A DNA stretch of 64,000 nucleotides from Pedobacter sp. Leaf250 (GTDB lineage Bacteria; Bacteroidota; Bacteroidia; Sphingobacteriales; Sphingobacteriaceae). The stretch covers positions 62,001 to 126,000 of the forward strand of contig NZ_CAKLBU010000011.1 of the NCBI RefSeq assembly GCF_920984735.1, written 5' to 3'. A program made the translations under genes and the position numbers. Shown here one piece after another: positions 1 to 64,000 of the stretch (positions are counted from its first letter, which is position 1; the number at the start of each line of letters is the position of its first letter). The notes under the pieces were generated by a model. That model made no database searches. It was not told where the DNA came from and saw only the letters and a list, made by a program, of their open reading frames with translations.

Positions 1-1
1 G

Positions 2-670
2 GCGGTTAATTACAACATAGGCGGACGATACAATTTTGCTACATCAAACCAGCATAAATTCTCTTTATATGGCAATGCTTTTTGGAGAAATGGTTACGAC
101 AAAATTATTCAACAAACCCGAATCGACCCAGTAATAGAGGGACGGGAAAACCAGGTGGAGGATATTCAGGTAACTCAATTTGTAAATCTATCTAAAACAC
201 AATCTATAGGTTTTGAAGCTGAAGTAAACTATATCTTCGATAACAAGCTAAATGCTATGATTAATTTTTCAAAGTTCAATTCGCTCTACAAAGTTGAGCT
301 CGATGAGCGGGGAAATCCAAATAGTTTATACAACAAACAAGTTCCCAATGAACCTTTTTTCACCGTGAATGGAAATATTCAATACCGTTTCAACAATGTT
401 TTTCAAAAGAAATCTGCAATGAACGTGTATTATAATGCTGGATATGTTGCCTCATTCAGTACCATCTGGATTGAATCGGAATGGTTTACAACACCCAATC
501 AATTTACTCATGATTTAGGCGCCAGTTACCGCTTTCCGAACGGAAAACTAGTGGCGAGTTTGGATTGTAAAAACATGCTAAATGCAGAAGTATACGACAA
601 TTTCGGTGTTCAAAGACCTGGAAGAGCCTTTTATTTCAAATTAAACTACACTATAAATAATTTTAAATAA
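2..670 (+). CDS. TonB-dependent receptor, C-terminal part (5' end outside window)
   Basis: The frame is open from the first base of the window, so this is the last roughly 220 residues of a larger protein. They show alternating aromatic beta-strand patterns, 'FEAEVNYIFD', 'ASYRFPNGKLVASLDCKNMLNAEVYDNFGVQ' in outline (the usual LxxNLFNxxYxxxG-like penultimate strand motif), and a final strand ending in F-K after aromatic residues. This is the end of a 22-strand outer-membrane barrel that imports a siderophore or other large ligand using TonB energy. It lies 8 bp upstream of a DUF4374 lipoprotein and is probably co-transcribed with it. The ligand cannot be told from this fragment. Confidence 0.88.
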   Translation, partial: AVNYNIGGRYNFATSNQHKFSLYGNAFWRNGYDKIIQQTRIDPVIEGRENQVEDIQVTQFVNLSKTQSIGFEAEVNYIFDNKLNAMINFSKFNSLYKVELDERGNPNSLYNKQVPNEPFFTVNGNIQYRFNNVFQKKSAMNVYYNAGYVASFSTIWIESEWFTTPNQFTHDLGASYRFPNGKLVASLDCKNMLNAEVYDNFGVQRPGRAFYFKLNYTINNFK

Positions 671-678
671 GTAATAAT

Positions 679-2097
679 ATGAAAACTAATTTATTAAAAA
701 CCGCATTATTTGGATCTGCATTAGCCCTTAGCGCTCTAGTGGGCTGCAAAAAAAGTGGTAGCGAGAATCCAGAAACTGGAGTTTCAGGTCCAGATGTATG
801 GGCAAGAAAATACATTACCCTTACGGCTGCTTTTCCTGATGCAGAAGGCACAGCAGGTAATGGAGGTACAATGGCTTATGCAATTACACCGGAGCAGGCT
901 ATAAATCCCAATTTCGAAGTCAATGTTTTTACAAACGGTTATGGCTTAAGGTCTCAACGTACTGCTCGTGTTCAGGGATCGGCAAATGGAAATTTCCTAT
1001 ACAATATCCAATATACTGGAACAGATGGCGGTATTTTTAATAAATATAAAGTAGAGGGCGACAAAAATTTTGTTGATACCCGTGAAGAAGTGAATACAGA
1101 GCCAATTCTTGGTACTGCCCCTCGTTGGGTTGTGGCGGCAGATGGCATTGGAATTGGGGTGTTTGCATCGTCGGTAATTACAAGTGCACCAACTACAGGT
1201 GCAGGTGCTGATTTTGTTGATGTTAAAAGCACTGCTAAAATTGCAGTACTAAACTTAAATGATCCACAAATTACGCGTCAAACAGAATTTACGATTCCTT
1301 TTACTGCAGCACAAACTAAGGCAGGATATCAAATTGGCCGTATCGACGTTCCCGTATTAAATGCAGCGAAAACTAAAATTTTTATTGGCTGTAATTTGAG
1401 CAGAACGGATGTTACCAAAAAATCGGGTATTAATGAAGCCGGAACGGCTCAAACCTGGAGTGCCGGAACCAGAGAATTGGGTACCGCAACGTTGGTTGTA
1501 GATTATCCTTCTTTAAGCAATCCAAAATTAATTTATGCAGATCCTAGTTTAAGTAGAGTTAACAATCACTCTTATCGTACCATGACCCAATATGTGGGCA
1601 CAGATGGAAATATTTATCAAGCTACTGCAACTTCTGGTTCACAGATTTTACGTATCAACGCATCTACTAATGAATATGATAATAGCTATAATTTCAATTT
1701 AAAAACCGCTTTAGGTACCGCTAACAATGTTGCAATTAGCGCCTGGAAATATATTAAAGATGGTGTGGGTATTGTTCTTTTCACTGAAACCGGAGTTCAA
1801 GGTGGTTACCTGGCTTTGATAGATTTGAATGCCAGAACAGCTACGAGATTAGCAACTGAAAAACAAACTGATGCTGGCTATTCGGGCCTTACCGCAGCGC
1901 AAAACGGCGGAAAAGTTTTAACAGGTACATTCGGTCAATTTCAAAATATTGGTTTAGCTGGCGATAACGTTTATGTTCCATTGTCACCAAATGGAATTGA
2001 TGGAAACTTATATGTAATCAATTACAAAACTAAAACGATTACCAAAGGTGCTAAGTTAAAAAACCAATCAGGAAGCTTTTACCTAGGTGCTTATTAG
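679..2097 (+). CDS. DUF4374 family lipoprotein, partner of TonB receptor
   Basis: The 472-aa protein begins with a lipoprotein signal peptide whose lipobox LVGC puts the acylated cysteine at residue 23, so it is exported and anchored in the membrane. The rest is a repeated beta-rich sequence (WARKYITLTAAFPDAEG, YIQ-like strands, GGYLALIDLNARTATRL, GNLYVINYKTKTITKG) consistent with a beta-propeller, as expected for DUF4374. In Bacteroidota, DUF4374 proteins are commonly encoded beside a TonB receptor, as here (8-bp gap), and are thought to take part in iron or siderophore uptake; the exact role is not known. A strong terminator follows. The family call is from recognition of the sequence, not a search. 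Confidence 0.8.
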   Translation: MKTNLLKTALFGSALALSALVGCKKSGSENPETGVSGPDVWARKYITLTAAFPDAEGTAGNGGTMAYAITPEQAINPNFEVNVFTNGYGLRSQRTARVQGSANGNFLYNIQYTGTDGGIFNKYKVEGDKNFVDTREEVNTEPILGTAPRWVVAADGIGIGVFASSVITSAPTTGAGADFVDVKSTAKIAVLNLNDPQITRQTEFTIPFTAAQTKAGYQIGRIDVPVLNAAKTKIFIGCNLSRTDVTKKSGINEAGTAQTWSAGTRELGTATLVVDYPSLSNPKLIYADPSLSRVNNHSYRTMTQYVGTDGNIYQATATSGSQILRINASTNEYDNSYNFNLKTALGTANNVAISAWKYIKDGVGIVLFTETGVQGGYLALIDLNARTATRLATEKQTDAGYSGLTAAQNGGKVLTGTFGQFQNIGLAGDNVYVPLSPNGIDGNLYVINYKTKTITKGAKLKNQSGSFYLGAY

Positions 2098-2115
2098 AAA
2101 TAATATTGATTAAGA

Positions 2116-2150
2116 AAAATGGGCAATCTGGTAGGTTGCCCATTTTTTTT
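2116..2150 (+). terminator. Rho-independent terminator after DUF4374 gene
   Basis: AATGGGCAA, a 9-base loop, TTGCCCATT and a run of T: a clean stem followed by T8, 20 bases after the stop codon. Confidence 0.8.
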
Positions 2151-2211
2151 GTTAAATATTTGCAAACTAATTTATTTTATATGATAATTAATTGCTCTAA
2201 TGACAGATAAA

Positions 2212-2250
2212 AATCAAAATCCCCGGCTGAAATGAATCAACCGGGGATTT
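2212..2250 (-). terminator. Terminator of isocitrate dehydrogenase gene
   Basis: On the minus strand the stem CCCCGG...CCGGGG (with further A/T pairing inside) is followed by ATTTTGATTTTT, just past the icd stop codon. Confidence 0.7.
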
Positions 2251-2269
2251 AACACTAATAAATCTTTTA

Positions 2270-4845
<2,576 letters not shown>

Positions 4846-6051
4846 ATGAGTGAGCAAACTTTAGAACAACTTTTCAACACAGGCAATTTTGCCGAAGCAT
4901 CTAGCAGACTTATAGCAGGCGAAAAACTTTCAAAAACCTTGCAATCACATCAAAAGTCTCAAATCTTTGATCATCTTTTCCGCAATGAACAATACGAAAT
5001 TATTTTTCATTTAATTCAGGATAAAACCATCGAAACAGACATTTACGAATTTGAAAATTTTGATAGAAGTATATTTCAAACGGTGGTGAAGTATTTAAAA
5101 GCGGATGAAAAAGGTTTGATATTTTTTAAGGACTTCATTTCCAAATTCGATAACCTAAATGATGAAGTTTCTACCCAAACCCTGCTAGGTTATTTCTTTG
5201 AAAAATTGGTACCAATTGAGCTCATTCAAATTTTAATTGATGCTGGCTGTGATGTAAATTTCAAAAACAACGCAGAAGAAAGCTACATCCACCAAGTGGT
5301 AAAGAATAACCAAAAAAGATTCGATTTAGATGAAAACCAGTTGCACAAACTTCATTTAAATTATATCGATATATTGTTAAAAGAGGGTTTGGATATTGAT
5401 GCGCAGAACATCGTGGAAAAAACGCCTTTAATTAATGCTGTTGAGTCCAACAAAACACACTTTATTTCTTTCCTGCTGGAAAATGGAGCCAATCCCAATC
5501 ATTTGGATAAAACAGGAGATTCGGCTTTCTTTTATGCAGTAGCGCATTTGCAAAGCCTTGAAATGTATACCATTATGCGGAATTTTACATTACCGCAATT
5601 CGAAATTTTAAATAAAAATCAGGTTACTTTATTATTCGAATATGTAAGGATGATGTATCATTCGGATACTGAATGTACCTTACTAATTAAATTGCTCGAT
5701 GATGGTGCAGACCTTTACCAGCCTAGCATTTATTACAGCACTGAAACTACACCACTAGATTTAATCGCTGAAAAACCAGCGTCCATTTTAGAAGCTATTT
5801 TAAAGTCTGGTAAAGTAGATATAAATAGATGTGATGATAAAGGAAATACCTTGTTGCACAAAGTATGTGCACAAAACGTAAACTACGATGCCGAAAAAGC
5901 CAAAGAACTTTATAAAAAAGCTAAGCTTTTAATTGAAAACGATGCAGATGTTTCTGCTACAAATGATCAGGATAAAACAGCTCTAATGCTTGCATCTGAT
6001 GATAATTTAAAAACAAAAACTGTTGAACTATTAATGAAAAACGCTCGATGA
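4846..6051 (+). CDS. Ankyrin-repeat protein (first of three)
   Basis: A 401-aa protein without signal peptide or membrane segments, so probably cytoplasmic. Ankyrin-type repeats are clear from about residue 115: IQILIDAGCDVNFKN, TPLINAVESNKTHFISFLLENGANPNHLDKTGDSAFFYAV, ILEAILKSGKVDINRCDDKGNTLLHKVC, KLLIENDADVSATNDQDKTALMLASDD. The first 100 residues are helical and not obviously ankyrin. It is a close paralogue of the next gene over its full length, including a shared helical N-terminal half (FHLIQDKTIETDIYEFENFDRS versus LHLFVENKIIETDIYEYDS). The stop codon overlaps the next start (ATGA), so the two are translationally coupled. Ankyrin repeats bind protein partners; the partner is unknown. 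Confidence 0.85.
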   Translation: MSEQTLEQLFNTGNFAEASSRLIAGEKLSKTLQSHQKSQIFDHLFRNEQYEIIFHLIQDKTIETDIYEFENFDRSIFQTVVKYLKADEKGLIFFKDFISKFDNLNDEVSTQTLLGYFFEKLVPIELIQILIDAGCDVNFKNNAEESYIHQVVKNNQKRFDLDENQLHKLHLNYIDILLKEGLDIDAQNIVEKTPLINAVESNKTHFISFLLENGANPNHLDKTGDSAFFYAVAHLQSLEMYTIMRNFTLPQFEILNKNQVTLLFEYVRMMYHSDTECTLLIKLLDDGADLYQPSIYYSTETTPLDLIAEKPASILEAILKSGKVDINRCDDKGNTLLHKVCAQNVNYDAEKAKELYKKAKLLIENDADVSATNDQDKTALMLASDDNLKTKTVELLMKNAR

Positions 6052-7244
6052 CATTAGAAGAAACCATAAGAAACCGAGATTTTACAAATACACTTGCTGT
6101 ACTTGCAAACGGCGAGAAACTTCCATCAAATATTCACATTCAGGTAAAAGCAATGCTTATGGAAATTTTAATTGAAGAAAAGCAATTCGACATCCTGCAT
6201 CTCTTTGTGGAAAATAAAATAATCGAAACTGATATTTATGAATATGATTCATTCGACCACAGTTTCTTTGATGTTATCTTTAATTATAGAAAAATTGATG
6301 ATGATATAAACGCCTTTTTTGATACATTCATTGGTCATTTCAGCAACATAAACGATGAAATAAAAGGTGAAACATTATTGAGCTATGCATTTCTTCGAGG
6401 AGCAAGTTTAAGCAACATCCAAACGCTTGTTAATTATGGTTGCGATATCAGTTTCACTAATCACGAAGATGAAAACATCATTCATCAATTGGTGAAGGTC
6501 AATGCACCACACGGATTGGGTGGTGATCAATATATTGAATGTATGCATCATTACATCAAGCCACTGGCACAAATGGGTTTAAATGTTGATGCACCAAATA
6601 TCAAGAATGAAACCGCACTGATTTCCGCACTTAAATTTAGAAAGCCCTTTTTTATTGATGTACTTTTAGCCAACGGCGCCGACCCAAATCATATTGATCA
6701 TGATGGGAATAATGCATTTTATTATGCCATTATCTGGAATCACGACCTGAAAGCTTATTTAAAACTAAGCGAATATGCCTCACCAAATTTAAATGAAATC
6801 AATGGTATTGGACAAACAGCTTTGTTTAATTACGTAACGGAAATTAATTTTGATAGCATGGAAACAAACCAAGCTATTATAAAGCAACTGATTAATGATG
6901 GTGCAGATTTACATCTGGCTTGTAATCGTTATGGTGAACAAAAAACAACTATAGACATGGCCGCTGGAAAATCTCTAGAAGTTATTCAGGCAATTTTAGA
7001 AACTGGTTTTATCGATATAAATGTGCAAGACGAAAAAGGTAACACTTTATTACATAAAATTTGTGCTTATAACGTGAATGAAGACCACGATAAGGCCAAA
7101 GAAACTTACCGCAAGGTGAAACTTTTGCTCGAAAATGGTGCCGATGCCAGCATCACCAATGACCATGATCAAACACCAATGATGCTCGCTTCAGATGATA
7201 ATCACAAAATAAAAACAGTAGAACTTTTAATGAAACAAGCTTAA
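6048..7244 (+). CDS. Ankyrin-repeat protein (second of three, paralogue of the first)
   Basis: A 398-aa cytoplasmic protein that aligns with its upstream neighbour from end to end, most closely in the C-terminal repeats (VDINRCDDKGNTLLHKVC versus IDINVQDEKGNTLLHKIC; ATNDQDKTALMLASDD versus ITNDHDQTPMMLASDD). This points to tandem duplication. Ankyrin units include LSNIQTLVNYGCDISFTN, FFIDVLLANGADPNHIDHDG and KLLLENGADASITNDHD. It starts in a 4-bp ATGA overlap with the first gene and is followed after 12 bp by the third ankyrin gene, so all three are likely one operon. No enzymatic motif is visible. Confidence 0.85.
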   Translation: MTLEETIRNRDFTNTLAVLANGEKLPSNIHIQVKAMLMEILIEEKQFDILHLFVENKIIETDIYEYDSFDHSFFDVIFNYRKIDDDINAFFDTFIGHFSNINDEIKGETLLSYAFLRGASLSNIQTLVNYGCDISFTNHEDENIIHQLVKVNAPHGLGGDQYIECMHHYIKPLAQMGLNVDAPNIKNETALISALKFRKPFFIDVLLANGADPNHIDHDGNNAFYYAIIWNHDLKAYLKLSEYASPNLNEINGIGQTALFNYVTEINFDSMETNQAIIKQLINDGADLHLACNRYGEQKTTIDMAAGKSLEVIQAILETGFIDINVQDEKGNTLLHKICAYNVNEDHDKAKETYRKVKLLLENGADASITNDHDQTPMMLASDDNHKIKTVELLMKQA

Positions 7245-7256
7245 CAGATAAGAATT

Positions 7257-8603
7257 ATGTCGATGTCATTTATAATTGCCTGCGAGAGCGGCAAGAGGAA
7301 AATAGCCGAACTTTTACTGGCAAATAAAGAAGTTGAAATTGGTTATACTGATGAGAAAGGAAGAACAGCTTTGCACTATGCGGCACACCGGGGCTATTTG
7401 GACCTTGTTCAAATGCTCATCAATGAAGGTGCCGATTTAGATTATGCCGATCATGCTGGTGAAACACCATTTTACTTTGCTTGCTTACAGAAACAGAAAC
7501 AAACAGCACTTTATTTATTAGATCAAGGTGCAAAAATTGATATTAACGATTATAAAGGGAATAGCTTGCTTCACATTACTGCTGAAAATGGTCAAATTGA
7601 GGTTTTAGAAAAACTATTGAAAAAAGGCCTGGAAGTGGATAAGGAAAATAATGAAGCACAAACGCCATTATTAATTGCAGCCAGTTTTAGAAACAAAGAA
7701 GTGGTACAAATGCTATTAAATCATGGTGCCAACATCAATACCACTGATAAAGAAGGGAATTCTCCATTAATCTTTGCAGTAAAATCTAAAAACACACCGA
7801 TGGTTGATTTGATCTTAGAAAATGGCGGAAATATTAATCACGTTAATCATCAAGGTGAATCTGCATTGTTAATTGCTTGCTACGATTCGAACCGAATGCT
7901 CACCAAAATTTTGGTCGATAAAGGTGCAGATGTCTTTGTATCTTCAAAAAATGGCCTCTCTCCTATTTGGTATGCTTGTGCTAACAATCAGAAGGAGATT
8001 GTGGAATTGTTTTTAAGTCATGGTGTTAATGTTAATTATGCGAAACCATTATCTAACAATGACGACTCGATGTATTCTTACCTGGAATGGGTAGAAACAG
8101 CAAATAACATCTCAATCACGGCAAGTTTTTCTTTCAATAATTCTTATGAATATGGTGGCGAAAGCATGTTACACGTAGCGGCTAAAAGTGGTCATTTAAA
8201 TATGTTGAAATTACTACTAGAAAAAGGTGCTGATGTAGATATTCAAGATGAAAGTGGTAACACAGCTTTACATTACGCTGCTGCAAATGGCAAAAAAGAT
8301 GTGGTAAAATTTTTATTGGAAAAATCTGCAGATCCAACAATCGTAAATGTGAAGGAGCAAAAAGCAATCGACTATTCGAATATTAAAGGCTTTAACGAAA
8401 TTACGGAACTGCTGCTAAAATTTGGCCCATCAAATATTACAACCGATCCAGTTAAAGCTCCTGCACAACAAACAACCGAACCTACCCATAACGATATGGC
8501 CAGTAAAAAGCAAGCTTTGCTCGATTTGAAAGAGTTGTTAGATGCAGGCATTTTATCGCAAGAAGAATTTGATGTTGAAAAAGCAAAGGTTTTAAGGGGA
8601 TAG
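7257..8603 (+). CDS. Ankyrin-repeat protein with C-terminal SHOCT domain
   Basis: A 448-aa protein made almost wholly of about ten regular 33-residue ankyrin repeats (for example GRTALHYAAHRGYLDLVQML, GNSLLHITAENGQIEVLEKL, GESMLHVAAKSGHLNMLKLL, GNTALHYAAANGKKDVVKFL). After a proline/threonine linker the last 30 residues read as a SHOCT helix pair (LLDLKELLDAGILSQEEFDVEKAKVL), a short oligomerisation module often found at the ends of bacterial proteins. The repeats are much more canonical than in the two upstream genes, so it is not a simple third copy. The ATG at 7257 has a second methionine two codons later. Function unknown; protein binding is inferred. Confidence 0.9.
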   Translation: MSMSFIIACESGKRKIAELLLANKEVEIGYTDEKGRTALHYAAHRGYLDLVQMLINEGADLDYADHAGETPFYFACLQKQKQTALYLLDQGAKIDINDYKGNSLLHITAENGQIEVLEKLLKKGLEVDKENNEAQTPLLIAASFRNKEVVQMLLNHGANINTTDKEGNSPLIFAVKSKNTPMVDLILENGGNINHVNHQGESALLIACYDSNRMLTKILVDKGADVFVSSKNGLSPIWYACANNQKEIVELFLSHGVNVNYAKPLSNNDDSMYSYLEWVETANNISITASFSFNNSYEYGGESMLHVAAKSGHLNMLKLLLEKGADVDIQDESGNTALHYAAANGKKDVVKFLLEKSADPTIVNVKEQKAIDYSNIKGFNEITELLLKFGPSNITTDPVKAPAQQTTEPTHNDMASKKQALLDLKELLDAGILSQEEFDVEKAKVLRG

Positions 8604-8940
8604 AATTATATAATACACTATTTGAATTTAACGAAAAAACGAAAAATGCTTGAGATGGATTTATGAGGTTGTTTCGAAAGTAGAAAATTATAATAAGAAA
8701 GAAATATATCGTTCAACCTTCATTTCAGAGAAGGTGTGAATCTTAATGCCTTGTATAAACAGCATAAAGATTTCTAAATAAATTGGGAATGATTGTTATT
8801 TTAAATATCATTTACCTTGGAAGTAAAAATCATTTTCAAAGACATGCTCATCAATCAAGTTTGTTTTATCAAAAACATCTCCATGTATTTTATGTTATAT
8901 TTTTCGTGAAACCTATCCCTTTTCTCAAAAATATTAAATC
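8604..8940. other. Intergenic region, no gene seen
   Basis: 337 bp of AT-rich DNA between the ankyrin operon and the sorbosone-dehydrogenase-like gene. No protein-like frame, no strong hairpin with a T-run and no repeat were found. Some upstream part must carry the promoter of the gene at 8941; TTATATTTTTCG around 8891-8903 is a poor -7 candidate. Confidence 0.35.
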
Positions 8941-10260
8941 ATGAAAAATCAGATCCTTTACGCTACTTTATTTTCAGCCACAGCTTTATTCGGCTGTCAA
9001 TCTAACAAAACGGCCGAAAAACAGGGCGACTCTACCACAATAAGTACAGAAAATGAGCAGGTAAATTTGCCTGCTCCAGATACTACAGCCGCGAAAGATA
9101 AATTTAGCAAGGTAATTGGCTGGCCTGAAAATAAAATGCCAACAGCGCCCGAAGGCTTTGTAGTGAGCAAATTCGCAACTAATATAAAAAGTCCGCGGAA
9201 TACCTACATAGCGCCAAATGGCGATGTACTGATTGTGTTAAGCAATTCTGAACGCAGTACAAAAGAAAAAGTGGCCAACGCCGTTACCGGAAAATCAAAA
9301 TCTGAAGTTTCTGGTGCAAGTGCCAATACTATTTTATTGTATCGCGATGCAGATAAGGATGGCGTTGCAGAAATTAAAACCACATTTTTATCTGGTCTAA
9401 ACCAACCTTATGGAGTAACCATAATTGGCAATTCTTTTTATGTAGCCAATACCGACGGCCTTTGGCAGTATCCATACAAAACCGGAGATACTAAAATATT
9501 GAGCACCGGTAAAAAGATTTTGAGTTTGCCAGCTGGAGGATACAATAACCATTGGACCAGAAATTTAATTACCAATGCTGATAAAAGCAAAATTTATATT
9601 ACCGTTGGCTCGGGAAGTAATGTGGGTGAAAATGGTATGGAGAATGAGGTAAGAAGAGCGAATATTTTAGAAATAAATCCAGATGGAACAGGTGAAAAAA
9701 TTTACGCAAGTGGTTTACGTAATCCAGTTGGTGTAGATTGGGCACCTGGTACAAATATGCTTTGGACGGCTGTTAATGAGCGTGATGGTTTAGGAGATGA
9801 TTTGGTTCCAGATTACATTACAAGTGTTAAACCTGGAGGATTTTATGGTTGGCCTTATGCTTATTTTGGTCAAAATGAAGATCCTAGATTAAAAGGCAAA
9901 AATCCAGAGCTGGTTAAGAAAACGCTTGTTCCCGATGTTGCAGTTGGTTCACATACGGCATCATTAGGTTTAGCTTTTTACAAAGGCAACAAATTTCCAT
10001 CTAAATACCAAGGTGGTGCGTTCGTTGGTCAGCATGGTTCATGGAACCGTTCTGCACTGGCTGGTTATAAAGTTATTTTTGTTCCATTTAAAGATGGCAA
10101 ACCTACAGGAAAACCCGAAGATTTTTTAACTGGTTTTATTGCTGATGTAGATAAAGCAGAAGTTTACGGCAGACCGGTTGGCGTTACCCAAACCCCAGAT
10201 GGCGCTATTTTGGTTGCTGATGATGTGAGCGGAGTGGTTTGGAGAGTAGCCGCCAAGTAA
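8941..10260 (+). CDS. Sorbosone/glucose dehydrogenase-like lipoprotein
   Basis: A 439-aa exported protein with lipobox ALFGC (Cys19), then a low-complexity linker and a six-bladed beta-propeller. Propeller hallmarks are GFVVSKFATNIKSPRNTYIAPNGDVLI, NQPYGVTIIGNSFYVANTDGL, SGLRNPVGVDWAPG, LWTAVNERDGLGDDLVPDY, GGFYGWPYAYFG, FVGQHGSWNRS and GAILVADDVSGVVWRV. These match the PQQ-type glucose/sorbosone dehydrogenase family, which oxidises sugars or related alcohols outside the cytoplasm. Whether this copy binds PQQ cannot be judged here; no PQQ biosynthesis gene is in the window. A terminator hairpin follows at 10285. Confidence 0.88.
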   Translation: MKNQILYATLFSATALFGCQSNKTAEKQGDSTTISTENEQVNLPAPDTTAAKDKFSKVIGWPENKMPTAPEGFVVSKFATNIKSPRNTYIAPNGDVLIVLSNSERSTKEKVANAVTGKSKSEVSGASANTILLYRDADKDGVAEIKTTFLSGLNQPYGVTIIGNSFYVANTDGLWQYPYKTGDTKILSTGKKILSLPAGGYNNHWTRNLITNADKSKIYITVGSGSNVGENGMENEVRRANILEINPDGTGEKIYASGLRNPVGVDWAPGTNMLWTAVNERDGLGDDLVPDYITSVKPGGFYGWPYAYFGQNEDPRLKGKNPELVKKTLVPDVAVGSHTASLGLAFYKGNKFPSKYQGGAFVGQHGSWNRSALAGYKVIFVPFKDGKPTGKPEDFLTGFIADVDKAEVYGRPVGVTQTPDGAILVADDVSGVVWRVAAK

Positions 10261-10284
10261 ATAAATTAAATTCACAGTTAGAAT

Positions 10285-10327
10285 CGCAGATTAAAGTTTA
10301 GTTTTATGCTTTATCTGCGTTTTTTTT
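10285..10327 (+). terminator. Terminator after sorbosone dehydrogenase-like gene
   Basis: CGCAGATTAAAG...CTTTATCTGCG (one bulge) followed by T8. The ATG at 10306 that would start the next frame lies inside this hairpin, which bears on the start of that gene. Confidence 0.75.
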
Positions 10328-10344
10328 ATTCCAAACACACAATA

Positions 10345-12396
10345 TTGAAATCAGCTCTATTTTTATTTTTCGCACTTTTTACCTTTCAGGTTTTTGCACA
10401 AATCACTCCAGTTGATACAGTAAAAAAACTTAACGAAGTTACCGTTAAAGGTTATTACAATACTCAACCCTTATTAAGATCGGTATCTGCTGTTAACACA
10501 TTAGATAGTAATCAACTCAAATATCAACAGAATTCTTCATTGGTAAGTGCGTTCAATTCTGTTACAGGTGTACGGATGGAAGAGCGCTCACCAGGAAGTT
10601 ATCGTTTATCATTACGTGGAAGTTTACTCCGTTCGCCATTTGGCATCAGGAATATTAAAATTTATATTGATGAACTTCCGCTTACCGATGCTGGTGGAAA
10701 TACCTATTTAAATGCAGTTGATCCTTTGGCAATACAGTCGGTTGAAATATATAAAGGACCCGAAGCAAATATTTTTGGAGCAAATACGGGTGGGGCCATT
10801 TTAATTTCCTCAGCTAATGTAGATCAAAACAATGTTGAAGCTTCGTTAACTGCTGGATCTTATGGTTTATTTCATCAAACAGCTAAAATTCAGCGCAGGT
10901 TTAAAAATTATAATTTCAGCATTTTTCAAGGTTACCAGCGTAGTGATGGGTATCGGCAAAATAGTCAGATGAACAGAAAGTTTATACAAACTTCGCATCA
11001 GCTAGATTATAGCAAAAATGGGAGTTTGAAATTTTTTGCGTTTTATAGCGACTTAAATTATAGCACACCAGGAGGATTAACTTTGCAACAAATGGAGCAA
11101 AATCCACAGCTGGCGAGGCCGGCAACAGCAACACTTCCTGGAGCAATAACACAACAAGCTGGAATTTTCAACAAAACAGCACTGGCCGGATTAACCAATA
11201 CCTATCAAATAAACGAAAACTTCAAGCATGTTATTTCAATTTTTACATCGTATACCGATTTCAAAAATCCTTTTATTACCAACTATGAAAAACGATATGA
11301 AAGCACATTAGGCTTAAGAACGTTTTTGGAATATGCTCATTCAAAACAAAACTTTAGATTTAATGCACAGCTTGGCATAGAAAATTCGAGCACTAAGACA
11401 CAAGTTAAAAATTTCGATAACAATGCTGGAGAAACTGCTGCTCTGCAAGCCGCTGATTGGCTAAAAGCGAACCAAGATTTTGTTTTTGCAAGAATTAATT
11501 TTGATATCAATCGAAAGCTATTAATTGAGCTCGCTTCGAGCATTAACTTTTTCAATTACAAATACGAAAGTTTTTACCCCGCTCCTATTTCGATGCAGAA
11601 GCGGAAGTTTGCTAACCAGTTGATGCCAAAAATTGCGGCATCGTATCTATTAAGTCAAGCACTCTCACTGCGGGCATCAATAAGTAAAGGCTATTCGCCG
11701 CCAACCATTGCCGAAGTTCGATCATCAGACAACAACATTAACAATAATTTGCAAGCCGAACTTGGCTGGAATTATGAAGCAGGATTGCGCTTTAACAGTA
11801 AGAATAATCGCTTTTATGCGAACGCCAATATTTTTCAGTTCGATTTACAAGATGCCATTGTTAGAAGGTTAAATGCGAATGATACGGAGTATTTTATAAA
11901 TGCTGGAGGAACCAAACAACAGGGTGTTGAATTGGAAAGCTCTATTTGGGTTTTTAAAAACAGTAGCTTTTTAATAAGTGGCATTCAGGTTAGAAGCAAT
12001 TACACTTATAATCGTTTCCGATTTAAAGATTTTCAGAATGGAAATACTAATTTTTCAGGAAACAGATTAACTGGCGTTCCTGCAAACGTATTGTTAAGCA
12101 GCTTGCTTGTTGAATTTAAAAAAGGTTTATACTTTTTTGCGCAACATAACTACACTTCGGCCATACCGCTTAATGATAGTAATGCCGCGTTTGCTGGTAA
12201 ATACAATGTGGTAGAACTGAAAAGTGGAATCACGAAAGTAAAGATTGGTAAAATTAATGCTGATTTTTTTACTGGTATTAATAATGTTTTTAACGAAAGA
12301 TATAGCTTAGGCAATGATCTAAATGCAGTAGGAAATCGATTCTATAATCCAGCCGCAGCCATAAACTTTTATTTTGGCACATCAATAAAGTTATAA
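10345..12396 (+). CDS. TonB-dependent receptor (siderophore-receptor-like)
   Basis: An outer-membrane receptor of about 683 aa with signal peptide, a TonB-box region (KKLNEVTVKGY), a plug domain (LVSAFNSVTGVRMEER, RLSLRGSLLRSPFGIRNIKIYIDELPLTDAGG, VEIYKGPEANIFGANTGGAILIS) and a C-terminal barrel ending in an aromatic strand (AAINFYFGTSIKL). It lacks the carboxypeptidase-regulatory N-domain of SusC-like proteins, so it belongs with the FecA/siderophore type. I prefer a TTG start at 10345: it gives a textbook signal peptide MKSALFLFFALFTFQVFAQ and lies downstream of the terminator. The upstream ATG at 10306 would add 13 residues encoded within the terminator stem. The ligand is unknown. Confidence 0.85.
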   Translation: MKSALFLFFALFTFQVFAQITPVDTVKKLNEVTVKGYYNTQPLLRSVSAVNTLDSNQLKYQQNSSLVSAFNSVTGVRMEERSPGSYRLSLRGSLLRSPFGIRNIKIYIDELPLTDAGGNTYLNAVDPLAIQSVEIYKGPEANIFGANTGGAILISSANVDQNNVEASLTAGSYGLFHQTAKIQRRFKNYNFSIFQGYQRSDGYRQNSQMNRKFIQTSHQLDYSKNGSLKFFAFYSDLNYSTPGGLTLQQMEQNPQLARPATATLPGAITQQAGIFNKTALAGLTNTYQINENFKHVISIFTSYTDFKNPFITNYEKRYESTLGLRTFLEYAHSKQNFRFNAQLGIENSSTKTQVKNFDNNAGETAALQAADWLKANQDFVFARINFDINRKLLIELASSINFFNYKYESFYPAPISMQKRKFANQLMPKIAASYLLSQALSLRASISKGYSPPTIAEVRSSDNNINNNLQAELGWNYEAGLRFNSKNNRFYANANIFQFDLQDAIVRRLNANDTEYFINAGGTKQQGVELESSIWVFKNSSFLISGIQVRSNYTYNRFRFKDFQNGNTNFSGNRLTGVPANVLLSSLLVEFKKGLYFFAQHNYTSAIPLNDSNAAFAGKYNVVELKSGITKVKIGKINADFFTGINNVFNERYSLGNDLNAVGNRFYNPAAAINFYFGTSIKL

Positions 12397-12448
12397 TGAG
12401 CAAAATGAAATGCCGATTTACAGCAATCGACATTTCAGTTCATATATT

Positions 12449-12793
12449 TTAATTGGTTACAGCTATCTCTTTTACAACCAAATCACTTACCACAATATCT
12501 GTTGTAAATCTTTTTGAGCCATCTTTTGCTTCATAACTGCCTGTTTGCAATCTGCCTTCGATGGTAATTTTCGTCCCTTTTTTAATTTGAGCCAAGGCCA
12601 ATTCGGCTTTGGCATTCCAAAAGGTTAAATTAAACCATTGTGTTTTCTCTACTTCTTCTCACAACGAATTTTTGAAATACTCGTTAACGGCTAGGTTTAC
12701 TTTTGCCACTTTTTGGTTTCCTGACAGATTTTTGAAGTCTGCATCTGCACCAGCAAATCCGCTTAATACTACTTTGTTAATTGCGCTTTCCAT
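12449..12793 (-). pseudogene. ssb: Single-stranded DNA-binding protein gene with in-frame stop
   Basis: Reading the minus strand from ATG at 12793 gives a 114-codon SSB-like OB-fold: MESAINKVVLSGFAGADADF, QKVAKVNLAVNEYFKN, then TGA at codon 45 (12659-12661), then EEVEKTQWFNLTFWNAKAEL, IKKGTKITIEGRLQTGSYEAKDGS and a normal end at 12449. Both halves stay in one frame and match the usual ssb order (VNLAVNExxxN.xGExxxxTxWFNxxxW). A single change from GGA or another codon to TGA would explain it. Either the gene is dead, or there is a sequencing error. A short SSB without the acidic C-terminal tail is usually an accessory copy, so loss would be tolerated. Confidence 0.8.
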
Positions 12794-13030
12794 GATTTTA
12801 AAATTTAAATTACCGAATGTTTAACGAACAGCAATCACCACGACTACCGACAGAACAAAGGTGCAAAGGCAAGTAAAAATTATTCGGTATTTAAATATTT
12901 ATAGCCGTTTAAAAACGTTTAAAATCGGATAAATCCCTTCGTTAGCAGATGAGGGCTAATTTTTTTTTATTTAGAAGCAAGAAAATTGTACATTTAGAAC
13001 ATCATCCCGTAATAAACTTAACAAATTATT
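12794..13030. other. Spacer between ssb pseudogene and zinc-ribbon gene
   Basis: 237 bp divergent spacer. It should contain promoters for both sides; nothing coding or repeated was seen. Confidence 0.3.
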
Positions 13031-13396
13031 ATGGAACGCTCCTGTTTAGATTGCGGCAAACCTTTCGTAGGCAGAGCCGATAAAAAATTTTGTGATGATG
13101 CCTGCAGAAATAATTACAATAATCGCACTAAATGTGATGATGCGATTGTAATTAGAAAAATCAATCTGATTTTAAAAAAGAACCGAAATATTTTAGCGGC
13201 GCTCAATCCAACCGGAAAAGTAAAAACGTTGAAAAAGAAATTAGCATCAGCTGGTTTTAATTTCGACTATCACACCCACATCTACGAAACCCAAATCGGA
13301 AAAACCTACAAATTTTGCTATGAGTATGGATTTTTATTTCTCGGAGAGGAAGAGCTTTTATTGGTAAAACGCGAAGAAAAACTATGGCTATCATAG
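13031..13396 (+). CDS. Small zinc-ribbon protein, function unknown
   Basis: A 121-aa protein starting MERSCLDCGKPFVGRADKKFCDDACRNNYNN. The two CxxC-like knuckles (C5-x2-C8 and C22-x3-C26) are a typical short treble-clef or zinc ribbon, like those in DUF2116-type proteins. The rest (about residues 40-121) is a basic helix followed by a beta-rich part (FNFDYHTHIYETQIGKTYKFCYEYGFLFL). The family is widespread in Bacteroidota as a hypothetical protein. It is the last intact ordinary gene before the accessory island. Nucleic-acid or protein binding is a guess from the ribbon alone. Confidence 0.8.
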   Translation: MERSCLDCGKPFVGRADKKFCDDACRNNYNNRTKCDDAIVIRKINLILKKNRNILAALNPTGKVKTLKKKLASAGFNFDYHTHIYETQIGKTYKFCYEYGFLFLGEEELLLVKREEKLWLS

Positions 13397-13451
13397 CTAT
13401 ATCTAAGTAGCCTGTAAAATTGGAAGTTGTATTATATATAAGAATACATTA

Positions 13452-13748
13452 AGAATTGCCTTTTATTTTGATAAGGACTTACTTGAAGACGGTAAAAAGA
13501 GTGTTGCTTACAGCACTAGATGTTTACAATTGGTTTTACAAGCTGCAAAAAACTGGGCTGGTATACTAAAACCTGGGAGCATCCACGCAATGAGGCATAT
13601 TGTTGCAACTCCTTTATTAGAATAGGGTACAGATATTAGCTATATACAAAAATTATTAGGCCATAATGATATTAAAACTATCTTGAATTATGCACAAGTG
13701 AGCAAAAAAGATATTAAAGGTGTTGTTAGTCCTTTGGATAAAATATAA
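13452..13748 (+). pseudogene. Remnant of tyrosine recombinase/integrase (C-terminal catalytic part)
   Basis: The frame from about 13452 to the stop at 13746-13748 reads YSTRCLQLVLQAAKNWAGI, SIHAMRHIVATPLLE, then TAG (13623-13625), then GTDISYIQKLLGHNDIKTIL, NYAQVSK and GVVSPLDKI. This is the end of a tyrosine recombinase of the IntI/phage-integrase type: the HxxRH box, the LLGH box and the tyrosine in the usual NYAQVS position, plus the SPLD tail. The N-terminal two thirds are absent and a stop codon splits the rest, so it is dead. It lies just upstream of the repeat-bounded gene array and is probably a relic of how the island arrived. Confidence 0.8.
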
Positions 13749-13900
13749 TGGCAATAACCTTTCGTTTTTCGAGTAGGCTTTTTAAGAAAAGTGTATTTAA
13801 AAAACGAAAATGTGGATGGCTGAAAAACATGCCTTATTTGATGTTTAAATATACCATTAAACAAATTATCAAAAACATTCACTGACAAAAACACATAAAA

Positions 13901-14398
13901 ATGTACGAAAAAATTGAGAAACTTGACAAATATTTAAAAACTGAAGAATACGAAGATTTTTACAATCTTGATAGGGAAACTATATTTTGGATTGATTGGA
14001 GAGAATTTGACGACGCAATTATACAATATTGTGAAAAATGTCTGAAAACAAATTCACTAAAAGCTGAAATGAAAGAAGTTTCAGGAGACTTGGAATTGAC
14101 TATAAATTATGAAAATAAAACTCACATAGAAAAAGTCGTTGACAGAGATAGAACAATTATAACACTTAACGAAATAATCCAACCAAAATATGAAATTAGA
14201 TTTTGTAAAGTTAGTGACGGTTCTGATACATTAGCCTTTCTTCCATTATCCAATCAAGAATGGGGTCAATTAATTGAAAAATATGGAGAAGAGAAAATTA
14301 ACCAATGCTTTGAGCCAATAAATCAGAATTCAGTAATGTTCAATAAGGAATATGACTTTGATTTTGACAATAATGATGCAACCCTTGACTTTACCTGA
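13901..14398 (+). CDS. Hypothetical protein, first gene of the repeat array
   Basis: A 165-aa acidic soluble protein (MYEKIEKLDKYLKTEEYEDF..., ending FDFDNNDATLDFT), with no signal peptide or membrane segment. I do not recognise its family. Its size, acidity and position next to a SUKH-type gene are compatible with an immunity protein or small stress protein, but this is only context. It ends 20 bp before the first structured repeat and lies after the recombinase remnant. Codon use is AT-richer than in flanking core genes, which suggests transfer. Confidence 0.65.
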   Translation: MYEKIEKLDKYLKTEEYEDFYNLDRETIFWIDWREFDDAIIQYCEKCLKTNSLKAEMKEVSGDLELTINYENKTHIEKVVDRDRTIITLNEIIQPKYEIRFCKVSDGSDTLAFLPLSNQEWGQLIEKYGEEKINQCFEPINQNSVMFNKEYDFDFDNNDATLDFT

Positions 14399-14418
14399 TA
14401 AAAAAAACTACCGCCAAA

Positions 14419-14592
14419 AAGGGTTTACCTTCGGTGAGGGCTTCGCCGTTTGAAATAGTGGGGCGAAACTGCAAAGTTCAACGGTATTTCTTCGGTTCAA
14501 CTTTTATTCAAAATTGAAGATTTCCCGATGAAAATCGGGACAGGTGGTGCTTCGATTGCCCCAACATCGCAAATCCCAAAAACATTATGTGC
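14419..14592 (+). repeat. Structured repeat, copy 1 (attC-like)
   Basis: A 174-bp element from AAGGGTTTACCTTCGGTGAG to ACATTATGTGC. It shares nearly every base with copy 2, 862 bp further on. Inside are the hairpin AAGTTCAA...GGTTCAACTT, the GAAA-loop hairpin CCCGAT-GAAA-ATCGGG, and imperfectly complementary outer arms around GTGGGGC and GCCCCA. The following gene starts 24 bases after it. Its features resemble an integron attC site, though it is longer than classical ones. Confidence 0.75.
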
Positions 14593-14616
14593 AACTTTTA
14601 GACCGACCGAAAAACT

Positions 14617-15264
14617 ATGGACATTGACTTTAATAAAATAAAAACACTCTACGACATCGAAGATAATTCGTTCGGACTTGAAGAATTCGAAATTCTTGAT
14701 TGTGAAAATCGACTTGACATTAAATTGCCAAAGGTCTTAAGAAAATATTATGTGCAATTAGGAAATCATAATGGACTTAATCAAACTCAAGACAGATTGC
14801 TTTTGCCAAATCAGCTTTATCTGCACGACAACGGTTATTTAGTTTTTTACGAAGAAAACCAAGCGGTTTCAATTTGGGGAATTAGACAACAAGACCTGAC
14901 TTTAGAAAATCCATTAGTTTACATAGCGTTCGACAAGGATGAATGGATATTAGAAAACACTCTTTCAGACTTTTTGACTCCCGCAGGCTATTTGCAATCA
15001 TTGTTTGCATTTCCGTTTGGTGCAAACGCAGTTGCTATAAATAATCAAGAAGAAACTTTTGTGAGGACAAATTGGACGAACACGGGAATTGGCTTAAAAA
15101 TATGGGATGCAGAATTTTTTCAGAATGACTTAAATGAAGTTTTAGGTCTTATTAAAAGTGACAATCAAGTAGACCTTTTTGTTGCGACAGAAACAGAAAA
15201 TAGGTTGAAAGAAATTGACAAAAAGCTTAATTTCAATTGGGAATATTTTTCATTGGACGACTAA
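14617..15264 (+). CDS. SMI1/KNR4 (SUKH) family immunity-like protein
   Basis: A 215-aa soluble protein with the SUKH layout: an N-terminal helix pair (EEFEILDCENRLDIKLPKVLRKYY, VQLGNHNGL), the QDRLLLPNQLYLHDNGYLVFYEENQ strand block with the usual conserved E-N-Q, then VSIWGIRQQDL and NPLVYIAFDKDEW. SUKH proteins typically neutralise toxins of polymorphic or contact-dependent systems in bacteria; no toxin gene is visible in this window. The gene sits alone between repeat copies 1 and 2, in the same direction as its neighbours, and its TAA stop is 16 bases before copy 2. It looks like one cassette. Confidence 0.78.
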   Translation: MDIDFNKIKTLYDIEDNSFGLEEFEILDCENRLDIKLPKVLRKYYVQLGNHNGLNQTQDRLLLPNQLYLHDNGYLVFYEENQAVSIWGIRQQDLTLENPLVYIAFDKDEWILENTLSDFLTPAGYLQSLFAFPFGANAVAINNQEETFVRTNWTNTGIGLKIWDAEFFQNDLNEVLGLIKSDNQVDLFVATETENRLKEIDKKLNFNWEYFSLDD

Positions 15265-15280
15265 CAAAGCTGCACAAAAT

Positions 15281-15454
15281 AAGGGTTTACCTTCGGTGAG
15301 GGCTTCGCCGTTTGCAATAGTGGGGCGCAACTGCAAAGTTCAACGGTAGTTCTTCGATTGAACTTTTGTGCAAAATTGAAGATTTCCCGATGAAAATCGG
15401 GACAGGTGGTGCTTCGATTGCCCCACCATCGCAAAGCCCCAAAACGTTACGTGC
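15281..15454 (+). repeat. Structured repeat, copy 2 (attC-like)
   Basis: The 174-bp second copy, ending AAAACGTTACGTGC. The outer arms pair well: TTTGCAATAGTGGGGC near the left and GCCCCACCATCGCAAA near the right are complementary with two mismatches. Internal hairpins AAGTTCAA/TTGAACTT and CCCGAT-GAAA-ATCGGG are perfect. The next gene starts 27 bases later. Confidence 0.78.
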
Positions 15455-15481
15455 TATTTTAAAAACATACTGAAAACGAAG

Positions 15482-15841
15482 ATGAGTTACGACATTACAC
15501 TATACAGAATTGAAACGAAAGAAAAGGAAGAAAAATCAAAAGATGAAAACTTTTTTGAAAATGAAAAGAATTTAATTGCATTTACAGCACAACAATTTCA
15601 AGAACTAAAAGAAAGATTGTTGCAATATGATTATGAATTATCTAATGAAGATAATTTTGGATTACATTTTAGGCATCAAGATGAAGATTTTGGAACTGCA
15701 TTACTAACAAAAGAAGCACTTTATTTTACAGCTAGTTTCAATGGAAATTCAATTTTTGAAGTAGGAATGACAGCTTCTGAATTTACAGACACAGGAGAAT
15801 ATGCAAAATATAACTCTCAAAATGGAGATTGGGAAATATGA
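15482..15841 (+). CDS. Hypothetical small cassette protein
   Basis: A 119-aa soluble protein (MSYDITLYRIETKEKEEKSKDENFF..., FTAQQFQELKERLLQYDYEL, IFEVGMTASEFTDTGEYAKYN). I have a sense of it as a recurrent unnamed family in Bacteroidota accessory regions, but cannot assign a function. The beta-rich middle part (LHFRHQDEDFGTALLTKEALYFTASFNG) suggests a small alpha/beta fold. It follows repeat copy 2 by 27 bp and its TGA overlaps the ATG of the next gene (ATGA at 15838-15841), so the two are coupled and probably move as one cassette. Confidence 0.7.
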   Translation: MSYDITLYRIETKEKEEKSKDENFFENEKNLIAFTAQQFQELKERLLQYDYELSNEDNFGLHFRHQDEDFGTALLTKEALYFTASFNGNSIFEVGMTASEFTDTGEYAKYNSQNGDWEI

Positions 15842-16134
15842 GAATAACAAATAAAGAATTAATTGAAAAGCTAAAAAAAATTGGGAAACTACCAACTTCG
15901 GATGTTTCCGATGAAACAGATTTTCCACTTAAAGAATTTGACAATCTATTGCAAGAATTTACTTTGCCTATAGATTTTGAAACAGCTGTAGAACTTGTAA
16001 ATCTTTCACCGCCAGTTGACGAAACTTGTCACGAAGTTGAATGGAGTTTAATTCATTTGGTTGAAAATATTGATATAAATGAACTTCAAAAGTATTGGAC
16101 AATTCAGAAGATGGAGAAGTTAAAAGAGTTGTAA
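15838..16134 (+). CDS. Hypothetical small cassette protein, coupled to upstream gene
   Basis: A 98-aa acidic, helical protein (RITNKELIEKLKKIGKLPTSD..., FETAVELVNLSPPVDETCHEVEWSLIHLVENIDINELQKYW). I do not recognise it. I chose the ATG at 15838 because it forms an ATGA overlap with the previous stop; an in-frame start three codons upstream (15829) is possible. Pairing with the previous gene in one cassette suggests a joint function, for example antidote/partner, but no toxin motif is visible in either. Confidence 0.6.
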   Translation: MRITNKELIEKLKKIGKLPTSDVSDETDFPLKEFDNLLQEFTLPIDFETAVELVNLSPPVDETCHEVEWSLIHLVENIDINELQKYWTIQKMEKLKEL

Positions 16135-16179
16135 AAATTAGACTTGATAATTATAACAAGAAAAAACAGCAGGTAACAA

Positions 16180-16305
16180 CGATTTTCAATAGTGGGTCGA
16201 AACTGCAAAGTTCAACGGTATTTCTTCGGTTCAACTTTTGCACAAAATTGAAGATTTCCCGATGAAAATCGGGACAGGTGGTGCTTCGATTGCCCCACCA
16301 TCGCA
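16180..16305 (+). repeat. Structured repeat, copy 3, mosaic and truncated
   Basis: About 126 bp. The centre (CAATAGTGGG..., AAGTTCAACGG, CCCGATGAAAATCGGG, GCCCCACCATCGCA) matches copies 1 and 2. The left end is a different type (AACAACGATTTTCAATAGTGGGTCGA), and the right end stops at TCGCA, fused directly to cupin coding sequence; the CGTTACGTGC end is missing. Confidence 0.75.
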
Positions 16306-16636
16306 CGTTTTAGAAGGAACAGCATCTATACTAATGGGTGATGAAGTGGTGAAAGTTACCGCAGGCAGCTGGCATTTAAGACCAAGAGGCATTGTTCATG
16401 TGGTTTGGAATTCGGCGAATGAAAACCTGCGTTTAATAGACATGTATTTTAATCAAAATTTTGAAGATTATTTAGAACAACTGTATCACAAAATCATACC
16501 TGAAGTGATAGAAAAGAAACTTACATTCGAAGATCCAAAAATTGCTAAACGCATTGCCCAATTGGATAAAAAATTTGGCCTAACTTATTATCCCGAAAAA
16601 CAACAGGCATTAATTGATAAATATGGGTTGAGTTAA
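16238..16636 (+). pseudogene. 5'-truncated cupin protein fused to repeat sequence
   Basis: The open frame of 132 codons is chimeric. Its first 22 codons (TTG start) lie inside repeat copy 3, including the CCCGAT hairpin, and are not protein-like. From about 16304 it becomes the back half of a cupin: VLEGTASILMGDEVVKV, GSWHLRPRGIVHVVWNS, then a helical tail ending LIDKYGLS. The first cupin motif (GX5HXH) is missing, so metal binding would be lost. The repeat has therefore replaced the 5' end of a once intact cupin gene. Expression as a functional protein is unlikely. Confidence 0.75.
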
Positions 16637-16688
16637 ACCAAAATTTGATATACTAAAATATTTATTTAGCTAAAGTCGTTAATATAAA

Positions 16689-17132
16689 ATGGAAACCGAT
16701 AAACCTCTAAACCCAACAGCCGGAACAGTTCATAGCCCGTTTGTACAAACATATTTCCATGGAACTAAGGCAGATTTAAATCTCGGCGATTTAATTCAGA
16801 TTGGCCTAAATTCTAATTTTGGTAAGCAAAAAGCAGCCAATTACATTTATTTATCTTCCACCTTAGATGCGGCCATTTGGGGTGCCGAACTTGCATTAGG
16901 CGAAGGTAAAGAAAGAATTTATTTGGTCGAACCCACAGGTTCTATTGAAGACGATCCAAATTTAACAGATAAAAAATTTCCTGGCAATCCAACAAAATCC
17001 TATCGATCTAAAGATCCCTTTAAAGTTGTTGGCGAAATTACTGTTTGGCACAGCCATCCAAAAGAACAAGTAGCAGCAATGAAAAACACACTGGCCATCT
17101 TGAAGGAAAAAGGAATAGAAGCTATAGATTAA
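16689..17132 (+). CDS. arr: Rifampin ADP-ribosyltransferase
   Basis: At 147 aa it has the length and sequence of Arr. QTYFHGTKADLNLGDLI carries the catalytic-site histidine (H24), NYIYLSSTLDAA the tyrosine (Y54), and SIEDDPNLTDKKFPGNPTKSYRS the acidic residue (D88/D89) and NPTxSYR motif, followed by DPFKVVGEITVW. Arr transfers ADP-ribose from NAD+ to the 23-hydroxyl of rifamycins and inactivates them. Chromosomal arr genes are common in environmental bacteria and need not come from recent transfer. It lies 52 bp after the broken cupin gene and heads a run of small stress-type genes. Activity is inferred from the family. Confidence 0.93.
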   Translation: METDKPLNPTAGTVHSPFVQTYFHGTKADLNLGDLIQIGLNSNFGKQKAANYIYLSSTLDAAIWGAELALGEGKERIYLVEPTGSIEDDPNLTDKKFPGNPTKSYRSKDPFKVVGEITVWHSHPKEQVAAMKNTLAILKEKGIEAID

Positions 17133-17307
17133 GCATGGAAAATTCAATAATCAGGCATTATTATTACTGAAATTATTTGATCCACCACTGATGTCTTTCA
17201 AATTCAGATTAATAGGACGCTAATCAGCTACAAATTCTAAACCTTTTGGCACTAAAAATAATTTGATTAATTTTATTTAGAACAACTCCATCGCACAACC
17301 TAATAAT

Positions 17308-17871
17308 ATGAGTACAAGTAAAATACTTTCGGCAGAACAAGTTGAGGAACTATTAAACACCTTGCAAAAACGCTTCGAGAAAAACATGCATCGGCATGAA
17401 GGTATAATTTGGGGAGATGTAAGCGCTAAACTTATTGCAAAATCAGATAAATTATGGTCGCTTGATGAAATGGAAGTTACCGGCGGCGAACCAGATGTTG
17501 TTGGCTATGATGAAGAAACGGACGAATATATTTTTTATGATTGTGCCGCTGAAAGTCCGAAAGGAAGAAGAAGTTTTTGTTACGATCTTAAGGCATGGGA
17601 ATCGAGAAAAGAATATAAGCCACAAAATAATGTTGTAGACGCCGCTTCGAAAATGGGTGTTGAGTTGCTAACGGAAGCGCAATATCAAGACTTGCAGGAA
17701 AAGGGAAATTTTGATTTAAAAACATCCAGCTGGGTTAAAACCCCGGAAGAAATTAGAAAATTAGGCGGCGCTATATTTTGCGACCGACGATACAACAAAG
17801 TATTTACCTACCATAATGGAGCAGAATCTTATTATGCTGCAAGAGGTTTTCGCGGCTCGCTTCGTGTTTAA
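17308..17871 (+). CDS. DUF4256 family protein
   Basis: A 187-aa soluble protein recognised as DUF4256 from the opening helix (LSAEQVEELLNTLQKRFEKNMHRHEGIIW), the segment SLDEMEVTGGEPDVVGYDEETDEYIFYDCAAESPKGRR and the end AIFCDRRYNKVFTYHNGAESYYAARGFRGSLRV. The function is not established. The conserved D/E/Y-rich centre and the nuclease-like ExD...DxA pattern could hint at a nucleic-acid enzyme, but this is speculation. It is a single gene with its own gaps of 175 and 92 bp. Confidence 0.85.
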   Translation: MSTSKILSAEQVEELLNTLQKRFEKNMHRHEGIIWGDVSAKLIAKSDKLWSLDEMEVTGGEPDVVGYDEETDEYIFYDCAAESPKGRRSFCYDLKAWESRKEYKPQNNVVDAASKMGVELLTEAQYQDLQEKGNFDLKTSSWVKTPEEIRKLGGAIFCDRRYNKVFTYHNGAESYYAARGFRGSLRV

Positions 17872-17963
17872 TTTGTTGTCATAATTACTGCTAAAATTTG
17901 CCGCTTTTGCACCTTCAATATTTGGATGGTTTAATCTAATTTCAATATTAAATTAGTCAGGCT

Positions 17964-18344
17964 ATGGATAATACAGAAATAGAAAAATATATTGCTGATT
18001 TTCCGCTGGAAACGCAAGAAAAACTTCAGCTTGTTAGAAAAACGATAAAAGAAGCAGCTCCAGAGGCAACTGAAAAAATCAGCTATGCGATACCAACTTT
18101 CGATTTATATGGAAATTTGGTTCATTTCGCAGGTTATCAGAACCACATTGGTTTTTATCCAGGGAACGGAGGTATTGAAACTTTTAAGGCTGAAATCTCC
18201 GAATATAAAAGTGCAAAAGGTTCGGTTCAATTCCCTTTAAATAAACCATTACCATTGGATTTAATTAGCAGAATAACCAAATTCCGTGTTATCCAAAATT
18301 TGGAAAAGGCAAAACTTAAATCGAAAAAAAAGATTAATACCTAA
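17964..18344 (+). CDS. DUF1801 (YdhG/YjdI-like) family protein
   Basis: A 126-aa protein with the DUF1801 pattern: EIEKYIADFPLETQEKLQLVRKTIKEAAPEATEKISYAIPTF, then LVHFAGYQNHIGFYPGNGGIETF and GSVQFPLNKPLPLDLISRITKFR. The family folds like frataxin-related iron chaperones and is often called 'iron chaperone', though this is poorly supported. The basic tail (KLKSKKKINT) is typical. The stop codon TAA shares a base with the ATG of the AlkB-like gene (TAATG), so the two are coupled. Confidence 0.88.
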   Translation: MDNTEIEKYIADFPLETQEKLQLVRKTIKEAAPEATEKISYAIPTFDLYGNLVHFAGYQNHIGFYPGNGGIETFKAEISEYKSAKGSVQFPLNKPLPLDLISRITKFRVIQNLEKAKLKSKKKINT

Positions 18345-18952
18345 TGGATTTATTTTCATCTGCAATAAATACGGATCGAAATTTATTGCCTCATGGTGGT
18401 ACTGTAAACTATTTTGGCCAATTGTTCAACCATTCAGAAACTCAATTTTATTTTAAGGAGTTAATGGAAAATATCGACTGGAAAAATGATGAAGCTTTTA
18501 TCATGGGCAAACATATTATTACCAAGCGTAAAGTGGCTTGGTATGGCGATAATGGTTATGCTTATACCTATTCCAATGCCACAAAATATGCCCTACCATG
18601 GACAAAAGCATTGTTAGAACTTAGAGAAATTGCAGAACAAAAAACAGGCACAAAATTTAACTCATGCCTGTTAAATCTATATCATAATGGCGATGAAGGT
18701 ATGGCCTATCATAGCGATGATGAAAAATCACTTTTAAAAAATTCACCAATTGCTTCGATGAGTTTTGGTGCAGAAAGACGATTTCTTTTTAAACATAAAC
18801 AAACCAAAGAAACCATTTCCACATTTTTAGAGAATGGCAGTTTATTGGTGATGAAAGACGAAACCCAAACTCACTGGTTACATCGCTTGCCGCCTACCAA
18901 AAAGGTAAATCAAGCAAGGGTAAACCTAACCTTTAGAACAATGGTTGTTTAA
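18344..18952 (+). CDS. AlkB-like 2-oxoglutarate/Fe(II) dioxygenase
   Basis: A 202-aa protein with the AlkB core: the N-terminal substrate-lid region with RKVAWYGDNGYAYTYS, FNSCLLNLYHNGDEGMAYHSDDEKSL (HxD iron ligands in YHSDDE), then PIASMSFGAERRFLFKHK, a LLVMKDETQTHWLHRLP segment with the second histidine, and the 2OG-binding RVNLTFR. AlkB enzymes remove alkyl groups from 1-methyladenine and 3-methylcytosine in nucleic acids by oxidative demethylation. The start overlaps the DUF1801 stop. No adaptive-response regulator (Ada) is nearby, so expression may be constitutive or depend on elsewhere. Confidence 0.93.
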   Translation: MDLFSSAINTDRNLLPHGGTVNYFGQLFNHSETQFYFKELMENIDWKNDEAFIMGKHIITKRKVAWYGDNGYAYTYSNATKYALPWTKALLELREIAEQKTGTKFNSCLLNLYHNGDEGMAYHSDDEKSLLKNSPIASMSFGAERRFLFKHKQTKETISTFLENGSLLVMKDETQTHWLHRLPPTKKVNQARVNLTFRTMVV

Positions 18953-19001
18953 AGTTATGTCATTGGATGAATTGCAGATTCATCCAACAACAAATTAAGA
19001 A

Positions 19002-19793
19002 TTAGTGTTTAAATTCTTTAATATCTACAATGCGGTCATCATCAGGATTTTCTTTTAAGAATGAGGTACCGCGGCTGTTTTTCTCCCAACTATAATTTTG
19101 TTGGATCTCCCTCACCATAGTTTCCGAATTTAAAACTTTTGGCGGAACCGGTAATGTTAAGGTTTCTCCTGTTAAATAATTTACTTGATAAAGACCTTTA
19201 TCAACCGCAAAAACAAGTGTCGATTTATCTGAAGAATATAAAATAAATTTGCCTTGAATCATTTCTGCAGGATTTTGTCTCTTAATAGGATAAACCTTTC
19301 CACGCACTGTAGCAACTACGAAATCGTTATTAACAACTACTGTAGTCCTTGTGATTTCTTCCAATCCTTTCGCAAAATCTTTATCCTTTGCACCGTTAGA
19401 AGGTAGCGTTAAAGCTACAGCATTAGGCAGACCATTTTGAAGTGTAATGATGTAAAATGGCGAGATTTTTTTAGCTCCATCTTCTATTTGCACTAAAACT
19501 GCAGTTTTCTGTGAATTAATAAATCGAGCATCCTGATATTTTTTCGCCAATGGTTTCGATCCATCTTGAATATACAATGCAGTATCTTTTAATTTAACCG
19601 CAAAACCGCCAGAGCTATCAGGATTTTTATCATATACGTCTTCAACGACTAATATTTTATCTTTATATTTCGGAAACTCATTAAAATCATCTTTATCGGT
19701 AAATGCTTTAGAGGTTAAGGTTTTTTCCAAACTTCCACCCGTACAGCTAAATAGTGTAATGGAAAGAAAAAGAGCAAGTAGTGTGTTTTTCAT
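19002..19793 (-). CDS. Lipoprotein of unknown function
   Basis: A 263-aa lipoprotein: signal peptide MKNTLLALFLSITLFSC with Cys17 as the lipid site. The remainder is beta-rich (ILVVEDVYDKNPDSSGGFAVKLKDTALYIQDG, TTVVVNNDFVVATVRGKVYPI, STLVFAVDKGLYQVNYLTGETL) and may form a propeller or stacked sheets. I do not recognise a named family. It is monocistronic and divergent from the GNAT gene. Confidence 0.8.
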   Translation of the reverse strand: MKNTLLALFLSITLFSCTGGSLEKTLTSKAFTDKDDFNEFPKYKDKILVVEDVYDKNPDSSGGFAVKLKDTALYIQDGSKPLAKKYQDARFINSQKTAVLVQIEDGAKKISPFYIITLQNGLPNAVALTLPSNGAKDKDFAKGLEEITRTTVVVNNDFVVATVRGKVYPIKRQNPAEMIQGKFILYSSDKSTLVFAVDKGLYQVNYLTGETLTLPVPPKVLNSETMVREIQQNYSWEKNSRGTSFLKENPDDDRIVDIKEFKH

Positions 19794-19934
19794 AAAAAGG
19801 AATAGCTTTAATTTTTTAGCTAATTTATCATCTTTATCCTTTTAGATTAAAAAAATGGACAATTAAATTTTTGCCTAACAAAAAAAATACAACTTTTGAA
19901 TGATAAATTATTTTATAAATTAGTTAATAGCACA

Positions 19935-20453
19935 ATGATTATTATTGAAACTGAAAGGTTAATTCTTCGTGAATTAGAAGAAACCGATGTTGAAGGCATG
20001 TTTACATTGGATAGCGATGCTCAGGTACATCAGTTTTTGGGCAATAAACCTGTATCTACCATCGATGAAAGCAGAGCCGATATCAAATTTATAAGAGCGC
20101 AATACATCGAAAATGGAATTGGCCGTTGGGCTGTAATTGAAAAAGAATCAAACCAATTTGTGGGGTGGAGCGGTTTAAAATTAATTAAGGAAAACATTAA
20201 TTATCATTGCAATTATTATGATATCGGATATCGTTTTATCAGCAAATTTTGGGGTAAAGGTTATGCTACCGAATCGGCTCGGGCAGTAATGGAATATGGC
20301 TTTAATACCTTAAAATTGAATGAAATTATTGGCATTGCAGATATAGAAAATCAGGCATCAATTAACGTTTTGGAAAAATTGGGATTGAAGAAAATCAATA
20401 TTTTTGAATATCATGGAAAAGCACATCAATGGTTAAAAATTGAAAAATTTTGA
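19935..20453 (+). CDS. GNAT family N-acetyltransferase (RimJ/RimL type)
   Basis: About 172 aa from the ATG at 19935, which begins the canonical N-terminus MIIIETERLILRELEETDVEGMF. Further hallmarks are WAVIEKESNQFVGWSGLKLI, NYYDIGYRFISKFWGKGYATESARAVMEYGF (acetyl-CoA-binding motif A, with GKGYAT in place of RxGxGxA/G), and NEIIGIADIENQASINVLEKLGLKK. It transfers an acetyl group from acetyl-CoA to an amine, often a protein N-terminus or small metabolite; the substrate is unknown. A TTG start at 19896 would add 13 unlikely residues. Confidence 0.9.
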   Translation: MIIIETERLILRELEETDVEGMFTLDSDAQVHQFLGNKPVSTIDESRADIKFIRAQYIENGIGRWAVIEKESNQFVGWSGLKLIKENINYHCNYYDIGYRFISKFWGKGYATESARAVMEYGFNTLKLNEIIGIADIENQASINVLEKLGLKKINIFEYHGKAHQWLKIEKF

Positions 20454-20547
20454 GGTTTAAGCCCATCAATAAAAATATCTTAAGAGAGTGAAATTCTCAA
20501 CAATATGTTATTTAGATTTTCATAAATTAGCATAAACGATCTTACTC

Positions 20548-20730
20548 ATGATACCACTGATTTTCATTCCATTTATTTTCATTCTTCTTGCAAAGAAAGC
20601 CAATGCAGCCAGAGCCGCTTATAAGATGAAAGATTATTCACGATTTAAAATGGAGTTGGTAATGCTTACAATAATGGTAGTAATTGGATCAAGCTTGGTA
20701 ATTTTTATGCAACTGAAATTTTTTAAATAA
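20548..20730 (+). CDS. Small membrane protein, hypothetical
   Basis: A 60-aa protein with a hydrophobic segment at residues 2-14 (IPLIFIPFIFILL), a basic middle (KKANAARAAYKMKDYSRFKMEL) and a second hydrophobic helix at about 38-55 (MLTIMVVIGSSLVIFMQL). The layout, inside-positive linker and helix lengths suggest a real two-helix inner-membrane protein. No family was recognised. Confidence 0.55.
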   Translation: MIPLIFIPFIFILLAKKANAARAAYKMKDYSRFKMELVMLTIMVVIGSSLVIFMQLKFFK

Positions 20731-20794
20731 TTTAGATTGATCATTAAATTATCTGGATTTAATATCAAATGATTTAAGTTTTAATACCTATTCC

Positions 20795-21334
20795 TTACCA
20801 TTTCCAACTTAAATCTTCATGATAATTTAAATTTAAATTTCTCGCAAGCGAAATTAAGTCATCTCGCAATCTGTTTACATTTTCGATACCGGCTTTAGGA
20901 ATAATTACCGTTTCAATTTTCAGTTTTATAAAGAAATGATTTTCAGTTTCAGACATAGAACTAATTTGTGATAAAAATACATCAGATTGACCAGCAACAC
21001 TCTCATAATGCAAATGAGAATCATTTATTTTTAATCTAACCTCCTTATCAAATCTACTTTCGTAAGCTTTTAAAAGCTTCTTATAATGATGAATATAATG
21101 TCTCTTCATCCTTCCAGAATGAAAAAACGAGATGATCAATAAGATGCAGAAAAGTATTAATGCCATCAGCATTTCATCTTTCCAAAGCAAAAATGCTATT
21201 AACATGGAGATGATAAATAAATAGGCAAACCAGGTTTTAAGGATAATTTGTTTCAGCTTTCCATCATTCTTGAAATGATATAAGTTAGCCTGTAAAAAAT
21301 CTTTTTCCTTTAAAATATATTTGATATCAATCAC
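20795..21334 (-). CDS. YcxB-like membrane protein
   Basis: A 179-aa protein with two close transmembrane helices (about residues 35-49, FAYLFIISMLIAFLL, and 53-70, EMLMALILFCILLIISFF), a basic loop, then a soluble C-terminal part (HYESVAGQSDVFLSQISSMSETENHFFIKLKIETVIIPKAGIENV) ending in a W-K-W tail. This is the arrangement of the YcxB-like domain, where the C-terminal strand-rich unit faces the cytoplasm. No catalytic role is known. It is probably cotranscribed with the gene upstream at 21369-22046 (34-bp gap). Confidence 0.7.
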   Translation of the reverse strand: MIDIKYILKEKDFLQANLYHFKNDGKLKQIILKTWFAYLFIISMLIAFLLWKDEMLMALILFCILLIISFFHSGRMKRHYIHHYKKLLKAYESRFDKEVRLKINDSHLHYESVAGQSDVFLSQISSMSETENHFFIKLKIETVIIPKAGIENVNRLRDDLISLARNLNLNYHEDLSWKW

Positions 21335-21368
21335 TTCTGTATGTTTTAATACGTATCTCGCCTAAATA

Positions 21369-22046
21369 TTATTCTGCCCACAATAAGAAATTAATAATAT
21401 CACATTGTTTTCTGGATGCTTCCGGAATTTCATCCTGAAACATAAAGAGCATGCCATTTGTATTTAGTTTCAGTTTATCTTTAGTAAGCGTACTGGTTAT
21501 GTCTTCAAGCTTATCCTTAGTTTCGGCTGGTATAGCTAGTAAAACTTCATTAAAATACTTTTTAAATATAACTTGTTTTTGCATGGTGGTTTTAGGATTT
21601 AAACTAAGATGTATCTCATTAAATAGAATTGCATGAACATCTGGGTAGAATTTAAAAAACTGTAGAGAAAGTATCGATGACAAGTAAGCTTTTGGCTGTA
21701 CATATTTCTGATTTCGATCCATTTCCTTTTCCAAAACCCAAATTTTATTATTTAAAACGCTATCGTAAACAAGCTTCAGCTGATTTATTGACTTTTGAAG
21801 CATCGGCGATAATTTCATTTCTCTCCTTAATACCCGGTATTTGGGAAGAAGCTGTGTTTTATAATTTATTATATAATTCGCTTTAACTAAAAAATCATCT
21901 TTCCAAAAAGTATCTCTTTTACATTTTTCATATTCAACTTTGGTTAATAATAAACTATCACATGTATTTGAACTTATTTTTTGTCCATAAACATGAACGA
22001 AAAATAGATTAAAAATTATTATTAACCTGAAAATTAGAGATTTCAT
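21369..22046 (-). CDS. Exported hypothetical protein
   Basis: A 225-aa protein with an N-terminal signal peptide (SLIFRLIIIFNLFFVHVYGQ, no lipobox, probably cleaved after G-Q), followed by a mainly helical part (QLKLVYDSVLNNKIWVLEKEMDRNQKY, KDKLEDITSTLTKDKLKLN). I do not recognise it. It is probably periplasmic, and is followed by the YcxB-like gene on the same strand. Confidence 0.65.
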   Translation of the reverse strand: MKSLIFRLIIIFNLFFVHVYGQKISSNTCDSLLLTKVEYEKCKRDTFWKDDFLVKANYIINYKTQLLPKYRVLRREMKLSPMLQKSINQLKLVYDSVLNNKIWVLEKEMDRNQKYVQPKAYLSSILSLQFFKFYPDVHAILFNEIHLSLNPKTTMQKQVIFKKYFNEVLLAIPAETKDKLEDITSTLTKDKLKLNTNGMLFMFQDEIPEASRKQCDIINFLLWAE

Positions 22047-22213
22047 AATATAAATGAGGATGGTTTAATACTGCATACATTAATATAGATCTACTAAAAT
22101 ATCAAAAAACATTTATCATCCACAATAATGAAGATGGTAAACTTTTATAATTTCTAATAGTAAATTATTTTCTTGGTTTAGTTTTTGATATGAGTTGAAA
22201 AAATCAGAAAATC

Positions 22214-22612
22214 ATGAAAAATTTATTTATTTGCGGGCTTGTAATATGTTTATTTAGTGCTTGCCTGGAAAAGTTCGATCAGAAAAAATTAACGCAAACT
22301 AAATGGGAACTAACTGAATTACCAGGCTTAACACTACCTACAAGTGCAAAAGCAACTTTAAATTTTGGCGATAGCTTAAAAGTAAATGGAAAAGCTTTTT
22401 GCAATAACTATGGCGGCCAGGCAGAAGTGGTAGAAAATAAAATTATGCTTAAGAATCTGTTCAGCACCAAAATGTTTTGTCAGGAAACTGATGCAGCCGA
22501 GCGAGCTTATTTGCAAGCGATTAATCAGGTTAATACTGCTAAAATTGAAGGCGATAGATTAACCCTATTAAACGGAACGCAAAAGTTGTTGGTTTTTAAG
22601 AAACTAGATTAA
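22214..22612 (+). CDS. META-domain lipoprotein (HslJ-like)
   Basis: A 132-aa lipoprotein with lipobox FSAC (Cys17) and a single META domain: LTQTKWELTEL, ATLNFGDSLKVNGKAFCNNYGGQAEVVENKIMLKNLFSTKMFCQE, YLQAINQVNTAKIEGDRLTLLNG. META domains occur in E. coli HslJ and in Leishmania META-1 and are linked to stress and, for HslJ, novobiocin resistance; here the role is unknown. The paired cysteines (C47/C73 region) are typical of the family. A strong terminator follows. Confidence 0.87.
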   Translation: MKNLFICGLVICLFSACLEKFDQKKLTQTKWELTELPGLTLPTSAKATLNFGDSLKVNGKAFCNNYGGQAEVVENKIMLKNLFSTKMFCQETDAAERAYLQAINQVNTAKIEGDRLTLLNGTQKLLVFKKLD

Positions 22613-22629
22613 GAATAATTTATATATTC

Positions 22630-22670
22630 AAAAGCCCGAAATAAACTTTTTTAGTATTTTCGGGCTTTTA
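22630..22670 (+). terminator. Terminator after META-domain gene
   Basis: AAAGCCCGAAA, a 15-base loop, TTTTCGGGCTTTT: a GC-rich stem ending in a T-run 18 bases after the stop. Confidence 0.8.
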
Positions 22671-22687
22671 GTTTTTATAACGAAACG

Positions 22688-23617
22688 ATGTCATTAAAAA
22701 TCAAATTGGATTTTAAGTTCTTTTTCTCTACAGCGAGAAATGCTTTTGTACTGTTTCAAAAAAACGATCCATTACGATTGGCAGGAGCAACTGCTTTCTT
22801 TACCAACTTTGCGTTACCACCTATCCTCATTATATTAATTCGGTTATTCGGCATGTTTACCGATAGAAGAATGCTTGCCACACATTTATTTGAGCGCTTG
22901 GCAAATATTCTTGATGATGATAGTATACAACAAATTAGATCGACATTAAGAAATATTCGTGGAATTGATCAGGCTTGGTACATTACCCTTTTTAGCTTTG
23001 TTTTTTTCTTATTTGTAGCCACTACCCTTTTTAATGTAATCAAAAACTCATTGGAACAAATTTGGAATATTGGCCAGAAAGATAAAAAAGGTGTGCTCAG
23101 CACATTAAAATCAAGGGCAATTTCTGTAATTATTATTTTATTGGCGGGTATTTTATTTTTTATAGGTTTACTGGCCGATAGTGTTCAAGCCATTATTGGT
23201 GCTTATTTAAATACCAATTCTCCATCTTTCGGACTTGTTTTAACCTCCATTTTAAATCAATTTATTTTCGTCATCATCGTTACCACCTGGTTTACCATGT
23301 TGTTTAGGTATTTAACCAATGGCCGACCAACGTGGAAAGCAGCACTTTCAGGTGGATTATTAACAGGGTGCTTATTTACCGCTGGAAAGTATATTTTAAG
23401 AATATTGTTACCCCTTAGTAATATCAGCAATATTTATGGTTCGGCAGGCTCACTTATTGTTATTATGCTATTTGTGTTCTACTCATCGCTTATTTTCTAC
23501 TTTGGTGCATCATACATTAAAGCATTAAGTATTGGTCGTGAAACACCAATTATTCCTAAAAACGGATCTTACGCATACGAGTTAACAGAAGTTGATTTAG
23601 TAGAAAAACCTGATTAA
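22688..23617 (+). CDS. YihY/BrkB family inner-membrane protein
   Basis: A 309-aa integral membrane protein with about six helices (e.g. LAGATAFFTNFALPPILIILI, YITLFSFVFFLFVATTLFNVI, VIIILLAGILFFIGLL, LNQFIFVIIVTTWFTMLFRYL, GSLIVIMLFVFYSSLIFYFGASY). The LRLAGATAFFTNFALPP opening, the W-x-I-G/KSRAISVI stretch and the late YGSAGSLIVIMLFVFYSSLIFYFGAxY motif are family hallmarks. YihY/BrkB proteins were once called ribonuclease BN by mistake; their function is unclear, possibly transport or envelope maintenance. Confidence 0.92.
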   Translation: MSLKIKLDFKFFFSTARNAFVLFQKNDPLRLAGATAFFTNFALPPILIILIRLFGMFTDRRMLATHLFERLANILDDDSIQQIRSTLRNIRGIDQAWYITLFSFVFFLFVATTLFNVIKNSLEQIWNIGQKDKKGVLSTLKSRAISVIIILLAGILFFIGLLADSVQAIIGAYLNTNSPSFGLVLTSILNQFIFVIIVTTWFTMLFRYLTNGRPTWKAALSGGLLTGCLFTAGKYILRILLPLSNISNIYGSAGSLIVIMLFVFYSSLIFYFGASYIKALSIGRETPIIPKNGSYAYELTEVDLVEKPD

Positions 23618-23655
23618 CAGAAAAAGGCAAATCGTTATTGATTTGCCTTCTTCTG
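23618..23655. terminator. Bidirectional terminator between yihY-like and porin genes
   Basis: GGCAAATC-GTTATT-GATTTGCC flanked by CAGAA and TTCTG, which extends the stem. It lies between convergent genes. Confidence 0.7.
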
Positions 23656-23673
23656 TTATGCTTTATTCTTTTC

Positions 23674-24264
23674 TTAGAATAATCTATATCCCAATCCAAC
23701 TGTGAACAAATTCAACTTTGTTCCTGGGTAACCAGATTTATTGATTTTTGATAAACCCAATTCATATCTGGCTTCTAAACTTAATTTTTTCAAATCAACT
23801 CCAGCCCCAAATTGCCAGGCCAAAGCTTGATTTTTAAAATCAGCCCTGAAAACACTTCCCGCAGCTTGACTAAAACTTTGATTTTCATCAATTATTAAGG
23901 AAAACATTGGTCCTGTGTTTAATCTAACGCCGATTCCTGCAGCACCAAACTTCGTACCCACTAACAAAGGAACGTCCAAACTTGTAAAACGAACCTTATT
24001 TACTTCGCCAGTTGCATCGCTAATTAAATCAGCTTTTTTGCCAGATATGTATAGTTCTGGTTGAAAATGAATTCCCGCAGCACCAATCCTTGCCCATACT
24101 CCTCCATAAAATCCAGCCCGATTATCACTACTAAAAGTATTCTCCGAATCGAATTTAGAGAAGTTTGCTCCAGCTTTCAAACCAAATTGGAATGAAGGTA
24201 AAACTTGCGCACTTGCGAAAAAGCATACAAATAAGCATGCTACCGTTAAAGATAAAGATTTCAT
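23674..24264 (-). CDS. Outer-membrane beta-barrel protein (PorT-like)
   Basis: A 196-aa protein with signal peptide (MKSLSLTVACLFVCFFASAQ) and an eight-stranded small-barrel pattern: FQFGLKAGANFSKFDSE, GFYGGVWARIGAAGIHFQPELYISGKKAD, RFTSLDVPLLVGTKFGAAGIGVRLNTGPMFSL, LAWQFGAGVDLKKLSLEARYELGLSKI, LFTVGLGYRLF. It is the PorT/outer-membrane beta-barrel family common in Bacteroidota; not a general diffusion porin. It follows the coiled-coil gene on the same strand by 23 bp. Confidence 0.87.
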   Translation of the reverse strand: MKSLSLTVACLFVCFFASAQVLPSFQFGLKAGANFSKFDSENTFSSDNRAGFYGGVWARIGAAGIHFQPELYISGKKADLISDATGEVNKVRFTSLDVPLLVGTKFGAAGIGVRLNTGPMFSLIIDENQSFSQAAGSVFRADFKNQALAWQFGAGVDLKKLSLEARYELGLSKINKSGYPGTKLNLFTVGLGYRLF

Positions 24265-24287
24265 AATATGGGATATTTTATATGTTT

Positions 24288-24584
24288 CTAGCTAGTTGCA
24301 TTGTTAATGGCTTCTTGTTCTTTTAAAGCCTCAACATTGTTTTTGTTGCCAAAATTCTCTGTTTTGTTTGCAAAATAGTCTAAAATAGACACAATCGTAT
24401 CTAAATTATCCGCCAATCTTTGGTGCATATCACCTGCATCCTTTTCTAATCTACTATCCCCAAGTTCAATATTGTCGACTTCGATTTTGCCAATCTTCTG
24501 AATAAGTGCCTGTTGTGAATTTTGTAAATCCTCAAGTTCACGCACAATCTTCTCCATTAATTCAAACTTCTTTAAAGTATTCAT
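24288..24584 (-). CDS. Hypothetical coiled-coil protein
   Basis: About 98 aa from the ATG at 24584 (MNTLKKFELMEKIVRELEDLQNSQ). Nearly the whole protein is amphipathic helix with heptad spacing (ELMEKIVRELEDLQNSQQALIQKIGKI, DMHQRLADNLDTIVSILDYF). An upstream in-frame start (24671) would add 29 basic, low-complexity residues that do not look coding. No family is recognised. It precedes the barrel gene by 23 bp, so the two are probably in one operon. Confidence 0.6.
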   Translation of the reverse strand: MNTLKKFELMEKIVRELEDLQNSQQALIQKIGKIEVDNIELGDSRLEKDAGDMHQRLADNLDTIVSILDYFANKTENFGNKNNVEALKEQEAINNATS

Positions 24585-24707
24585 AGGTCTTCTTTTTAAT
24601 TTTTTAAACTGTTTTATAATAAACCCATACCTCATCAATTTGTTTTTATTTCCATTTATTTGGAATTTCAAAAAACAACTAATAAATTAGTTTAAAATCC
24701 AATTATT

Positions 24708-25859
24708 ATGAAAAGTTTATTTCTCACAGCTGTATTTTCCGTGTTCAATATCATCGTTTTTGCCCAAACTTTAGCAATTGATAAAGATAAGTTGTTTGAT
24801 TTATACCAAACCCAACGCTATGCAGAAGCTGGTGAATATCTAAAAGAAAATTATGGAGAAAACACAGAAGATTTGAAAGCATTGACCCAAATGGGTTACT
24901 GTTTTTTAATGGCGGGCAATAATGTAGAAGCAGAGAAATATTATTTGAAAGCTAATTCTTTGCAAGCCGATAACCTACCTATTCTTTTTAATTTGGCCAG
25001 CATCAATACTAGGAGGGGCAATACCGATAAAGCCAAGCAGTACTATGGGGAAATTGTAAAGCTTGATAGCAACAATTTTATTGTTTATAAACTTTTAGCA
25101 AACATGTATTTCTCCAATAAAGATTCGTTAAAGCGAGTTTACCTTTTAAAAGCAAATAAACTGGTGCCTACTGATGGCGATGTTGCTGTTGATTTGGCCG
25201 AAGTGCATGCTTTATATCAAGATAATGGTAAAGCTTACGATGTTTTGAATGTGGCTATTAAAGCTGATAGTGAAAATCTTGTATTGCAAAGAGCAAAACT
25301 TCCAATAGCGAATTATTTAAAAAAGTATGATGAAGTAATTGTTTCAGGTGAGGCTTTGCTAAAGATTGGGCCAGATGCGGCAGTTATAAAGGATGTTGCA
25401 AAGGCTTACTACTTCACTAAAAAATATGATAGAGCAGTTGCTCTTTTTACACAGCTGGAGAAAATGCAGATGCAAAATGAAAACACATTATATTATACTA
25501 CACTATGTTATCGCTATTTAAAAAACCATAAAATGGCTGCAGTATATGCTAAAAAAACAATTGAGGAAGGGATTTCGCCAAATATCCCAAACTATTATGC
25601 ACTATTGGGTTTAGCTTATGAGGAAAATCAACAATTTTCTCTGGCAAATGCTGCTTACAAGAAAGGACTTTTTTTTGATACTAACCCTACTTTATATTAT
25701 CGGCTGGCCATACTTTATGATACTAAGTTGAAACAAAGTAAATCCGCAAGAAATTACTACCAACTTTATCTAAAAAGCAAACCCAATCCTAAAATTGACG
25801 AGCAGGAAATTAAGTTTGCTCAAGCGAGAATTGAGCAGATGGATTTATTAACTAAATAA
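24708..25859 (+). CDS. Exported tetratricopeptide-repeat protein
   Basis: A 383-aa protein with a signal peptide (LFLTAVFSVFNIIVFAQ), then TPR units through its full length: AYLTQMGYCFLMAGNNVEAEKYYLKANSLQ, ILFNLASINTRRGNTDKAKQYYGEIVKLD, KLLANMYFSNKD, DVAKAYYFTKKYDRAVALFTQLEKM, YYALLGLAYEENQQFSLANAAYKKGLFFD. It probably lies in the periplasm and scaffolds other proteins. Its end overlaps the convergent DUF4268 gene by 8 bp. Confidence 0.87.
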   Translation: MKSLFLTAVFSVFNIIVFAQTLAIDKDKLFDLYQTQRYAEAGEYLKENYGENTEDLKALTQMGYCFLMAGNNVEAEKYYLKANSLQADNLPILFNLASINTRRGNTDKAKQYYGEIVKLDSNNFIVYKLLANMYFSNKDSLKRVYLLKANKLVPTDGDVAVDLAEVHALYQDNGKAYDVLNVAIKADSENLVLQRAKLPIANYLKKYDEVIVSGEALLKIGPDAAVIKDVAKAYYFTKKYDRAVALFTQLEKMQMQNENTLYYTTLCYRYLKNHKMAAVYAKKTIEEGISPNIPNYYALLGLAYEENQQFSLANAAYKKGLFFDTNPTLYYRLAILYDTKLKQSKSARNYYQLYLKSKPNPKIDEQEIKFAQARIEQMDLLTK

Positions 25860-26313
25860 GATCTTCGAAAACAGGCTTCACATTATCCCAAAATTCATCT
25901 AAAGCAATAATTCTGGGTTTAAAAAATGAGATCAAATCTGGCCAATGTTGTTGGTTAAATACGCTCACGCCATTTAATGTAATCGAAATTTGGCTCACCG
26001 TTTTTCCATATTCATCGGTAAAATCTTTTACCCAATCCCATTCCTCATTCATGGTGTTCGAAAACATCAATTTAAATTCCTCAAATTGATCAAATATTAA
26101 ATGCCTGATATCTGCATCTGGGTGTGTAAGCTGAATAGCTATGATAGCCTGCTTATTGGTAACATCCATTTTAAAGAAGATATTTTTGACACCAGTTTTG
26201 TAATTAACCCAATGTACGGTTGATCCACTTGCAGATGGAACAGGTTTCATATACTGCCCAAAGCTAATCCAAAATTGCTGTCTTAACCTCGCGGCCTCTT
26301 CTTTGCTATACAT
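25852..26313 (-). CDS. DUF4268 family protein
   Basis: A 153-aa protein matching DUF4268: LRQQFWISFGQYMKPVPSASG, VNYKTGVKNIFFKMDVTNKQAIIAIQLTHPDADIRHLIFDQFEEF, then EWDWVKDFTDEYGKTVSQISITLNGVSVFNQQHWPDLISFFKPRIIALDEFW. Some DUF4268 domains are fused to restriction or nuclease modules, but this copy is a short stand-alone one of unknown function. The gene overlaps the TPR gene tail-to-tail by 8 bp, so their mRNAs are antisense at the ends. Confidence 0.85.
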   Translation of the reverse strand: MYSKEEAARLRQQFWISFGQYMKPVPSASGSTVHWVNYKTGVKNIFFKMDVTNKQAIIAIQLTHPDADIRHLIFDQFEEFKLMFSNTMNEEWDWVKDFTDEYGKTVSQISITLNGVSVFNQQHWPDLISFFKPRIIALDEFWDNVKPVFEDLI

Positions 26314-26379
26314 ATTATTTAATGCGATTGCTATAAATTAAATGATATTTTTTGAGCAATAGCCTGCAATATTAAAGCA

Positions 26380-29031
26380 TTAATATTTGTATTCAAAATG
26401 ATAATTTCCTGATCCGATTTTTTCCTTTTTCTCACTTTTTGGTAACACCACTGTAGCTGTAGAGTTAGGTGGAACAGATACATCCAATTTGAAAAGACCA
26501 TTTTCCAATGTCCATGATGATTTTACCAAACCATAAACAGTTTCCAATTCGCCAGCTGCGCTAGATAATTTTCCACCTGGTTTTGGAGCGATTAATATTT
26601 CTTTGTAACCAGGATTTTGAGCTACTGGATTTATTCCTGTAATGTTTTTGTACATCCAATCGCCGATAGCGCCATAGGCATAATGATTGAACGAGTTCAT
26701 ATCCGGAGTTTGAAAAGATCCATCTTGTTTAATACCGTCCCATCTTTCCCAGATAGTAGTTGCCCCCATTTTAACTGGATATAACCATGAAGGATAGCTT
26801 TCTTGCATCAATAAATCGTAAGCAACATTATCGTAATCAAAACGGCTTAATACGTGGCACAAATAAGGTGTTCCTAAAAAACCTGTGGTTAAATGGTTTC
26901 CATAATCTTTAACATTTTGCACCAATCTTTCTGCTGCTTGTTTACGGTTTTCTTCAGGCAGCATATCAAATTGCAAAGCCAAAACATAGGCTGTTTGCGT
27001 GTTCGAAGCCAACTTACCATTTGCCGTCATGTTCTCATTCACATAGGCTTGCTTAATTCTTTTTAGAAGGCTTTCATATTTCGCTATATCTTCTGTTTTA
27101 CCCAAAACCTTTGCAGCATTAATCAATAATTGTGTAGAATGTGCATAAAATGTTTGCGCAATCATATACTTGTCTGTTACTGCTGCACGCCCATCATTAT
27201 CATCATTAGGTCGATAAAATAGCCAATCGCCAAAGTGCGAACCAGTGTTCCACAAATCATTTTTGGCAACCGATGAAATATAATCTACCCATTTTTTCAT
27301 ACTAGGATATTGTGCTGTCAAGATGCCTTTATCGCCATAAGCTACATACATATCCCAAGGAATAATAGTGGCTACATCGGCCCAACCTGCCGATCCAGCA
27401 TCGCGTTTATTCAATACATTTGGTATCACATAAGGTACACTTCCATTTTCCAGTTGATCTGCAGAAACATCCTTCATCCATTTGGTAAAAAAACCAGCTA
27501 CATCCATGTTGTAAGCAGCTGTATTTGCAAATGCTTGCGCATCACCAGTCCAACCTAAACGCTCGTCTCTTTGCGGGCAATCAGTAGGAACATCCACAAA
27601 ATTTCCTTTTTGCCCCCACTGAATATTATGCTGCAACTGATTTAGCATCGCATTTGAACTTGTAAACCTTCCGGTTTGTTTCATATCTGAATATACCGCC
27701 ACAGCTGTTAAAGCATCAGCAGTTAATTCTCCGGGATAACCGTCAATTTTTACATACCTGAATCCCTGAAAAGTGAAATGGGGCTCAAAAGTTTGTGCAA
27801 CGTTATCTTTAAGAATATACTGATTTGATTGTTTTGCAGACCGTAGATTGGTGGTATAAAAATTTCCAGCTTTATCCAATACCTCTGCATGGCTTAAAGT
27901 AATTTTTGTGCCCGCTGGCCCTTTGGCTTTAAGTATCACCCAACCCACCATATTTTGCCCAAAATCGACAACGGTTTCTCCTAAAGGTGTTTTGAAAATT
28001 TTAATAGGTTTAAAGATTTCATGTTTTGTAACCGGCGGACCGCTCATGCCAACCAACTTTACCTTATCTTTTGGGATAATTCTTGTGGCCTTCCATGATA
28101 AGTTTTCCTTAAAACCGATATTATCCCATCCTTTTTGTTCTTTTCGGGCATCATAGGTTTCACCATTATAAATATCCGATGATAAAATCGGGCCATCGGA
28201 AGTTTTCCAGGTATCATCAGTGATAAAAATTTCTCTGGTTCCATCTCCATATACCACTTCTAACTGAAAAAGTAAGGCTCTCGTATCGCCATAAAATTTA
28301 CTTTGTCCTGCAAAACCTATTCGGCCTTTGTACCAACCATCGCCTAAAGAAACACCAAACGCGTTTAAACCTGTTTTTAAGGAATTTGTTAAATCATAAA
28401 CCTGATATTGCAAATGATCCTGATAACTTGTCCACCCTGGTGCAAAATAGTGGTTGCTTATCCGTTGACCATTCAAGCGGGCTTCATACAAACCTTTTGC
28501 GGTGATATAAGCAGTGGCTGTTTTTATTTTCTTGCGAATATTAAATTCCTTCCTAAATATCGGACTTGCTGCTGAAGTATCTTTTCCTTCAATAGTTATC
28601 CAATTGGCAATCCAATCCTTCTCTTTTAAGCCGGTTTGAAACCACTGCACTTGCGACCATTTCGATGTATTGCCATGATTATCTTTTACCCTTACCTGCC
28701 AGTAATATTTGGTTTTCGATTCCAAATCTGGTCCGGCATACGTAACCAAAACCGACTGATCACTTTTTTTATCTGATGACCAAACTGTACTTTTGCTGAT
28801 CGTCTCGTTTTTTCCTACACGTATTTCATAATTGGTTTGCAATGTATTTTTGATATCCGATTGCGTTTTCCAGCTAAACCGAGGTTGAGAATTATCTACA
28901 CTAAAAGGATTTACCAAATGTTCAACAGTTAAATCTTGTACTGCGATTTTTTGAGAAAACCCCTTAACAGAAGAAAAAACTACAATAGTAAAAACAACAA
29001 AAAATCGGGTAAGCAATGATGATGGGCTCAT
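26380..29031 (-). CDS. Alpha-L-rhamnosidase, glycoside hydrolase family 78
   Basis: An 883-aa exported enzyme: signal peptide (FVVFTIVVFSSVKGFSQ), an N-terminal fibronectin-like/rhamnosidase-N region (YYWQVRVKDNHGNTSKWSQVQWFQTG), the beta-sandwich (ARLNGQRISNHYFAPGWTSY, VSLGDGWYKGRIG, NGETYDARKE), and the (alpha/alpha)6 catalytic domain with DVPTDCPQRDERLGWTGDAQAF carrying the conserved acidic residues, WGDW-like HFGDWLFYRPNDD, and the C-terminal sandwich (MNSFNHYAYGAIGDWMYKNI). It releases terminal alpha-L-rhamnose from plant pectin (RG-I side chains) or glycosides in the periplasm or outside. No SusCD pair or rhamnose catabolism gene is beside it, so it appears isolated. Confidence 0.95.
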   Translation of the reverse strand: MSPSSLLTRFFVVFTIVVFSSVKGFSQKIAVQDLTVEHLVNPFSVDNSQPRFSWKTQSDIKNTLQTNYEIRVGKNETISKSTVWSSDKKSDQSVLVTYAGPDLESKTKYYWQVRVKDNHGNTSKWSQVQWFQTGLKEKDWIANWITIEGKDTSAASPIFRKEFNIRKKIKTATAYITAKGLYEARLNGQRISNHYFAPGWTSYQDHLQYQVYDLTNSLKTGLNAFGVSLGDGWYKGRIGFAGQSKFYGDTRALLFQLEVVYGDGTREIFITDDTWKTSDGPILSSDIYNGETYDARKEQKGWDNIGFKENLSWKATRIIPKDKVKLVGMSGPPVTKHEIFKPIKIFKTPLGETVVDFGQNMVGWVILKAKGPAGTKITLSHAEVLDKAGNFYTTNLRSAKQSNQYILKDNVAQTFEPHFTFQGFRYVKIDGYPGELTADALTAVAVYSDMKQTGRFTSSNAMLNQLQHNIQWGQKGNFVDVPTDCPQRDERLGWTGDAQAFANTAAYNMDVAGFFTKWMKDVSADQLENGSVPYVIPNVLNKRDAGSAGWADVATIIPWDMYVAYGDKGILTAQYPSMKKWVDYISSVAKNDLWNTGSHFGDWLFYRPNDDNDGRAAVTDKYMIAQTFYAHSTQLLINAAKVLGKTEDIAKYESLLKRIKQAYVNENMTANGKLASNTQTAYVLALQFDMLPEENRKQAAERLVQNVKDYGNHLTTGFLGTPYLCHVLSRFDYDNVAYDLLMQESYPSWLYPVKMGATTIWERWDGIKQDGSFQTPDMNSFNHYAYGAIGDWMYKNITGINPVAQNPGYKEILIAPKPGGKLSSAAGELETVYGLVKSSWTLENGLFKLDVSVPPNSTATVVLPKSEKKEKIGSGNYHFEYKY

Positions 29032-29109
29032 GTTGGTGATATTAAATTTGGCTTTGGTTACACTATAATGCGCATTAAATCAGGGCTAACTGTCCTGTAC
29101 AGTTATGTA

Positions 29110-29143
29110 TAAAAGAAAAGCCTTGGTTAAAATAACCAAGGCA
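29110..29143 (-). terminator. Terminator of the accC-ribE operon
   Basis: GCCTTGGTTA-AAA-TAACCAAGGC is a perfect 10-bp stem. On the minus strand it is followed by TTTTCTTTT, 42 bases past the ribE stop. Confidence 0.8.
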
Positions 29144-29184
29144 AAGCTTATTAACTAAAATTTTACTTTTAACTCCTTAAAAAT

Positions 29185-29772
29185 CTACTTGTTCGCCATT
29201 AAACGAGCAACATATTTTCCAATAATATCAAACTCTAAATTTACGGTATCGCCAACTTGGACCTGATGCAAATTGGTGTGCTCAAAAGTGTAAGGAATAA
29301 TGAATACAGAAAATTCATTAGCCTCAGAATTAACTACCGTTAAGCTAATTCCATTTACACAGGCCGAGCCTTTTTCTACAGTAACGTTACCGGCTGAAGC
29401 ATCGTATTTGAAACGGTACTCCCAACTTCCATCCAATTCTGCTCTCTTAACGCAAACCGCTGTTTGGTCTACATGCCCTTGAACAATATGCCCATCCAGG
29501 CGTGCATTCATTTGCATACATCGCTCTAGATTAATTTTGCTGCCTACTTTTAAATTGCCCAAATTGGTTTTATTCAGCGTTTCATCAATGGCCGTCACTG
29601 TATGTGAACTATCATCTAATGCCACCACAGTAAGGCAAACGCCGTTATGAGCTACGCTTTGATCGATTTTAAGTTCATGGCTTATTGACGACGAAATGGT
29701 AAAATGAATATTGGTTTGATCGTTTTTGATGGCTGTAACTTCGCCTAGGTTTTCTATAATTCCGGTAAACAT
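29185..29772 (-). CDS. ribE: Riboflavin synthase, alpha chain
   Basis: The 195-aa protein has two tandem lumazine-binding domains: MFTGIIENLGEV at the N-terminus (the family signature), AHNGVCLTVVALDD and NLERCMQMNARLDGHIVQGHVD in the middle, GSACVNGISLTVV in the second repeat. It makes riboflavin from two molecules of 6,7-dimethyl-8-ribityllumazine in the cytosol. The start is set by the conserved MFTGI. It lies 3 bp after accC on the same strand, an uncommon partner. I saw no FMN riboswitch upstream, and no other rib genes are nearby. Confidence 0.95.
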   Translation of the reverse strand: MFTGIIENLGEVTAIKNDQTNIHFTISSSISHELKIDQSVAHNGVCLTVVALDDSSHTVTAIDETLNKTNLGNLKVGSKINLERCMQMNARLDGHIVQGHVDQTAVCVKRAELDGSWEYRFKYDASAGNVTVEKGSACVNGISLTVVNSEANEFSVFIIPYTFEHTNLHQVQVGDTVNLEFDIIGKYVARLMANK

Positions 29773-29775
29773 GGT

Positions 29776-31290
29776 TTAATATTTAATTCTATTTTTTCTC
29801 CAATCGGAAGTTTTTGCCACAGCACTATCAAATTTTTCAATGCTGTTTTTGTTTTTGAAAAGCTTCGCTGCAACTAAAGCCGCGATCAATGCTTCCGTTT
29901 CATCGTAATTTTTAAGGCTCTCGGCATTAAAATATTTGCCAACAAAATGAGTATCAAAATCTCCAGACCTAAAAGCCTGGTGCTGCATTACAAATTTACC
30001 AAAACCCAAAGTAGTTTCTATCCCGGTAATATCATATTCGTCGATGGCTCTGATCATTCTTTGTATAGCCTCTTCCCTATCTTTTCCAAAAGTGATCAGC
30101 TTTGCGATCATCGGATCATAATATATTGGAATTTCCATTCCCTGTTCAAAACCATCATCTACCCTTACACCATTTCCTTTTGGCGTTTTATAGGTTTGCA
30201 AAGTGCCAATATCTGGTAAGAAATTATTATTTGGATCTTCAGCATACACCCTCAATTCTACCGCATGACCATTGATTTTTAGATCCTCCTGATTAAAACT
30301 TAAGGGCTCTCCTGACGCAATTTTAATCTGCTCCTTAACCAAATCAATCCCAGTAATTAATTCTGTAACGGGATGCTCTACCTGAAGTCGCGTGTTCATT
30401 TCCAAGAAGAAAAAATCCAGATTTTCATCTAAAATAAATTCTACAGTACCGGCACCAGTATAACTGACCGAACGGGCCACATCTACCGCACATTCCCCCA
30501 TTTTTTCTCTAATTTCTGGTGTTAAAACGGATGAAGGTGCTTCTTCTACCACTTTTTGATGACGCCTTTGAACAGAACATTCACGCTCGAAAAGATGAAC
30601 AATATTGCCATGCTCATCACCCAAAACCTGAATTTCGATGTGCCGGGGAGAAGTTACATATCTTTCGATGAAAACCGCTCCATCACCAAATGCTGACGTG
30701 GCTTCGCTAACTGCCAGTTGCATCTGTTCTTCAAAATCGTTTACACCATCTACAATGCGCATGCCTTTGCCACCACCACCAGCGGCTGCCTTTATCAAAA
30801 TAGGGAAACCCACTTCAATAGCCCTACGCTTTGCCTCGGCAACATCTGTAATGGCCTCCTCAGTTCCTGGAACCATTGGAATGTTATATTTTAGTGCGGC
30901 AGCTTTGGCGGAGAGTTTATTACCCATAATCTGCATGGCTTTTGGCGATGGACCAACCAAAATCAATCCTGCGTCAGCAACCTGCTGAGCGAAACCTGCA
31001 TTTTCAGATAAAAAGCCATAACCAGGATGAATGGCATCAGCACCGGTATCTTTACAAGCCTGAATTATCTTTTCTCCAACCAAATAACTTTGATTTGAAG
31101 CCGCAGGACCAATAAAAATAGCTTCGTCGGCGTAGCGAACATGCAAAGCATTCCGGTCAGCTTCCGAAAAAACCGCTACGGTTTTGATACCCATTTCCTT
31201 AGCCGAACGCATAATTCTTAGGGCAATTTCTCCCCTATTTGCAATTAAAAGTTTGGAGATTTTAAGTTGACTATTTTCAGATGATGACAT
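29776..31290 (-). CDS. accC: Biotin carboxylase subunit (acetyl-/propionyl-CoA carboxylase type)
   Basis: A 504-aa protein with the three biotin-carboxylase parts: SKLLIANRGEIALRIMRSAKEMGI at the N-terminus, the ATP-grasp glycine loop GGGGKGMRIV, the ERECSVQRRHQKVVEEAPS motif, FFFLEMNTRLQVEHPVTE, and the C-terminal domain with GHAVELRVYAEDPNNNFLP. It carboxylates the biotin carrier with bicarbonate and ATP. At 504 aa it is longer than E. coli AccC (about 450) yet lacks a BCCP domain (no MKM motif). The tail from residue 450 is extra. Whether it serves acetyl-CoA or propionyl/other acyl-CoA carboxylase is not decidable; no accB lies beside it. It is transcribed into ribE. Confidence 0.93.
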   Translation of the reverse strand: MSSSENSQLKISKLLIANRGEIALRIMRSAKEMGIKTVAVFSEADRNALHVRYADEAIFIGPAASNQSYLVGEKIIQACKDTGADAIHPGYGFLSENAGFAQQVADAGLILVGPSPKAMQIMGNKLSAKAAALKYNIPMVPGTEEAITDVAEAKRRAIEVGFPILIKAAAGGGGKGMRIVDGVNDFEEQMQLAVSEATSAFGDGAVFIERYVTSPRHIEIQVLGDEHGNIVHLFERECSVQRRHQKVVEEAPSSVLTPEIREKMGECAVDVARSVSYTGAGTVEFILDENLDFFFLEMNTRLQVEHPVTELITGIDLVKEQIKIASGEPLSFNQEDLKINGHAVELRVYAEDPNNNFLPDIGTLQTYKTPKGNGVRVDDGFEQGMEIPIYYDPMIAKLITFGKDREEAIQRMIRAIDEYDITGIETTLGFGKFVMQHQAFRSGDFDTHFVGKYFNAESLKNYDETEALIAALVAAKLFKNKNSIEKFDSAVAKTSDWRKNRIKY

Positions 31291-31342
31291 TTGGTTAGAA
31301 TTTTATGATGTACACTTTCGGATTCCTAAAAGAAATCCATTA

Positions 31343-32365
31343 TTACAAATGTAAAATTATTTCGATGGCCTCATCAATCATCGATTCACTAAGATCGAGA
31401 TGAGTAACCAACCTGACAGTACTTGCAGAGGTAGTATTACAATGCAAACCTTTGTCTCTTAGTTGATCGACAATTTTCTGTGCCAAACCTGTTGCTACTT
31501 CAAAAATTAAAATATTTGTTTCTACAGGCATAATCGACTTTACATAACTGGTTCTAGCCAATGCAACAGCCAATGCCTTCGCATGATCATGGTCAACTTT
31601 TAATCTTTCTACATGATGATCAAGGGCATATATACCTGCTGCAGCTAAAAACCCGGCTTGGCGCATCCCTCCACCAAAAGCCTTTCTTATTTTTCTGGCC
31701 TTGGTAATCATATCTTTTGATCCCAATAAAACCGATCCTACTGGTGCACCTAATCCTTTTGATAAGCAGATTGAAATTCCATCAAAGTATTTTCCATACG
31801 CACTAGCCTTATCTCCGGTAGCCACCAGAGCATTAAAAATACGGGCGCCATCCAAATGTAGTTTCAATCCTTTGATATTACATAAATGATGTATTGGGGC
31901 AATTTGATCTAAAGTATAACATTTCCCGCCTCCTTTATTCACCGTATTTTCTAAAACTACCAAACTCGAATTCGGGTAGTGAATATTATCTTCGTTGATT
32001 TCGGGTTCAATTAATTCTGGCGTTAATATTCCGCGTTCACCATAAAGCAGCCTCACAGAAGCTGCAGAATGAAAAGCAATACCGCCAATTTCATATCGGT
32101 AAACATGAGCAGTTTGATCGCAAATTACCTCATCCATGGGTTGGGTAAAACATTTTATGGCAATTTGATTGGTCATTGTTCCCGAAGGACAAAACAATCC
32201 GGCTTCCATATTAAACATTAAAGCCAATTTATGTTCTAGCGCAGTTACTGTTTCGTCTTCTCCAAAAACATCATCACCCACCCTGGCACTCATCATGGCA
32301 TCTAACATACCTGCAGTTGGTTTAGTAACTGTATCACTCCTGAAATCTAAAAATCTGCTATTCAT
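31343..32365 (-). CDS. ltaE: Low-specificity L-threonine aldolase
   Basis: A 340-aa PLP enzyme of the threonine aldolase family: FLDFRSDTVTKPTAGML at the N-terminus, MMSARVGDDVFGEDETV, LFCPSGTMTNQIAIK, KLHLDGARIFNALVATG (PLP-binding Asp), and ICLSKGLGAPVGSVLLG with the Schiff-base lysine. It cleaves L-threonine or allo-threonine to glycine and acetaldehyde in the cytosol. The start fits the conserved opening. It precedes accC on the same strand with a 52-bp gap, so read-through to accC is possible but not shown. Confidence 0.93.
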   Translation of the reverse strand: MNSRFLDFRSDTVTKPTAGMLDAMMSARVGDDVFGEDETVTALEHKLALMFNMEAGLFCPSGTMTNQIAIKCFTQPMDEVICDQTAHVYRYEIGGIAFHSAASVRLLYGERGILTPELIEPEINEDNIHYPNSSLVVLENTVNKGGGKCYTLDQIAPIHHLCNIKGLKLHLDGARIFNALVATGDKASAYGKYFDGISICLSKGLGAPVGSVLLGSKDMITKARKIRKAFGGGMRQAGFLAAAGIYALDHHVERLKVDHDHAKALAVALARTSYVKSIMPVETNILIFEVATGLAQKIVDQLRDKGLHCNTTSASTVRLVTHLDLSESMIDEAIEIILHL

Positions 32366-32463
32366 TTTTTAAAGAATTGTAAAATGTTTTTGACGATTAA
32401 AAAAAAAGACCAATGCCTTTTCTGGTATAATTTTAAGGTTTTTAGCCCATTAAGACCGTTATA

Positions 32464-32483
32464 TAGTGTATTTTTTACACACT
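32464..32483. promoter_or_regulatory. Palindromic operator, site 1 (GTGTA-N5-TACAC)
   Basis: TAGTGTATTTTTTACACACT: half-sites GTGTA (32466-32470) and TACAC (32476-32480) with a 5-bp A/T centre. It is about 103 bp upstream of the kinase start at 32586 and is one of three near-identical palindromes in this 5-kb stretch. Confidence 0.65.
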
Positions 32484-32585
32484 TAATTTTTCACAACAAC
32501 AAATTGTTAAAAAATTATTAAAAAAAAAGATACAAAATATAAGAGTTTTTATACTTTTATCGTGCTAAAACCAAAAATAAATAAA

Positions 32586-33446
32586 ATGATAGTAATTGCA
32601 GACGGTGGATCTACCAAAACAAATTGGTGTTTGATTAACGAGGCCGGCAGAAAAATTTACTTTAACACCGAGGGTTACAATCCGTATTTTTCGAAAGGAG
32701 AATATATTGTAAAGTCTTTAAATGAAACTCTTCCAGACCACTTGGAAAGAGAGAAATTGCAAGGAGTTTATTATTATGGAGCTGGTTGTTCAACCCCTGG
32801 GAATGTAAAAATTGTGGCTGATGCCATGAAACAGGTTTTTACCAATGCCGAAATCTTTGTTGGTCATGATTTACTTGCCTCTTGCAGAGCGCTTCTTGGA
32901 AACGAGCCAGGATTTGCTGCTATTTTAGGTACCGGTACCAATTCATGCCTTTATGATGGGACAGACATTACCTTAAACATTGATTCATTGGGTTATTTTT
33001 TAGGTGATGAAGGAAGCGGATCATTTATTGGTAAGCGCATTTTGAGCGATTACATGAAAGGTTATATGCCAAAAGGTTTACGTGAAGCATTTTATGATAA
33101 TTATGCTTTAACCAACGAAGATATTTTTGATAATATTTACAACAAACCTCTGCCAAACCGTTTTTGTGCTAGTTTCAGTAAGTTTCTTTATGATTTTAAA
33201 GATAATTACGAAGATTACGCATTCAGCACAATTGATTATGCTTTTACTTCTTTCTTTGAAGCTTTAGTTATCCACTACCCGAACTATAAAGATCATAAAT
33301 TAAACTGTGTAGGTTCTGTAGGTTACAGTTTCCGTGATATTTTAAGTATCGTGGCCGATCGTTACGAAATGGGTGTAGGTAAAATTATCCGTTCTCCTAT
33401 AGATGATTTGGTACATTATCACTTAGAACTCGCTCCGAAAAAATAA
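32586..33446 (+). CDS. BadF/BadG-type sugar kinase (N-acetylglucosamine kinase-like)
   Basis: About 286 aa from the ATG at 32586 (MIVIADGGSTKTNWCLI). It has the actin-like ATPase fold: phosphate-1 loop ADGGSTKT, GAGCSTP, the presumed catalytic Asp in FVGHDLLASCRALLG, phosphate-2 loop AILGTGTNSCLYDG, and LGYFLGDEGSGSFIGK. This group phosphorylates N-acetylglucosamine or related hexoses; glucose is possible in this context. An alternative GTG at 32562 adds eight poor residues. The gene has an operator palindrome upstream shared with the pfkA operon, and its full catalytic set contrasts with its paralogue at 35393. Confidence 0.88.
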   Translation: MIVIADGGSTKTNWCLINEAGRKIYFNTEGYNPYFSKGEYIVKSLNETLPDHLEREKLQGVYYYGAGCSTPGNVKIVADAMKQVFTNAEIFVGHDLLASCRALLGNEPGFAAILGTGTNSCLYDGTDITLNIDSLGYFLGDEGSGSFIGKRILSDYMKGYMPKGLREAFYDNYALTNEDIFDNIYNKPLPNRFCASFSKFLYDFKDNYEDYAFSTIDYAFTSFFEALVIHYPNYKDHKLNCVGSVGYSFRDILSIVADRYEMGVGKIIRSPIDDLVHYHLELAPKK

Positions 33447-33491
33447 ATTTTAAATTCGGAATCTTTAGTCTGAATTACAAAAACATAAAAT

Positions 33492-33528
33492 AAGAAGCCC
33501 GATTTGAAATCTCAAATCGGGCTTCTTT
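33492..33528. terminator. Bidirectional terminator between kinase and regulator genes
   Basis: AAGAAGCCCGATTTG-AAATCT-CAAATCGGGCTTCTT: a perfect 15-bp stem between convergent genes. Confidence 0.85.
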
Positions 33529-33604
33529 GTATAAAATTATCGGTTCAATGCCGCACTATTCACTTTCTACTTAAACTTTTCACTTTTTACTTTTTACTTT
33601 TAGC

Positions 33605-34294
33605 TTAAAACGATATTTCTTTTCCAAAAAGCTTCGCATACTTTCGCTTATCAAAACGATATAAAGTTGCGGCTCTGTAAGAAACGCCTTTTTGCTTTTC
33701 ATCCAGCTCCTTTAACACACCAAAGCTTACAATTTTCTTTCTAAAATTTCTTTTATCGAGTTTTTTGCCCAATACCAACTCATAAACATGCTGTAGTTGA
33801 GTTAAGGTAAACTTTTCTGGTAAAAGCTCGAAAGCAATTGGCTGATGTTTAATTCTACGTTTGATTTTTTCTAATCCCTTGTCATAGATCTTTTGGTGAT
33901 CAAAAGCCAATTTAGGCAAATCAGTAATTGGCAACCAGTTTGCCCGTTTGGCGTAATTACTTATCGGGCGAAGTTCTTTATCGCCACCCAAACGAATAAG
34001 TGCATAATACGCCAAAGTGATTACCCTTCCTTGCGGGTGCCTGTTGGGGTCGCCAAAGGCATAATATTGCTCCATGTAAATGCCACGAAGACCAGTAAGT
34101 TCATATAAAATTCGAGAGGCTGATTGATCCAAACTTTCATCGGCACCAACAATGTTACCGGGCAATGCCCACCAATCTTTAAACGGTTCTTCATTCCTTT
34201 CAATGAGAAGAATTTTCAATTCCTTTCCATCAAATCCAAACAAAACGCAATCTATCGAGAATACTGAATCTAAATGAGGTAAAATTTGTTCCAA
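33605..34294 (-). CDS. NrtR-like Nudix-domain transcriptional regulator
   Basis: A 229-aa protein with an N-terminal Nudix-like domain (FSIDCVLFGFDGKELKILLIERNEEPFKDWWALPGNIVGADESLDQSASRILYELTGL) and a C-terminal winged helix (LLPEKFTLTQLQHVYELVLGKKLDKRNFRKKIVSFGVLKEL, then GVSYRAATLYRFDKRKY). The Nudix box is degenerate (RILYELTGL in place of REx2EExGI), as in NrtR-family regulators whose Nudix domain has become an effector sensor. In Bacteroides, the arabinose regulator AraR belongs to this family. Given its position between a sugar kinase and the pfkA operon, it probably represses glycolytic genes through the GTGTA-N5-TACAC palindromes; the ligand may be a nucleotide-sugar or phosphosugar. 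Confidence 0.88.
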   Translation of the reverse strand: MEQILPHLDSVFSIDCVLFGFDGKELKILLIERNEEPFKDWWALPGNIVGADESLDQSASRILYELTGLRGIYMEQYYAFGDPNRHPQGRVITLAYYALIRLGGDKELRPISNYAKRANWLPITDLPKLAFDHQKIYDKGLEKIKRRIKHQPIAFELLPEKFTLTQLQHVYELVLGKKLDKRNFRKKIVSFGVLKELDEKQKGVSYRAATLYRFDKRKYAKLFGKEISF

Positions 34295-34367
34295 GGTAAA
34301 ATTTAGTTATTTTAAGCAGATAAAGGTATGACTTTCAATATTAAGTAAAAAAAATAAAAAAAATTAC

Positions 34368-34388
34368 TTAGTGTAAAAATTACACACT
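34368..34388. promoter_or_regulatory. Palindromic operator, site 2, in regulator/pfkA gap
   Basis: TTAGTGTAAAAATTACACACT: GTGTA (34371-34375), AAAAT, TACAC (34381-34385). It lies directly upstream of the pfkA -7-like element TATATTCG, the usual place for a repressor, and also between pfkA and the divergent regulator gene. Confidence 0.68.
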
Positions 34389-34395
34389 ATATTCG
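34388..34395 (+). promoter_or_regulatory. Possible -7 element of pfkA
   Basis: TATATTCG, one base from the TANNTTTG consensus, 9 bases before the ATG; it abuts operator site 2. No clear -33 TTG at the right spacing. Confidence 0.4.
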
Positions 34396-34403
34396 TATCA
34401 TAG

Positions 34404-35390
34404 ATGGAGCCAAATATTAAAAATATAGCTGTACTTACTTCTGGTGGCGATGCCCCAGGAATGAATGCCGCAATCAGAGCTGTTGTTCGTACCGGAATAT
34501 ATCATGGCATTAACATGTTTGGTGTAATGCAAGGGTATCAGGGATTAATTACCGACAACATAAAACCAATGGATGCCCGATCTGTAAGTAATATTTTACA
34601 CTTGGGCGGAACAATTTTAAAAACCGCACGTTGCCTGGAATTTAAAACAGATGAAGGACAACAAATTGCCTATAATAATTTAAAGAAAAACAATATTGAT
34701 GGCTTGGTGGTGATTGGTGGCGATGGAACTTTTACAGGAGCCAAAAGATTCTCTGAAACTTTTGGTGTTAAAGTAATTGGTATACCAGGCACTATTGACA
34801 ATGATTTAGTGGGATCGGATTTTACTCTAGGATATGATACTGCCATTAATACCGTTATTGAAGCAATAGATAAAATTCGCGATACTGCAGATGCGCATGA
34901 CCGATTATTTTTTATTGAAGTAATGGGTAGAGATTCTGGTTGTATTGCCTTAAGAAGCTCGATTGCCAGCGGTGCCGAAGCGGTTTTATTGCCAGAAAGA
35001 GAAACCAGTGTAAATGAATTAATTGATAAACTTGCTTTAGGAGCTGCAACAAAAAAATCATCGAGTATTGTAATTGTTGCCGAAGGGCACAAACAAGGTG
35101 GTGCTTACGATATTGCTAAAAAAGTAAAAGAAACTTTTGATCATTACGATACCAAGGTTACTATACTCGGACACTTACAACGTGGTGGAAGTCCGAGCAG
35201 TTTTGACAGAATTTTAGGTAGCCGCCTGGGTTTTGCTGCAGTAAATGCGTTAATAGCTGGAGAAACCGAGCAAATGGTTGGCTTAAAAGGCAACGAAATT
35301 AAAATGACCAGTATTACAGAAGCTTTAACAGCACATAGCTTTAAACTGGAACCCGATTTAATGGAAATGACAGAAGTTTTATCCATATAA
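34404..35390 (+). CDS. pfkA: ATP-dependent 6-phosphofructokinase
   Basis: A 328-aa protein of the bacterial PfkA type: VLTSGGDAPGMNAAIRAVVRTGI (G14-N20 region), VVIGGDGTFTGAKRF, the PGTIDNDLVGSDFTLGYDTA catalytic block with the active-site Asp, FFIEVMGRDSGCIAL, SGAEAVLLPE, HLQRGGSPSSFDRILGSRLG. GGDGT followed by the T-I-D-N-D motif fits ATP rather than PPi use. It commits fructose 6-phosphate to glycolysis in the cytosol. It opens the pfkA - kinase - gapA operon (2-bp and 7-bp gaps) and has an operator palindrome in its promoter. Confidence 0.96.
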   Translation: MEPNIKNIAVLTSGGDAPGMNAAIRAVVRTGIYHGINMFGVMQGYQGLITDNIKPMDARSVSNILHLGGTILKTARCLEFKTDEGQQIAYNNLKKNNIDGLVVIGGDGTFTGAKRFSETFGVKVIGIPGTIDNDLVGSDFTLGYDTAINTVIEAIDKIRDTADAHDRLFFIEVMGRDSGCIALRSSIASGAEAVLLPERETSVNELIDKLALGAATKKSSSIVIVAEGHKQGGAYDIAKKVKETFDHYDTKVTILGHLQRGGSPSSFDRILGSRLGFAAVNALIAGETEQMVGLKGNEIKMTSITEALTAHSFKLEPDLMEMTEVLSI

Positions 35391-35392
35391 AT

Positions 35393-37244
<1,852 letters not shown>

Positions 37245-37267
37245 AATTAAATAAATATTAAAATTAA

Positions 37268-37303
37268 TAAGCGGCAATGTTTCATAACATTGGCCGCTTT
37301 TTC
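37268..37303 (+). terminator. Terminator of the pfkA-kinase-gapA operon
   Basis: AAGCGGC-AATG ... CATT-GGCCGCTT followed by TTTC, 24 bases after the gapA stop. Confidence 0.8.
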
Positions 37304-37616
37304 TATATAAAAACGTTTTTTACTAATAAATTAAAAAATATTTTACATGCATATTTGGTATTTAATTACCTAAAACTATACAATAAATAACAAAAACATC
37401 TAAAAAAGATAAATTTTAGGAAATAATCACGAATAAATACACTTAACAATCAATAATTTAGCATAAATGCAAGAATATAACTATTAAAAAATTCAGATTT
37501 AACAATTTCTTAACATATTTTAGCCATATATTTGCACTACAATCATTTTACATACCGCAATCGCTCAAAAAAGTAATTGTAAATAAAAAATGACAAAAAA
37601 AATACTTAAAAATTTC
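37304..37616. other. AT-rich intergenic DNA, no gene
   Basis: About 313 bp, strongly AT-rich, between the gapA terminator and operator site 3. A -7-like TATATTTG followed by CAC is at 37527-37534 but without an ideal -33. No protein-like frame and no hairpin were seen. Confidence 0.35.
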
Positions 37617-37637
37617 TTAGTGTATTTTTTACACTAT
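37617..37637. promoter_or_regulatory. Palindromic operator, site 3, upstream of candidate RNA
   Basis: TTAGTGTATTTTTTACACTAT: GTGTA (37620-37624), TTTTT, TACAC (37630-37634), the most symmetrical of the three. It ends 13 bases before a TATATTTG -7 element (37650-37657). Confidence 0.68.
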
Positions 37638-37649
37638 GAAATTTTTTAC

Positions 37650-37657
37650 TATATTTG
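37650..37657 (+). promoter_or_regulatory. -7 promoter element of candidate small RNA
   Basis: TATATTTG fits TANNTTTG exactly. The -33 region has no clear TTG because the operator occupies it. A start point near 37663 is expected. Confidence 0.45.
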
Positions 37658-37662
37658 TAGAG

Positions 37663-37820
37663 TAATAAACGGAACGATGTTTGTTTATAATAAAAAAGAT
37701 AAAAACATCCTTTAAGAAACTAAGGTTTCGGATAGGATTTAAGACAAAGCCTGGCTCATAACAGGTTTATATTTGGTTAGAAAAAAAGGAGACGCTTGGA
37801 TGAGGTCTCCTTTTTCTTTT
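37663..37820 (+). ncRNA. Candidate structured small RNA in the glycolytic regulon
   Basis: A stretch of about 155 bases between a -7 element and a terminator, with no convincing gene. It contains hairpins GATGTTT (37676-37682)/AAACATC (37703-37709), GAAAC-TAAG-GTTTC (37716-37729) enclosed by ATCC/GGAT, AAGCCTG (37747-37753)/CAGGTTT (37762-37768), and the terminator GGAGAC/GTCTCC. The first two share bases 37707-37709, so they may exclude each other. A 12-codon frame starts at 37677 and could be a leader peptide. I do not recognise a known RNA family. Existence of the transcript is inferred, not shown. Confidence 0.5.
37781..37820 (+). terminator. Terminator ending the candidate small RNA
   Basis: A7-GGAGAC, 11-base loop, GTCTCC-T5, a strong stem flanked by A and T tracts, with no coding gene immediately upstream. 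Confidence 0.82.
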
Positions 37821-37912
37821 ACAAAGAAATTTTTAAAAAAATAAAATATACCAAAGCTTCAATTAAGACAGGATATATTAAAATTAAATAGAATAATTAA
37901 TCGGAGATTTTA

Positions 37913-38239
37913 CTATGAAGCAACTTTCGAAATATTAATATTTTTAGTTGCAATTTGATTTATCCAGGTAAATAGTTTGATCTTATTTTCATCATAAAGA
38001 GAAATGGTATTCCATACTTCAAGAAAAACACTTTCTAACACCATTGATGCTTTATTTTGTTCGCAAGAACTTCTCACTATAATACCATAAACAGCAGATG
38101 CATACTTTTGATAAAGTATTTTAAATGCAGCCTCATCTTTAGCCCGCAACCGATCTAAAAATATCTTTTGATCAGAGATCCAAACTTTAAGTTTTAAATC
38201 TGTTTCTTGATCGAGAATAAGTGGAGTAGACAGCTGCAT
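37913..38239 (-). CDS. Sigma-70 region-2-only protein
   Basis: A 108-aa protein whose residues about 28-105 match region 2 of ECF sigma factors: FLDRLRAKDEAAFKILYQKYASAVYGIIVRSSCEQNKASMVLESVFLEVWNTISLYDENKIKLFTWINQIATKNI. The usual region 4 (second helix-turn-helix) is absent and the frame simply ends, so it cannot bind a -35-type element as a normal sigma would. It may be a truncated relic or a small modulator. In Pedobacter-type genomes similar short proteins are sometimes found near anti-sigma genes, but none lies here. Confidence 0.7.
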   Translation of the reverse strand: MQLSTPLILDQETDLKLKVWISDQKIFLDRLRAKDEAAFKILYQKYASAVYGIIVRSSCEQNKASMVLESVFLEVWNTISLYDENKIKLFTWINQIATKNINISKVAS

Positions 38240-38419
38240 TTTATAGGGTATGATATTTTCATAACATCATGCGGCCTATAATGTTCTGGTAATAACCACT
38301 GAATCAAACAACTAATTGGAATACAGCCCAAATGAGTAATTCTTCATAAACACCTTAATCTTTTTTGATCAGAAATAATTAATTCGTATTAAATGCAAAA
38401 ACAAATTAAAGATGATTCG

Positions 38420-38427
38420 TACCTTTG
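38420..38427 (+). promoter_or_regulatory. -7 promoter element of the DUF6660 gene
   Basis: TACCTTTG matches TANNTTTG, 7 bases before the ATG at 38435. -33 is weak. Confidence 0.45.
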
Positions 38428-38434
38428 CTACTGA

Positions 38435-38770
38435 ATGAAGTTTTTGATTTATTTAATGAGTTTCTTAATCGTCAGTCTATCCTGCATCAACTGCGAGGAT
38501 GTTATGGCAATGGTTAATAATCCAACTGAATTATCAATTTCTAACATAGAGAAGTCCAAAGGTCTTACAGATCAGGACAATTGTTCCCCTTTATGTACCT
38601 GTAATTGTTGCGGTCAGCTTTTATTGGCAAATGTGCCGATTTCAATACCAAAAACACTAAAAAGGTTAATTCCTGAAAAGGAATTAAAATATTATAGTAA
38701 CCATTTTTTATCTAAATACACTCAAAATATCTGGCAACCGCCAAAATTGAATATTCATTTCATCGGGTAA
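38435..38770 (+). CDS. DUF6660 family small exported protein
   Basis: A 111-aa protein with an N-terminal hydrophobic signal (FLIYLMSFLIVSLSCINC) and a cysteine-rich middle (DNCSPLCTCNCCGQLLL, five cysteines) that could bind metal ions. The C-terminal end is PPKLNIHFIG. The DUF6660 family is typically found upstream of a TonB receptor and CusA/CzcA-type cation efflux genes in Bacteroidota. Here the TonB receptor follows after 49 bp but no efflux genes are seen. Metal handling in the periplasm is inferred from that context and the cysteines. Confidence 0.75.
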   Translation: MKFLIYLMSFLIVSLSCINCEDVMAMVNNPTELSISNIEKSKGLTDQDNCSPLCTCNCCGQLLLANVPISIPKTLKRLIPEKELKYYSNHFLSKYTQNIWQPPKLNIHFIG

Positions 38771-38819
38771 CCGATTATTTCAGGATTATATCCATTTATT
38801 CAATTTTATAAATACATTA

Positions 38820-41009
38820 ATGCAAAAAATAATTTTATTGTTCTGCACAATTTTGTGCATTACAGGTGCGTACGCACAGAATTCACTTAAAATAATTGTT
38901 AAAAACAAAGAGACTAAATCTGTTTTGAGTGATGCAACTATTTTAGTTAAAAACACAAATATTGTAGTCAAAACTTTGACCGATGGCACAACATCGCTCA
39001 ATAATATTCCGAATGGAAACCAAACGCTTATAATTAGAAATATTGGTTTCGAAGAACAACAACTCACACTTCTATTTCCTGTCAATCAAGAAAAGCCACT
39101 CGAAATTTTAATGGAAGAAGCCGACCAGGAATTGGAGGAAGTGATTGTGTCATCTACACGAACAAGCAGAACCATCCAAAATACACCAACACGGGTAGAA
39201 ACCATTGAATTGGAAGAAATTGACGAAAAGAGCAACATGCGACCAGCAAATGTTTCTATGATTTTGCATGAAAGCACGGGAATTGCCGTACAGCAAACTT
39301 CGGCAACTAGTGCAAATGCCAGTATCAGAATACAGGGTTTGGATGGAAGATATACCCAACTGTTAAAAGATGGTTATGCCAGTTTTGGAAATTTTGCCAG
39401 TGGATTGAGCATTCTCGAAATCCCACCATTAGATTTGGCACAGGTAGAAATTATTAAAGGTCCTTCATCAACATTGTTCGGAGCTGGAGCCATTGCCGGT
39501 GTAGTTAATTTTATTTCTCGATCGCCAAGAGAAAAAGCAGATCTAAATTTCATCCTCAACCAATCTAACGTAGGCCAAACAAATATTGGCGCCTTTAGCA
39601 TGCAAAGAGGAAAGAAATTTGGTTACAGCTTGCTTGCCCTTACCAATTTTCAGAAAGCTTACGATGTGGACAAAGATGATTTTACGGAACTGCCGAAAAC
39701 CAAAGACTTCACCATTCATCCAAAACTTTTCATTTATCCAAATGATAAAGCAACCATTATAATTGGGAATGCCTTCACAAAAAGTGAAAGAACTGGCGGA
39801 GATATTTTTGTAATCAACAGCGGAGCAAATGCCAGTCATCGTTATTTTGAAGCTAATAATACCATTCGAAATACATCAACATTGGATTTCAGCTATAAAA
39901 CGGCTGATCGAGATTTATTGAAAGTAAAAACCAGTTTTAATTACTTTAAAAGAGGAATAGAAATTCCCGACTACAGCTTCAATGGAATTAATTATAATTC
40001 GTACACCGACTTGAGTTATTTAAAAACCCTTAAAAATCAAAGCTTAATTTTTGGTGCGAATGTAGTTTACGATAAATTTTCAGAAAATGATCAACAGCCC
40101 ACATTAAGGAAAGATTTCACGACAAAAACGGTAGGAGTTTATGCTCAACATACTTGGGATATTAGCGAAGCATTTAAATTAGAGAGTGGATTGCGAACAG
40201 ATTTTGTAAATTATTTTAACAACAACTATAGCCAGAATGAAGTTTTTGTTCTCCCAAGAATCTCAGCTTTGTATAAATTTGATGACCATTGGAGTTCGAG
40301 AATTGGCGGTGGTTTAGGTTACAAAACCCCAACCCTTTTTACCGAACAAACGGAAACCTTTCAATACCAAAACCTGTTACCATTGGCTAATGTAAAAGCA
40401 GAAAGAAGTTATGGCGGAACTGCAGATGTTAATTTTAGAACCAATATTGGCGAAGATTGGGCAATTAGTTTCAATCAGATGTTTTTTTACACCCGAATCA
40501 ACAATTCAACAATTCTGCTACAAGCCCTAAATGGCGATTTCTTTTTCTCAAATACAAAGGCTCCGGTAAGAAGTGTTGGTTTTGAAACCAACGCTAAACT
40601 GATTTTCCATGAAAATTTTAAACTTTTTGCCGGATATACCTTTACTGATGCAAAAGCAGATTACCTTTCAGTGATTCAAACCATCAGACTTTTGCCTAAA
40701 AATAAATTAAATCTGGCTCTGCTTTATGAAAAGGAAGGCAATTTTAAAATGGGATTGGAAGGTTATTTTACCGACAGACAGTTTTTATACAATAATCAAC
40801 AAACCAATGCATTTTGGGAATTTGGCTTTATGGCGGAGAAAGTTTTTGGTAAAATATCTATTTTTATTAATGCAGAAAACTTCACCGATACGAGGCAAAG
40901 CCGATATAAAAGTGTTGTTAATGGCTCACACCTAAATCCTACTTTCGATGATATTTGGACACATACAGAAGGGAGAACCTTCAATGGCGGAATAAAATTA
41001 AAACTTTAA
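38820..41009 (+). CDS. TonB-dependent receptor, metal-associated type
   Basis: A 729-aa outer-membrane receptor: signal peptide (LLFCTILCITGAYAQ), a carboxypeptidase-regulatory-like domain of about 85 residues (LKIIVKNKETKSVLSDATILVKNTNI, GNQTLIIRNIGFEEQ), TonB box region (ELEEVIVSSTRTSRTIQ), plug (SMILHESTGIAVQQTSATSANASIRIQGLDGRYTQLLKDG, VEIIKGPSSTLFGAGAIAGVVNFISR) and barrel ending TFNGGIKLKL. The pairing with DUF6660 suggests it brings in or senses a metal or its ligand, but the substrate is unknown. It is directly followed by the short promoter-to-terminator unit at 41033. Confidence 0.93.
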   Translation: MQKIILLFCTILCITGAYAQNSLKIIVKNKETKSVLSDATILVKNTNIVVKTLTDGTTSLNNIPNGNQTLIIRNIGFEEQQLTLLFPVNQEKPLEILMEEADQELEEVIVSSTRTSRTIQNTPTRVETIELEEIDEKSNMRPANVSMILHESTGIAVQQTSATSANASIRIQGLDGRYTQLLKDGYASFGNFASGLSILEIPPLDLAQVEIIKGPSSTLFGAGAIAGVVNFISRSPREKADLNFILNQSNVGQTNIGAFSMQRGKKFGYSLLALTNFQKAYDVDKDDFTELPKTKDFTIHPKLFIYPNDKATIIIGNAFTKSERTGGDIFVINSGANASHRYFEANNTIRNTSTLDFSYKTADRDLLKVKTSFNYFKRGIEIPDYSFNGINYNSYTDLSYLKTLKNQSLIFGANVVYDKFSENDQQPTLRKDFTTKTVGVYAQHTWDISEAFKLESGLRTDFVNYFNNNYSQNEVFVLPRISALYKFDDHWSSRIGGGLGYKTPTLFTEQTETFQYQNLLPLANVKAERSYGGTADVNFRTNIGEDWAISFNQMFFYTRINNSTILLQALNGDFFFSNTKAPVRSVGFETNAKLIFHENFKLFAGYTFTDAKADYLSVIQTIRLLPKNKLNLALLYEKEGNFKMGLEGYFTDRQFLYNNQQTNAFWEFGFMAEKVFGKISIFINAENFTDTRQSRYKSVVNGSHLNPTFDDIWTHTEGRTFNGGIKLKL

Positions 41010-41032
41010 AAATTTATTTATAAAAATAAATC

Positions 41033-41062
41033 TTGCAAGTGCAAGGTGTTATTGTATCTTTG
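41033..41062 (+). promoter_or_regulatory. Textbook Bacteroidota promoter
   Basis: TTG (41033-41035), 19 bases, TATCTTTG (41055-41062). It is the best consensus promoter in the window and points at a region without a gene. Confidence 0.75.
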
Positions 41063-41067
41063 CACCC

Positions 41068-41125
41068 TCCTTGGAAGCTTCCACTCCAAGGATTAAGAAA
41101 GCCTTTCAGCAATGAGAGGCTTTTC
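41068..41125 (+). ncRNA. Candidate very short RNA between promoter and terminator
   Basis: About 58 bases: hairpin CCTTGGA (41069-41075)/TCCAAGG (41085-41091), then a terminator AAAGCCT (41098-41104)/AGGCTTT (41117-41123) with T-run. No frame of note. It could be a tiny RNA, or a tRNA/rRNA-type promoter whose gene has been deleted. Confidence 0.4.
41098..41125 (+). terminator. Terminator of the short unit
   Basis: AAAGCCT, 12-base loop, AGGCTTTT on the plus strand; lies 89 bases past the receptor stop, so it may also end the receptor transcript. Confidence 0.7.
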
Positions 41126-41169
41126 TTATTTATACTCAAACACCCTTCGTTTGTTTCAATACGAAACTA

Positions 41170-43134
41170 TTATTTGCTTTTAAGAACGATAACAGCAAGT
41201 GGTGGTAAGGTAATGTTGATAGAATATTCCTGTCTATTATAACCCTCTTTATTTGGAACAATGTCTCCCCTGTTATTGATACCACTACCATAATAAACAA
41301 TATCGTCGGTATTGAATATTTCTTTCCATTTGGTTTTAAAAGGAACTCCAATACGATAATGTTCTCTAACTACTGGTGTTAGATTAATGGCAATAACCAA
41401 TGTATCTTTCGCCTTTGGTCCTTTGCGCATAAAAATGAAAACAGATTCGTCCGCATTATCTGCATCTAACCATTCAAAACCTTCATATGTAAAGTTGAAG
41501 TGATACAATGCTGGTTCTTTTCTATATAAGAAATTTAATGCTTTAACAGTTTCCTGCATGCCTTTATGTGGAGCATATTGAAGCAAATGCCAATCGAGTG
41601 ATTGTGTGAAATTCCATTCGTTGGTATCGCCAAATTCATTGCCCATAAACAAAAGCTTTGCGCCTGGGTGCGTAAACATATAGCCATAAAGCGCCCGAAG
41701 GTTTGCAAATTTCTGCCAATCATCACCTGGCATTTTATAAAGCATGGGCGATTTTCCATGTACTACTTCATCATGAGAAAAAGGCAGCATAAAATTCTCG
41801 GTAAAGGCATAAGTCATACTAAAACTTAACTGATGATGGTGGTGTTTTCTGCCCAAAGTATCCACTTTAAAATACTTTAAAGTGTCATTCATCCAACCCA
41901 TCATCCATTTCATGCCGAATCCTAAACCACCTGCATGAACAGGATGTGTTACTCCAGGATAAGTGCTACTTTCTTCTGCAATGGTTTGAACACCTTCAAA
42001 ATTACCATAAACTGCAACATTTAAATCTTGCAGAAACTGGATAGCACCAAAATTTTCTGGCCCGCCCTGATCGTTTGTTGCTGCATCTCCATCTTCTCTC
42101 GAAAAATTAAAATACAACATCGAAGCCACGGCATCAACCCGCAAGCCATCGGCATGGTATTGATCCAGCCAAAATATTGCATTACTAATTAAGAATGAGC
42201 GTACTTCAGGACGGTCGTAATTAAAAATATACGATTTCCAATCTGGATGAAAGCCCTTGCGCATATCTGCATGCTCGTACAAATGTGTTCCATCAAATTC
42301 GTAAAGTCCATGTCTATCTCCAGGGAAATGAGATGGTACCCAATCTAAAATAACAGCAATATTTGCTTTATGCAATTCATCAATGAGGTACATTAAACCT
42401 TGTGGTGAACCATAGCGAGAACTGGCACCAAAATATCCCGTAATCTGGTATCCCCAACTCGGAAAGAATGGAAATTCCATTACAGGCATTAGCTCTACAT
42501 GGGTAAAACCCATTTCTTTAACATAAGAAACTAACCTTGGAGCAACTTCTCTTGCAGTTAAAACCCTTTCAGGATTACCAGGATCGCGTTCCCAAGAACC
42601 TAAATGCAGTTCATAAACTGATATCGGTTGATCGAGTGCATTCAGCTTAGGTCGTTTCGCCAACCACGATTTATCTTTCCAAATGTATTCGGTATTCCAA
42701 ACAATTGATGCGGTTTGAGGAGGATGTTCCCATCGTCGGGCATAAGGATCACCCTTTAAATGTTCCGATTCATCAAATCCCTTAACAAAATATTTATACA
42801 CTTCGCCTTTGGCCATACCAGGAAGAAAGCCTTCCCAAATACCCGATTTATCCCAGCGTTTATTTAATGGATGTGCAGTATTATTCCAATCATTGAAATC
42901 GCCAACGACACTTACTTTGGAAGCATTGGGTGCCCAAACGGCAAAATAGGTCCCTTCAGTTTTCTCTACATTAATGAGGTGTGACCCCATCTTTTCGTAT
43001 AGCCTAAAATGCTTTCCAACCAAGAAAAGATCAATATCATATTCGGTAAACAAACTGTGCACCCAAACCGATTTACTGGTATCGGTTTTAAGCAAAGCTG
43101 TTTTTTTTTCTGAAACTTTTTTAGTTTTTGGCAT
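41170..43134 (-). CDS. glgB: 1,4-alpha-glucan branching enzyme
   Basis: A 654-aa GH13 protein. The N-terminal CBM48-like module is clear ([30 protein letters not shown]), followed by [41 protein letters not shown] in outline, [16 protein letters not shown] (nucleophile Asp), the general acid in [28 protein letters not shown], and the C-terminal all-beta domain. It makes alpha-1,6 branches in glycogen in the cytosol. It is followed upstream by a GH31 enzyme on the same strand; no glgA/glgC is in the window, so synthesis genes are elsewhere. Confidence 0.95.
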   Translation of the reverse strand: [654 protein letters not shown]

Positions 43135-43213
43135 GATGATTCTGGCTAGATGTTTTAGAGATACGAGAAATTAGAAATGTGATATTGATATCTCAAAAGA
43201 TTAAAATAACAAT

Positions 43214-43247
43214 TAGCCCCAAACACTAACGTAGCATTTAGGGCTTT
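43214..43247. terminator. Hairpin between GH31 and glgB genes
   Basis: AGCCCC-AAA ... TTT-AGGGCT just past the GH31 stop. T-run is better on the plus strand than on the minus strand, so termination of GH31 transcripts is only possible. Confidence 0.45.
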
Positions 43248-43253
43248 TAATTT

Positions 43254-45716
43254 TTAGATACTTAAAATCTGTATCTCGGTAAAAGTTTTAAGACATTTGA
43301 AGTGTAGAACGTTCTGATCATCAGTATGGAAATCAGTTACTTCTTTATTATCCACTATAATTTTTTTCACCTGAAACTTAACACCCATTACATTACAAGC
43401 GTAAAATTCGTAGTTCGGGGTGTATAACCCTTCTATCCTTTGATTCACTTTCAATAATTGCTGATCGGCTTTTACTGTAAATTTTTTCTCCAAATAAATA
43501 TCCTGCTCAAATGCAAAGGTATCGCCATGATCTTCGTACATATATGAATTTACTTCGTAATCACTTTGGTAAATGTTTAAAGTCACCTCTGTTATCGATT
43601 TCTCATCCACGTATTGCATCACCGGATATTCAGGAATTACCGAACCGGCTCTAACAAACATTGGCATGCTGTCGATTTTTGCCTCTACGGTATATTCGTT
43701 GCCACCTTCTAAAACCTCGTTAGTCCAGAAATTGTACCATGTTCCTTTAGGAAGATACACTTTTCTGGAGATTGCGCCTTGCTCCAGTACTGGGCAAATC
43801 AACAATTTATCGCCATAGCAAAACTCATCCTGACGGAAACTGTTGCTAATGTTTTCTTGCTCAAGCATTACCAAAGGTCTCAAAATAGGGAAACCGTAAC
43901 GGTGATGTTCCCAGAAAACCGAGTATAGGTAAGGCATCATGCGGTAGCGCAACTCGATGAATTTACGGTTGATATCTTCAAAGAATTCGCCAAAACTCCA
44001 AGGTTCGCGTTCTGCAGTATCACCGGCAGAGTGTGCCCTCATAAATGGAGAAAACGTACCCAACTGAATCCAACGGGTGAACAATTCGCCATCAGGTTCT
44101 CCGCTAAAACCACCAATATCAGTTCCACAGAAAGGAACGCCAGAAACTGATAAACGCTGGCACTGAATGTTTCCAATTTTTAAATGTTCCCAAGTGGCGA
44201 TGTTATCACCAGTCCACACACTTGCATAACGCTGCATACCCGAATAACCTGCACGGGTGATGGTGAACGGACGTTTATTGCGCATCAGTTTTTTCAAACC
44301 TTCGTAAGTTGAACGCACCATTTGCATGCCATAAACGTTGTGTGCCTTGCGGTGTGATCCACGATATCCATCATAATTATGGCGAACATCGTTAGGGAAA
44401 GTACCCGAACCAAAAACGGCAGGCTCGTTCATGTCGTTCCAGAAACCGGCAACGCCCATATCAACCAACTCCTCGTATAATTTACCCCACCATTTTCTTA
44501 CTTTTGGATTGGTAAAATCAGGAAATTGGCAGCGTCCTGGCCATACATGCCCTTCCATAAAATAATCATCACTACGGCGACAGAAATATTTATTGTCTTT
44601 ACCTTCTTTGAAAACCCAATAATCATCATCTACCTTGATTCCCGGATCGATCATTACAACCGTTTTAAAACCATCATCAGAAAGTTCTTTGATCATTCTG
44701 CGTGGATCGGGAAAATATTTTTTGTTCCAGGTGAAACAACGATAACCATCCATGTAATCAATATCCAGATAAATGGCATCGCATGGAATTTTACGGTCTC
44801 TGAATTGCTTTGCAACTTCTTTTACCTTGCTTTCTGGATAATAACTCCAACGGCATTGCTGATAACCTAAAGTCCATTTTGGTGGCATTGGGTGTGTGCC
44901 TGTTAAGCTAGCATAACGTTTAACCACATCCATAATATGCGGACCATGAATATAATAGTATTGCAATTCGCCTCCATCTGCCCAGAAACTGGTTTTGGAA
45001 ACATCTTCTCCACCAAAATCGAAATACGATTTAAAAGTGTTATCGAAAAAGATTCCGTACGCAGCCTGATTGTGAAGGCCGATGTAAAATGGTATCGTTC
45101 TGTAAAGCGGATCTTGGTTCCAACCAAAAGAATATGCATCAGTATTCCAGTTCTCGAAACGGCGGCCACGCAAATTGAAATTACCAGATTTATCACCTAA
45201 GCCGAAAAAATTCTCTTCGGGATGGCATTTTTTAGTTGCATAAATGTAATAACCGCCAAAATCGGTATTCTCTTCCCAATGCATAGAATTTGCCTCATCA
45301 ACCATCACCAGATTGGTAATATTATCAGAGAATGAAACGTGAAAATTGGCTTTTTCTATTTTACAGGTAACCGAATGGGTTGATACTGTGTAGTGATCTT
45401 CGTGCTCCTGCATTTTAAAAACAGCAACCTTTTGATCTACCTCCGGCACTGCGTAAGAAAAATCATCCAAGAAAACACCATGTGGCGCCAAGCGAACACG
45501 AATAATCTCGTCGCTTACCACACGAATTTCTACTTTAGCATCGCCATCGGAGAAATAAAAGCGGTTACCTTCCTTTTTTACTTTTTTAACTGTGCCAAGG
45601 TATTGTTTAACAATTGGCTTAACAGATATATCAACTGGATTATTTAAATGCTGTATTTCTTGTTCCTTCTCAATCAAATCACTCACCTCGTTCGTCTTGT
45701 CGGTATTCTCTTCCAT
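43254..45716 (-). CDS. Glycoside hydrolase family 31 (alpha-glucosidase-like)
   Basis: An 820-aa protein, no signal peptide, so cytosolic. An N-terminal sandwich (IRVVSDEIIRVRLAPHGVFLDDFSYAV) and the GH31 barrel with FFGLGDKSGNFNLRGRRFENWNTD, HPMPPKWTLGYQQCRWSYYPESKVK, DAIYLDIDYMDGYRCFTWN, GVAGFWNDMNEPAVFG (catalytic Asp in WNDMNEP), then TRAGYSGMQRYASVWTGDN and MRAHSAGDTAEREPW. GH31 enzymes release alpha-glucosyl units from maltose, dextrin or glycogen. Position next to glgB suggests use on glycogen or maltodextrin. Confidence 0.95.
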   Translation of the reverse strand: MEENTDKTNEVSDLIEKEQEIQHLNNPVDISVKPIVKQYLGTVKKVKKEGNRFYFSDGDAKVEIRVVSDEIIRVRLAPHGVFLDDFSYAVPEVDQKVAVFKMQEHEDHYTVSTHSVTCKIEKANFHVSFSDNITNLVMVDEANSMHWEENTDFGGYYIYATKKCHPEENFFGLGDKSGNFNLRGRRFENWNTDAYSFGWNQDPLYRTIPFYIGLHNQAAYGIFFDNTFKSYFDFGGEDVSKTSFWADGGELQYYYIHGPHIMDVVKRYASLTGTHPMPPKWTLGYQQCRWSYYPESKVKEVAKQFRDRKIPCDAIYLDIDYMDGYRCFTWNKKYFPDPRRMIKELSDDGFKTVVMIDPGIKVDDDYWVFKEGKDNKYFCRRSDDYFMEGHVWPGRCQFPDFTNPKVRKWWGKLYEELVDMGVAGFWNDMNEPAVFGSGTFPNDVRHNYDGYRGSHRKAHNVYGMQMVRSTYEGLKKLMRNKRPFTITRAGYSGMQRYASVWTGDNIATWEHLKIGNIQCQRLSVSGVPFCGTDIGGFSGEPDGELFTRWIQLGTFSPFMRAHSAGDTAEREPWSFGEFFEDINRKFIELRYRMMPYLYSVFWEHHRYGFPILRPLVMLEQENISNSFRQDEFCYGDKLLICPVLEQGAISRKVYLPKGTWYNFWTNEVLEGGNEYTVEAKIDSMPMFVRAGSVIPEYPVMQYVDEKSITEVTLNIYQSDYEVNSYMYEDHGDTFAFEQDIYLEKKFTVKADQQLLKVNQRIEGLYTPNYEFYACNVMGVKFQVKKIIVDNKEVTDFHTDDQNVLHFKCLKTFTEIQILSI

Positions 45717-46041
45717 CCTTGTTTGTTCAAAAAAAAATTAAATTATTAGGTCTTAAACTGGAATGTGCTTAAGAAAGTACTATAATACAAATATTTTATA
45801 AAAGAGGGGGATTAAATAATAAATAAAAGCCTTTGAAGGATCAGTAAGAAAGGCGAAAAGGTTTGGATATAAGTAACGGTCTGCAATTGCTAAAATTTAT
45901 TTTGAGCAAAATAAATCTACTGCTTAACTTATCATTCCCGATTAATTCCTACAAAGCTGCTCCCATATATCATTACCTATAAAAAAGCCCTCATTACTTA
46001 GTAGGTAACAAGGGCTTCATGAAAGCGAATATAGTTAACTA
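45717..46041. other. Intergenic region, no gene
   Basis: 325 bp between two minus-strand genes. It contains the terminator at 45981-46018 and presumably the GH31 promoter at its left end. A purine-rich AGAGGGGG tract at 45803-45810 is the only unusual base composition. No frame or repeat was seen. Confidence 0.4.
45981..46018 (-). terminator. Terminator of the 977-aa TonB receptor gene
   Basis: On the minus strand AAGCCCT-TGTTAC ... GTAAT-GAGGGCTT is followed by TTTTTT, 23 bases after the stop. Confidence 0.8.
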
Positions 46042-48975
46042 TTATGGGTTGTAAGAGAATCCTAAATAATAGATAGCACCTGCCGCCGGATTACCGTAAG
46101 AAGTGATGTAATATTTGTTCATCACGTTAGAGCCACCCAATTTAATAGATGATTTAACTGAAGGGATTTTATAACTCACTTGCGCATCTAAAGAACTGTA
46201 AGCTGGTACTTCTCCCGATGCAAATGACGAATTCCAATAGAATTTATCTTGCCAACGGTAAGACAAATTAAAGCCTATGTTTTTAACGATCTCTTTGTTT
46301 CCGAAACCAAGGTTATAACGAACCTTAGGTGTATTGAAATCGTTGATATAATTCACTGGAAGATCGCCAATTTGGTTGTAAGATACGTTTCCGCTAAAAT
46401 TATAGTTACCTACGAGATAATCTAATCCTAAGGCCGCACCGTAAGAGCTTACTTCACCTTCTGCATTTACCGGCACACCAAATTTCACAAACGTTGGACT
46501 GGCCAATGTGCCTACATTTTGGTAAACATCAACAGCCGTAATAAAATCTTTGTAAATATTATAGTAACCGTAAGCATCAATTAATAAGTTTGGAAGGATC
46601 AATCCTTTGTAACCTAACTCATAAGATTGTACACTTTCCGGACGAACGCCTCTTGCATCGAAAGTATATTGTTGCAATAAAGCAGGGTTAGGTGTGCCTG
46701 TTGCAGCAGAAGCCAAGAAAGCACGATAACTAATATCCGTAAAGGGTTTATTGGTATTCAAATTGTATTTACCAAACATAATTTCTGGCAAACCACCAAT
46801 TAAACGTTGCGATCCTCCACCAACTGATAAATCGATATATTGATTTTGTGTGGTTGGATTACGATAACCTGTTTGATATGAAGCCCTGATGTTGTTATTT
46901 TTAGCTACTGTGAAAACTCCAGTAATACGTGGTGTAAAACGGCCTTCAAAATTCATACTTTTATCGTAACGACCAGCAAAAGTAAATTTCACTTTATCGT
47001 TAAATAATTTCTTACCGATTTGAGCGAAAGCGCCATATTCATTAATATCAATTGAATTGGTTAAATCGTTAAAAATTGTTCCAGCTGAATTTAAATCGTA
47101 CAAACGATATGAAGCACCAACCTGAAATTCTACTACATTATTAAAGGCATTTGTAAAATTATACATTCCTTCATAGTGATAAAGGTTAGATTTATCATCG
47201 AATTTGGCACCGTAAACACTTTGAGATGGATTGGCAGAGTTAATCGCTGTTGCACTGATCGTAGTGTTCATGATGTTTTGCTTCGCAGTTTCAAACTGAG
47301 GGCTTCCTGGTTCAAATCTACCTTGATTAGCCACACCTCTTGCAGTTACGTGTGCTGCAGCATCACTTTGTCCTGCTGCTCTTGCACCTACATAATTCCC
47401 AATATACTGTGGAAACCAGGTAGTTGATGCTTTTGAAACCTCATTAATGTAACTTCCTAAAATAGAAGAAATGTATGAATCACCCGAACGTTCTTGTGTA
47501 GTGTATCCTTTAATTGAGAAATCCTGTCCTTTAACCTCTAATTTGTACTGACCAATGTTGAAATTACGCAACGAATAACGATCGGAACCCGTGTAAACCG
47601 ATGTTCCTGTTCCCCAATTGGCTTGTGCAACCGCTTGGATGGTATTCGTAATATTGTAATACATTGCTCCAGAAGCTTTTAATGATTTAGTATCATAATC
47701 TACCAGATCACGCTCATTATAACCTGTTCTTGATACGTTTTGATCAGGAATCAAATTTGCTTTTAATCCCACATAAAAAGGAAGATAATTTTGTACTGCT
47801 GGACGTAAAGCAGCTGGCAAACCAGCTAAAAAACCTGCTTGTTGTGCTGCGTTAGGAATAGCTGCTCCAAAAGCACCATCCATTAAAGCTTTAATGTTAG
47901 GTATGGCGCCACCTGAACCTGCATTAATACCCGATATGGTTGCATTTTGAACACTCAAGGCCACGTTACGCATATTTTGACTCACTTCATCGCCGTAAAT
48001 ATTGATACCATCATAATTGGTATCGCTGTTTCTGTCGCCAGCCTTGAACATCCTTGCATTACGATCAAAGTTAGAATAGTTGGTACCCATCCAATCCTTA
48101 GCCTGTAAAAATGAAAAAGCCGCTTTAACTCCAAATTTATTATTCCATGATTTCCCCAAACGAACATCCAGTTGGTTAAATGGTTGTACGCTGCTGTTAT
48201 CATCGTTTACATGGTTTATGCCTGTTTTGTATTGAAAACTAGCACCTTGATATTTGAACGGATCTTTAGAAGTCATCAATAACGTACCATTAATACCGCC
48301 AGCGCCATATAAAGCAGATGAAGCTCCAGGTAAAAGTTCTACATTATCTACATCAAGCTCGGTGATACCTACGATATTACCAACAGAAAAGTTTAAGCCT
48401 GGTGCCTGGTTATCCATTCCATCAATATATTGATTAAAACGGGTATTTCCATTTGAGTTAAAGCCACGAGTGTTGATGGATTTAAATGTTAAACTTTGCA
48501 TGCTACTTTCTACACCTTTCATGTTGTTCAAGGCATCATAAAAAGATGGTGCAGCAATTTCTCTAATCGATGCGGCACTCATACGTTCAATAGAAACTGG
48601 CGATTCAAGAATACGTTCTGGTGTTCTCGAAGCAGAAACTACTACATCGCCACCAAGGGTTACCGCAGCTTCCAGTTCGATATTAATTCCAGCGGTGTTT
48701 CCGGTAACTTGGCGCTCTACTGTACCATAGCCAACATACGAAGCCACTAATGTAAAAGGTACTTTTGCAGCGGTACTGAACGAAAAACTACCATCGCTTG
48801 AAGATGCCGTACCACCAGTTTGCCCTTTAACGGTTACACTTACGCCAGCAAGTCCCTCTTTTGATTGCTTATCTTTAACGGTTCCACTAACCGTGATGTT
48901 CTGTGCCTGTGCCACAAGATTTATTGCAAACACTAAAAATAACACATACAAGATCTGTGTAAATTTTCTACTCAT
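46042..48975 (-). CDS. TonB-dependent receptor with carboxypeptidase-regulatory domain
   Basis: A 977-aa receptor with signal peptide (ILYVLFLVFAINLVAQAQ), a carboxypeptidase-regulatory-like domain (TVSGTVKDKQSKEGLAGVSVTVKGQ, GSFSFSTAAKVPFTLVASYVGYGTVE), then the TonB box (GGDVVVSASRTPERIL), plug (SFYDALNNMKGVESSM, NTRGFNSNGNTRFNQYIDGMDNQAPG, VELLPGASSALYGAGGINGTLLM) and a long barrel ending GAIYYLGFSYNP. It is of the SusC-like length, but no SusD partner lies on either side; it may be a general or orphan importer. Ligand not known. A terminator follows. Confidence 0.93.
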   Translation of the reverse strand: MSRKFTQILYVLFLVFAINLVAQAQNITVSGTVKDKQSKEGLAGVSVTVKGQTGGTASSSDGSFSFSTAAKVPFTLVASYVGYGTVERQVTGNTAGINIELEAAVTLGGDVVVSASRTPERILESPVSIERMSAASIREIAAPSFYDALNNMKGVESSMQSLTFKSINTRGFNSNGNTRFNQYIDGMDNQAPGLNFSVGNIVGITELDVDNVELLPGASSALYGAGGINGTLLMTSKDPFKYQGASFQYKTGINHVNDDNSSVQPFNQLDVRLGKSWNNKFGVKAAFSFLQAKDWMGTNYSNFDRNARMFKAGDRNSDTNYDGINIYGDEVSQNMRNVALSVQNATISGINAGSGGAIPNIKALMDGAFGAAIPNAAQQAGFLAGLPAALRPAVQNYLPFYVGLKANLIPDQNVSRTGYNERDLVDYDTKSLKASGAMYYNITNTIQAVAQANWGTGTSVYTGSDRYSLRNFNIGQYKLEVKGQDFSIKGYTTQERSGDSYISSILGSYINEVSKASTTWFPQYIGNYVGARAAGQSDAAAHVTARGVANQGRFEPGSPQFETAKQNIMNTTISATAINSANPSQSVYGAKFDDKSNLYHYEGMYNFTNAFNNVVEFQVGASYRLYDLNSAGTIFNDLTNSIDINEYGAFAQIGKKLFNDKVKFTFAGRYDKSMNFEGRFTPRITGVFTVAKNNNIRASYQTGYRNPTTQNQYIDLSVGGGSQRLIGGLPEIMFGKYNLNTNKPFTDISYRAFLASAATGTPNPALLQQYTFDARGVRPESVQSYELGYKGLILPNLLIDAYGYYNIYKDFITAVDVYQNVGTLASPTFVKFGVPVNAEGEVSSYGAALGLDYLVGNYNFSGNVSYNQIGDLPVNYINDFNTPKVRYNLGFGNKEIVKNIGFNLSYRWQDKFYWNSSFASGEVPAYSSLDAQVSYKIPSVKSSIKLGGSNVMNKYYITSYGNPAAGAIYYLGFSYNP

Positions 48976-49176
48976 AAATGATTAATTTTTGGTTAGTTGT
49001 ATTATTAGTTAGGATAAACTTAAATGCTTTTTTCGAATTAAACAAATTATGTTTGCATAATAATTTCAATTCATTTTATAATTTGGATTGATAGTCAGTT
49101 TGTTGTATTTTCATTTAATTAAAATCAGCATTTTACATTAACTTAGTAACCTGATGTTTTCAGCTAACCATTATTT

Positions 49177-51606
49177 ATGAATAAAATTAAAGCTCTATTC
49201 TGTGTAATTATTCCCATAGCACTCGCCTTTTTATTTAATACAAAAATTGGACAAAATCCACCGCTGTTAAAGTTTTTGAATCCGTTTATGGGTTTTTGGC
49301 AAAATGCTGAGAACAATCATTTTATGTTTAACCATAAAGCAAAAATTAAAGGTGCAAAAGATAAAATCGAAATCGTTTTTGATGATAGAATGATCCCGCA
49401 TATTTTTGCTCAAAACGATTACGATCTTTATTTGGCGCAAGGTTACGTAACTGCCATGCATCGCCTCTGGCAAATGGACTTTCAAACCCGTTTCGCTGCA
49501 GGAAGAATAAGTGAAGTGGTGGGAGAAAAAGCGATTGAAGTAGACCGTTACCAACGCAGAATGGGCATGGTGTATGGCGCTGAAAATTCTTTAAAAGGAA
49601 TGATGGCCGACCCAAAGGCCAAAGAAATGATTTTAGCTTATACAGAAGGAATCAATGCATACATTAAAACACTTTCACACTCCAATTATCCATTGGAATA
49701 TAAACTATTGGATTTTAAGCCCGAAAATTGGACACCAGTAAAATGTGCGCTGCTGTTAAAGCAAATGTCAGCGGTTTTGGCTATGGGTTCTGATGAATTT
49801 TACATGACCAACATCTTGAAAAAATTCGGTCCTGATGTTACTAAAGATCTTTTCCCTGATTATCCTTTTAAAGAAGATCCAATTATTCCTGTAGGAACAA
49901 AGTGGGATTTTTCTCCGCTTCCAGTTCCTAAAACACCTCAAAGTTTTACCGATGCCACCACCGGTAATGTTAAAACCAAAGAAAAAATTGAAGGCATTGG
50001 CAGTAACAACTGGGCATTATCTGGCGCTAAAACAGCATCTGGCTATCCAATTTTAGCTAACGATCCACATCTGGATTTAACGCTTCCTTCTATCTGGTAC
50101 CAAATCCAATTGCATGCGCCTGGTGTAAATACCTATGGCGTTTCTTTACCTGGTGCGCCAGGAGTAATTATTGGTTTTAACCAAAAAATTGCCTGGGGTG
50201 TAACCAATGTGGCTGCAGATGTGCTCGATTTCTATCAGATAAAATTTAAAGATTCATCTCATAACGAATATTGGTACAATAACAAATGGAATAAAACCAC
50301 CAAACGACTGGAAAATATCAAAATCCGTGGCAGTAAAGATGAGATTGACACTGTTTATTATACTCACCATGGTCCGGTTGTTTATTTTCAGAAATCTAAA
50401 TACGGCAGGGCCGATAATGTACCTGTTGGCGATGCATTGAGGTGGATTGCACACGATCAATCAAATGAGTTGATGACTTTTTATTACCTCAATCGGGGCA
50501 GTAATTACAACGATTACCGCAAAGCATTAACGTATTATACTGCACCCGCACAGAATTTTGTATTTGCTAGTATTGATAATGATATCGCCATTACACCAAA
50601 CGGTAAATTCCCGCTGAAATGGAAACAACAGGGAAAATTTATTTTAGATGGAACTGATCCAGCTTATGATTGGCAGGGATGGATTCCAGCGGCTCAAAAC
50701 CCGACTGTTAAAAATCCGCCACGTGGCTTTGTTAGTTCGGCCAATCAATCATCTACAGATACCACTTATCCGTATTATATCAATTGGGAGTTCGCTCCCT
50801 ATGAAAGAGGGAAAAGAATCAATGATCGTTTGGGCGCCATGAGCAAAGCAACTATGGATAGTATTAGGTTAATGCAAACTGATAACTACAGCATATTGGC
50901 TCAAAATGTATTGCCAGCCATTGTGCCTTTATTAAATACCGAGAGCTTGAATGCGACTCAAAAGGAAGCCTTAAGCTATGTAAATAAGTGGAGCAAACGC
51001 TATGATGCCGATGAAATTGCCGCCAGCGTTTTCGAAATATGGACCAAACGTTTATCGTATAATATTTGGAATGATGAGTTTGTGGTAAAAGGCATACCGA
51101 TGCGTTATCCATCGAGAGACCGAACCGTAGAAATGATTGTGAAACAGCCAAATGCAAAATGGTATGATAATGTAAACACCACTCAAAAAGAAACGCTTTC
51201 TGATCTGGTAAACGAAGCCTTTAAATATAGTTGTGATAGTTTGGAACGTAGATTCGGGCCAATTAACAAAGATTGGAGATGGAGCAATGTAAAAAAAACC
51301 AACGTTCCACATTTGGCAAAAATCCCTGGTTTTGGATCAAAAGTACTGCAAATTGGTGGCGCAAAAAGTACTATCAATGCCATTAGCGAAACCAACGGTC
51401 CATCGTGGCGAATGGTTATCGAATTAGGTAAAACGCCCAAAGGGCATGGCGTTTATCCTGGCGGACAATCAGGTAATCCTGGAAGTAAATTTTATGATAA
51501 CATGGTTGATACCTGGGCCAATGGTCAATTATACGATCTGTTTTATATGCAATCACCTGATGATAAATCAGGTAAAATAATTTCTCGTTTAAAAATTTCT
51601 AAATAG
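49177..51606 (+). CDS. Penicillin acylase family protein (Ntn hydrolase)
   Basis: An 809-aa protein with an N-terminal membrane or signal segment (IKALFCVIIPIALAFLFNT), an alpha-like region (YVTAMHRLWQMDFQTRFAAGRISEVVGEKA), and the Ntn catalytic start GIGSNNWALSG, where Ser276 would be exposed by autoproteolysis and act as nucleophile. Further family blocks are ILANDPHLDLTLPSIWYQIQLHAPG, VSLPGAPGVIIGFNQKIAWGVTN and the late DPGGQSGNPGSKFYDNMVDTW type end. Members cleave amide bonds of N-acyl compounds (penicillin G, acyl-homoserine lactones); the natural substrate here is unknown. It is followed by a small membrane gene after 6 bp. Confidence 0.92.
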   Translation: MNKIKALFCVIIPIALAFLFNTKIGQNPPLLKFLNPFMGFWQNAENNHFMFNHKAKIKGAKDKIEIVFDDRMIPHIFAQNDYDLYLAQGYVTAMHRLWQMDFQTRFAAGRISEVVGEKAIEVDRYQRRMGMVYGAENSLKGMMADPKAKEMILAYTEGINAYIKTLSHSNYPLEYKLLDFKPENWTPVKCALLLKQMSAVLAMGSDEFYMTNILKKFGPDVTKDLFPDYPFKEDPIIPVGTKWDFSPLPVPKTPQSFTDATTGNVKTKEKIEGIGSNNWALSGAKTASGYPILANDPHLDLTLPSIWYQIQLHAPGVNTYGVSLPGAPGVIIGFNQKIAWGVTNVAADVLDFYQIKFKDSSHNEYWYNNKWNKTTKRLENIKIRGSKDEIDTVYYTHHGPVVYFQKSKYGRADNVPVGDALRWIAHDQSNELMTFYYLNRGSNYNDYRKALTYYTAPAQNFVFASIDNDIAITPNGKFPLKWKQQGKFILDGTDPAYDWQGWIPAAQNPTVKNPPRGFVSSANQSSTDTTYPYYINWEFAPYERGKRINDRLGAMSKATMDSIRLMQTDNYSILAQNVLPAIVPLLNTESLNATQKEALSYVNKWSKRYDADEIAASVFEIWTKRLSYNIWNDEFVVKGIPMRYPSRDRTVEMIVKQPNAKWYDNVNTTQKETLSDLVNEAFKYSCDSLERRFGPINKDWRWSNVKKTNVPHLAKIPGFGSKVLQIGGAKSTINAISETNGPSWRMVIELGKTPKGHGVYPGGQSGNPGSKFYDNMVDTWANGQLYDLFYMQSPDDKSGKIISRLKISK

Positions 51607-51612
51607 TTTAAA

Positions 51613-51972
51613 ATGGTTTTCATCGTTATAGTCATTATCTGTTTTTTACTTCAAATGGTTGCACCTTGGTGGGTAATTATTGTTGTTTCTTTTGCTACTT
51701 GTGGCATTATTGGTAAAACAGCTAAAATTGCTTTCTGGCAATCTTTCTTTGCTGTTTTTTTATTGTGGATTGGTTATGCTTTATTTAAAAGTTTACCAAA
51801 CGACAATGTTTTGGCAGGCCGAGTTGCCGTAATGACTGGTATAAAATTATGGTGGGCTTTGTTATTGGTTACAGGAATATTAAGCGGTTTGGTTGCCGGC
51901 ATCAGTGGTTTCTGTGGTTATCATTTTAGAATGGCCATGCTAGCCAAAAAAACTGAACAAAAATTAGCATAA
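51613..51972 (+). CDS. Small hydrophobic membrane protein
   Basis: A 119-aa protein with about four hydrophobic segments (FIVIVIICFLLQMVAPWWVIIVV, IAFWQSFFAVFLLWIGYALF, LWWALLLVTGILSGLVAGISGFCGY). It has no recognised domain. A 6-bp gap from the acylase gene suggests coexpression and perhaps a joint function in the envelope. The start is set by that context. Confidence 0.75.
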   Translation: MVFIVIVIICFLLQMVAPWWVIIVVSFATCGIIGKTAKIAFWQSFFAVFLLWIGYALFKSLPNDNVLAGRVAVMTGIKLWWALLLVTGILSGLVAGISGFCGYHFRMAMLAKKTEQKLA

Positions 51973-51991
51973 TGCTTCGTACTTTTGTAAC

Positions 51992-52972
51992 GTGAAGCCT
52001 AATGAAGATATTTTCTCAATTAACAGTAAAGATGAATTTAATGCGCATGCATTGGCAATTTTTAAACACCAAGCCATTAATGGCGAAGTTTACAAAGAAT
52101 ATATCCATCACTTAAAATTGGATGTTGAGCAGGTAAAAAGAATTGAAGAAATTCCTTTCCTGCCGATTAGTTTTTTCAAAACACATCGCATTTTAAGCAG
52201 TAAAAATCCAATTGAGGTTACATTTAGTAGTTCGGGCACAACCGGTATGGTGCAAAGTAATCATTACGTTACCGAAGTATACCGCTATGAACAAAGCTAT
52301 CAAAAAGCATTTGATGAATTTTATGGCAGCATTACTGGTTATTGTTTTTTAGCCTTACTTCCCTCCTACCAACAACGATCGGGCTCTTCGCTGATTTACA
52401 TGGTTAATGATTTAATAGAAAAAAGTAAGCATTCTCAAAGTGGTTATTTTCTTTATAATCATGATGATTTATTTGAAGCCTTAGTTGAATTAAAAGCAAA
52501 AAACCAACCTACTATTTTGATTGGTGTAACCTATGCCCTTCTTGATTTCATTGAGCAGTATGATATTGATTTTCCTGAATTGATCGTAATGGAAACTGGC
52601 GGAATGAAAGGTAAACGCAAGGAAATGGTTCGAGAAGAATTACATGAGCAGCTTACAAAGGGCTTTAATGTGCCTGCCATCCATAGTGAATATGGAATGA
52701 CAGAATTGCTTTCGCAGGCTTATTCTTTAGGCGATGGTATTTTCAATTGCCCCAATTGGATGAAAGTGCTCATTCGTGATACCAATGATCCTTTATCGTT
52801 AATTCAAAATGGAAAAACAGGTGGCATCAATGTAATTGATCTGGCAAATATCAATTCATGTTCTTTTATTGCCACACAAGATTTAGGGAGAATAAATAAC
52901 GATGGGAGTTTTGAAGTATTGGGCAGATTTGATAATGCAGATATCAGGGGCTGCAATTTATTGGTGCAATAA
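51992..52972 (+). CDS. LuxE/PaaK-like acyl-protein synthetase family protein
   Basis: A 326-aa protein resembling the acyl-protein synthetase (LuxE) and adenylate-forming families: PFLPISFFKTHRILSSKNPIEVTFSSSGTTGMVQSNHYV contains the SSSGTTG phosphate-binding motif, LALLPSYQQRSGSSLIYMVNDLI, then ETGGMKGKRKEMVREELHE, HSEYGMTELLSQAYS and DLGRINNDGSFEVLGRFDNADIRGCN, which looks like the hinge region. It would activate a carboxylate with ATP. The start is a GTG; TACTTTTG sits just upstream of it. The pathway is not known; homologues in Bacteroidota are often lone genes near tyrS, as here. Confidence 0.83.
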   Translation: MKPNEDIFSINSKDEFNAHALAIFKHQAINGEVYKEYIHHLKLDVEQVKRIEEIPFLPISFFKTHRILSSKNPIEVTFSSSGTTGMVQSNHYVTEVYRYEQSYQKAFDEFYGSITGYCFLALLPSYQQRSGSSLIYMVNDLIEKSKHSQSGYFLYNHDDLFEALVELKAKNQPTILIGVTYALLDFIEQYDIDFPELIVMETGGMKGKRKEMVREELHEQLTKGFNVPAIHSEYGMTELLSQAYSLGDGIFNCPNWMKVLIRDTNDPLSLIQNGKTGGINVIDLANINSCSFIATQDLGRINNDGSFEVLGRFDNADIRGCNLLVQ

Positions 52973-53176
52973 CTAACTCTTAAATCTTTTATCAAAAATA
53001 AATTCTCTTCTATTAACAAGCTTAATTTTTTTACTATCGGGATGATTTGGACTTACGAGGAAGTTAAATTCTTCCTCCAGTGTTATGGATGGAACCTTCA
53101 TCAATAAATAAGTTCCATCGCAAAAAATCCCGATCATAAATTGATCAGGATTAATTAATATTTACATTGAAAATCC

Positions 53177-54463
53177 TTATTCTGCTATCAGCAAGAAATA
53201 ATTTTTCTTCCCTTTTTGAACAACGATAAATTGATCGTTTATTAAATGTGTTGTATTAAAAATTTGAGCAGCATCTGCAACTTTCTCTTTATTCACGGAA
53301 ACTCCACCGCCTTGAATCAACTTTTTGGTTTCTCCCTTTGATGGAAAAATTGTAGCCTTCTCGGCGAACAAACTAGCTGCATCAATACCCTCAACAAGTT
53401 CTGCTTTTAATATTTTGTATTGAGGAATTCCTTCAAACATCTCTAAAACCTGCTTTCCTGATAAGCTTTTTAAGAAATCCAATGATCCGTTTCCAAATAA
53501 AAATTCAGATGTTTTAATGGCTGTTTCTAAGGCCTCAACAGAGTGGGTTTTTACTGTAATATCTTCAGCTAATGCTTTTTGTAAAATACGCAAATGAGGT
53601 GCAGCATCATGATCCGCTTCTAAAGCTTCAATTTCATCTTTGGTTTTTAAAGTAAAAATTCTGATCCACTTTTTTACATCGTCATCAGAGGCATTCAACC
53701 AGAATTGATAATATTTATAAGGAGAAGTTTTTTCAGGATCGAGCCAAACCGCACCGCTTTCAGTTTTACCAAATTTAGTTCCATCCGCTTTTTTAATTAA
53801 TTGAGTCGTAATGGCATAAGCTGTTCCGGCATCTTTTCTTCTAATCAATTCTGTTCCGGTAACAATATTTCCCCACTGATCTGATCCACCCATTTGAACT
53901 AAACAGTTCTCGTTTTTCCATAAATGATAGAAATCGTAACCCTGAATCAATTGGTAGCAAAACTCGGTAAACGACAATCCAGAATCGCCTTCCAAGCGTC
54001 TTTTAACGCTATCTTTTGCCATCATGTAATTAACGGTAATGTGTTTTCCAACATCTCTAATGAAGGTAAAAAGATTCATATCCTTAAACCAATCGGCATT
54101 GTTTACCATCACTGCACCGTTTCCGCCATCCTCAAACTTTAGAAACTTAGCCAGCTGCGCTTTCATTCCTTTAAGGTTATGTTCAATCATTTCTGGCGTT
54201 TGGAGATTTCGCTCATCAGATTTTCCAGAAGGATCGCCAACCATACCTGTTGCTCCACCTACTAAAGCAAAAGGCTTGTGACCAGCTTTCTGGAAATGAA
54301 TCAAGGTCATGATTTGTGTTAAATGGCCTACATGTAACGAATCTGCTGTGGGATCAAACCCGATATAACCGGAAGTCATACCTTCGTTTAATTTTTCTTC
54401 AGTATTCGGCATAATATCATGCAGCATGCCACGCCACCTTAATTCTTCAACAAAATTCGTCAT
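53177..54463 (-). CDS. tyrS: Tyrosyl-tRNA synthetase
   Basis: A 428-aa class I synthetase: ELRWRGMLHDIMPNTEEKL, HIGH-type motif HVGHL (residues 44-48), ALVGGATGMVGDPSGKSDERNL, the tyrosine pocket FTEFCYQLIQGYDFYHLW, QMGGSDQWGNIVTGTELIRR, then KFGKTESG, a bacterial KMSKS-equivalent, and a C-terminal S4-like RNA-binding domain (GGVSVNKEKVADAAQI). It charges tRNA-Tyr. A consensus -7 TATCTTTG and a TTG lie upstream on the minus strand. Confidence 0.96.
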   Translation of the reverse strand: MTNFVEELRWRGMLHDIMPNTEEKLNEGMTSGYIGFDPTADSLHVGHLTQIMTLIHFQKAGHKPFALVGGATGMVGDPSGKSDERNLQTPEMIEHNLKGMKAQLAKFLKFEDGGNGAVMVNNADWFKDMNLFTFIRDVGKHITVNYMMAKDSVKRRLEGDSGLSFTEFCYQLIQGYDFYHLWKNENCLVQMGGSDQWGNIVTGTELIRRKDAGTAYAITTQLIKKADGTKFGKTESGAVWLDPEKTSPYKYYQFWLNASDDDVKKWIRIFTLKTKDEIEALEADHDAAPHLRILQKALAEDITVKTHSVEALETAIKTSEFLFGNGSLDFLKSLSGKQVLEMFEGIPQYKILKAELVEGIDAASLFAEKATIFPSKGETKKLIQGGGVSVNKEKVADAAQIFNTTHLINDQFIVVQKGKKNYFLLIAE

Positions 54464-54491
54464 TGTACAAACACTTTTATAATTGTGCGTG

Positions 54492-54523
54492 CAAAGATAA
54501 AATTTTAGCTTAGTTTAAAGCAA
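54492..54523 (-). promoter_or_regulatory. Promoter of tyrS
   Basis: On the minus strand TTG (54523-54521), 21 bases, TATCTTTG (54499-54492), about 28 bases before the ATG at 54463. Confidence 0.55.
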
Positions 54524-54524
54524 A

Positions 54525-55817
54525 TTAGTTGGTAAGTGTAAACCAGCTTTTAAAATCTGCCTTGGCGGTATTAAAATCTGCATGACCAATTAAACAGTTT
54601 AAAACTCCATCACTTCGTATCGCCTGGTTTGGAACACCGGCATTGTTTAACCAATTTTCACAAAGTTTAATTATTAAGGATACTTCTTTATCTTCAACTG
54701 CATCCATATCCATGGCGTTTAAAGCAACATATTCATCTTTATTAATGCCTGCTGGTAAATCCCAATGTTTACCGCTTGCGTCATTTACCATCATTGGCCG
54801 CAACACCGGATTCATTCTAATAAAATCAATTGGTTTTGCAGGCATTGATGAATTTAGAATCATGTAGGCAACGAAAGCAGCTGTATCGGGTGGATCATTC
54901 AGAATACTTGTTCCCATTTTTTGGATATCCTGAATCAAACCTGGCTCTTCATATTTTGCTTTTAATTCATTAAATCGAACCGGAATTTCCTCGTCATACT
55001 GCAATTGTGAAACTGAACCGGTACCAAGTGAAAGTACCTGAATATGTTCAATTCCATATTGTTGTCGGTTACAAATGGCCTCCGTTACGGCCGCCAAAAC
55101 CGGATTGTTATTTCCGGTTACACCCCCATCCCAATAAAATTTTAGTTTATTGTTTACCTTAAAGGTTGCTGGCTCATTGAAATAGTTTACTGGCGCCGTA
55201 CTGGAGGCATGTATGGCATCTACCAAACTAACCAGGCAATCAGATGGTGTTTGCGCCACTACAGGAAGATTCTTAAGTTTCCGTTCAATCACAGAAGTCG
55301 AAGCCAGGCTATCGCAATCGGTACGGAACATTTCCGCCCTGTTGCGGTAATAATCATAGCCAATAATTAAAAACTGGGTTTTTACTTCATTGTTAACCGC
55401 AACATGTTGCGGAATGTGCATTAAATCAATTTGCGCTATTTTCGGAAGAATTTCTTTTAGCGCTTTATGTTTTCGCTTAGTAGCATATTTTGCACCAATT
55501 TTAAAAATCCTGGCAGCGCTTGACAGCAAACTTTTCTCCCAAAAACTCAATCTGGAGAAAACCCTACTTCTTAATTTTTCATCGCCGAAAATTTTCTCAA
55601 TTTCAGATAGACGAAGATTTTCTGCCATGGCTGCAGCAACCAAACTTCCACCACTATTGGCTGCCACCAGATCAAACTTTGATAAAACTTCATGTCCCGT
55701 TGGATCAGGATTATCAAAGGTTTCTGCAAAAAGTTTACGCAAGCATTTCACTTGGATGAGCGCCCAGGATCCACCTCCATCTAAAGAAAGTATCCTGTAG
55801 GTTTTCGAATTAGGCAT
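54525..55817 (-). CDS. Patatin-like phospholipase
   Basis: A 430-aa protein starting at the ATG at 55817, which begins the conserved YRILSLDGGGSWALIQVKCL. The oxyanion-hole motif is DGGGSW rather than DGGGxRG, and the nucleophile block reads ANSGGS (Ser in VAANSGGSLVAAAMAE) where G-x-S-x-G is usual. The catalytic Asp is in FYWDGGVTGNNNP. It probably hydrolyses phospholipid or other acyl esters. A longer frame (to 55955) runs over the AcpH-like gene's start and adds a basic, unsupported stretch. Its promoter overlaps the divergent gene at 55938. Confidence 0.85.
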   Translation of the reverse strand: MPNSKTYRILSLDGGGSWALIQVKCLRKLFAETFDNPDPTGHEVLSKFDLVAANSGGSLVAAAMAENLRLSEIEKIFGDEKLRSRVFSRLSFWEKSLLSSAARIFKIGAKYATKRKHKALKEILPKIAQIDLMHIPQHVAVNNEVKTQFLIIGYDYYRNRAEMFRTDCDSLASTSVIERKLKNLPVVAQTPSDCLVSLVDAIHASSTAPVNYFNEPATFKVNNKLKFYWDGGVTGNNNPVLAAVTEAICNRQQYGIEHIQVLSLGTGSVSQLQYDEEIPVRFNELKAKYEEPGLIQDIQKMGTSILNDPPDTAAFVAYMILNSSMPAKPIDFIRMNPVLRPMMVNDASGKHWDLPAGINKDEYVALNAMDMDAVEDKEVSLIIKLCENWLNNAGVPNQAIRSDGVLNCLIGHADFNTAKADFKSWFTLTN

Positions 55818-55937
55818 GATGAGTTTGTTAGGGTTATTAAATTTATAAATAATTAATTTACAAAGCAATACGAATCTAACACCTAGTATTTGCTGGTTTT
55901 GGTTTTTCACCATCAAAGAAAACATTAACTTGTGGGC

Positions 55938-56612
55938 ATGAACTTTCTGTCCCATTACTATTTTGATAGATCAAATGATGATGCCAATGTGGTTATGGGA
56001 ACAGTATTACCAGATTTGGTAAAAAATGCTTCAAAAGAAGCAAATCTTTATCCTCAAAAAAACGAATTCCTTTTTTTTGGAAATCCAGATGAGGAAGCTT
56101 TGCTAAAAGGTTGGAAAAGACATCTTTCAGTAGATTTACTTTTTCATTCTTCAACATTCTTTTTCGAGAAAACCACTGAATTAAAACAGCTTATTAAACC
56201 CATTCTGGAAGGAACCCCTGTCCGCCCCTCTTTTCTTGCTCATATTGGCCTGGAGTTATTACTCGATCATTTACTCATTGAGCATAATCTAATCCAGGTA
56301 AATCACTTCTACGATAAGTTAATTGCGGTTAAAAGAGAATCATTGAGTGATTTTTTAGAACATTGTGGGCTAAAAAATGAATCTGTATTCTTCAAATTTT
56401 TAGATGGTTTCATCAGCAGCAAATACCTGTTAAGCTATCAAAAATTAGAAAACATCAGCTATGCCTTAAACAAAATTTGTATGCGTTTGTGGCCTAAAAC
56501 TTTAAGTGAAAATCAATTAGCAGCCTTAACCTTACAACTGGAAATTTTCAAGATTATTTTGGAAAAAGATTTTATGGATATATTCAACGATATTGAAAAA
56601 AAGCTGATATAA
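55938..56612 (+). CDS. AcpH-like (acyl carrier protein phosphodiesterase-related) protein
   Basis: A 224-aa protein starting MNFLSHYYFD, like the MNFLAHxYLS opening of the AcpH/DUF479 family, followed by VVMGTVLPDLVK (in the place of GNFIGDFVKG), GWKRHLSVDLLFHSS and ELLLDHLLIEHN, which carries the H-D pattern of the HD-type fold. The true AcpH removes 4'-phosphopantetheine from ACP; sequence identity is distant and function uncertain. The ATG at 55938 is preferred to GTG 55932. It is divergent from the patatin gene. Confidence 0.7.
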   Translation: MNFLSHYYFDRSNDDANVVMGTVLPDLVKNASKEANLYPQKNEFLFFGNPDEEALLKGWKRHLSVDLLFHSSTFFFEKTTELKQLIKPILEGTPVRPSFLAHIGLELLLDHLLIEHNLIQVNHFYDKLIAVKRESLSDFLEHCGLKNESVFFKFLDGFISSKYLLSYQKLENISYALNKICMRLWPKTLSENQLAALTLQLEIFKIILEKDFMDIFNDIEKKLI

Positions 56613-56686
56613 GGAGTTCTGCTACATTTTCGATATTTGCCAGCCAGAAACTTTTTTAAAGCAATACCGCATAATTTTAGAAATAG

Positions 56687-58735
<2,049 letters not shown>

Positions 58736-58817
58736 AAATAAGTGAATAAATAATTGAATGACAGAATAGGTACATTCAAACAATCATTCATTCAAAATTC
58801 AATAATTACAATATATA

Positions 58818-59705
58818 ATGAACAAATTTCAGGGTACTGGGGTAGCATTAGTTACACCCTTTAACACAGATGGATCAGTTGATTATAATGGTTTAAAAAA
58901 CCTGATTAATCATTTGGTGGAAGGAGGCATTGACTACCTCGTTTCTTTAGGTACAACCGGCGAAACCGCTACAATGACTAAGGAAGAGAAGAAGAAAGTG
59001 TGGGCCTATACTGCTGAAATTAATAATAATAGACTACCATTGGTTGCAGGTATTGGCGGAAATAATACTTTAGCTGTTGCCGATGATATTAAAAATTTTG
59101 AGAATAATGGTTATAGCGCCATTTTATCGGTTAGTCCATATTACAATAAGCCATCACAAGAAGGTATTTACCAACACTATAAATATTTAGCAGAAGTTTC
59201 GCCCCTGGATATAATCCTGTACAACGTTCCTGGGCGTACAATGAGTAACATGACGCCAGATACGACCTGTAGATTGGCGCATGATTTTAAAAATATTATT
59301 GCAACAAAAGAAGCATCAGGAAGTTTTGATCAATTTAATCAGATCATGAGAGACAAACCAGCCGATTTTCTTTTAATATCTGGTGATGACCCGATTACTT
59401 TACCAATGATTGCTTTAGGTGCATCAGGAATAATTTCTGTGGTAGGGAATGCTTTGCCTCGCCAATTTTCAGATATGGTTAGACAATGTTTGGAAGGCGA
59501 TTTTAAAGCCGCTACACCGGCGCATTTGAGCTTGGTAGAATTTACTCGTTTAGCTTTTGCAGAAGGCAACCCGGCTGGAATAAAAGCTGCGCTTAAGCAT
59601 TTAAGTATTTGTGGCGATACAGTTAGGTTACCATTAGTTAAAGCATCATCAGGTTTAGAGCAATCAATTATCAAAGAAATAGAAAAACTAAGTCAATTAG
59701 TATAA
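58818..59705 (+). CDS. dapA: 4-hydroxy-tetrahydrodipicolinate synthase
   Basis: A 295-aa TIM-barrel enzyme: GTGVALVTPFNTDGSVDYNGLKNL, SLGTTGETATMTKEEKK (the phosphate-like TT pocket), SVSPYYNKPSQEGIYQHYK, YNVPGRTMSNM (Tyr donor) and the Schiff-base Lys164 in ATKEASG. It condenses pyruvate and aspartate semialdehyde, the first committed step to lysine and diaminopimelate for the wall. It is monocistronic with a terminator. Confidence 0.96.
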   Translation: MNKFQGTGVALVTPFNTDGSVDYNGLKNLINHLVEGGIDYLVSLGTTGETATMTKEEKKKVWAYTAEINNNRLPLVAGIGGNNTLAVADDIKNFENNGYSAILSVSPYYNKPSQEGIYQHYKYLAEVSPLDIILYNVPGRTMSNMTPDTTCRLAHDFKNIIATKEASGSFDQFNQIMRDKPADFLLISGDDPITLPMIALGASGIISVVGNALPRQFSDMVRQCLEGDFKAATPAHLSLVEFTRLAFAEGNPAGIKAALKHLSICGDTVRLPLVKASSGLEQSIIKEIEKLSQLV

Positions 59706-59743
59706 CTTGAGCTAAAATATATTCAATATCATTTGATAAATAA

Positions 59744-59792
59744 GAAGGTTAATTCGATTGCTGAATACAGCAGTTGAATTAACCTTTTTTTA
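59744..59792 (+). terminator. Terminator of dapA
   Basis: AAGGTTAATTC ... GAATTAACCTT with T-run, 38 bases past the stop. Confidence 0.8.
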
Positions 59793-59950
59793 TTATGGGT
59801 AATTAAAAAATTACATCCTTTAATTAGCTTTATACCAGGTAATTATCTTCCATCGAATTTTCCTATCCCAAATTTCATCTTGTTCCGTACAATAAATTTT
59901 ATGCAGGCATAATTATTGGAATGCGATTACTACACACAAATTAAACACAA

Positions 59951-60229
59951 ATGAAAAAAGTATTTATTGTAGCCTTGGCATGTATCGTGCTAAGCTGCAA
60001 AGTCCCTGCTATTGTTCCAATTGGAACAAGTGAGTCAACTTTTAAGCAAGCTAAGCAAACTGCCGAACTTGTTTCTTCTGTAGCCGATGGAACTAACATT
60101 TATCGCGTTTCAAGAAGAACTTTTGATTCAATCAACTCGCCTTTTTACTCGTTCTATTACTTCTACAAAGGCAAGCTTGTCCGCTATGAACAATCAGAAC
60201 GGAGTGATGATTATAAATTCATCCAATAA
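59951..60229 (+). CDS. Small lipoprotein, unknown function
   Basis: A 92-aa protein with lipobox IVLSC (Cys16), then a short beta-rich part (TSESTFKQAKQTAELVSSVADGTNIYRVSRRTFD, FYSFYYFYKGKLVRYEQSERSDDYKF). Such SIG-type small lipoproteins in this phylum lack a known role. It shares a perfect 20-bp palindrome at its stop codon with the convergent histone-H1-like gene. Confidence 0.78.
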   Translation: MKKVFIVALACIVLSCKVPAIVPIGTSESTFKQAKQTAELVSSVADGTNIYRVSRRTFDSINSPFYSFYYFYKGKLVRYEQSERSDDYKFIQ

Positions 60230-60269
60230 CAATAAAAGTCCCGATGCTTATCGGGACTTTTATTGTTAT
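60226..60269. terminator. Bidirectional terminator, perfect 20-bp palindrome
   Basis: Arms 60226-60245 and 60250-60269 (starting ATAACAATAAAAGTCCCGAT) with a 4-base loop GCTT. It includes the stop codon of the lipoprotein gene and serves both convergent genes. Confidence 0.85.
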
Positions 60270-60285
60270 AAATATTTTAGATAAA

Positions 60286-60462
60286 TTAATCTTTGTTTTT
60301 TGTATCCTGTACTTCTAAGCGAATAGCTTGTGCTAAGTTTTTCAAATCTTGCATGCCTTTACGTACACGGGTTCCGGCAGCACTGTTGCCTTTGTTATAA
60401 AACTTATCAGCATCAGCTTCCAAAACTGCAACTAAACTTTTTACTTCTTCAAATTTTTTCAT
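60286..60462 (-). CDS. Histone-H1-like small protein (58 aa)
   Basis: On the minus strand from ATG at 60462 to TAA at 60286: KKFEEVKSLVAVLEADADKF, YNKGNSAAGTRVRKGMQDL, KNLAQAIRLEVQDTKNKD. This is the short 'histone H1' family of Bacteroidota: an acidic helical start, the KGNxAAGTRVRKGMQDLK core and a basic tail. It is thought to bind DNA, without homology proof to eukaryotic H1. A GGAG Shine-Dalgarno lies 11 bases before the ATG. It is too short to be found by simple ORF-length filters. Confidence 0.82.
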   Translation of the reverse strand: MKKFEEVKSLVAVLEADADKFYNKGNSAAGTRVRKGMQDLKNLAQAIRLEVQDTKNKD

Positions 60463-60670
60463 TTTCTTAGTACTCCTATAATTTTAAAGGTTTGATTTTT
60501 AATTATCTAACTCTAATTTAATAGGTTTGTTGTACAAACGAAAATTTTTTAGCGAATAAAAAGCGTCTTTAATGCCGTTTTTTTCCACAATTAAACGTTT
60601 TATGAACATTGAGCATTCAAAAAATATACTCAAATCACTGAATTAGAAATAGTTACAAAGTAAACGAAAT

Positions 60671-60702
60671 AAAAAAGCCGCTTAAACGAGTTTAAAGGGC
60701 CT
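60671..60702 (-). terminator. Terminator of the alpha-oxoamine synthase gene
   Basis: On the minus strand GCCCTTTAAAC-TC-GTTTAAGCGGC followed by TTTTTT, just past the stop at 60721. Confidence 0.7.
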
Positions 60703-60720
60703 TAAAAAATATAATATCGA

Positions 60721-61962
60721 CTATGCAGTAGCGAACTGGTTTTCTTTGTAATAACCGTTTTCAAGCTTTTGGGCTACTTCACTAAATGCATCTAATGTAC
60801 GTTGAACATCTTCTAATGTATGAACTGCAGTTGGAATTAAACGCAACTCGATCATTCCTTTTGGAATTACCGGATACACTACGATAGAACAAAATATACT
60901 ATAATTCTCACGAAGATCAAAAGTAATAGCAGTAGCATCTGTTAATTCTCCTTTTAAGAAAACCGGAGTTACTACTGAATCCGTAACACCAAGATCAAAT
61001 CCACGCTCACGTAAGCCTTTTTGTAAGGTCATTGCAATTTCCCACAGCTTATCTTTAAGTTCAGGCTTGCTTTTTAGTAATTCTAAACGCTTAAGCAATC
61101 CTTTAACCATTGGCATAGGTAAAGCCTTTGCAAAAGTTTGCGAGCGCATGTTATATCTCAAGAAATTGGTAATCTCTTCTGTAGAGGCTACGAATGCACC
61201 AATACCGGCCATTGATTTTGCAAATGTTCCGAAGTATACATCGATTCCTTCGATACAATCCTGAGCTTCATGTGTACCTGCGCCAGTTTTGCCCATAGTA
61301 CCAAAACCGTGTGCATCATCAACTAAAATACGAAAGTCGAATTCTTTTTTTAGATCAACAATTTCTTTTAGCTTACCCTGTGCTCCACTCATACCAAACA
61401 CACCTTCGGTAATTAATAAAATTCCACCTCCAGATTCTTTGGTTAATTTAGTAGCACGTTCTAATTGTTTTTTTGCGCTTGCGATATCGTTGTGCTGGTA
61501 AACAAATCTTTTACCCATGTGCAGGCGAAGACCATCGATGATACAGGCATGAGATTCGCCATCATATACAATTACATCGTTACGATCAACCAATGTATCG
61601 ATAATCGAAACCATACCCTGATAACCGTAGTTTAATAAAAATGCATCAGGCTTACCTACAAATGCAGCAAGTTCTTGTTCCAATTGTTCGTGATATTTCG
61701 AGTTACCACTCATCATACGGGCACCCATTGGGTAAGCCATACCGAATTCTGCAGCTGCATCAGCATCTGCTTTTCTAACTTCTGGGTGATTGGCTAAACC
61801 TAAATAGTTATTCAAGCTCCAAACCAAATGCTCTTTTCCTTTGAATTGCATGTGTGGTGCAATTTCGCCCTCTAATTTTGGAAAAGAAAAATACCCATGA
61901 GACCATTTTTGGTGTTGACCAAGCGGCCCCATGTGCTTTGCTATCTTATCAAATATATCCAA
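60721..61962 (-). CDS. Alpha-oxoamine synthase family PLP enzyme (serine palmitoyltransferase-like)
   Basis: A 413-aa PLP enzyme of the group that includes KBL, BioF, HemA and SPT: VWSLNNYLGLANHPEVRKA, FLLNYGYQGMVSIIDTLVDRNDVIVYDGESHACIIDGLRL, TEGVFGMSGAQGKLKEIVDL, RILVDDAHGFGTMGKTGAG (PLP Asp and His) and the Schiff-base lysine in FGTFAKSMAGIG. It condenses an amino acid with an acyl thioester and loses CO2. In Bacteroidota, such enzymes make sphingolipid bases or sulfonolipid precursors (cysteate type); the active-site differences (FAKSMA rather than FSKSLA) leave the substrate open. It is upstream of no pathway gene here. Confidence 0.85.
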   Translation of the reverse strand: MDIFDKIAKHMGPLGQHQKWSHGYFSFPKLEGEIAPHMQFKGKEHLVWSLNNYLGLANHPEVRKADADAAAEFGMAYPMGARMMSGNSKYHEQLEQELAAFVGKPDAFLLNYGYQGMVSIIDTLVDRNDVIVYDGESHACIIDGLRLHMGKRFVYQHNDIASAKKQLERATKLTKESGGGILLITEGVFGMSGAQGKLKEIVDLKKEFDFRILVDDAHGFGTMGKTGAGTHEAQDCIEGIDVYFGTFAKSMAGIGAFVASTEEITNFLRYNMRSQTFAKALPMPMVKGLLKRLELLKSKPELKDKLWEIAMTLQKGLRERGFDLGVTDSVVTPVFLKGELTDATAITFDLRENYSIFCSIVVYPVIPKGMIELRLIPTAVHTLEDVQRTLDAFSEVAQKLENGYYKENQFATA

Positions 61963-62078
61963 TGTAATACGTGTTTTTTATAATAAAATTTTGCGAATTT
62001 ACGGTTTATTCGTCTTAAAATCAACCAGATTAATCTGCTGCCTGTCAATTAAGATTTTTTAATACTCTAAATTTATGC

Positions 62079-62110
62079 CAAAAAAGCCCCGATAGTAAAT
62101 CGAGGCTTTA
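62079..62110 (-). terminator. Terminator of ftsZ
   Basis: On the minus strand AAAGCCTCGAT-TTACT-ATCGGGGCTTT followed by TTT, 20 bases past the ftsZ stop. Confidence 0.8.
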
Positions 62111-62129
62111 AAGTTATATTTGGTTTGAT

Positions 62130-63755
62130 CTAGTCAACATTATCGTGTAAGAAAGAATTGTTTGGTCTAATCTCTGTACCGCCATCCTGATCATTGCTTA
62201 AAGTAAAACGACTTACTTGCGACTCAGAAGAATGTTGAACTTGCTGCAATTGCATTTGCTTGCGTTTGTAAGCAGGCTCATTTTCCAATTCCTGTAAACC
62301 ATTGGTGGTGCGCAATTTCATGCTCAAATCTTTCAATCGTAATATACGCTCTTTAGATTTTTTCAATTGCTCTTCCATCGATTCGTCATTTTTATCATCA
62401 TCCAAACCAACAACTGGCATTTCTGGTTCAGGTTCTGGCATAGGCACAACTTCGGCAACTGGCGTTTCGAAAACGTAATTAGTTTCAGCTAATTTTACTT
62501 CAAACTCAAAACCCGTTTCTTGCTGCTCTTCTACCTGAGGTTCTTCTTCAACTAAAGTATGACGGACAATGTTATTTTCAGGTTCCTGAACTTTTTGAGG
62601 TTCAGCTTTTGCAAACATTCCACCAAAAAGGTCTGCCTGCGAAACTTCTTCTTTAGCTTTTAAAACCGGCTCGTAACTTGGAGCAGTTTTAGGCTGAATG
62701 AAAGAATTAACTGGCTCAACCGGACGAACCAATGGTGCTTCTTCAGGTGTTAATAAAGAGATTTTCTTTTTATTTTTCTCTTCGTGAACGCGTTCCTCAG
62801 AAGTTTGGAAACCCGTAGCGATAATGGTTACTGATAATTTATCTTCTAAGGTTTCATCGGTACAGTTACCCCAAATTAAATCGGCAGATAAGCCTGCTTT
62901 CTCCTGAATGTAATCTGTTATAATTGAAACCTCATCCATTGTTACCTCACGGGCACCAGAACTGATGTTTAATAAAATGTAACGGGCGCCTTCAATTTCA
63001 TTATCTTTTAATAATGGAGAAGCTAATGCACCTTCTACAGCTTGTAAAGCACGGTCTTCGCCTTCGGCTGCATGGCTACCCATAATGGCAACACCACTTT
63101 CTTTCATTACGGTACGCACATCCTTAAAATCCACGTTGATGTAACCTGGAACAGTGATGATTTCTGCAATGCCTTTTGCAGCCGTTGTTAAAATATCATC
63201 AGCCTGACCAAATGCAGAGCCTAAGGTTAAATTTCCAAAAATCTCACGTAACCTATCATTCGAAATTACCAGATAAGAATCTACATATTTTTTTAGTTCT
63301 TCCATGCCTTCATCAGCTTGAAGTCTACGTCTTTTTCCTTCGAAAGAAAAAGGTGTAGTGATGATGGCAACTGTTAAAATATCAAGCTCTTTAGCAGCTT
63401 TGGCAATAATTGGCGATGCACCAGTTCCTGTACCACCACCCATTCCTGCTGTGATAAACAACATTTTGGTTGTACTACCAAGCATCGCTTTAATATCATC
63501 AATATTCTCTATAGCCGAGTTTTTACCAACTTCGGGAATAGAACCAGCACCCATTCCTTCGGTTAAACTAGCACCCAATTGTACCTTATTTGGTATAGGG
63601 CTAGATTCCAAAGCTTGGGCATCTGTATTACAAATAATAAAGTCTACACCAGTAATACCCGACAGGTACATATGGTTTACTGCGTTGCCGCCACCGCCTC
63701 CAACACCAATTACTTTGATGATTGATGACTTATCTTTTAACATTTCGAACTGCAT
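62130..63755 (-). CDS. ftsZ: Cell division protein FtsZ
   Basis: A 541-aa tubulin homologue from the ATG at 63755 (MQFEMLKDKSSIIKVIGVGGGGGNAVNHMY). The GTP-binding core includes GVDFIICNTDAQAL, AGMGGGTGTGASPIIAKAAKEL (tubulin signature), TPFSFEGKRRRLQADEG, and the T7 loop region NVDFKDVRTVMKE. A long acidic/proline linker (about residues 310-470) precedes a conserved end. It builds the division ring. A TTG start at 63806 would add 17 residues; the M at 63755 fits the family better, and leaves an intergenic region of 131 bp with structured repeats after ftsA. Confidence 0.95.
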   Translation of the reverse strand: MQFEMLKDKSSIIKVIGVGGGGGNAVNHMYLSGITGVDFIICNTDAQALESSPIPNKVQLGASLTEGMGAGSIPEVGKNSAIENIDDIKAMLGSTTKMLFITAGMGGGTGTGASPIIAKAAKELDILTVAIITTPFSFEGKRRRLQADEGMEELKKYVDSYLVISNDRLREIFGNLTLGSAFGQADDILTTAAKGIAEIITVPGYINVDFKDVRTVMKESGVAIMGSHAAEGEDRALQAVEGALASPLLKDNEIEGARYILLNISSGAREVTMDEVSIITDYIQEKAGLSADLIWGNCTDETLEDKLSVTIIATGFQTSEERVHEEKNKKKISLLTPEEAPLVRPVEPVNSFIQPKTAPSYEPVLKAKEEVSQADLFGGMFAKAEPQKVQEPENNIVRHTLVEEEPQVEEQQETGFEFEVKLAETNYVFETPVAEVVPMPEPEPEMPVVGLDDDKNDESMEEQLKKSKERILRLKDLSMKLRTTNGLQELENEPAYKRKQMQLQQVQHSSESQVSRFTLSNDQDGGTEIRPNNSFLHDNVD

Positions 63756-63813
63756 ATCTTTATGAATCAGTTGTTTAAAAAGTTTTAAATTCTGTTCATT
63801 ACTCAACGTAATA

Positions 63814-63882
63814 TTAACACTTTTTCAACAGACGTTTTCCACAAGTGTTAAGAATGTGGAAAACTCATGTTTTGTTGAAAAA
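63814..63882. repeat. Nested inverted repeats between ftsA and ftsZ, with DnaA-box-like sequences
   Basis: Outer arms TTTTTCAACA (63821-63830) and TGTTGAAAAA (63873-63882), inner arms GTTTTCCACA (63834-63843) and TGTGGAAAAC (63855-63864), all perfect. The inner arms contain TTTTCCACA and its reverse complement, matching the DnaA box form TTWTNCACA. An alternative pair TTAACACTT (63814-63822)/AAGTGTTAA (63843-63851) overlaps both stems. Confidence 0.8.
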
Positions 63883-63886
63883 TAAC

Positions 63887-64000
63887 TTAGCTTTTCAGAT
63901 AATCTTCATCGCTAACATTCATATCATCCTGAATGAATGTTTTTGTTTTTGCCAATAACTTATCAAATAATCCTGGCCCGCGTTTTTCTTTTTCTTTTAT
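63887..64000 (-). CDS. ftsA: Cell division protein FtsA, C-terminal end (rest outside window)
   Basis: The last 37 codons of a minus-strand gene running out of the window: KEKEKRGPGLFDKLLAK, then TKTFIQDDMNVSDEDYLKS and TAA at 63887. The position directly upstream of ftsZ on the same strand, and the hydrophobic/basic helix GLFDKLLAK, which resembles the membrane-targeting tail of FtsA, support the call. FtsA anchors FtsZ to the membrane. The short length limits certainty. Confidence 0.75.
   Translation of the reverse strand: MKEKEKRGPGLFDKLLAKTKTFIQDDMNVSDEDYLKS

Follow-up and report, generated by a model that had tools for sequence, protein, structure and literature searches.

Introduction

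How Bacteroidota rank their carbon sources is poorly understood. In enterobacteria, Spot 42 is a carbon-hierarchy small RNA (sRNA) with many uptake and catabolic targets. SgrS is a sugar-metabolism sRNA that acts on sugar transporters. For the Bacteroidota, the available portions of three reports point to few trans-acting sRNAs with mapped targets, namely GibS, FopS and Rfp18 (PMC7366714, PMC11697453, PMC9723704). GibS of Bacteroides thetaiotaomicron is, in the accessible parts of its description, a sugar-linked intergenic sRNA that pairs at the start regions of metabolic mRNAs; it is mostly unstructured and carries the 5′ seeds R1 and R2, and its deletion derepressed a glycogen operon (PMC7366714). 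FopS of Bacteroides is a set of RbpB-associated, multi-copy paralogous sRNAs whose seed is single-stranded and whose terminator is intrinsic. According to the sections available, its seed lies in a 5′ single-stranded stretch, its promoters are canonical, it binds near the start codon of SusC-type PUL mRNAs, and one of its 14 copies is derived from a 3′ UTR (PMC11697453).

Here, a stretch of 64 kb from contig 11 of the 4.8 Mb genome of Pedobacter sp. Leaf250 was analysed (the window, meaning this whole stretch). It encodes a predicted small regulatory RNA behind gapA, which is quite probably a trans-acting carbon-control sRNA of approximately 160 nt, linked to glycolysis and repressing alternative-carbon mRNAs through pairing of the stretch UAUAUUUGGUUAG. 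Among the matches listed in searches of open-licence papers, none described an sRNA of this type from Pedobacter.

The Pedobacter RNA resembles FopS in its multi-copy paralogues, single-stranded seed and intrinsic terminator, and pairing near the start codon of SusC-type mRNAs is likewise predicted for it; it resembles GibS in being sugar-linked and intergenic and in its predicted pairing at metabolic start regions. Unlike FopS, it has either an operator shared with glycolytic genes or an origin in the gapA 3′ UTR, and it was matched only in Pedobacter; it also differs from GibS in structure and genomic setting. The FopS seed and GibS seed R1 are 5′ and single-stranded in the partial texts of PMC11697453 and PMC7366714, whereas the Pedobacter seed is flanked by hairpin 3 and the terminator, a comparison made by position and not by letters. 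The Rfam 15 copy that was searched gave no match to FopS or GibS; FopS has been deposited according to the available text of PMC11697453, and this copy may not contain it. Because the family match and the seed position both fail to agree, the Pedobacter family was not filed with FopS and GibS. One RRM_1 protein, with the same domain as RbpB, is encoded in the Leaf250 genome.

Organization of the locus

The genes pfkA (34404-35390, plus strand), a kinase-like gene and gapA (36243-37244, plus strand) form a row with pfkA at its head, and a terminator-like hairpin with a T-run (37270-37303) follows gapA. The predicted sRNA lies behind this row, which bears out the position assigned to it when the DNA was read from sequence alone. 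The locus opens with a perfect 17 bp operator palindrome, AGTGTATTTTTTACACT (37619-37635), of the form AGTGTA-N5-TACACT. Just 3′ of it stands TATATTTG (37650-37657, plus strand), typed as a -7 box by what we take to be the consensus, TAnnTTTG; no clear -33 TTTG element was seen 5′ of this box. With one mismatch, the operator recurs in the pfkA promoter (34370-34386) and 5′ of a kinase-like gene (32465-32481), in agreement with the earlier proposal that the operator is shared.

Judged from the -7 box, transcription of the sRNA would start at approximately 37661-37663 and would end at the terminator. By fold and alignment of 42 homologues, the predicted RNA was placed on the plus strand at 37660-37819 (folded as 37660-37822). 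Its parts, all on that strand, are hairpin 1 (37664-37685, arms 37664-37670 and 37679-37685; helix 1), hairpin 2 (37707-37738, outer arms 37707-37711 and 37734-37738, inner arms 37716-37720 and 37725-37729; helices 2 and 3), hairpin 3 (37747-37768, AAGCCUG/CAGGUUU with CAUA in the loop; helix 4), the 13-letter single-stranded seed UAUAUUUGGUUAG (37768-37780) and an intrinsic terminator with a conserved GGAU tetraloop and a T-run (37786-37819; helix 5). The operator and the -7 box named in the sequence-only reading were thus recovered, together with four hairpins, the last of which is the T-tailed terminator.

A 12-codon frame (37677-37715, plus strand) had been put forward with the suggestion that its conservation be checked. 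It was not conserved: exactly 12 codons were present in 19 of 42 homologues, in 16 of 42 its length was different and ranged from 4 codons to 20 or more, and the ATGTTT start was absent in 7 of 42. The frame is considered non-coding, and a coding gene was ruled out on these grounds. Within the window, no Rfam 15 family matched at gathering; the 15 matches at E ≤ 10 in 37200-38300 were all far under gathering scores, and a known RNA family was rejected. There was no Rfam match to Spot 42, a family of another phylum, or to SgrS, and neither the SgrS family nor an SgrT frame was found, so the claim that the RNA is unrelated to SgrS in sequence stands. No tRNA or tmRNA was found. Phage carriage was discarded after one pattern gave 0 exact matches among viral contigs. 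A 108-aa frame on the minus strand (37913-38239) adjoins the sRNA; it has no Pfam match at E ≤ 0.001 and bears a slight likeness, as an impression only, to a truncated sigma-factor gene.

Fold and covariation

The RNA folded as 37660-37822 had a predicted energy of −41.7 kcal/mol (z = −4.19), and 0 of 200 shuffles were equally stable. Across the 42 full-length homologues, 95.7% of 1553 cells were paired over the helices, and pairing fell to 36-56% in slid-partner controls. The comparison with relatives that the sequence-only reading had proposed came out in its favour: the hairpins were conserved and compensatory changes were many, with both sides changed in 17 of 37 pairs (150 cells against a shuffled mean of 49). 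One of five covariation measures ('further pair types') was not above the shuffles (33 against 34.5; 442 of 500 as high). Four alignment rows (L001, L002, L150 and L159) that by eye appear one column off in helix 2 were kept in the covariation counts.

Helix 1 was weakly supported, with 92.9% of cells paired and one of seven pairs changed on both sides. In helices 2 and 3, 9 of 11 pairs were changed on both sides, and 92.9% and 85.0% of cells, respectively, were paired. All cells (100%) were paired in helix 5, where 7 of 12 pairs were changed on both sides; the terminator stem is free to change except at its apex, where three pairs and the GGAU tetraloop are kept. Helix 4 was invariant across the 42 full-length copies, without covariation there, so support for hairpin 3 comes from paralogues, in which its variants still pair (by eye). 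A likeness between the gapA terminator loop and hairpin 3 (TTCATAACA) was absent from other loci among 19 listed of 56 and was taken as chance.

The 3′ core is ordered as CAUA-loop hairpin, UAUAUUUGGUUAG, run of A and terminator. The seed was identical in 21 of 21 core rows and in 42 of 42 full-length rows, and it is unpaired in the predicted fold except for its first base.

Distribution of the family

In an initial DNA search, homologues over the full length came from part of the genus, and the conserved 3′ core was more widespread. A covariance model (model R1) was built from 12 copies of the 3′ core in a 12-row alignment, a first core alignment having been set aside because hairpin 3 was out of register. 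The model matched 143 of 145 Pedobacter genomes; at E ≤ 0.1 each of these gave 1-6 matches, of which some are weak, which shows multi-copy paralogy of the FopS and GibS type. Of the genomes with a completeness of 90% or more and a contamination of 5% or less, 132 of 132 were matched. At E ≤ 1e-4, the model matched 105 of 399 genomes of the family, all of them Pedobacter, with 0 matches in 24 other genera. Across the class, 4 of 295 genomes were matched, three Pedobacter and one weak case (G657, 34 bits); the stretch viewed in G657 lacks the seed, and this match was therefore taken as chance and rejected as a distant homologue. These large searches scored few candidates per genome under stricter filters and may lose distant relatives. 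Another genus-conserved Bacteroidota sRNA is Rfp18 of Flavobacterium, which has protease targets in the portion of its report available (PMC9723704).

In the Leaf250 genome, the copy in the window is the only full-length one; contig 5 carries a second, diverged copy of the 3′ core, and with two weak matches to the model the total is four, two of them strong. Neighbouring core copies approximately 0.4-0.6 kb apart were observed in three other genomes (G071:C1:271885/272379, G106:C3:183463/184018 and G146:C49:12403/12823). At two further Leaf250 places, G000:C12:45093 (L221) and G000:C8:89300 (L237, L035), a hairpin is followed by UAUAUUUGGUUAG or AAUAUUUGGUUAG and by a terminator-like hairpin; these may be further seed-bearing RNAs.

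Operator, gapA linkage and candidate regulator

A selected set of 138 distinct copies was assembled by the exact seed with GGAT behind it. The operator, allowing up to two mismatches within 260 nt 5′ of the seed, was present at 86 of the 138, against a background of 47 in 4560 windows and 12 in 828 gene-upstream stretches. Stand-alone copies behind gapA numbered 57, and each of the 57 has an operator of its own; 30 copies lie inside the gapA 3′ UTR without one, 29 are elsewhere with an operator, and 22 have neither operator nor gapA. Where pfkA was seen, its promoter carried the operator at 27 of 35 stand-alone loci and at 6 of 14 3′-UTR loci. Among the copies away from gapA, six loci (L084, L106, L113, L117, L166 and L198) have ahead of the sRNA a gene that we take from its motif to be sugar-kinase-like, and seven (L039, L041, L042, L044, L052, L119 and L174) have another conserved protein there.

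In Leaf250, 23 operator sites were found with up to one mismatch; some of these are chance, since the reversed pattern gave 7. Among 15 that were viewed, some lie by genes that are presumably gnd-, transaldolase- and pckA-like and by a presumed LacI-SusC pair, all named by sequence, and others look fortuitous.

The operator is probably read by the adjacent NrtR/AraR-type regulator (Nudix and winged helix; 33605-34294, minus strand), which is divergent from pfkA and is the obvious candidate. Its domains are NrtR_WHD (8.9e-29), AraR_C (7.9e-16) and NUDIX (2.8e-12), and in these it resembles the NrtR-family sugar regulators AraR and XylR of Bacteroides, as far as the available parts of two papers describe them (PMC4666351, PMC3878776). 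Unlike theirs, the candidate regulon consists of central carbon metabolism and the sRNA. The operator, in a further contrast to Spot 42, is unlike a CRP site and differs from the CRP-like Bacteroides motif given in the accessible text of PMC3878776.

Seed complementarity at start regions

The pattern CTAACCAAATATA-N0-16-ATG was sought in 144 Pedobacter genomes, the distance of 0-16 nt being fixed by design. After the antisense of the sRNA genes themselves and duplicate ATGs had been dropped, at least 75 non-self sites in 47 genomes were counted by hand among the matches listed, the 47th genome being listed in part; the reversed-pattern control gave 5 matches in the 47 listed genomes and 17 in all 144 (hand counts). 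An ATG within 20 nt opened a frame of at least 60 aa at 49 of the 75 listed sites. Of the remaining 26, 20 were viewed, and several resemble by eye longer leaders of SusC-type or hydrolase genes.

Every 9-mer of the RNA was also scanned against start regions from −40 to +12. In 800 kb of Leaf250 (582 genes), the top 9-mer along the RNA was the seed word ATATTTGGT, with 9 start regions against 0 mid-gene windows, where permuted seeds averaged 0.47. In 400 kb of another Pedobacter species (G020), scanned when the number of sites had been seen beforehand and their places had not, seed 9-mers occurred in 16 of 252 start regions; permuted seeds gave a mean of 1.22 and a maximum of 8, and 0 of 300 were as high as 16. 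The G020 sites lie mostly within approximately 25 nt of the AUG, by eye and within the span of the scan. The signal in Leaf250 C1/C2 alone was weak: 6 of 311 start regions matched, a count reached by 8 of 300 permuted seeds, and single seed 9-mers only tied there with A/T-rich words; in C6/C7, chosen with the knowledge that exact sites were present, it was 8 of 259 with 1 of 300 as high.

Allowing one mismatch, the seed complement gave 36 sites in Leaf250, including the two sRNA genes, and the reversed pattern gave 23, a modest excess as long as position is left out of account. Twenty-eight non-self loci were viewed, six sites not being among them; in seven, an ATG within 20 nt opened a frame of at least 50 aa, compared with 1 of 23 controls at 60 aa, and an eighth ATG case (L241) lay inside a longer frame. 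The conserved, accessible seed and the complementary, conserved target sites expected of a trans-acting sRNA were thus both found, weakly so in C1/C2 alone.

In the window, a candidate target site on the minus strand (31289-31300) is a 12-nt complement, TTCTAACCAAAT, that overlaps the start codon (31290) of a gene which, from its sequence, is presumably biotin carboxylase-like. A 9-nt seed complement, CTAACCAAA (48988-48996, minus strand), 12 nt before an ATG, is a further candidate.

Predicted targets and conservation of sites

Pfam scanning was applied to 35 of the 49 targets, apparent orthologues being left out. Eight have a TonB plug with CarbopepD_reg_2 (SusC-type), and pairing at these SusC starts is predicted from sequence complementarity. 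Six are hydrolases, lyases or DUF2961 proteins, six are transporters or binding proteins, one is an FGGY kinase, one a GFO/IDH oxidoreductase, five are regulators, three are other and five have no family. Uptake, transport or carbohydrate-breakdown families account for 22 of 35, a raw share without a background rate, and plug, SSF and MFS targets were placed by protein family and not by substrate. Regulators among the predicted targets include AraC-type, propeller-sensor, FecR and sigma-type ones, and several predicted targets are not carbon genes (ssb-like, H+-pyrophosphatase, fatty-acid hydroxylase and PLD-like). Near-matches in Leaf250 stand at the starts of glpK and of genes which we take from their sequences to be glgA-like, glgC-like and glycerol-facilitator-like; those at the glgA-like and glgC-like starts may be set beside the glycogen link of GibS.

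Of the 49 targets, 36 have TATG at the start and 17 have TATGAA, whereas among 828 background genes the counts are 297 and 95, respectively; the orthologues are not independent, and the context may differ for other reasons.

Conservation was followed for glpK and the fatty-acid hydroxylase, chosen as Leaf250 has the site, with orthologues found by protein search in 33 genomes. A glpK site was counted where 8 nt or more of the seed complement stood no further than 40 nt from the start, and four rows at 44-46% identity were dropped as paralogues. It was present in 12 of 15 Pedobacter, or 11 of 14 if Leaf250 is left out, counted over orthologues and species that are not independent, and in 0 of 11 outgroup genera, themselves without an sRNA match. 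Permuted seeds within the genus gave a mean of 0.44, and 1 of 1000 reached 12. Two of the three Pedobacter without a glpK seed match also carry a second, diverged glpK copy, which was among those dropped. The hydroxylase site extends over 15 nt in 3 of 10 genus orthologues, is shorter in four and is absent in three; the sole outgroup orthologue is without it. By eye, the only changes in the first 12 nt of the four shorter sites are from A to G opposite U, so that wobble pairing could persist.

In five genomes (L301, L307, L345, L352 and L367), a short leader frame lies between a seed-complement site and the SusC-type gene downstream of it. The frame is MMKKNHNTNSP-like in four of these loci and is possibly a small-frame leader under sRNA control.

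Discussion

The seed matches the start regions of sugar-uptake and glycan-breakdown mRNAs, and the RNA therefore probably signals which foods to leave. Stand-alone copies would be transcribed from their own promoter under the operator that also appears to control pfkA, probably with the adjacent NrtR-type regulator as its reader, and in other species the RNA would be made as part of the gapA mRNA 3′ UTR. High glycolytic flux may raise the amount of RNA, with either the NrtR-type factor or gapA transcription as the intermediary. The single-stranded UAUAUUUGGUUAG would then pair from a few to approximately 25 nt upstream of the AUG of mRNAs for SusC/TonB receptors, glycoside hydrolases, sugar transporters, glpK and their regulators; translation initiation would be blocked, and uptake and breakdown of alternative carbon sources would be lowered. 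The RRM_1 protein could assist in this.

The earlier proposal of a sugar-stress or carbon-control RNA survives in its second half, to which homology, covariation, the recurrent operator, gapA linkage and target-site enrichment together lend good support. Its first half fared less well. The same sRNA and the same pairing could serve an SgrS-like relief of sugar-phosphate stress or flux, in which accumulating intermediates induce the RNA and sugar import is cut; the operator shared with pfkA and the copies in the gapA 3′ UTR tie the RNA to glycolysis, and transporters are among the predicted targets. The targets also include hydrolases, glpK and regulators of the AraC, propeller-sensor, FecR and sigma types, a set much broader than that of SgrS or than transport relief would call for, and the small frame is not conserved. 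A sugar-stress function is accordingly considered unlikely, and the predicted targets look more like those of an RNA that sets a food hierarchy, as do Spot 42, whose logic is the same, or FopS.

A decidedly smaller chance is given to an RNA that activates or stabilizes its target mRNAs as a feed-forward uptake signal. Leader opening is a known mode of activation by other sRNAs, and some sites seem by eye to lie in longer SusC-type leaders, well 5′ of the likely start. The clustering of G020 sites close to the AUG speaks against it, as do GibS and FopS, which repress from sites near the start codon in the available parts of their descriptions (PMC7366714, PMC11697453). It is very improbable that the element is an mRNA 3′-end stability or protein-binding element with a terminator, its start-codon complementarity being generic composition, since the enrichment is absent with permuted seeds and reversed patterns, the 57 copies behind gapA own an operator and outgroup glpK starts lack the site, even though 30 of 138 copies are part of the gapA 3′ UTR and two further Leaf250 terminators have a similar AUAUUUGGUUAG upstream.

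The carbon-control reading can be extended, tentatively and with considerably more doubt than belief, to a family that forms the central post-transcriptional arm of the carbon hierarchy in Pedobacter, in which the seed pairs just 5′ of the AUG and the CAUA in the loop of hairpin 3 recognizes the start codon itself; the frequency of TATG and TATGAA at the 49 targets lends this some support, within the limits given above. With such two-part recognition, the RNA would be a generic anti-start-region decoded by seed sites, and the same extension would have the sRNA gene move between the gapA 3′ UTR and operator-driven stand-alone copies.

Through this family, which spans the genus, glycolysis is connected with PUL and transporter mRNAs by way of predicted pairing at their start sites. 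The two arrangements, in the gapA 3′ UTR and as a stand-alone gene, are a natural experiment in sRNA evolution. With a concrete seed, a target list and an operator in hand, post-transcriptional carbon control in environmental Bacteroidota is therefore directly testable.
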